33,237 bases of DNA from Gammaproteobacteria bacterium (GTDB taxonomy: Bacteria; Pseudomonadota; Gammaproteobacteria; Arenicellales; CAJQKF01), in assembly GCA_030429125.1 (NCBI GenBank), contig JAUIDF010000008.1:1-33237 (forward strand). Direction: 5' to 3'. The notes beneath the pieces are model-generated. The model was not told the DNA's origin. It did not search any database and saw only the letters and a list, made by a program, of their open reading frames with translations. A program made the translations under genes and the position numbers. Numbering within the stretch: position 1 is the stretch's first letter; every line of letters starts with the position of its first letter. Positions 1-33,237 of the stretch are shown here, in pieces.

Positions 1-768
1 CTGCCAGGACAGGCCGGCGGTCAGGCTGGCCGCCCAGTCCTCCTGCATCTCGGGCAGGAGATCGCCCTCGCCGAGATAGGCGAGGCCGGCGCCGCCGTAC
101 AGGGTGGTGTACTGGCCCACACGCGTGCTCCCCTGGATGCGGGCGGCGAGGTCCACGGCGCCGCTGCCGGTGAGGTCGCCGGCGTCGCCGGTGGGCAGCT
201 TCAGCTGCAGCCAGGCCGAGGCGGTGCGTGCGTCGGTGTCCAGCAGTTGCCGGCCGAGATTCAGCCGGATGTCGCCGATACCGGTGACGGCGTCGTCGAC
301 TTCGGCCCGGGTCACGCCGCCGCGGACATAGCGGTAGGCGAGCTGATCCTCCGGAAAGCCGTCACGATTGAACTCGTCGAGACCCCACAGGTCGTGCCAG
401 CTGTCGATGATGCTGTCGAGGAAGCCGCCGTCGTGCTTGACCACGGGCACCTCGACACCGCCGGCCCAGCCATTGCCGAAACCGCGGCGAAGATTGAACG
501 TGGCGTAGGTGCTCTCGCCGTCGATGAAGATGGAATCGCCGTCGCCATCGGAGCCGGTGAAGCTGTTGTGTATCTCGAACTGGACGTCCCCCTGGTACTC
601 GCCCGCCGCCGGCAGCACCAGCGGCTGCTGGGACGACATGCCGTACAAGCCGAGAAACGGATTGCGGTTGACGACGTTGAACCCCTCGTTTAGCGCACCG
701 TCGGCGCTGACCACGCCACCGTACGAGACGGCGGCCAGTAGGGCAAGAACAGGAAGTGTGATTCGCAT
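1..768 (-). CDS. DUF3187-like outer-membrane-type protein (3' end cut by window)
   Basis: The reading frame starts at an ATG on the minus strand and stays open to the left edge, so only the first 256 codons are visible. A short hydrophobic leader (MRITLPVLALLAAVS followed by SADG) looks like a Sec signal peptide. The rest alternates polar and aromatic residues with many Gly and Asp, as in beta-barrel proteins, and contains FNVVNRNPF and FNLRRGFGNGW, which resemble DUF3187 proteins. The function of that family is not known; export to the outer membrane is my inference. The gene lies 103 bp downstream of the ABC exporter on the same strand but has its own consensus -10 (TATAAT at 825-820). No strong Shine-Dalgarno precedes the ATG. 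Confidence 0.75.
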   Translation of the reverse strand, partial: MRITLPVLALLAAVSYGGVVSADGALNEGFNVVNRNPFLGLYGMSSQQPLVLPAAGEYQGDVQFEIHNSFTGSDGDGDSIFIDGESTYATFNLRRGFGNGWAGGVEVPVVKHDGGFLDSIIDSWHDLWGLDEFNRDGFPEDQLAYRYVRGGVTRAEVDDAVTGIGDIRLNLGRQLLDTDARTASAWLQLKLPTGDAGDLTGSGAVDLAARIQGSTRVGQYTTLYGGAGLAYLGEGDLLPEMQEDWAASLTAGLSWQ

Positions 769-819
769 GCGGGGTTCCGGGGCTCGGCGGGCGAGGCGGT
801 CGCGGTGGGTCAGCGCCCG

Positions 820-825
820 ATTATA
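820..825 (-). promoter_or_regulatory. -10 element of the DUF3187-like gene
   Basis: Read on the minus strand this is a perfect TATAAT, 51 nt upstream of the start codon at 768. Upstream at 17-nt spacing the sequence is CGACAC, a poor -35 match. The element lies in the 103-bp gap after the exporter gene, so the barrel-type gene can be transcribed independently. Confidence 0.45.
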
Positions 826-871
826 ACCGGGCCGCGTCCACCGTGTCGCCGCGCACTGCCGTCCTGGCCCG

Positions 872-2743
<1,872 letters not shown>

Positions 2744-2838
2744 GCGGATACCGGGCGGAAGTGACGATGATCGCGGCGAGGACGGCCGGCGGGTTGCGGG
2801 CGCGCGCAGACAAATCCCACGGCGCGGCGTCCGGCCGC

Positions 2839-2845
2839 TATTATA
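2839..2845. promoter_or_regulatory. Overlapping divergent -10 elements (ABC exporter and MATE gene)
   Basis: The 7-bp sequence TATTATA reads TATAAT on the minus strand (2845-2840) and TATTAT on the plus strand (2839-2844). It lies 97 bp upstream of the exporter start and 58 bp upstream of the MATE start. Neither direction has a good -35. Symmetric -10 sequences that fire both ways are a described bacterial arrangement; their use here is inferred. Confidence 0.45.
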
Positions 2846-2902
2846 CCCGCCCCGCCGGCCCACCCGCATGGGCCGGCCTTGATTTCACCGGACCGAAGGA
2901 CC

Positions 2903-4237
2903 ATGCCCGAGCTGCAACGGCCCCGACCCGACACGTCCCACGCGGGCGTGTGGCGGCTTGCCGGCCCGATCATCCTCTCCAACATCTCCGTGCCGCTGGT
3001 GGGCGCGGTGGACACGGCCGTCATGGGGCACCTGGATGGTCCGCACTTTCTCGCAGCCATCGCGCTGGGCGCCCTGGTCTTCAGCTTCCTCTACTGGGGT
3101 TTCGGCTTCCTGCGCATGGGCACGACGGGATTCGTCGCGCGCGACTTCGGTCGCAACGACACGCGCGGCGTGCACGATACGTTGACGCGTGCGCTGTTCC
3201 TGTCGCTGGTATTCGGCTGCGCCGTGGTGCTGCTTCAGCGCCCGCTGAACCAGCTCGCCTTCAGCCTGCTCGAGGCCGGCCCCGAGGTCGAGTCGCTGGC
3301 CTCGCAGTACGTGCTGATCCGCATCTGGAGCGCACCGGCGACGCTCATGGTGTATGCGCTGACCGGCGTGCTGATCGGCCTGCACGACACCCGCTCGGCG
3401 CTCTACCTGCAGCTCGCGCTCAATCTCACCAACGTGGCCCTGGACCTATTGTTCGTGCCGGTGCTCGGCTTCGGCATCGCCGGCGCGGCGGCGGCTTCGC
3501 TGATCGCCGAGTACGCGGCCGCCGGCTTTGGCCTGTTCCTGCTGCGGCGGCTGATCGGCGCCTACCCGGTACAGCGGACGCGGCTGCTCGATCCGGCGGC
3601 GCTGCTGGTGCTGATGCGGGCCAATGCCGATATCTTCGTGCGCACCCTGTGCCTGGTGTTCTCGTTCGCCTGGTTCACCGCCATGGGCGCCCGCCTGGGC
3701 GAGGCGGTGCTGGCGGCGAACGCGGTATTGATGAACTTCCAGAATCTCACTTCCCACGGCCTGGACGGCTTCGCCCACGCCGCCGAGGCCCTCGGCGGCA
3801 GCGCCTACGGCGCCCGCGACCGCGACCGGTTCAGGCTCGCCGTTCGACGCACCTCCGCGTGGGCGATCGCCACCAGCATCGCCACCGGCCTCGTCTTCTT
3901 CGTCTTCGGCGATGCGCTGATCGCGCTCTTCTCCGACCTGCCCGGGGTGCGCGCCGACGCCGCCGCCTACCTGCCGTGGCTCGCCGTCTCGCCGTTGATC
4001 TCGGTGTGGAGCTTCCAGCTCGACGGCATCTTCATCGGCACCAGCCGCACCGCCGAGATGCGCAACGCCATGCTCGCCTCGACGCTCGGCTACCTGGTCG
4101 TGGTGCAATGGACGATGACGGCCTTCGGCAACCACGGCCTGTGGCTCGGCTTGATGGTATTCATGGTGCTGCGGGCGGCGACATTGATGGCGTATTACCC
4201 GAGGATTCTCCGGTCGATGGACGAGGGCGGCCGGTAG
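2903..4237 (+). CDS. MATE family efflux transporter, DinF-like
   Basis: A 444-residue integral membrane protein with about twelve hydrophobic segments in two similar halves. The first helix region (LAGPIILSNISVPLVGAVDTAVMGHL) matches the start of DinF-type MATE transporters, which use Na+ or H+ gradients to expel organic cations and drugs. Near residue 80 a GFGFLRMGTTGFVARDFGR segment is also typical of this subgroup. The ATG at 2903 has GAAGGA five bases upstream; a TTG eight codons earlier has no ribosome site. The gene is divergent from the ABC exporter. LemA follows 137 bp downstream with its own -10 element. The transported substrate is unknown. Confidence 0.9.
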   Translation: MPELQRPRPDTSHAGVWRLAGPIILSNISVPLVGAVDTAVMGHLDGPHFLAAIALGALVFSFLYWGFGFLRMGTTGFVARDFGRNDTRGVHDTLTRALFLSLVFGCAVVLLQRPLNQLAFSLLEAGPEVESLASQYVLIRIWSAPATLMVYALTGVLIGLHDTRSALYLQLALNLTNVALDLLFVPVLGFGIAGAAAASLIAEYAAAGFGLFLLRRLIGAYPVQRTRLLDPAALLVLMRANADIFVRTLCLVFSFAWFTAMGARLGEAVLAANAVLMNFQNLTSHGLDGFAHAAEALGGSAYGARDRDRFRLAVRRTSAWAIATSIATGLVFFVFGDALIALFSDLPGVRADAAAYLPWLAVSPLISVWSFQLDGIFIGTSRTAEMRNAMLASTLGYLVVVQWTMTAFGNHGLWLGLMVFMVLRAATLMAYYPRILRSMDEGGR

Positions 4238-4314
4238 CACGTACCGGGCCCGAGGTTCCCGCGACGCGCGCCCGGCATTGCCGCGCGAGAACCGCCCCGG
4301 CGGTGAAAAAGACT

Positions 4315-4320
4315 TACAAT
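4315..4320 (+). promoter_or_regulatory. Probable -10 element of lemA
   Basis: TACAAT lies in an A-rich patch (GAAAAAGACT) within otherwise GC-rich sequence, 54 nt upstream of the lemA start codon. No convincing -35 hexamer is seen at 16-18 nt. A transcript from here would carry a leader of roughly 45 nt. Confidence 0.4.
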
Positions 4321-4374
4321 GCCCCGCAACCCAACCGCCGGAGCCTTCGTCCGCGCCGCCAACGGAACGCGCCC

Positions 4375-4947
4375 ATGGAAATCGCCCTCATCGTCATTGC
4401 CGTCCTCGCCGTGCTCGTGGTGCTGTATGGCATCGCCATTTACAACGCGCTGGTCAACCTCAAGCACGCGGTGGACAAGGCCTGGTCCAACATCGACGTG
4501 CTGCTCAAGCAGCGACACGACGAATTGCCCAAGCTGGTCGAGACCTGCAAGCAGTACATGAACTACGAGCAGGAAACCCTGGAAAAGGTGATGCGCGCCC
4601 GCGCCGCGGTATCGCAGGCCCGTGACGCCGGCGACGTGGCGGCGCTCGGCATCGCCGAGGGCGCGCTGCGCGCCGGACTTGGCGGCCTGTTCGCGGTGGC
4701 GGAGGCCTACCCGGATCTCAAGGCCGACGGCACCTTTCGCAACCTGCAGTCGCGCATCAGCGGCCTCGAGGACGCCATCGCCGACCGACGCTCGCTCTAC
4801 AACGAGAGCGTAAACCGCAACAACGTGCGGGTGGACCAGTTTCCGGACCTCGTCGTGGCGCGGCAATTCGGCTTCGGCAAGGCACAGCTGCTCGAATTCG
4901 ACGAGTCCGAGACCGCGGACGTGGACCTGAAGGCGCTGTTCGAGTAG
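4375..4947 (+). CDS. lemA: LemA family membrane-anchored protein
   Basis: A 190-residue protein of standard LemA length. Residues 1-24 form one membrane helix (MEIALIVIAVLAVLVVLYGI) followed by the family pattern YNALVNLKHAVDKAWSNIDVLLKQRHDELPKLVE. The rest is a long alpha-helical cytoplasmic bundle ending in YNESVNRNN, FPDLVVARQFGF and a short acidic tail. LemA proteins are common membrane proteins without an agreed biochemical function. They often sit beside htpX or a large DUF2207-like membrane protein, neither of which is present here; the gene stands alone between a MATE transporter and a TRAP system. GGAA nine bases upstream of the ATG is a modest ribosome site. Confidence 0.9.
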   Translation: MEIALIVIAVLAVLVVLYGIAIYNALVNLKHAVDKAWSNIDVLLKQRHDELPKLVETCKQYMNYEQETLEKVMRARAAVSQARDAGDVAALGIAEGALRAGLGGLFAVAEAYPDLKADGTFRNLQSRISGLEDAIADRRSLYNESVNRNNVRVDQFPDLVVARQFGFGKAQLLEFDESETADVDLKALFE

Positions 4948-4993
4948 AGACGGGGCCTCGCGCCACGGTGGTCGCGTGCCCGCGCGCGGCCGC

Positions 4994-5019
4994 GGGCGTC
5001 TACGGTAGAATCGACGCCC
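4994..5019. promoter_or_regulatory. Inverted repeat between lemA and the TRAP operon
   Basis: Perfect 7-bp arms GGGCGTC (4994-5000) and GACGCCC (5013-5019) flank a 12-nt loop that contains TAGAAT (5006-5011), a possible -10 for the downstream TRAP genes. It could be an operator over that promoter or a U-tract-free terminator for lemA. The sequence does not decide which. Confidence 0.35.
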
Positions 5020-5126
5020 CGCCGCGACACGCCCGGAACGCCGGACCCGACGCGGCCGAACGACACGAACTTCAGCAGCGCCGTAACGCGGCGCGCGATG
5101 ACCACGCATACGATCGGAGGTATTTC

Positions 5127-6077
5127 ATGACCCTTTTCAAACGGCTCGCCCTCGCCCTCGCCCTGGTGTCCCTGGCCGCCACGGCCCACGCAGAAACCCG
5201 CGTCACCTACAAGAGCGCCTCGTCGGCATCGTCCTACTACCAGATGGGCGTGCAGGTGGCCGAGGCGATGAAGCGCGGCACCGACGGCGACATCATCGTC
5301 ACCGTGGAGGAAAGCCAGGGTTCGGTGCAGAACGTCATGGAAGCCGCGGCCCGCAGCGGCAACTACGTCTTTACGACCCCGCCCGCGCTGGTGCGGCTGG
5401 CACAGCAGGGCAAGGCCATGTTCGAAGGCAAGGGCAATCCGAAGTTCGACGAAATTCGCGCCCTGTTTCCGATTCCGTCGCTGACCATGCACTTCGTGAT
5501 GCGCGACGACGCCGGCGTCGAGACCTTCGCCGACCTCGAGGGCAAGACGATCCTGCTCGGCAAGGGCTCGTTCGGCGCCCGCGAGGGTGAGAAGTACCTG
5601 CAGCTGTTCGGCCTCGAGGGCAAGGTGGAGCTGGCCGACGTCGAGCTCGACAATGCCGTGCCGGCGATGAAGAACAAGCAGATCGACGGCTTCGTCACGG
5701 CCGGCTCGTGGCCCGCGCCCAACGTCATCGAGGCCGCCGCCGGTACCGGCGTGTCGCTCATCTCCCTGACCGACGAGCAGGTGGCCGAGACCAAGCGCAC
5801 GCGGCTGGTGATCCCGGCCGGCACCTACAGCGGCGTCGACGAGGACGTCGTCACGACGTCGCTGCCGGTGGTCGTCTTTACCACCACCGACATGGACGAC
5901 GACACCGCCTACCTGCTGACGAAGACCTACTGGGCGCAGAAGGACGCCATGGGCGCCGACGCGGCCTGGTGGAACGGCGTATCGGCGGACCTGCTCGCCA
6001 ACATCGAGGGTGAAATCCACCCCGGCGCGCTTCGTTACTACGAAGAAGCCGGCATGGACGTGCCCACGGCCAACTGA
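5127..6077 (+). CDS. TAXI family TRAP transporter solute-binding protein
   Basis: A 316-residue periplasmic binding protein. The first 22 residues are a clear Sec signal peptide (MTLFKRLALALALVSLAATAHA, cleavage before ETRV). The mature protein begins with VTYKSASSASSYYQMGVQVAEAM, the ligand-pocket start typical of the TAXI (TRAP-associated extracytoplasmic immunogenic) family, and continues with FVTAGSWPAPNVIEAAAGTG in the second lobe. TAXI proteins deliver substrates, reported mainly as glutamate or other organic acids, to a fused 4TM/12TM permease, which is the next gene. The ATG at 5127 has a strong GGAGG six bases upstream. The ligand cannot be named from sequence. Confidence 0.9.
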   Translation: MTLFKRLALALALVSLAATAHAETRVTYKSASSASSYYQMGVQVAEAMKRGTDGDIIVTVEESQGSVQNVMEAAARSGNYVFTTPPALVRLAQQGKAMFEGKGNPKFDEIRALFPIPSLTMHFVMRDDAGVETFADLEGKTILLGKGSFGAREGEKYLQLFGLEGKVELADVELDNAVPAMKNKQIDGFVTAGSWPAPNVIEAAAGTGVSLISLTDEQVAETKRTRLVIPAGTYSGVDEDVVTTSLPVVVFTTTDMDDDTAYLLTKTYWAQKDAMGADAAWWNGVSADLLANIEGEIHPGALRYYEEAGMDVPTAN

Positions 6078-6086
6078 TCCGGCGAA

Positions 6087-6115
6087 CCGGCCGGCGTCCA
6101 GGCAGCGCCGGCCGG
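6087..6115 (+). promoter_or_regulatory. Intercistronic stem-loop in the TRAP operon
   Basis: Nine-base perfect arms CCGGCCGGC (6087-6095) and GCCGGCCGG (6107-6115) surround an 11-nt loop, beginning 9 nt after the stop codon of the binding-protein gene. There is no T run. Such hairpins often protect the abundant binding-protein mRNA and reduce permease expression; that role is inferred. Confidence 0.5.
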
Positions 6116-6154
6116 CCCACCGGCCACGAACCCTCCGACCCGGCGAGAGTCTTG

Positions 6155-7921
6155 GTGTCGCCCCACCCCGCGTGGATCGCGCTCGGCGCGCTGTCCATCG
6201 CCTTTCATCTCGGCCTGATCTTCTCCGGGCTGGTGCCCAACCTGGTGACGCGCCCGCTGCACATGGCGCTGGCCCTGCCCTGGATATTCGTGTTCACCGC
6301 CCCGGGCACAGCCTCGCGCCGTGCCGGTATCGTGCTGACCGCGCTCGGTCTCGCCGCCTGCGCCTACATCGCGCTGAATCACGACGCGCTGCTCGACCAG
6401 TACGGCTTTCTCGACGGACCCATGCAGATGGCGATCGCCGCCACGCTGTTGCTGGTGACGCTGGAAATGGCGCGACGCGCGATCAGCTGGCCGCTGCCGC
6501 TGGTGGCGCTGATCGCGCTCCTCTACGGCCTGTTCGGCCAGTACCTGCCGGGCGAGTTCGGCCACCCCGGGCTGCCGCTCGGCAGCTTTCTGGGCACCCT
6601 GACCATCGCCGAGGGCGGACTGTGGGGCAAGCTCACCGGCGTGTCGGTGAACATCGTCGCCATCTTCGTCATCTTCGGCGCGGTGCTCAACGCCGGCGAG
6701 GCCGGCCAGGGGTTCATGAATCTCGCCATGGCCGCGGCGGGCCGGCTCAAGGGCGGCGCCGCCAAGGTCTCGGTCATTGCCTCGGCCCTGTTCGGGTCCA
6801 TTTCGGGTTCTGCCTCCGCGAACGTCGCCTCCACCGGCGCCATCACGCTGCCGGCGATGACGCGCCTCGGCTACCCGCGCAGTCTCGCCGGCGCGGTCGA
6901 GGCGGTGGCCTCTTCCGGCGGGCAGATCATGCCGCCGCTGATGGGCGCCGGCGCCTTCGTCATGGTGGAGCTCACCGGCGTGCCATACACCGGCATCATG
7001 GCAGCTGCGCTACTGCCCGCCGTGCTCTACTTCGTCACCGTGTGGTTCGGCATCAACGGCTTCGCCAGCCGCCACGCGCTGCGAGGCATGAGCGAGGCCG
7101 ACCGCCCCGCGCCGCGCACCGTGCTGATCACCGCGGCATTCTTCGCCGTGCCGTTCGCGGTGCTGCTGGAGCGCATGCTGCTCGGCGGCTACACGCCGCA
7201 GTACGCCGCCTGCATCGCCATTCTCGTCGCCTTCGTGCTGCTGTGCCTGGACGCGGACCTCGAGGTTTCCTGGCCGCGCACGGGCGCGCGCCTGGCCGAT
7301 GCCTGCGTCACCAGCGGCAAACAGATCGCGGTGATTGCATCGATCATTCTCTGCGCCGGCATCGTCATCGGCGTGCTCGGGCTGACCGGCCTCGGCGTGA
7401 AGATCACCTCGCTGATCGTGTCCGCGTCCGGCAACATGCTGTGGCCCGCGCTGGTCCTGACGGCGCTGGCCTGCCTGGTGCTCGGCATGGAGGTGCCGAC
7501 CACGGCCGCCTACGTGATCTGCGTCGCGGTCGCCGGCCCGGCGCTTCAGGCGCTGGGCCTGCCCAAGCTCGACGCCCACCTGTTCATCTTCTGGTACGCC
7601 CTGCTCTCGACCATCACGCCGCCGGTCTGCGGCGCGGTCTTCATCGCCGCCGGCATGGTGGACGAGAACTGGCTGAAGGTGTCGTTGAGAGCGATGAGCC
7701 TCGGTCTCGGCCTGTATCTCATTCCCATCGCCATGGTCGCCAATCCGGACCTCATCGCCCTCGAATCGGCGCCCTGGGCGGCCCTCGTCGCCTTCGCCAA
7801 GGTGGCCCTGGGACTCGGCCTGATCTCTGCGGGCGTGGTGCGGCCCCTGGGCTATCCGCGTCGCGCCCTGCTGGTCGCCGCGGGTGCCGTCGCCATCGGC
7901 GCACCGCTCGGCCTGGCCTGA
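6155..7921 (+). CDS. TRAP transporter fused permease (4TM/12TM, DctQM-like)
   Basis: A protein of about 588 residues that is nearly all membrane helices. The first 110 residues hold four helices (small DctQ-like part). From about residue 150 follows the DctM domain, with the signatures NIVAIFVIFGAVLNAGEAGQGFMNLA, GSISGSASANVASTGAITLPAM and SSGGQIMPPLMGAGAFVM, as in fused permeases that pair with TAXI binding proteins. It couples substrate uptake to a Na+ or H+ gradient in the inner membrane. The start is GTG 6155, with GAGAG five bases upstream; TTG 6152 is too close to that site. It lies 77 bp after the binding-protein gene, with a stem-loop between. It is slightly shorter than many fused permeases, but both parts are present. 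Confidence 0.88.
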   Translation: MSPHPAWIALGALSIAFHLGLIFSGLVPNLVTRPLHMALALPWIFVFTAPGTASRRAGIVLTALGLAACAYIALNHDALLDQYGFLDGPMQMAIAATLLLVTLEMARRAISWPLPLVALIALLYGLFGQYLPGEFGHPGLPLGSFLGTLTIAEGGLWGKLTGVSVNIVAIFVIFGAVLNAGEAGQGFMNLAMAAAGRLKGGAAKVSVIASALFGSISGSASANVASTGAITLPAMTRLGYPRSLAGAVEAVASSGGQIMPPLMGAGAFVMVELTGVPYTGIMAAALLPAVLYFVTVWFGINGFASRHALRGMSEADRPAPRTVLITAAFFAVPFAVLLERMLLGGYTPQYAACIAILVAFVLLCLDADLEVSWPRTGARLADACVTSGKQIAVIASIILCAGIVIGVLGLTGLGVKITSLIVSASGNMLWPALVLTALACLVLGMEVPTTAAYVICVAVAGPALQALGLPKLDAHLFIFWYALLSTITPPVCGAVFIAAGMVDENWLKVSLRAMSLGLGLYLIPIAMVANPDLIALESAPWAALVAFAKVALGLGLISAGVVRPLGYPRRALLVAAGAVAIGAPLGLA

Positions 7922-8274
7922 TTCGTCGGCCGCATGCCGGCACGGCGGCCCAAGCCGGGCGTGTCGATGTCCGCCGACCGAGCGGGCCAGAACCGGATCG
8001 GGAACGGGACCAGACGACGCCCGATATCCCGGCACCCTAATGTTTTACGATTCGGCGTCGATAATCTGATGTGAATCGTTGATCCAACGGCGGCGGGTGG
8101 CCGTCTGCGACCGATCGACATCCCGGCCCGACCCGTCAGCCTGCGCGACGGGCACCCCGGCACAGGCACGACCGACAACCTGGCAGTACCCGAATTGTCG
8201 TGAGACCGACAGACGACGTATCGACCGATACCGCCGCAGTGCGGTCTGGACGCCTTGCGGGCGGAGATATCGCC
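7922..8274. other. Intergenic region without a recognised gene
   Basis: About 350 bp between the TRAP permease and the sensor gene. A locally A+T-rich stretch at 8039-8075 contains GATAAT (8059-8064), a possible -10 for the sensor operon, without a convincing -35. A GTG at 8200 is in frame with the sensor but has no ribosome site. I see no terminator with a T run and no RNA gene. Confidence 0.4.
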
Positions 8275-11132
8275 ATGATCGTGGTGATCTACGCCGCCGC
8301 CGGCGCGCTGTGGATCCTGTTGTCGGACGCCCTGCTGCTGTTTTCCGAGGACGCTGCGTCGGCTGCGCTGGTGAGCGTGTTCAAGGGCCTCGGCTTCGTC
8401 GCCGTGACGTCGTTGCTGCTCTACCTGCTGCTGCGTCGCCTGCAGGCAGGCGGCACACCGCTGGCGCCACACGACAAGCGATTCGAGCGCGGCGTCCGGG
8501 TTGTCATGGCCGTGGCCATCATCGCCATCGTGGCGGCCGGCTTCGCCCGCGTTCGCGATGCCATGCAGACCGATTTCGCCAAGGCCACCGACCGCCTCGC
8601 GGCCGTGGCCGGGCGGGAGCGGCGTGGCGTCGAAAGCTGGCTCGACGCGAAGGCGCGCGAGGCGACGCTGCTGGCCGGCCTGCTGGACAACGAAGCCGGT
8701 GGACGTGGCCAGACGACGACACGGCTGCAGGCGCTGACTGCAGAGTCCACCGCCCGCGACGTTTTCCTGACCACGCCGGCGGGACGTGTCGCGTGGTCGG
8801 CAAGCGGCGATGCCACCGCCTTCGACCGCGCCGCGCTCGAGCGGGCAGGCGATCGCGGCGTGAGGTTCTCGATGTCGACGACCCGCCACCTCGATGTGGT
8901 CGTGCCGGTCGGGACGGGCGAGTCGCTCATCCTGCGCTTCGGATTCGACGAACTGAGGCACGGCGCCGGAGATACCGTGGCCGCGTATGGCGAGGCAGCG
9001 CGCGTGTTCCTCGCCGCGGCCGATGGCGCGCGCGCGATCACCCTCGCCGGCACGCGGGAACTCGAGCAAGTCGCGGCGCTTCCCCGCGCGCTCGACGCCG
9101 CCGGCATGCCCATCGAGGCGGTTGGCGCCGATGGCCGGCCGGTGGTATCCGTGGCCCAACCGGTCGCCGACACCGACGGTTGGCAACTGCTGGTCGAAGT
9201 CGACCGGGAATGGCTCACCTCGGCACCCGGTCGCGACGTGACGTGGATCGTCGGCGCCATGTCCCTCGCCCTGGTCCTGCCGCTCGCCGCCGGTGCGCTG
9301 CTGACCCAGCGTGGTCGCCTGAAGCGGTTCGAGTTCGTCGACCGCCAGCGGGACGAACGGCTGGCGCTGGCCAGCCACTACGACACGCTGGTCCAGAAGG
9401 CTCGCGACATCATCCTGCTGATCGACGACGAAGATCGCATCGTCGACGCCAACGAATCCGCACGCGAGTTGTATGGCTACGACCTCGAGGCGATGCAACG
9501 CATGACCATTCACGACCTGGTCGCACCCGACGAGCGCCCGAAAGTCGCCTTGCGACGCGACCTCGCCGGCGCACCGGGTGGCGCGCTCTACGAGTCCCGT
9601 CACCGATGTCGCGACGGTCGCATCCTGCCGGTCGAGGTGAGCGCGCGCAGCCTGGTCATCGAAGGACGCCGATACCGGCAGGCACTGGTAAGGGACGTCT
9701 CGCGCCGTCACCACGACCAGGCGCGCATGGAGCGGCTCACGCGCCTGCATCGCGCGGTGAGCGACTGCAACCAGGCCATCGTTCGGGGCCGCAGTCGCGA
9801 CACGCTGTTTGCCGACGTCTGCCGGCACCTGGTCGAGACGGGCGGCCTGGACATGGCCTGGGTGGGCGTCGTCGAGCGACGCGGAAGCCGGGTCATTCCG
9901 GTTGCCGTGCACGGCGACAACGGCGCGACCTATATCGGACGGCTGAATATCTCGCTCGACACCGCCGAACCGCAGGAACGCGAGTTCACCGCCGCCTGCA
10001 TGCGCGAGGACCGCGCCGTGTGGTCCGAACCTGGCGAGGCGCAGGCCATCTCGCGCTGGCCCGCCCGCGCGGCGCTGCCGGTGCGCGAACGCGGCAAGGT
10101 GGCCGCCGCCGTGAACCTCTATGCGAGTCACCCCGACGGCTTCATCGACAGCGAGCGAAGAATCCTCGAACAACTGGCCTGCGACCTCTCCCACGCGCTG
10201 GACTACCTGGCCACGTTGCGTGGCCTTCGCGAAAGCGAACAGCGATGGGGATTCGCACTGGAAAGCAGCGCCGAGGGCGTCTGGGATCGTCACATCGATA
10301 CCGACGAGGTATTCTTTTCCAGCCACTGGAAACACATGCTGGGCTATGGCGACGGCGATGTCGGCACACGGCGAAGCGAGTGGCGCGAGCGCGTGCACCC
10401 GGACGACATCGCCGACGTCGAGGCCGTGGTCGACGCACACCTGCGCGGCGAATCCGAGTACTACACCTGCGAATACCGTATGCGCAACAGGAACGGCGAT
10501 TACGCCTGGATCCTCGATCGGGGAAAAGTCATTGCCTGGGACGATGCGGGCCGGCCACTACGCATGATCGGCACCCACGCCGACATCACGGCGCGAAAAA
10601 GGGTCGAGGAAGAGCTGCGTAACCAGGCCAGGGTTCTCGAGGAGTCGCAGGCCATCGCCCTCGTTGGCTCGTGGCAGTACGACCCGGCGTCGGACACCTT
10701 CTGCGCCTCGACAACCGCGCTCAGGATTCACGGCGGCGACGGCGGCGAATTCGACGGCACGCGGGCCGGGCTCCTGGCGCTGGTTCACGACGACGACCGC
10801 GATGCCGTCGGTGGCTGGCTTGATGCACTGTGCGCGGGCCGTCGACCCGGCGATCTCGAGTACCGCACCAAGCACGGCGAACGGCAGGTGAATGCCCGCG
10901 GCGTCGCCGATGGCGGGACGGGGTCGGCAATCCACCTGGCCGGCACCGTGCAGGACGTCACCGATTGGCGCGCCACCGAGGCCCGCATGCAGGACCAGCT
11001 TGACGAACTGCGCCGCTGGTACGACATCACGCTCGACCGCGAGGAACGGATCATGGATCTCAAGGAGGAGGTGAACGCGCTTCTCGGCAGGCTCGGCGAC
11101 GAGCCGCGCTACCCGGCGATGGAGCCGTCCGC

Positions 11133-11136
<4 letters not shown>
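8275..11136 (+). CDS. Membrane PAS/GAF sensor protein without output domain
   Basis: A protein of about 953 residues. Three helices lie in the first 95 residues (the first is IVVIYAAAGALWILLSDALLLF) and a fourth near 321-345, so a region of about 225 residues between helices 3 and 4 is probably extracytoplasmic. Then come PAS (about 370-480), GAF (about 490-645), PAS with PAC (about 652-775), a weaker PAS (about 785-895) and a coiled tail with LDREERIMDLKEEVN. There is no HisKA, HATPase, GGDEF or EAL domain. ATG 8275 is chosen for its GGAG site 8 bases upstream; GTG 8200 would add 25 polar residues without a site. The stop overlaps the hybrid kinase start by 4 nt, so it probably signals to or through that kinase. 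Confidence 0.85.
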
Positions 11137-15460
<4,324 letters not shown>

Positions 15461-15464
<4 letters not shown>

Positions 15465-15730
15465 CAGGTTCAGGTAACGATCCGCGCGACGATCGCGCCG
15501 GGCAAACGGACCCGGCCGGGACGGCCCGCCCCATCCATCCGATCTCCTGCGAATATCTCGACCTGGACACCGCCAGCCGGGACCTGACACTGAATTTCGG
15601 CTGGGACTACCTCGCGGAACAGGCAGCCCACATGATGATCCAGGGCCTGTTCACACGACGCGTTCGCGGCAATCTCTCGGCCTTCTTCGCGCCCGCGGCG
15701 TGGCGCCCCGTCGCCAGTGAGCCACCATGA
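15461..15730 (+). CDS. Doubtful small ORF after the hybrid kinase
   Basis: An 89-codon frame opening with a TTG that overlaps the kinase stop. The C-terminal half (LNFGWDYLAEQAAHMMIQGL) could fold as a helix, but the N-terminal half is low-complexity and I recognise no family. The opposite strand is also open here, as often happens in GC-rich DNA. I list it only because it covers an otherwise empty stretch; it may not be a gene. Confidence 0.15.
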
Positions 15731-15974
15731 GGCCCCGATGCACCTTGTCAGATGCGACAACGCGCGCGATATCCCACTCGCCGAGCGTCGTTTGGACGGC
15801 CCCAGATGTCCGGCCCGTCAGATGGGTTGTCGATAGCGCCGCTTTATGCAGCCGGTGAAAAGGTGCAACGGCGCGCACGACCGGGTCACCGGCGCCCGCA
15901 CGCGACCGGCCCCCGGTGCAAGAGAGGATAGAAATTGCACGCCATGCGGGGGCGGCAATCGGGTGTCGTGCGGT
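15731..15974. other. Intergenic region, convergent gene ends
   Basis: This lies between the kinase operon (plus) and the SEC-C gene (minus). An inverted repeat GTGCAA/TTGCAC with a 13-nt loop lies at about 15917-15941 without a T run. It may help end one of the convergent transcripts. No gene is recognised. Confidence 0.3.
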
Positions 15975-17495
15975 TCAGGAATTCGCTCCGCAACATTTCT
16001 TGTACTTGCGGCCACTGCCGCAGGGACAGGGATCGTTACGACCGACCTTCGGGTGTGTACGCGCATAGGGAAGGCCCGGCGCGACATGCGCACCGGATTC
16101 GCCCCGGGCTTCGTCCACGAATACATCGTCGTCGACGTCTTGCGACCATCGTGCCTGGCGCTCGACGATGGACTCGAGATCGTAGAAACCGAGGGGGTCG
16201 GGCGCTTCGCGCCAGCCGGGGCGATCGCCTTGCGCGAACGTTTCGTCCACTTCCCGCGGCAGGAACAACCGCTCGGCTGGCGGCAATTCGGCCTGCGCCG
16301 CGGCCAGGGCGGCGAGTCCCTCGCGATGACGCTCGCGAGGCAATTCCAACAGGTTCATGGCGGCGAGGAGCCTGAATGCCACGTCGTCCGACTCGTCGCG
16401 GGTCAGCGCCGCCACCCAGTCCAGCGTCGACTCCAGCATCGCCGGCGTGCGCTCGAAGGCATCGGCCACCACGCACTCCGCCGCGCTCGCCCGCAGGTAC
16501 CAGCCCACCGTGCGATCCTCGACCAGCGCTCGCATCGCCTCGACGTGTTGGCCGTCCTTGTCGAGAAACAGAAGTGGCCAGTCCGTGCCGAGCCAGTCGG
16601 CCATGTCCTCGGCACGCTCGTGTACCACGAGGAAGCCCTGCAGCAAGGCATCGGCCGCCGCCGCGCCGGGAATGCCGCCAAGGATTTTCACCGCATGAAG
16701 CACGCACCACCAGGCGTCCGACTCATCGTCCTCGTCCCAGTAATCGATCATCGCGCGCAGCACCGACACCATCGCGTCGCCGCGACGGATGCACTCGTCG
16801 ACGAGGTCTCGGGGTACCCGGTCGCCATCGTCCAGCAGGCACGCCGCGAGATCGTCCACGCTCATGGCGCGAAGCGTCTCCTCGTCATACGATGGAAGTC
16901 CGATGGTTTCGCCGCGCGACGCCACGCCGGCACGGTCGTAACCTCGCCCATCGCGCACGGCGCCATACATCCGTGCCGCCATGTCGGAAAGAAAACCGGT
17001 GCTGCCGAGCAGCGCCTGCGCATCCACGTGGCGCGGCAGTGCGGGACCGGCGCCGGCGTCGCCGAGCAGCGTCCGGCACAGGGCGACCGCATCACGGGCA
17101 ACGTCGGATCCGTCGAGCAATGCGCCCCACTCGGCGGTGTACAGATCGATACCGTGCAGGTAGCCGCGCAGCCATCGCTCGCCGTCGGCCGGGTCCCCGT
17201 GCGCCATGCGCGCGCCGAATCCGAACGACTCGAGCGCTTGCGCCACGTCGTCGGCGACCGGCTTCAGCAAGCCGACGAGCTCCGCCGCCGGCGCGCGATC
17301 CGGGGACACCGCCTCGCCAAGAGGCGTGAGATCGCACACGGGCGCGGTGGCCGAGGCGGTCAACAGGCCGTGCAGCCAGGCCGGCGCCACATCGGCCGAG
17401 CGTGCATCGAGCACCGCGATCAGGCGGTCAAAGGTATCGTCGGCAAGGTGTTCTGTCACGGGAAAGGCGAGTCGCTCGACACGGGGTTGTCGCAT
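15975..17495 (-). CDS. UPF0149-like protein with HEAT-like middle and C-terminal SEC-C zinc motif
   Basis: A 506-residue protein. The N-terminal part (about 10-190) resembles UPF0149/YecA-type proteins: acidic helical segments with AWLHGLLTA and [12 protein letters not shown]. The middle (about 240-400) consists of helical repeats resembling DUF1186/HEAT-like regions ([23 protein letters not shown]). The last 25 residues are a complete SEC-C motif, [15 protein letters not shown], with the C-x-C...CC pattern that binds zinc in SecA and many stand-alone proteins. SEC-C motifs usually mediate contact with ribosomes, SecB or nucleic acid; the partner here is unknown. The gene diverges from the tautomerase-fold gene across 110 bp. 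Confidence 0.85.
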
Positions 17496-17605
17496 TCTAG
17501 CCCCGCTCGGCCCTGCGCCGCACGCGCGTCTCAGTCGGCTCGGCGGCCGGGTTCGACTTGTCGTAGACTTCGAGCGGACAAGGTCCCGACGCCGCAGGAG
17601 GCAAC

Positions 17606-17992
17606 ATGATCGTCGTATACGGAATCCGGGAATCGCTCGATCCGATCAAGTCGCGGTTGTCCGATGTCATCCACGGCTGCATGCAAACCGTGCTCGGTCT
17701 GCCGGAAGACAAGCGGGCTCACCGCTTCATCGCCATCGAAGCCGGGGATTTCTTCTACCCGGCCGGGCGCAGCCCGGCCTACACCGTCATCGAAATCAAC
17801 ATGATGCAGGGACGCTCCCGCGATACGCAGAAGCGACTGATCAAGACCCTGTTCGCCGAGATCGAGTCCGTGCTGCGCATCTCCCCGGTCGATATCGAGA
17901 TCACCATCAAGGAGCAGCCACCGCATTGCTGGGGCTTTCGCGGTATGACCGGCGACGAGGTGCGCGACCTGGACTACCGGGTCGACGTCTAG
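17606..17992 (+). CDS. Tautomerase-fold protein lacking the catalytic Pro-1
   Basis: A 128-residue protein of the larger tautomerase (MSAD-like, Tautomerase_2) type. It shows the beta-alpha-beta pattern with [37 protein letters not shown], a helix with [14 protein letters not shown] and a conserved C-terminal [12 protein letters not shown]. Characterised tautomerases and malonate semialdehyde decarboxylases use an N-terminal proline exposed after Met removal; here residue 2 is Ile (MIVVYG). The start is firm: AGGAGG lies just upstream of the ATG. Pro-1 chemistry therefore cannot occur, and a binding role or different chemistry is likely. The next gene begins 31 bp downstream, suggesting an operon. 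Confidence 0.85.
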
Positions 17993-18023
17993 GTGCGACC
18001 GACGACAGCGCGAGGGAAACTTC

Positions 18024-18767
18024 ATGGCCACCACCGTGCGCATCTACAATCCATCCGGGCACGGCTACCGCGAGGTAACCACCAACCGACACGGCGTTGA
18101 GATTCGCGAAGTGCATTACGGCGAGGACGATGTCGTCGAACAGGTCGTGGAACGCGACCCGCACGACGGCAGCACCACGACCACCACGTACGAAGAAGGC
18201 AGGAAAACGGAACGCACCGTCCACGACGCCGACGGCAGCGAGGCCCTGCGCGAGGCGTTCGACGAGAACGGCCGACTCGCGCGACGCACGACCATCGAAG
18301 ACTTCACCGGCACCACGTGGGAATACCACTACGACCGGGCCGGTCGGCTGGTGCGTGCGCAGCGGACCGATTCGGGCGGTATCGCCGAATCGGTCGATTT
18401 CGACTACGACCGGGACGGCAGGTTGCGGCGCGCCACGCGGCACGTGAGCGCCGAAGGCGGCATGCAACTGGACGCACACATCGAGTTCGACGAGAACGCG
18501 GAGATCACCGATGCCCACGGCAATATCGAAGCCCTGCTGGAACGCATTGCGCACCTGCTGGCGGTGGAATACGGCGAGGCCAATGCCCACGTCACTCGCG
18601 ACCATCTCGGCAACCGTGTCTGGGTGCGGCACAACCCGGACGGCTCCTTCGATATCGAGGTCAACGACCGCCAGGGCCGCCTGGTGATGCGCGGCTACAC
18701 CGCGTCGGGCCGGTGCTACGCGGGCGACGAGTGCCCGCTGCGCGATGCGGCACTGACCACACCATGA
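18024..18767 (+). CDS. YD-repeat-like acidic protein of unknown function
   Basis: A 247-residue soluble protein without a signal peptide or membrane helix. Residues about 20-160 hold several degenerate YD/RHS-type units, for example FDENGRLARRT, YHYDRAGRLVRAQ and FDYDRDGRLRRAT, roughly 20 residues apart. Residues about 165-235 form a distinct end with a further DRQGRLVMRGYTASGRCY unit and two Cys. YD repeats build beta-sheet shells in Rhs toxins, but this protein is far too short for a shell and has no toxin domain I can see. GAGGGAAAC precedes the ATG. It lies between the tautomerase-fold and macro-domain genes on the same strand. Confidence 0.75.
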   Translation: MATTVRIYNPSGHGYREVTTNRHGVEIREVHYGEDDVVEQVVERDPHDGSTTTTTYEEGRKTERTVHDADGSEALREAFDENGRLARRTTIEDFTGTTWEYHYDRAGRLVRAQRTDSGGIAESVDFDYDRDGRLRRATRHVSAEGGMQLDAHIEFDENAEITDAHGNIEALLERIAHLLAVEYGEANAHVTRDHLGNRVWVRHNPDGSFDIEVNDRQGRLVMRGYTASGRCYAGDECPLRDAALTTP

Positions 18768-18878
18768 ATGCGGTCGGCGGCAAAGCACCCGGACTGACCG
18801 GCAGGCGCCGCGTGGATGCAAGTCCCGATTCGGCATCACGACGATCTCACGCCGGGGCAACCACGGAAACCAACCAAC

Positions 18879-19418
18879 ATGGCAGCTAGAGAGATCAGTG
18901 GCATACGGATCGAATGCCTGCAGGGCAACATCGCCGATCAGCCGGACATGGAGGCCATCGTCAACGCCGCCAATGCCTGGCTGCGCACGGGCGGCGGCGT
19001 CGCCGGCGCGATCCACCGCGCCGCCGGACCGGCGCTGGAAACGGAAGGTCGCCCGCTCGCTCCCATTCGGCCGGGCGATGCGGTGATCACCGGCGCCGGC
19101 ACACTTCCCAACCGCCACGTCATCCACTGCCTCGGCCCGGTCTACGGCATCGACGAGCCGTCCGACCGCCTGCTGGCCGACTGCTACGCCAACGCGCTGC
19201 AACTGGCCGAGGCCCACGGCATACGGTCCATCGCCTTTCCGGCGCTGTCCACCGGCGCCTTCGGCTATCCGCTGGAACCCGCCACGCGGATCGCCCTGCG
19301 GACCGTTCTCGACCGGCTGTCCTCCCTGTCGCGCGTGAAACGGATTCGTTTCGTGCTCTTCGGCGCCGCAGACCTCGAAACCTACCGGCAGGTTCTCGTC
19401 GAACTCTGCGATCGCTGA
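18879..19418 (+). CDS. Macro domain protein (ADP-ribose / O-acetyl-ADP-ribose hydrolase type)
   Basis: A 179-residue single-domain protein. The ADP-ribose-binding features are visible in order: a GNIAD loop near residue 14, AIVNAANAWLRTGGGVAGAIHRAAG at about 24-48, HCLGPVYG near 80 and the phosphate-binding loop ALSTGAFGYP near 118-127. Bacterial MacroD-type enzymes with NAAN and GGGV loops hydrolyse O-acetyl-ADP-ribose or remove mono-ADP-ribose from acidic residues; all these residues are present. I chose ATG 18879 because the in-frame extension upstream is not family-like. It lies 111 bp after the YD-repeat gene. Confidence 0.92.
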   Translation: MAAREISGIRIECLQGNIADQPDMEAIVNAANAWLRTGGGVAGAIHRAAGPALETEGRPLAPIRPGDAVITGAGTLPNRHVIHCLGPVYGIDEPSDRLLADCYANALQLAEAHGIRSIAFPALSTGAFGYPLEPATRIALRTVLDRLSSLSRVKRIRFVLFGAADLETYRQVLVELCDR

Positions 19419-19508
19419 CTCGACAACCGTCCCATCACGCCCCCCCGAGCGGTACCCGTCGGGCAGCCGGATGGTCTATGATGCGGGGGTCTACCGCAGG
19501 AGAACGAG

Positions 19509-19793
19509 ATGGCGCAATCCTCCCTCGTGGCCGATCTTGAACGGGCCCTCCACCTCGTGGAACAGGTGAACGAAAACGACCTGGCCTTCACGCCGGATCC
19601 CGACGTGTCCGACGACGTGCGCGAGATCACCGGCATCGGCGCCTATCCCACGAACTCGCATCGCGACAACGTGAAGGCGCGGCTCGACGCCGTACTTCGC
19701 GCCGGGAATGCCCTGCAGCCGCGCGGCGCCTCCGAGTACGTGTCGAAACTCATCGTCGCCTGCGCGCGCCTCGCACCGCGAAGCGACGACTGA
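19509..19793 (+). CDS. Small hypothetical protein (94 aa)
   Basis: A 94-residue soluble, mostly helical protein that I do not recognise. It has an acidic N-terminal helix (SLVADLERALHLVEQVNEND), a central ITGIGAYPTNSHRDN segment and a C-terminal helix. The start is well supported: AGGAGAACGAG precedes the ATG. TATGAT at 19477-19482 is a possible -10 about 27 nt upstream, so it may be transcribed separately from the macro-domain gene 90 bp before it. It converges with the aldo/keto reductase gene. Confidence 0.65.
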   Translation: MAQSSLVADLERALHLVEQVNENDLAFTPDPDVSDDVREITGIGAYPTNSHRDNVKARLDAVLRAGNALQPRGASEYVSKLIVACARLAPRSDD

Positions 19794-19841
19794 AGCACGA
19801 ACAACGGCGCGAACGATGTGCCTCGCCCCCTTGCAGCCGAC

Positions 19842-20822
19842 CTATTTCGTCGGTCGCCGCTCCTCCAGCCGATCCGTCGCCGGCACGGGCTCACGCGACA
19901 GCGCCGAGATCTCGTCGCGCAACGCCGCGTCCATGTCGAATTCCGCCGCGTCCAGCGAGGGCCGCAGCTGCTCCGCGCTGCGCGCGCCGATAATCGGACA
20001 CGTCACCGCCGGGTTCGCCTTCGCCCACGCCACCGCCAGCGTCACCGGGTGCACCCCGCGCGCGGCGGCGATCTCGGTGAACTTGCCGGCGGTTTCATAC
20101 GCCCAGGCCTCGTCGTAACGCGCGTTGTACTCGGTATTGTCAATCAGCCGCCCGCTCGCCGGGCGCTTGTCCGGTCCGTACTTGCCGCTCAACAACCCGC
20201 CGCCCACCGGTCCGTAGGTCATCACCCCCAGCGACTCCGACGCCGCCATGGGCAGGATCTCCACCTCCACCTGCCGCTTCACCAGGCTGTACATCGGCTG
20301 GATCACCTCGAAGCGCGTCCACTGCTCCCGTGCCGAGATCCCGAGCCCCTTCATTACCTGCCACGCCGCGAAGTTGCTCGCCCCCGTGTAGACCACCTTG
20401 CCCTCGCGCACGAGATCCTCGAGCCCGCGCAGCGTCTCCTCAAGCGGCGTGTTGGCGTCCCAACGATGCAGGATCAGGATGTCCAGCCGATCCGTGCCCA
20501 GCCGCCGAAGGCTGTCCTCCACCGCCATCTTCATGTGCCGACGGTTGGTACCGCGATCGTTCACGTCATCGCCGGTCGGATTCGCGCACTTCGACGTAAT
20601 CACCAGCTGATCGCGCTCCTTCGCCATCAGTCTGCCGAGAATCTTCTCCGACTCCCCTTTCGCATACCGGTTCGCGCAATCAAAGAAATTGATCCCCGCC
20701 TCCCGCGCCGCCGCATACAACCGCCCGGACTCCGCCTCGTCGGCATCGCCGCCGAAGGACATGGTGCCGAAGCAGAGTTCGGAGACCGAGACGCCGGTCC
20801 GGCCTAGCAATTTATATCGCAC
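19842..20822 (-). CDS. Aldo/keto reductase
   Basis: A 326-residue NAD(P)H-dependent oxidoreductase of the AKR TIM-barrel family. It has YKLLGRTGVSVSELCFGTMSFGG at the N-terminus, the catalytic Asp and Tyr in INFFDCANRYAKGESE, Lys in VITSKCAN and His in LILHRWDAN. The TGASNFAAWQ strand and the cofactor motif PIIGARSAEQL follow, so the active site is complete. It reduces aldehydes or ketones; the substrate is unknown. GTG 20822 (VRYKLLGRTG) fits the family start and has GGGAGA upstream. A -10 TATACT lies 29 nt upstream. It is the last chromosomal-type gene before the A+T-rich cassette region. Confidence 0.92.
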   Translation of the reverse strand: MRYKLLGRTGVSVSELCFGTMSFGGDADEAESGRLYAAAREAGINFFDCANRYAKGESEKILGRLMAKERDQLVITSKCANPTGDDVNDRGTNRRHMKMAVEDSLRRLGTDRLDILILHRWDANTPLEETLRGLEDLVREGKVVYTGASNFAAWQVMKGLGISAREQWTRFEVIQPMYSLVKRQVEVEILPMAASESLGVMTYGPVGGGLLSGKYGPDKRPASGRLIDNTEYNARYDEAWAYETAGKFTEIAAARGVHPVTLAVAWAKANPAVTCPIIGARSAEQLRPSLDAAEFDMDAALRDEISALSREPVPATDRLEERRPTK

Positions 20823-20850
20823 GACTTTTGCTTCTCCCAAAAAGTGGAAT

Positions 20851-20856
20851 AGTATA
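20851..20856 (-). promoter_or_regulatory. -10 element of the aldo/keto reductase gene
   Basis: TATACT on the minus strand matches the consensus at five of six positions. Its position predicts a leader of about 22 nt before GTG 20822. The -35 region at 17 nt is a poor match. Confidence 0.45.
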
Positions 20857-21244
20857 CCGCCGAATGAATAATAACCGCCGGGATGGGATTCCGGCCGATA
20901 GACAGAACGAATGTTAGAGAAGCGTAGGACGATTGATGGATCGCACGAAGATTCCGATCTCAGTATCGATAATGCCCAGGCGAGCCACTCGCCAAGACCG
21001 CGAAAACGCGACCTGGAGGGCACGGAATCGATCGGAACTCCAGATGACCACCAACCCGAACCCGCGTTGCCAATGCCGCGGGAACGGTGAGCAGACGACT
21101 AACAACAGGTGCAAGATTTTTCAACGCGGAAATTGCAGACTGACCACAGGACGACCTCTTGAATTCAGATACTTATCCATGCATTAGGGTTTTATGCGTC
21201 ACTTTCGTCGTGTTACAACGCGACGATTTCGTCGCCGAATATTA
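20857..21244. other. Non-coding left flank of the cassette cluster
   Basis: Nearly 400 bp with no convincing gene. A perfect hairpin GCGACGA-TT-TCGTCGC (21220-21235) lies just before an ATTAGGC core-like site. CGACTAACAAC at about 21095 has a core-like ACTAAC. Together they may be a decayed attC of about 150 bp closing the left end, but the pairing is weak. No integrase gene or attI is recognisable. Confidence 0.35.
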
Positions 21245-21259
21245 ATTAGGCGGACTGAG

Positions 21260-21721
21260 ATGTACTTCCTGAAACCAGGCGTTAAGCAAGATCCTGTTAA
21301 GCGGTGGAATCTACCTGATCGGATCTTCTTCGGCCACGGCGCATGCCACATCTTGGCCGGAGTGTATCTTGCGACCTTCGAACCCGAAGATTTCTGGGCC
21401 GAATGGATCCAACCTAGCGGAGGTCTGTCTGGCTCGCACATCTACCTCACCGACGGTAGCAAGGCTTTCGATTACCATGGATTTTCGACGCGTGAAGCGC
21501 TTCTATCCCACCATAGAAAGAAATGGCTGACTCGCTTCGAGAACTGGAGCGCAAAAATAACTACCGTCGATTTCGACTTATTGAGTACCCATGCGTTGAA
21601 TGAGCGCCGGATGCGCGGACCAGATCAATATCTTCACGATCCGATTCCAAGAGCGGTTCGCTTCATCGATAATTACAACGTACCATCGAGGCAACCGAAC
21701 CGTGTTCGCACGTCCGCCTAA
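21260..21721 (+). CDS. Integron-cassette hypothetical protein (153 aa)
   Basis: A 153-residue soluble protein of a type I recall as common in cassette arrays and proteobacterial accessory regions. Recognisable segments are LPDRIFFGHGACHILAGVYL near residue 20, DGSKAFDYHGFSTREALL near 72 and YLHDPIPRAVRFIDNY near 127. The HGACHILA and FDYHG motifs suggest conserved Cys and His residues, but I know of no assigned function. ATG 21260 lies 8 nt after a core-like ATTAGGC, whose AGGCGG may double as the ribosome site. The TAA stop lies inside GCCTAAC (21716-21722), the signature of a cassette gene. The in-frame extension upstream to 21194 is Arg-rich and unlikely. Confidence 0.75.
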   Translation: MYFLKPGVKQDPVKRWNLPDRIFFGHGACHILAGVYLATFEPEDFWAEWIQPSGGLSGSHIYLTDGSKAFDYHGFSTREALLSHHRKKWLTRFENWSAKITTVDFDLLSTHALNERRMRGPDQYLHDPIPRAVRFIDNYNVPSRQPNRVRTSA

Positions 21722-21722
21722 C
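21716..21722 (+). repeat. attC R'' core site GCCTAAC of the first cassette
   Basis: It fits RYYYAAC and embeds the TAA stop of the preceding cassette gene. No matching GTTRRRY site is found in the next 120 bp; instead an inverted repeat with GAGTATAAA/TTTATACTC follows and then the brnT remnant. This attC is therefore incomplete. Confidence 0.65.
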
Positions 21723-21767
21723 TCTGCCTTAGCAGCAACCCTTCGACCTCCGGCCATCTTGCAAAAT

Positions 21768-21793
21768 GAGTATAAAAGGGATAATTTATACTC
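21768..21793 (+). promoter_or_regulatory. Inverted repeat over the brnTA promoter, probable BrnA operator
   Basis: Perfect 9-bp arms GAGTATAAA (21768-21776) and TTTATACTC (21785-21793) with an 8-nt spacer, immediately upstream of the brnT frame. It overlaps GATAAT (21780-21785), a possible -10, with TTGCAA (21759-21764) as a possible -35 at a short 15-nt spacing. BrnA antitoxins repress their own promoters, so an operator role is plausible. The arm GAGTATA also resembles the edge of the repeated element found elsewhere in the island. Confidence 0.45.
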
Positions 21794-21796
21794 ACG

Positions 21797-22057
21797 ATAG
21801 TTTTCGAGTACGGCGATGGTAAGAGCGTAGCCAATCTAGAAAAGCATGGAATCGACTTCCTGGCCGCTCAGGAACTCTGGCATGACCCAGGTCTTCTGAA
21901 GACCTAGGCCAAGTCCGATGATGAACCTCGATTTTTGTTCATCGGTCGGATCGGGCACAAGCATTGGTCTGCCGTTGTCACTTACCGATTTAAAGGAGTT
22001 CGTCTCATTTCCGTGACACGTTCCCGGAAGCAAGAGGTTTAGCTTTATGAAGGCTAG
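21797..22057 (+). pseudogene. brnT: Inactivated BrnT-type toxin gene
   Basis: One uninterrupted frame of 86 codons reads as a BrnT RNase toxin: VFEYGDGKSVANLEKHGIDFLAAQ, then LWHDPGLL, DDEPRFLFIGRIGHKHWSAV and RLISVTRSRKQEV, ending LYEG. The expected start ATG is ATA (21797). In-frame TAG codons interrupt it at 21905-21907 and 22040-22042. No frameshift is present. BrnT toxins cleave RNA and arrest growth, and are held in check by BrnA. With no start codon and two stops, functional toxin is unlikely. The frame's end overlaps the brnA start, the normal brnTA arrangement. Confidence 0.85.
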
Positions 22058-22316
22058 TAATTTTGACGATAAAGTCGATAAGGACAACAAAGATATTATC
22101 GACGATCTTGATCTATCCACTGCACGTCGAGCTAATCAGCAACAGAAACGCATCAATGTGGATTTCCCTGCCTGGGTAGTAGAATCCCTGGATCGCGAGG
22201 CAGCGCGTATAGGTGTAACTCGGCAGTCGATTATCAAGGTCTGGCTGGTTGAGCGCCTGAAAGCCGAAGCTGCTCAAAAGCCGCTCAATGGTGACGCCGC
22301 AAGCGACGCACATTAG
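22047..22316 (+). CDS. brnA: BrnA-type antitoxin
   Basis: An 89-residue ribbon-helix-helix antitoxin. The N-terminal MKASNFDDKVDKDNKDIIDDLDL is the acidic toxin-contacting part. RINVDFPAWVVESLDREAARIGVTRQSIIKVWLVERL (about 32-68) is the CopG/RHH DNA-binding fold typical of BrnA, and looks intact. The start overlaps the 3' end of the brnT frame. The last 12 or so residues (PLNGDAASDAH) are encoded by the attC site into which the gene runs, so the C-terminus is a cassette-derived extension. With its toxin dead, it could still repress its promoter or neutralise a BrnT encoded elsewhere. Confidence 0.88.
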   Translation: MKASNFDDKVDKDNKDIIDDLDLSTARRANQQQKRINVDFPAWVVESLDREAARIGVTRQSIIKVWLVERLKAEAAQKPLNGDAASDAH

Positions 22317-22329
22317 CTGAGCGTTAGGC
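22272..22329 (+). repeat. Complete short attC site (58 bp) behind brnA
   Basis: It ends in the canonical R' site GTTAGGC (22323-22329), preceded by L' TGAGC (22318-22322). L' pairs perfectly with L'' GCTCA (22283-22287). R'' is GCTCAAA (22272-22278), one mismatch from RYYYAAC. The length matches the classical 59-base elements. The left two-thirds lies inside the end of brnA. Confidence 0.7.
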
Positions 22330-22341
22330 GTCATCTCGACG

Positions 22342-22734
22342 ATGTCGAAAATTCGGCCGCAATATCATTTCAGGCAAACTGAAAATGGGATTGATGCATG
22401 GTACGTTGAGCGGCTTATTCAACTCGGCAAGAACCTTCCTCTTCGACACATTGATCCGACCACGATCGCGGAACTTCAGGAGAATCACTGGTACTCTCAC
22501 GACAACGGTGTTCCCACACCTCAAAGTATCATTGAACACGTTAGACTGATAAACGAGGCTGATTTGTCGTTTCCGGTTATCCTCGACGCAGCGGGAAGGG
22601 TGATGGACGGTATGCATCGCATCTGTAAGGCGATCTTGATCGGGAAATCAACTGTCCCGGCGTTGCAGTTTGAAGTAGATCCGAAACCGGATTTTTCGGA
22701 TTGTGATCCAGATAAGCTGCCATATGACGCCTAA
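22342..22734 (+). CDS. ParB/sulfiredoxin-like cassette protein (DGxHR motif)
   Basis: A 130-residue protein beginning 12 nt after the attC R' site and ending in TAA within the next core site GCCTAAC, so it is a bona fide cassette gene. Residues about 40-110 resemble a ParB-like N-terminal fold: an HIDPTTI strand, SIIEHVRLINEADLSFPVIL and the signature VMDGMHRICKAIL, where the DGxHR-type motif is the nucleotide/phosphate-binding site in ParB and sulfiredoxin relatives. I recall close relatives in Vibrio-type cassette arrays, without known function. No partner DNA-binding domain is present. No clear ribosome site precedes the ATG. Confidence 0.75.
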   Translation: MSKIRPQYHFRQTENGIDAWYVERLIQLGKNLPLRHIDPTTIAELQENHWYSHDNGVPTPQSIIEHVRLINEADLSFPVILDAAGRVMDGMHRICKAILIGKSTVPALQFEVDPKPDFSDCDPDKLPYDA

Positions 22735-22735
22735 C
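22729..22735 (+). repeat. attC R'' core site GCCTAAC of the ParB-like cassette
   Basis: It fits RYYYAAC and embeds the TAA stop of the preceding gene; the following ACGGCGCTACAGACGG is a plausible L'' region. The best right-hand candidate is GTTGAGA (22832-22838), with one mismatch to GTTRRRY, which would give an attC of about 110 bp. Its partner arm is uncertain. Confidence 0.6.
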
Positions 22736-23137
22736 ACGGCGCTACAGACGGACAAAGGCAAGCTGTCATGCTTTTTGGCGTACCCAAACGTCACATCAGC
22801 CCGATTTTAACGCTGAGATTGGTCGTTCCACGTTGTTGAGATTCGAAATGAACAATGGGCACTTCCAGTCCGCTGTGTCAAACGGAAACCCTTACAAACA
22901 AGATCTGATTAGAAGTTGGTGGGCTGAAGATCAGCGCCAGAAAGGGGAATTGGTGTGGGTATTTCGGGGATCGTATACAAGACCCACACGTCTAGAGAGA
23001 CAGAGCGCGGTGCAGGAGAACGGCCGTTTGCGTGCTCGAAAGTCAATTGAATATACGGCCGCCGAAACGAGGACACCCCAGGAGGCGGCACATAATCCGG
23101 ACGTCCAAAAACCTTCTGGAAAGCGAACACGAGGAAT
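22736..23137. other. attC remnant and repeat-element stretch between cassettes
   Basis: It contains the rest of the ParB-cassette attC and a frame from ATG 22849 of unclear identity that runs into repeat-element copy 1 (22961-22990). A spacer follows up to the GIY-YIG gene. I recognise no gene here; the short frame before copy 1 may be the front of a truncated cassette gene. Confidence 0.4.
22961..22990 (+). repeat. Repeat-element copy 1 (diverged)
   Basis: ATTTCGGGGATCGTATAC followed by AAGACCCACACG. It differs from the consensus TTTCGGGGACAGTATAC at two positions and continues with the conserved flank seen in the other copies (AAGAC/GAAAC then YCRCRC). Confidence 0.75.
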
Positions 23138-23989
23138 ATGCACTCAAGAATTAAAGTGGAATCGGTGTTTCCAGAATTCGAGTGGCAATCTGCCAAGTTT
23201 CACATTGCCCAGAGATCTGGTGAGATGCAGCCGATCGATGCATTCACCGAGAGCTTTAGTGTCTGGCAGAATGAATGGAACGGAGCCTACCATTCGAATC
23301 ATTGCTGGAACAGACCATTTGTTTTCTCGATCATCGAATTACCAACTCAGCCGAACAAATGGCTTTTTGGTGGAGTATTTCGCGTACTTTCTCACCGAAA
23401 AGTAATGCGAAACGGAAAACGAATGTCATTCTACAAGGTCGACCTTCATTCGGCCGGAGAGACGTTGATCGGCCGGTTGATCATCAGCTGGAGAAAGGAT
23501 GCGAGAGCCAAGGGCCGCATACCAGATACAGTTCTCCCAAATATGTCCGTCGCCGAGCTGCTTCCGGAGCTCTATACTGGAATTGATTTTCCTGGCTACG
23601 ATAACATCAACCTGCCTTTCTCTACCCTTGAACAATTGTGGCGCGATGTAAAGCCCGACTGGTATTCCGCTCTCGCCAACTGCCAAGGCATCTACTTGAT
23701 CACTGACACCAAGACTGGTCGGCGATACGTTGGATCTGCCTACGGCGAGAATGGCATTTGGTCTAGATGGGGAGACTATTTTGATACCGGCGGGCACGGA
23801 AACAATAAACTTCTCAAGGAACTGATCAGCACCCACAAAGACCCTATCGGGTATGCCAGAAGGAATTTGCAGCTTTGCTTACTGGAACACATTTCTAGTC
23901 GAGCAAATGAGCAATACGTGATCATGCGGGAATCCTTCTGGAAGGAGGCTCTCTACACGAGGGGGGCGTTTGGCTTGAATGCAAACTGA
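23138..23989 (+). CDS. GIY-YIG nuclease family protein
   Basis: A 283-residue protein. The C-terminal third carries a GIY-YIG domain: GIYLITDTKTGRRYVGSAYG near residues 183-202, Arg in WSRWGDYF near 209, and RESFWKEALYTRGAFGLNAN at the end, where the acidic residue (E near 264 or 268) and the final Asn region match a widespread uncharacterised GIY-YIG subgroup. The N-terminal 175 residues form a separate domain of unknown role, perhaps DNA recognition. GIY-YIG enzymes cut DNA with one metal ion; catalysis here is inferred. GAGGA just precedes the ATG. It is in a cassette-like position: a perfect R'' site ATTTAAC follows 92 nt after the stop. Confidence 0.82.
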   Translation: MHSRIKVESVFPEFEWQSAKFHIAQRSGEMQPIDAFTESFSVWQNEWNGAYHSNHCWNRPFVFSIIELPTQPNKWLFGGVFRVLSHRKVMRNGKRMSFYKVDLHSAGETLIGRLIISWRKDARAKGRIPDTVLPNMSVAELLPELYTGIDFPGYDNINLPFSTLEQLWRDVKPDWYSALANCQGIYLITDTKTGRRYVGSAYGENGIWSRWGDYFDTGGHGNNKLLKELISTHKDPIGYARRNLQLCLLEHISSRANEQYVIMRESFWKEALYTRGAFGLNAN

Positions 23990-24080
23990 TGATCTGAAGG
24001 TTGATACCAATACCTCGACGGCTCCAACGCCGAGTACGGGCCAACACTCCCACGCCGAGCCTCGTACCGGTTTGATCAAT

Positions 24081-24087
24081 ATTTAAC
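24081..24087 (+). repeat. attC R'' core site ATTTAAC behind the GIY-YIG gene
   Basis: It matches RYYYAAC exactly and is followed by ACGAGCGCTCGG, similar to the ACGGCGCT after the ParB-cassette core. Repeat-element copy 2 begins 27 nt downstream. GTTGAGC (24235-24241) fits GTTRRRY and could be the right end, giving a site of about 160 bp enlarged by the inserted element. Confidence 0.5.
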
Positions 24088-24114
24088 ACGAGCGCTCGGA
24101 AAGCGGTGCTTCGG

Positions 24115-24143
24115 GTTTCGGGGACAGTATATGAAACCCGCAC
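24115..24143 (+). repeat. Repeat-element copy 2
   Basis: GTTTCGGGGACAGTATAT followed by GAAACCCGCAC. A degraded inverted end, GAGTATACTAAC, lies about 60-70 bp downstream (24198-24209), so the full element may be about 95 bp. Confidence 0.75.
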
Positions 24144-24310
24144 TGTCAAAGAGAAAGTGTAACGGCAGGTTTGTATGCTAGAGAATTTGGTTCTCGAATG
24201 AGTATACTAACGCAGAAATTGCGCGGAAACTACGTTGAGCTGTGACCTTGTACAAAAGGCTGCATATGACTGTTCGCCGGCCAATAAGCCGGAACTGCAT
24301 TGGCAGTCCC

Positions 24311-24358
24311 GTCCCAAAATGGACCAAGCTTTTTTGGGACAGTATACAAAATTCGCGC
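24311..24358 (+). repeat. Repeat-element copy 3 with an attached hairpin
   Basis: The element edge reads TTTTTGGGACAGTATAC then AAAATTCGCGC (24331-24358), one of the most diverged copies. Its start forms one arm of a perfect 9-bp inverted repeat GTCCCAAAA (24311-24319) / TTTTGGGAC (24332-24340) with a 12-nt loop. A degraded inverted end GAGTATATCGTCCCCGC follows at 24419-24435. Confidence 0.65.
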
Positions 24359-24471
24359 GGCGCGCCACGGCAGAGCAAGTCGTTGAGCAACGGCCGTTAA
24401 CAAACGCTGCATTTCATTGAGTATATCGTCCCCGCAACGTTCCGCATCACAAGTTCGTTATTCGCCCTGGA

Positions 24472-24478
24472 GTTAGAT
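24472..24478 (+). repeat. attC R' core site GTTAGAT before the LysE cassette
   Basis: It fits GTTRRRY exactly and ends at the base before the LysE GTG start. The GGAG ribosome site (24469-24472) overlaps it. The left part of this attC is not clear: CGTTAACAAACGCTG near 24395 is a candidate but pairs poorly with the right arm. Confidence 0.65.
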
Positions 24479-25096
24479 GTGAGTCCAATCGAGATACTGA
24501 TTCTGTTTACCGCGATGGCAACCTTGGCGCTGGTACCCAGCACCAGCGTCGCACTGGTGGTTGCTCGCTCTTCCACCGCCGGGTTCGCCAACGGCAGCGC
24601 GGTCGCGGCCGGGATCGTGGTAGGCGACCTTGTCTTTGTCTTCCTGGCCGTGTTTGGAATGGCGGCACTGGCCGAGGCGATGGGCAGCCTGTTCCTGGTT
24701 TTGAGGTACTTGGCGGGTGCGTACCTGATCTGGTTCGGCATAGGCCTCATGACATCCAGGCCTACATTGCGGGTAGAGGAGCATGGCCAGTCAGCTTCGA
24801 AGTTGTCGGCGAGCTTCCTCTCCGGGCTGCTCCTTACCCTCGGCGACGTCAAGGCGATTTTCTTCTACGCGAGCCTGTTCCCGGCTTTCGTCGATCTGGC
24901 AACCCTCCAGGCCTCGGATATCGCGATCATTTCCCTGTTGACCGTGGTCGCGGTCGGCGGCGTCAAGTTGGGCTATGCATATTTCGCACGAGTGGCTGTT
25001 TCCTATGCCAGGAACCTAAAGGCAGGACGAGCCGTCAAGGTTACGGCTGGCGGCTTCATGGTTGGCGCGGGAGCCTACCTTGTCGCCAAGGCCTAA
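24479..25096 (+). CDS. LysE family amino-acid exporter in a cassette
   Basis: A 205-residue inner-membrane protein with about six helices. The N-terminal ALVPSTSVALVVARSSTAGFANGSAVAAGIVVGD is the LysE/RhtB signature region (usually PGP; here PSTS). The central GLLLTLGDVKAIFFYASLFPAFVD matches the NPK-type motif, with Gly-Asp for Asn-Pro. These carriers export amino acids or related metabolites by proton antiport. The GTG start directly follows the attC site GTTAGAT, with GGAG six bases upstream, and the TAA stop lies inside GCCTAAC. It is therefore a complete cassette. Its base composition is closer to the host than the other cassettes. Confidence 0.88.
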   Translation: MSPIEILILFTAMATLALVPSTSVALVVARSSTAGFANGSAVAAGIVVGDLVFVFLAVFGMAALAEAMGSLFLVLRYLAGAYLIWFGIGLMTSRPTLRVEEHGQSASKLSASFLSGLLLTLGDVKAIFFYASLFPAFVDLATLQASDIAIISLLTVVAVGGVKLGYAYFARVAVSYARNLKAGRAVKVTAGGFMVGAGAYLVAKA

Positions 25097-25097
25097 C
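25091..25097 (+). repeat. attC R'' core site GCCTAAC behind the LysE gene
   Basis: It embeds the TAA stop of the LysE gene. Repeat-element copy 4 starts 9 nt later, and no GTTRRRY partner is found in the next 150 bp, so the element seems to have interrupted or replaced the right half of this attC. Confidence 0.65.
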
Positions 25098-25106
25098 GAT
25101 GCAGGT

Positions 25107-25135
25107 ATTTCGGGGACAGTATACGAAACTCACAC
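25107..25135 (+). repeat. Repeat-element copy 4
   Basis: ATTTCGGGGACAGTATAC followed by GAAACTCACAC; the core matches the consensus perfectly. It sits directly behind the LysE attC core. No matching inverted end is seen before the next gene. Confidence 0.85.
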
Positions 25136-25253
25136 AACCGATGAGTCAGCTCGAGCCCCCACGCCGTGATGGACGAGATGCCTGGATCTCGGCTGACCAA
25201 CCCGCGGGGAAACTTCTATCTGGTTACCACGCGTGAATACCACGTGATCCTCA

Positions 25254-25658
25254 ATGGATAATTATATTGACACGGTTCGCTCAACGGGCTTTGACACTGG
25301 CCATCGGCGACCGCGGTCATGGTGGTGGTGCGTATCCGTCGTTGCGACTGGCGTCTTCTTGGGTAATCTCATCGCCTTCGCGGCCTATCAGTTGTACCTG
25401 GAGTGGGAATTCCGGAGGTTCGTAATCGCTTTCGGGCAGGCATTCACGGAACAGGCGGAGAGTTCGCGCGAAGCCATGGAACAGCTCGCGAAGGAGAACG
25501 CAGCCCGCGTTCAAAGCCAGCGAGACAGGTCAGCCACCATGGCGCAACTGCGAAGAACTTGTGACTATTGGACGAAAGTTATTCGCACCGAGAATACCTC
25601 GTTGAATCGAGGGTACCAACGCATGGCCTGCGCTCGTGTTCGGGATTTCCTCGATTGA
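25254..25658 (+). CDS. Small single-helix membrane protein (134 aa)
   Basis: A 134-residue protein with one membrane segment at about residues 27-48 (VSVVATGVFLGNLIAFAAYQLYL). A charged coiled-coil-like stretch follows (AFTEQAESSREAMEQLAKENAARVQSQRD), and then a C-terminal region with two Cys, RTCDYWTKVIRTEN and RMACARVRDFL. I recall similar hypothetical proteins in accessory DNA of other proteobacteria, without known function. No good ribosome site precedes the ATG. The next membrane-protein gene is 115 bp downstream on the same strand, and the two may act together. Confidence 0.6.
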   Translation: MDNYIDTVRSTGFDTGHRRPRSWWWCVSVVATGVFLGNLIAFAAYQLYLEWEFRRFVIAFGQAFTEQAESSREAMEQLAKENAARVQSQRDRSATMAQLRRTCDYWTKVIRTENTSLNRGYQRMACARVRDFLD

Positions 25659-25773
25659 CGTCGATGAACAGCTTGACGATTGCGCTTCTCGACGAGTCGT
25701 TGGATTGCCTGATTGACTCCCTCGTTCCAGCTTCGAGGCCAATTGACAACTTTGTTTACGCATTCTCGGAAAG

Positions 25774-26409
25774 ATGAACACCACGAATCTTTTTGTCGAG
25801 CTCATTGTAATCGGCGTCGGAGTTTCGTTCTGGCTCCTGCTTGTCGCTTGTTCGGTGTTCGGTAGTTCTTGGTTGCCTGACAATGACGGAGTGATTCTCG
25901 TCGCCGCGATTCCTTCCCTGGCTGTCGTATACGCCCTCGGAATTATCTGGGACAGGATTTCAGATTGGATCTTTCAAAAGTTCTGGACAGACGACCTCCG
26001 AAGCAGACATTTCGACAGCCTGGGAGAGTATTACAATGCCCGTCGAACGCTTCTTACACAATCCGGTGCGCTATCGGAGCTGCTTGAGTATGGCCGGAGT
26101 CGACTCAGAATCTGCAGAGGCTGGACTCTGAACGCCTTGATGAGTGCAATCGCGCTGAATATTTTTACTTGGAGTGATCATTCGCCTGTATTTGAGATTG
26201 ACCGTACCCGCTTGTCGATATTCGGCTCCGTCTTTCTCATTCTTTTGGCGGGTGGTTCATGGTTTGCCTGGCGGAGTCTTGCGGCGTCCGAATACCGAAA
26301 AATTTCTGAACAGTCGGCCTGGCTCGAATCCAGAAATAGTACGCACGGAATTTCGGGGACAGTATACGAAACTCGCGCCGGCAGTGAGGCAGGACGCGGC
26401 GTTGCGTGA
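25774..26409 (+). CDS. Multi-helix membrane protein of unknown function
   Basis: A 211-residue protein with about four membrane helices: two in the first 70 residues (LFVELIVIGVGVSFWLLLVACSVFG and a second ending in VVYALGIIWDRI) and two at about 118-170. Between them lies a cytoplasmic-type segment with LGEYYNARRTLLTQSGALSELLEYGRSRLRICRGW, which I recall in hypothetical membrane proteins from many bacteria. No function is known to me. The last 20 or so residues (GISGTVYETRAG...) are encoded by repeat-element copy 5, so the native C-terminus has been replaced or extended. GAAAG precedes the ATG. Confidence 0.65.
   Translation: MNTTNLFVELIVIGVGVSFWLLLVACSVFGSSWLPDNDGVILVAAIPSLAVVYALGIIWDRISDWIFQKFWTDDLRSRHFDSLGEYYNARRTLLTQSGALSELLEYGRSRLRICRGWTLNALMSAIALNIFTWSDHSPVFEIDRTRLSIFGSVFLILLAGGSWFAWRSLAASEYRKISEQSAWLESRNSTHGISGTVYETRAGSEAGRGVA
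26350..26377 (+). repeat. Repeat-element copy 5, inside the 3' end of a coding gene
   Basis: ATTTCGGGGACAGTATAC followed by GAAACTCGCG, a perfect core. It is translated as ISGTVYETR at the C-terminus of the membrane protein 25774-26409. Confidence 0.85.
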
Positions 26410-26493
26410 CGGCTATCAGGAAGCTCGCTATTTCGTTTTCGTAAACGCTCCCAATCCACTGACCCGGCAGTTTCACGATGCGAAGGCAAGGTA

Positions 26494-26530
26494 TTAACGC
26501 TACACTGACGTGTCGACAAGCGCGTTAAAC
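26494..26530 (+). repeat. Short attC-like hairpin ending in GTTAAAC
   Basis: Perfect 7-bp arms TTAACGC (26494-26500) and GCGTTAA (26522-26528) enclose an inner perfect hairpin ACAC-TGAC-GTGT (26502-26513). The right arm overlaps GTTAAAC (26524-26530), which fits GTTRRRY; the left contains TATTAAC, one mismatch from RYYYAAC. At about 40 bp it is shorter than a normal attC and may be a deleted one. Confidence 0.45.
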
Positions 26531-26635
26531 CCCAGGACAGGAGACGTTCGCCTTGATCCCTTGGGCACGCGATACGAAAGACGATCCCGACACCACAGAG
26601 GGGTGGGTGTCATGAGCCGGACAAGTATCGTTTAA

Positions 26636-26773
26636 CGAAGCTGGGAGGCCGTGACGGCTGGCGATTTCGATGCCTTGGTGGCGGACTACGTGGAAGACAT
26701 GACCCACATCATGCCGGGGCAGGCGGATGCCCTTGTAAGATCGAAGTGCCTTTCGCGGCGCGCTGGACGGGAT
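26636..26773 (+). pseudogene. Truncated SnoaL/DUF4440-like gene fragment
   Basis: The frame reads RSWEAVTAGDFDALVADYVEDMTHIMPGQADALV, matching the first helix and strand of SnoaL-like (NTF2-fold, ketosteroid-isomerase type) proteins. An in-frame TAA (26633-26635) lies just before it. After about 45 codons the frame enters repeat-element copy 6 and ends at 26863, so the rest of the roughly 120-residue domain is missing. It is a remnant truncated at or near the element insertion. Confidence 0.6.
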
Positions 26774-26914
26774 ATTTCGGGGACAGTATACAAGACTCGC
26801 ACCGTTAACGAGGACGGCCAAGATATTTGGCGGTGGCTATCAAAGGGCTCGATGCTGAGTTAAGTATACTGTCCCCGAAACTCCAGTGTAGTTAACTATA
26901 CTGTCCCCGAAATT
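26774..26914. mobile_element. MITE-like element with terminal inverted repeats (copy 6)
   Basis: The left end ATTTCGGGGACAGTATAC (26774-26791) is matched by two inverted right ends, GTATACTGTCCCCGAAA (26864-26880) and TATACTGTCCCCGAAAT (26897-26913). Using the first, the terminal repeat TTTCGGGGACAGTATAC is 17 bp and perfect and the element is about 107 bp. There is no transposase ORF, so it is non-autonomous. From memory, similar GGGGACAGTATACT motifs occur beside IS200-type/REP-associated tyrosine transposases in gammaproteobacteria; I cannot check this here. Confidence 0.7.
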
Positions 26915-26971
26915 GTGGGCGGGCGGATTGGGGTTTGGTTTTTGTCATGCGGTGATCGCGGGAGATCGGCG

Positions 26972-27874
26972 ATGAGCGACATCCCCTACCCGGTGAAGAC
27001 CCGGGAATTGCACAACCATCATTTCGATTCGACCATCTGGAATGACTTCCGGTTTCGCGACGACGACATCGTCATCGCAACCTATGCCAAGTCCGGCACG
27101 ACATGGATGCAGCAGATCGTGGCGCAGTTGCTGTTCAATGGCGCCGAGGACATGGAGGTGGCGGAGATGTCGCCCTGGCTCGATCTCAGGGTGCCGCCGA
27201 AGGAGATCAAGCTGCCGGTGGTGGAGGCGCAGACGCACCGGCGCTTCATCAAGACGCACCTGCCGGTGGATGCATTGGTGTTTTCCGAGCGCGCGAAGTA
27301 CATCTACATCGGCCGCGACGGGCGCGACGTCGTGTGGAGCTTTTACAACCACCACGCCAACGCCAATGCCGCCTGGTACGAGGCGCTGAACGACACGCCG
27401 GGCCGGGTGGGGCCGCCAATCGAGCCGCCGCCGGACTCCGTCGTACAGTATTTCGACGATTGGCTCGAAGGGGACGGCTATCCGTTCTGGTCGCTGTGGG
27501 AGAACGTGCGCACCTGGTGGGCGGTTCGCGATCTGCCGAACGTGCTGCTCGTTCACTTCGCGAAGTTGAAGGCCGACATGCCCGGCGAGATTCGGCGGAT
27601 TGCGGAGTTCATCGGCACGCCCATCGACGAGTCGAACTGGGAGAAGATCCTGCTGCACTGCAGTTTCGATTACATGAAGGCCAACGCCACGAAGAGCGTG
27701 CCGCTCGGCGGCGCCTTCTGGGACGGTGGCGCGCAAGTCTTCATCAACAAGGGTATCAACGGCCGCTGGCGCGACATGCTGTCGGCGGCAGACGTCGCCC
27801 GCTACGAGGCGCGCGCCAAAGCGGAACTCGGCGAGGACTGCGCGCGCTGGCTCGCCACCGGTGACATCGGTTGA
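26972..27874 (+). CDS. Sulfotransferase (PAPS-dependent)
   Basis: A 300-residue cytosolic-type sulfotransferase. The 5'-phosphosulfate loop YAKSGTTWMQQI is at residues 38-49. HLPVD near 96-100 may correspond to the acceptor-side catalytic region. The 3'-phosphate site YIGRDGRDVVWSFYNHH is at 112-128. The C-terminal KGINGRWRDML matches the RKGxxGDWK-type PAPS-binding motif. It moves sulfate from PAPS to a hydroxyl or amine; the acceptor is unknown. ATG 26972 has GGAG seven bases upstream. It marks the return to host-like base composition, and lies 58 bp right of the repeat element. Confidence 0.92.
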   Translation: MSDIPYPVKTRELHNHHFDSTIWNDFRFRDDDIVIATYAKSGTTWMQQIVAQLLFNGAEDMEVAEMSPWLDLRVPPKEIKLPVVEAQTHRRFIKTHLPVDALVFSERAKYIYIGRDGRDVVWSFYNHHANANAAWYEALNDTPGRVGPPIEPPPDSVVQYFDDWLEGDGYPFWSLWENVRTWWAVRDLPNVLLVHFAKLKADMPGEIRRIAEFIGTPIDESNWEKILLHCSFDYMKANATKSVPLGGAFWDGGAQVFINKGINGRWRDMLSAADVARYEARAKAELGEDCARWLATGDIG

Positions 27875-27904
27875 ATATGAACTCGCGCCGGACTGGATCG
27901 ACGC

Positions 27905-27941
27905 AGACCGTGTGGGGTCTGCTCACGTGCTTGTGCACGTG
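27905..27941. terminator. Tandem hairpins after the sulfotransferase gene
   Basis: Two adjacent inverted repeats: AGACC-GTGTGG-GGTCT (27905-27920) and a perfect CACGTGC-TTGT-GCACGTG (27924-27941). There is no long T run, but they follow the stop by 31 bp and end just before the next promoter. They may terminate or insulate the transcript; a protein-binding site is the alternative. Confidence 0.4.
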
Positions 27942-27947
27942 GGTCGA

Positions 27948-27976
27948 TTGATTCTTTCGGCGACGCGGGCTATGCT
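27948..27976 (+). promoter_or_regulatory. Sigma-70-type promoter upstream of the Rnk-like gene
   Basis: TTGATT (27948-27953) and TATGCT (27971-27976) have exactly 17 nt between them; each matches the consensus at four of six positions. The start would be near 27983, leaving a 5' leader of about 230 nt before the ATG at 28215. The intervening 340-bp gap holds no recognised gene. Confidence 0.5.
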
Positions 27977-28214
27977 CCGCGCCATGCCTTCCACCTCCTG
28001 CACACGCACCGGTCTGCTCGACGCACGACGCCTTGTCGTCGCGGCGCGCGCCTGCGTGTCCGGCCTGAAAAGATCCAGGGATCTCGGTCGCACGATCACA
28101 CATCTGCAAGCCCGGCGATCCCCCCACCACGTATAGCGCAAACCTCGATCGCCGGGCGTGACACTCGCGCACCCCTGGTCCGGAACATTCCGGAATCTCC
28201 ATCGAGGAACTGTC

Positions 28215-28616
28215 ATGACTGTGTTCGAAGAAACCGATCGGCTATTCACCGATCTCGACGTGGTACGCATTCGCAAGCTGGTTGAAACGCTCGTACCCGA
28301 AACGCTCTCCGATCGCCTGGACGACTGCGAGGCGGTGCCGTCGCGGCAGATACCGGGCGATGTCGTCACCATGAACTCGCGGGTCTTGATTCGCGACCAC
28401 GCCACCGGGCAGGAGACGTCGTTCACGCTCGGCTACCCGAATCGCGGCGCGATCGAACGCGGCCTGGTGTCGGTGTTGTCCCCGCTCGGTTCCAGCCTGC
28501 TCGGCTTGCGCGTCGGCAGCGACTTTTCCTGGCGCACGCCCGATGGCGCCCAACGCTCGGCGACGCTCGAGTCCATCCTGTTCCAGCCGGAGGCGAACGG
28601 GGACTTCGTCAGTTGA
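28215..28616 (+). CDS. rnk: Rnk-like nucleoside diphosphate kinase regulator (GreA/GreB C-terminal fold)
   Basis: A 133-residue protein. A short helical N-terminal region of about 45 residues (FTDLDVVRIRKLVETL) replaces the long GreA coiled coil. The FKBP-like GreA/GreB C-terminal domain follows: DVVTMNSRVLIRD, TSFTLGYP, VSVLSPLGSSLLGLRVGSDF and a final ATLESILFQPE. Rnk binds RNA polymerase in the secondary channel but is too short to cleave RNA. It was first found as a regulator of nucleoside diphosphate kinase and alginate production. GAGGAA lies upstream of the ATG. The gene ends in a strong hairpin terminator shared with the convergent cold-shock gene. Confidence 0.85.
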   Translation: MTVFEETDRLFTDLDVVRIRKLVETLVPETLSDRLDDCEAVPSRQIPGDVVTMNSRVLIRDHATGQETSFTLGYPNRGAIERGLVSVLSPLGSSLLGLRVGSDFSWRTPDGAQRSATLESILFQPEANGDFVS

Positions 28617-28645
28617 CGGGGCGTGCTCGAACCGGGAACAAGACG

Positions 28646-28672
28646 AAAAAGCCCCGCGAAGGCGGGGCTTTT
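28646..28672. terminator. Bidirectional Rho-independent terminator
   Basis: A perfect GC stem GCCCCGC-GAAG-GCGGGGC (28651-28668) is flanked by an A run on the left and TTTT on the right. It therefore works for the Rnk-like gene on the plus strand and for the cold-shock gene on the minus strand. Confidence 0.92.
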
Positions 28673-28732
28673 CAACGTGCTCTCGGCCGAACGGACCGCT
28701 AGCTGGCGGCCCGTCCTGCGGGCAAACGTGAA

Positions 28733-28936
28733 TCAGGCGATCTTGAGATCGCCGGCGGCCTGCTTGCCGCGCTCGCTGACCACGTTGTAGCTCACGCGCT
28801 GACCCTCGTTCAGCGTGCTGAGACCGGCGCGCTCCACCGCGGAGACGTGCACGAAGACGTCCTTCGAACCGTTTTCCGGCTGAATGAAACCAAAACCCTT
28901 CGTCGGGTTGAACCACTTTACAGTACCGATAGCCAT
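28733..28936 (-). CDS. Cold-shock domain protein, CspA family
   Basis: A 67-residue single cold-shock domain. [20 protein letters not shown] contains RNP1 (KGFGFI), and DVFVHVSAV is RNP2; the end [15 protein letters not shown] is typical. Such proteins bind single-stranded RNA and act as RNA chaperones and antiterminators. ATG 28936 has GGAGG seven bases upstream. A promoter about 145-170 nt upstream predicts a leader of about 136 nt, as in cold-inducible csp genes whose leader folds differently at low temperature. A longer N-terminal frame exists but lacks family similarity. Confidence 0.95.
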
Positions 28937-29107
28937 GATGGCCTCCATAGGATATGAGTTACGCGCGCAAATCGGGCGCGTGTCGAACAATCGAGCAGTA
29001 GTGGTTGTCTTTAGGTAGCGCCGCCCAGGAATCGGACGGGTAGATGAAGGCAGGCCAGTATCGAAGATTGCGGGCGCGAATATAGAGTTCTGCCGGGAGA
29101 ATAGCAA
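28937..29107 (-). promoter_or_regulatory. Promoter and long 5' leader of the cold-shock gene
   Basis: On the minus strand TTGCTA (29107-29102) and TATATT (29084-29079) have exactly 17 nt between them, with a start near 29072. The roughly 136-nt leader runs to the GGAGG before the ATG. Leaders of this length are usual in cspA-type genes and control translation by temperature-dependent folding; that role is inferred. Confidence 0.6.
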
Positions 29108-29193
29108 GCGTTTTTTTACCGCACGCTCCCCGTGTCGCTCACGCAACGCGACGGACCCGGGCGTCCTGCCCACAGAGAACGCCGACGGACGTC

Positions 29194-30438
29194 TCAGCCG
29201 GCGACCGCGGTTCGGCGCCTACCGCGCATCATCCGATGAACGGCCAGGCCGATGACGATACCCCAGAAGGCCGAGCCGATGGTGAACAGGCTAATGCCCG
29301 ACGCCGTCACGGCAAAGGTAATCATCGCCGCTTCGCGATCGGCGTCGTCTTCGACCATGGACTTCAGGCTCGCGGCAACGGTGCCGAGCAGGGCAAGGCC
29401 GGCGATGGCAGCAACCAGCTCGCGAGGAAACGCCGCGAACGCGACGGCGACCGCGCCGCCGAAAATCCCCGCCAGGACGTAGAAAATCCCGCACCAGTAT
29501 CCGGCCGGGTATCGGCGTGCGGTATCCGGGTGCACGTCGTCGCCCATGGCAATCGAGGCGGTGACGGCCGACAGGTTGAAGGCGTAGCCACCGAACGGGC
29601 CGAGCGCGAGGCCGAGCGCACCGGTCCAGCCGACCAGCGGGGATGCCGGCACCCGGTAGCCGTGGGCGCGAAGCACGGCGACACCCGGCAGGTTTTGCGA
29701 AGCCATGGTGACGATGAACAACGGAACGCCAATACCAATCAGCGTGGCGACTTCGAACGATGGCATGGTCGCCAGCGGTACGGCGATGCTACCGGCCCAG
29801 GTCAGATCCTCCCCGGCAATGCGGATCTGCCCGGACAGCGCAGCCACCGCGATGCCGGCGACGAATGTCAGCGGGATGGCGCTGGACGACAGCCAGCGTC
29901 GCCCGGCGAGGTAAACCACGAACATGATGCCGACGATCGGCATCTCGCTCGTCAGTGCCGGGAAAACACCGAGCACGAACGGAACGAGCACGCCCGCCAG
30001 CATGGCCGCCGCCAGTGAACCGGGGACGAATCGCATGATCCGGTCGAACAGCCCGGTGATGCCACACAGCGTCAGTAACGCCGACGAGAACAGGAAGGCG
30101 CCGATGGCCTCGGCCATGGTGGCGCCGGGTAGCGACGTGGCGAGCAACGCCGCGCCCGGCGTCGACCAGGCGACGATGACCGGCGCCCGATAGCGCAGGC
30201 TCAGCGCAAACGTGCCGACCCCCATGCCGATGCCCAGCGCCCACATCCACGACGCGATCCCGGCATGCGTCGCGCCGGCCGCCTCCGCGGCCTGGAAGAC
30301 GATGGCGGCCGCGCTGGAGTAACCGACCAGGACGGGCAGCAGGCCCGCGATGACGTAAGCCGGCAAGAACAGCGCGGGAAAGGAGACGCGGGTCGATTCG
30401 GCCTCGTTCGGAACGGAAGACTGGCTGCGGGCGTTCAT
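29194..30438 (-). CDS. BenE family transporter (benzoate/H+ symporter type)
   Basis: A 414-residue membrane protein with about twelve helices. Family features are [26 protein letters not shown] near residue 26, [21 protein letters not shown] near 81, [24 protein letters not shown] near 242 and [17 protein letters not shown] near 280. BenE proteins import benzoate or other aromatic acids, but many members have unknown substrates, and no aromatic-degradation gene is nearby. It diverges from an XRE-cupin regulator. The start codon is only 4 nt from a palindromic operator containing TATAAC, with no ribosome site, so the mRNA may be leaderless. Confidence 0.9.
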
Positions 30439-30442
30439 GGGC

Positions 30443-30458
30443 GTGCGTTATAACGTAC
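30443..30458. promoter_or_regulatory. Palindromic operator 1 (benE side)
   Basis: GTGCGTTATAACGTAC, a near-perfect palindrome that includes TATAAC on both strands. It directly precedes the BenE start codon and shares its pattern with operator 2 at 30481-30496. It is the likely binding site of the XRE-cupin regulator and overlaps the BenE -10. Confidence 0.65.
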
Positions 30459-30480
30459 AATCTGACGCAGCCTAACAGAT

Positions 30481-30496
30481 GTGCGCTATAACGCAC
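30481..30496. promoter_or_regulatory. Palindromic operator 2 (regulator side)
   Basis: GTGCGCTATAACGCAC matches operator 1 at 14 of 16 positions, with centres 38 bp apart. It contains TATAAC (30487-30492), a probable -10 for the XRE-cupin gene, suggesting autoregulation and control of the divergent transporter. Confidence 0.65.
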
Positions 30497-30546
30497 AAGC
30501 ACCCGACCATGGCGTCAACACGCCGATCGCCGACAGAACGGACGAC

Positions 30547-31134
30547 ATGAACGAGCCACACGAACAGGTCGCCCGCGCCATCAAGACGCACCGCGTCGCT
30601 CGCGGCTGGAGTCTCGACCGAACCGCCGCTGCCACCGGCGTCAGCAAGGCCATGCTGGGGCAGATCGAGCGCGGCGAATCGAGTCCGACGGTATCCACCC
30701 TGTGGAAAATCGCGACCGGGCTCGAAGTACCGATGACCGCACTCCTCGTGGCGCCGTCCCCATCTGGAGACGTGCTGGCACGACGGGATGCAGCCGCGTT
30801 ACGGGTAACGGCAAAGAACGAAGGAATGCAGCACGCCATACTGTTCCCATACGACGACCGCTACGGCTTCGAGCTATACGAACTCACGCTGATGCCGGGC
30901 TATCAAAGCCTGTCCGATCCGCACGAGGCAGGCGTCGTCGAGCACGTCACCGTCATCGAGGGCGAGATGGAACTGCTCATCGACGATGCCTGGGAGCCGG
31001 TCGGCAAGGGCCAGAGCGTGCGCTTCGCCGCCGATCGTCCACATGGATACCGCAATCGAACGGCCAAAAACGCCGTGCTGCACGACATCATCCACTACTC
31101 GCATCGACGCCGCCCGGATACACGGGACGCCTGA
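30547..31134 (+). CDS. XRE-cupin transcriptional regulator
   Basis: A 195-residue protein. An N-terminal Cro/XRE helix-turn-helix spans about residues 8-62 (VARAIKTHRVARGWSLDRTAAATGVSKAMLGQIERGESSPTVSTLWKIATGL). A small cupin domain at about 100-185 has EAGVVEHVTVIEGEMELL and DRPHGYRNRT. In this class the cupin senses a small molecule and changes operator binding. ATG 30547 is preferred, because an in-frame GTG at 30481 lies inside operator 2. Together with the divergent BenE gene and the two palindromes it forms a self-contained transporter-regulator unit. Confidence 0.92.
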   Translation: MNEPHEQVARAIKTHRVARGWSLDRTAAATGVSKAMLGQIERGESSPTVSTLWKIATGLEVPMTALLVAPSPSGDVLARRDAAALRVTAKNEGMQHAILFPYDDRYGFELYELTLMPGYQSLSDPHEAGVVEHVTVIEGEMELLIDDAWEPVGKGQSVRFAADRPHGYRNRTAKNAVLHDIIHYSHRRRPDTRDA

Positions 31135-31265
31135 ACACGGGATTCCCGATGGATCCGATGACCCGGATCGCCCTTGCCTTCAGGGCGGAGCCACCCTCTG
31201 CACCCCTGCGCCAACCAACCGGCACACCATTCGCACACCCACCGTGCACGATGGCCTGCGTGCGC

Positions 31266-32117
31266 TCAGTTCCGCAGAAAAGCGAGAATACTGTCGGCGA
31301 AGACCCTCGGCGTATCCTGTGGAATCCAGTGCGAGGCGTCGTCGACCTTGTGCAGGACGGCATTGGGAATCTCCGCCGCCAGGCGCTCACCATCGGCAAT
31401 GGTCTGCCACGGATCATGAACGCCCCAGATCAACTTGGTCGGCACATCGATGTCCCCGTGCCGGTCCACGAGTGCCATGGTGTGATTGGTATTCAGGGCG
31501 CTCGCGTTGCGTACCAGGCTCACCTTGCCCTGCTCACTATGGTAAGGCGCAAGAATGCCCGCGCGGAATGCGGCTGTCAGACGATCGGTATTGTGCAGCC
31601 CGTCGCTCAATCCACTCGCCACGAACTCGACGATCTCGTCCACGCCACGACGCGCCATGGACGGATTGCCCAGCTCGTGCATGTCGTCAATGGGCCAGGA
31701 ATCGTAGGCCACGATGTTACTCAGAACCACCCGGTTCAATCGATCTGGATGCTCGATCGCCATGATCAGCGCTACGCCGCCGCCGGTGTCGTGACCCACC
31801 AGCGTCACGCGCTCGAGGCCCAACTCGTCCAGAAATCGCAGCAGCATGGCCGTTTGCGCCGTGAGCGAGCGATCGAAACAATCACGCTGATCGGAATGGC
31901 CGTGCCCGAGAAAATCGGGCGCGATGACCCGGCACTCATTCTCGAGATGCCCGATCACGTCGGCGTACAGGTACGACCACGTCGGGATACCGTGCAGCAA
32001 GACGACCGGCTCACCGTCGCCACGGTCGGTGTAAGCGACCCTGAGTACCGACGGTGCGAGGCCGTCGAGATGTACGATGTGTTGACGGGCAGAGAATTCT
32101 TCGTGGGTAATGGACAT
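31266..32117 (-). CDS. Alpha/beta hydrolase with Asp nucleophile (dehalogenase/epoxide hydrolase-like)
   Basis: A 283-residue alpha/beta-hydrolase. The oxyanion motif HGIPTWSYLY is at residues 42-51, and the nucleophile elbow GHDTGG has Asp at 110, as in haloalkane dehalogenases, haloacetate dehalogenases and epoxide hydrolases rather than Ser esterases. The charge-relay residues are probably Asp235 (WGVHDPW) and His263 (ASHWIPQD). The cap domain lies at about 135-215. AAGGAG lies upstream of the ATG. It follows the amidase gene by 15 bp, so the two share an mRNA. The substrate is unknown. Confidence 0.9.
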   Translation of the reverse strand: MSITHEEFSARQHIVHLDGLAPSVLRVAYTDRGDGEPVVLLHGIPTWSYLYADVIGHLENECRVIAPDFLGHGHSDQRDCFDRSLTAQTAMLLRFLDELGLERVTLVGHDTGGGVALIMAIEHPDRLNRVVLSNIVAYDSWPIDDMHELGNPSMARRGVDEIVEFVASGLSDGLHNTDRLTAAFRAGILAPYHSEQGKVSLVRNASALNTNHTMALVDRHGDIDVPTKLIWGVHDPWQTIADGERLAAEIPNAVLHKVDDASHWIPQDTPRVFADSILAFLRN

Positions 32118-32132
32118 GATTTCTCCTTCGGG

Positions 32133-33080
32133 CTACTCGAGAACCACGCGCGGAAAGTACAGCGATACGATCCAGTTCGGCTCATCGACTATCTCGCTGA
32201 TCCGCAGGTCGGCAGCAAGGCTGCAAAGGATGTAGGCATCCTCCGGCGCCATCTTCTCCCGCGCGCACAGCAGATCGATGGAGTGGCGGACGGCGTCACG
32301 CGCCCCCGTCATGAGATCGGGACCAATGCCGGTGCATACGTCATAGCCGGCGCTATCCAGGTGCCGGGTCACGGGTCCCGGCAGGGATAAACGGGGTCCG
32401 GCCAGCGGTACGCCTTTCTCGAGCCCGATGCGAATGGTCACGGCGAGAGCCGTCTCGAGACCGGTACCGCACACCTCTCCATCGCCCTGGGCCGCGTGAC
32501 CGTCGCCGCAGGACAGAAGCGCCCCGGTCACCTCGACGGGAAGATACAAGGTGGCGCCACGTGTCATGTCACGAATGTCCATGGTACCACCCACTCGTCG
32601 TGGTGGCAGGATGTCGTGCGGACCGGGTGCCGCCGGCGCCAGACCGATAGAGCCGACCATCGGATTCAGGGGGACTCGCCCCGCGCTATGCCTGGCAACG
32701 GGCGACGTGCCCGTTGCGTCGTACCGCCAAAGTACGAGGTGTGGCTCACGAAACTCATCGGCCAGCAGACCGAATCCCGGTATGATTGCCGACCATCCCC
32801 ATCCACAGGGCTCGATATCCAGTATGTCGATCACCAGCATGTCGCCGGGTTCCGCTCCCTCGACGAAAATCGGCCCGGTCACGGGATTCACCCGACTGAA
32901 GTCCAGCTGCAGCAGCTCCGCTGACGTACTCGCCGCATGTATCTGGCCACCGCCCGGGTCGTTGGTCTCGATCCGAACGGTCTCACCCGGCGCGACATGA
33001 ATCACCGGTTCCAGCAGTCGATCCCACGACCAGTGGTGACTACAGGCGTGTATGTTATTCTCGCCAAAGGACAACGTCAT
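32133..33080 (-). CDS. Acetamidase/formamidase family protein (FmdA/AmdA)
   Basis: A 315-residue member of the FmdA_AmdA family. N-terminal HACSHHWSWDRLLEPVIHVAPGETVRIET, central FVEGAEPGDMLVIDILDIEP, LLSCGDGHAAQGDGEVCGTGLET and TGARDAVRHSIDLL are all typical, with His and Asp residues that bind metal in characterised members. These enzymes hydrolyse formamide, acetamide or related amides to acid and ammonia. ATG 33080 is preceded by GAAGAGG at close spacing. It is the first gene of an operon with the alpha/beta hydrolase and diverges from a TetR-type gene. Confidence 0.9.
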   Translation of the reverse strand: MTLSFGENNIHACSHHWSWDRLLEPVIHVAPGETVRIETNDPGGGQIHAASTSAELLQLDFSRVNPVTGPIFVEGAEPGDMLVIDILDIEPCGWGWSAIIPGFGLLADEFREPHLVLWRYDATGTSPVARHSAGRVPLNPMVGSIGLAPAAPGPHDILPPRRVGGTMDIRDMTRGATLYLPVEVTGALLSCGDGHAAQGDGEVCGTGLETALAVTIRIGLEKGVPLAGPRLSLPGPVTRHLDSAGYDVCTGIGPDLMTGARDAVRHSIDLLCAREKMAPEDAYILCSLAADLRISEIVDEPNWIVSLYFPRVVLE

Positions 33081-33153
33081 TACCTCTTCAATCTGAACTG
33101 AACAGGCGACACTTCGCACCAAGACGTTCCAGTAATCGCAGACTGATTCAGCC

Positions 33154-33237
33154 GTGCCAGGAAGCGCAAAGAAAGCACCCGGGAAGACCACCAAGCGGCG
33201 CCGACACCCGCCGGACGAACGGCGACGAATGATCCTG
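33154..33237 (+). CDS. TetR-type regulator, N-terminus only (cut by window edge)
   Basis: An open frame from GTG 33154 to the window edge encodes 28 residues, SAKKAPGKTTKRRRHPPDERRRMIL. The basic tail followed by PDERRRMIL is the usual start of TetR-family DNA-binding domains. An in-frame stop lies just upstream, so the GTG is the earliest start; no ribosome site is clear. Its position, divergent from the amidase/hydrolase operon, fits a local repressor, but only the first helix is visible. Confidence 0.5.
   Translation, partial: MPGSAKKAPGKTTKRRRHPPDERRRMIL

Follow-up and report, generated by a model that had tools for sequence, protein, structure and literature searches.

What are the short repeats that crowd into 4 kb of one bacterial contig, and what could have moved them? 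The stretch analysed here (the window; contig C72, 33,237 nt) belongs to a 3.69-Mb assembly of 388 contigs that is 76% complete. An earlier note had described six direct copies and two clear inverted ends of a MITE-like repeat, with none noticed elsewhere in the window. A mismatch scan with the 17-mer TTTCGGGGACAGTATAC (≤3 mismatches) returned nine sites in the window, all within 22962-26912, against a shuffle mean of 0.02, and 0 of 100 shuffles reached nine. The direct copies and both inverted ends were confirmed, and a third inverted end was added:

22962, 24116, 24331, 25108, 26351 and 26775, + strand: direct 17-bp cores
26864 and 26896, - strand: inverted 17-bp cores
24421, - strand: inverted end with 3 mismatches

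Two right ends with four mismatches, at 23051 and 24202, complete two more copies. Within the 33-kb window there were no further sites with ≤3 mismatches, as the earlier note had it, but this did not extend to the genome, where 19 core sites with ≤2 mismatches were found, eleven of them spread over four other contigs (C25, C133, C220 and C326); a reversed control pattern had no match in the whole assembly. The repeat family is real and far above chance. An even genome-wide spread without element boundaries is contradicted by the eight of 19 sites that lie within 4 kb of the 3.69 Mb; a simple binomial for this crowding gives ~1e-19, computed with 18 sites and for element copies that are non-independent events.

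The island around the repeats

Past an aldo/keto reductase gene, near 20824, the same-genus genome G001 no longer aligned. GC content over the following 6 kb was 0.50-0.53, compared to 0.67 on the left and 0.63 on the right. Genes in this island encode a CopG-like antitoxin, a LysE family exporter and small products without family. The elements crowd in a foreign-looking, variable segment; such AT-richer DNA may tolerate insertions, or the copies may have arrived together with the island.

Several other features were observed in this segment. Between copies 1 and 2, a GIY-YIG-like gene (23138-23989) matched the PADLOC UzuA single-gene defence models (E 6.9e-52). At 21780-22316, a reading frame that we take to be BrnT-like is broken by an in-frame stop, and an intact CopG/BrnA-like antitoxin gene lies at 22047-22316. 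A 21-nt inverted repeat (GCGTTAGGCGTCAT / ATGACGCCTAAC) surrounds a small gene without known family at 22314-22744, resembling attC core sites.

Structure of the island elements

The six direct copies and the ~106 bp downstream of each aligned as one family of 103-107 bp, all in one orientation, along the genes:

22962..23067, + strand: copy 1, 106 bp; left end 22962-22978 (2 mismatches), right end 23051-23067 (4 mismatches)
24116..24218, + strand: copy 2, 103 bp; left end 24116-24132, right end 24202-24218 (4 mismatches)
24331..24437, + strand: copy 3, 107 bp; left end 24331-24347 (2 mismatches), right end 24421-24437 (3 mismatches)
25108..25213, + strand: copy 4; perfect left end 25108-25124, right end unrecognisable, end coordinate from the alignment
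26351..26456, + strand: copy 5; perfect left end 26351-26367, right end decayed, end coordinate from the alignment
26775..26880, + strand: copy 6, 106 bp; best preserved, both 17-bp ends perfect
26896-26912, - strand: extra right end standing alone outside copy 6, with 1 mismatch, 32 bp past that copy's own right end

The approximate sequence of the left end is RTTTCGGGGACAGTATACRARACYCRCRC, the left type including ..TATACRAAACTC; in the best copy, the inverted right end reads GTTTCGGGGACAGTATACTTAACTC. After the core, the tail RARACYCRCRC was present at left ends only (TTC in one copy), whereas right ends continue with TTAACTC or decayed forms, and the conserved extension beyond the core described earlier therefore holds for left ends and not for right ends. 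An inverted right end was recognisable at the expected distance in four of the six copies (chance ~0.002) and was unclear or decayed in those at 25108 and 26351. All 15 pairs of internal sequences scored above shuffles (z 1.7 to 6.9). As kinship in the central 35 bp was detected in only some copy pairs, the bodies have decayed much further than the ends, and the island copies are now mostly decayed. Copy 6 folds end to end (-29 kcal/mol, z -7.4), and the other five folded not much better than shuffles.

A perfect-ended element does exist, as had been claimed. The pair originally proposed (26774 with 26897-26913), however, passes over the genuine right end. Internal homology and length place the element at 26775-26880, which leaves 26896-26912 as a further right end outside it. 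On C25 and in related genomes, too, direct ends occur doubled, at a spacing of 22 to 43 bp.

Concerning neighbouring genes, the left end of copy 4 starts 11 bp past the LysE stop codon, copy 5 supplies the last codons of ORF 25774-26409, and copy 6 lies within ORF 26651-26863, again supplying the last codons; the positions of copies 5 and 6 inside ORFs are as expected of insertions. If orientations were free, six copies would share one by chance with a two-sided probability of ~0.03, and transcription, replication direction (through a lagging-strand effect, for example) or shared history could be the cause. Tandem duplication of the island was rejected as the source of the copies, a repeat finder having detected nothing common beyond ~46 nt per copy.

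A Y1 transposase between the same ends

The earlier note had suggested mobilisation in trans by an IS200/REP-associated tyrosine transposase, and a search of the genome for a Y1 gene between the same ends found one. This IS200-like gene (220 aa, on C25) was the only Y1_Tnp gene detected. Its product matched Y1_Tnp (PF01797) at 51.9 bits, had E. coli TnpAREP (4er8) as its closest PDB relative by sequence, and carried the motifs NHVH, LWQER and YIERNP. It scored below the cut-offs of the REP_Tyr_transpos (71.6 vs 80 bits) and IS200 (21.4 vs 55 bits) models, and its C-terminal third, where a helix-turn-helix was sought, had no Pfam match even at E up to 5. TTTCGGGGACAGTATACTTA flanks the gene as an inverted pair, and beyond one of the two ends lies another copy:

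Contig C25, 24781/24824 (+ strand) and 25592 (- strand): ends of the transposase unit; core tails right-type (TTA) on both sides

As both ends are of the right type, the resident transposase may not be cognate to the island subfamily; no transposase gene with a left-type end was found. The transposase unit directly abuts the start of uvrA (L016:6250-6350), where the ATG start of G001 is apparently replaced by a TTG beside the inverted repeat.

Other element forms and element-free neighbours

On C133 and C326, the same end forms palindromes of 55 bp, perfect or nearly so, of which the one on C133 folds perfectly (z -14); C25 also holds a 283-bp unit in which one end is left-type and the other right-type. 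On C326 (L019:2108-2240), the palindromic unit is accompanied by several extra tandem TTTCGGGGACAG fragments and sits at the stop codon of a YkgJ-like gene, whose G001 counterpart has a few more codons. With a sequence model built from the six island copies, which match it by construction, no further full-length copy was detected in this genome. The transposase, the ends that match it, the palindromic derivatives and the separate asymmetric subfamily all occur in this one genome.

No exact 13-bp core was found in G001, and its orthologues of uvrA, the YkgJ-like gene, LysE and NapC are element-free on the corresponding side. For uvrA, homology picks up directly beside ...CCCCGAAAT, and for LysE it breaks off within a few bases of the left end. 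Element absence at these orthologues is compatible with insertion, the boundaries being one-sided at uvrA, LysE and YkgJ and a precise two-sided empty site being seen at no locus.

Distribution, pairing and specificity in related genomes

The exact sequence GGGGACAGTATAC was present in 19 of the 100 genomes searched (own included), with a patchy distribution and 157 copies in G042 alone. In the loci fetched from this and related genomes, 44 of the 56 neighbouring core pairs ≤420 bp apart pointed inward, 12 were direct and none was outward, a rate biased upward because many loci had been chosen around pairs already close. A later G042 sample added two outward pairs ~340-350 bp apart. The absence of outward pairs within 130 bp is unexplained by this sampling bias. 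As inward pairs predominated and outward ones were lacking in the loci fetched, the elements are units with boundaries, which bears out the earlier description of MITE-like miniature elements.

The 106-bp body is less widely recognisable: in 59 relatives the sequence model gave marginal matches only (E 0.03-0.05). Four of these spanned the whole or almost the whole element; they lie in G057, G037 and G046, all carriers of the core motif. The left-type end was found in only two Geobacter-type contigs of an 84,980-genome collection, and no Y1 gene was recognised by eye among the ORFs listed beside these two sites. A phage or plasmid carrier was dropped, as viral contigs had no exact match to the two end patterns and plasmids none to a 156-bp stretch.

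The G042 loci (L074-L093, L229-L248) showed further forms. A 27-bp inverted repeat, TTAAACCGGGGACAGTATACTTTTTAA, is common to many units. The spacers of a short class are equal in length (~60 bp core to core) but mostly unrelated in sequence, and longer units often contain a REP-like palindrome of the GTAGGAGCGG type.

With the C25 transposase as query, matches were obtained in 27 of the 100 genomes. Where ends could be assigned near these genes by simple pattern matching, GGGGACA occurred with the closer, LWQ-bearing relatives and GGGGTCA with the more distant, LWE-bearing ones (L114-L143); several transposase loci had no GGGGWCA-type end in the flank searched. E. coli TnpAREP uses the corresponding Trp-Gln region to read its guide sequence (PMC6006769). 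The correspondence between LWQ or LWE and the fifth base of the end is a testable lead on specificity and not a result, as the two sets are also two clades.

Alternative explanations

The arrangement of the island, with all six copies oriented like the genes and mostly one gene between successive copies, resembles an integron-like cassette array in which genes alternate with ~106-bp attC-like recombination sites, and GTTAGGC (22321) and GCCTAAC (22730) flank one small gene in the attC manner. This reading was judged extremely unlikely. It was largely refuted by the integrase search, which returned no integron integrase above the cut-off and only XerC/D-like matches in the 76% complete assembly, and by the LysE comparison: the attC-like letters beside LysE belong to its own stop codon and start region, and the same-genus orthologue (83% identical) is located elsewhere without such letters. 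Moreover, no consistent GTTRRRY/RYYYAAC core sites were seen by eye at the element ends, and the same ends bracket a Y1 transposase. This bracketing also weighs against the elements being non-mobile RNA or DNA hairpins (terminators, mRNA stabilisers or protein-binding sites) kept by selection downstream of genes. Several copies do lie shortly 3' of stop codons (25108 in the window, and on C326), the C133 palindrome folds perfectly, and the 27-bp repeats of G042 are conserved around equal-length unrelated spacers. Against a hairpin function, five of the six island copies fold not much above shuffles, two lie within ORFs, and orthologous genes in G001 have no adjacent elements; a hairpin role was considered very improbable.

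A third reading, that of classical REP/REPIN or IS200/IS605 elements whose ends form GTAG-type hairpins, is in line with the Y1_Tnp domain of the associated enzyme and its sequence proximity to TnpAREP. The fold of a single end is negligible (z -0.46), the GTAG foot is absent from the sequence, and the transposase falls under the cut-offs of both family models, which makes this assignment very improbable as well. The earlier proposal of an IS200/REP-associated transposase was partly supported: an IS200-like Y1 gene does lie between the same ends, but the IS200/REP label is unsupported in the strict sense because a single end forms no hairpin.

Proposed mechanism

The repeats are most likely the ends of ~106-bp non-autonomous MITE-like elements with terminal inverted repeats, of the TIRYT/TIRtron class, mobilised by a Y1 HUH transposase. 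Such an enzyme would recognise a terminal inverted repeat containing GGGGACAGTATAC and would move or copy the DNA bounded by two such repeats, presumably acting in trans on the island elements. The island subfamily may have been spread by the resident transposase, by another that has since disappeared, or by one encoded in the quarter of the genome that the assembly lacks. Several points count against this explanation: the asymmetric island family differs from the ends bracketing the resident transposase, which are both right-type; some transposase relatives had no end of this kind in the flank searched; G042 has its many cores, yet the only Y1 gene detected there is without matching ends; and the empty sites seen were one-sided.

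The six co-oriented elements, with their unlike left and right ends, might also have arisen other than by independent insertions: they could form an array mobilised locally, with a Y1 transposase acting on ends of the same orientation to shift gene-sized segments. If so, the elements would be cassette borders in a defence/toxin-antitoxin island, but this extension was given next to no credence.

Comparison with known systems

A REPIN is a dispersed, non-autonomous unit made of two short inverted ends and associated with a Y1 transposase (RAYT). The island elements likewise have two short inverted ends, form a non-autonomous unit and are linked to a Y1 transposase; they differ in the lack of a GTAG foot and of a hairpin in the single end. 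A literature search for the exact motif found no paper.

TIRYTs/TIRtrons are Y1 transposases flanked by terminal inverted repeats, many with GGGGWSAS, and their repeat families are moderately abundant (Di Nocera et al. 2013; PMC3733652). Most TIRYTs fall in TnpAY1 subclass 2.1, characterised by NHVH and Y..NP motifs without REP hairpins (Quentin et al. 2018; PMC6006769) and stated to equal group 1 of Bertels (PMC6006769). The C25 protein resembles this subclass in its NHVH, LWQ and Y..NP motifs, its C-terminal extension, its length of ~220 aa and the lack of REP hairpins, but the helix-turn-helix reported at the C-terminus of the subclass was undetected by Pfam.

The island elements and the C25 unit share with TIRYTs/TIRtrons the GGGGWSAS terminal repeats (here GGGGACAG, decayed in some island ends), a Y1 HUH transposase gene lying between repeats of the same kind, a moderate abundance (here the 19 core sites), an occurrence of TIR units as singles, dimers and groups, and ends unrelated to GTAG REPs. 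In the island copies, by contrast, the sequence continues differently after left and right ends, and the body they share was not found near the resident transposase; a further difference is the six co-oriented copies within 4 kb, which do not appear in the part of the published description available (PMC3733652). Judged by these sequence features, the island elements belong to this described, little-studied class of small repeats and were probably moved by a Y1 transposase. TIRYT-type Y1 transposases are common and hardly studied, their substrate being known only as a short consensus from 2013.
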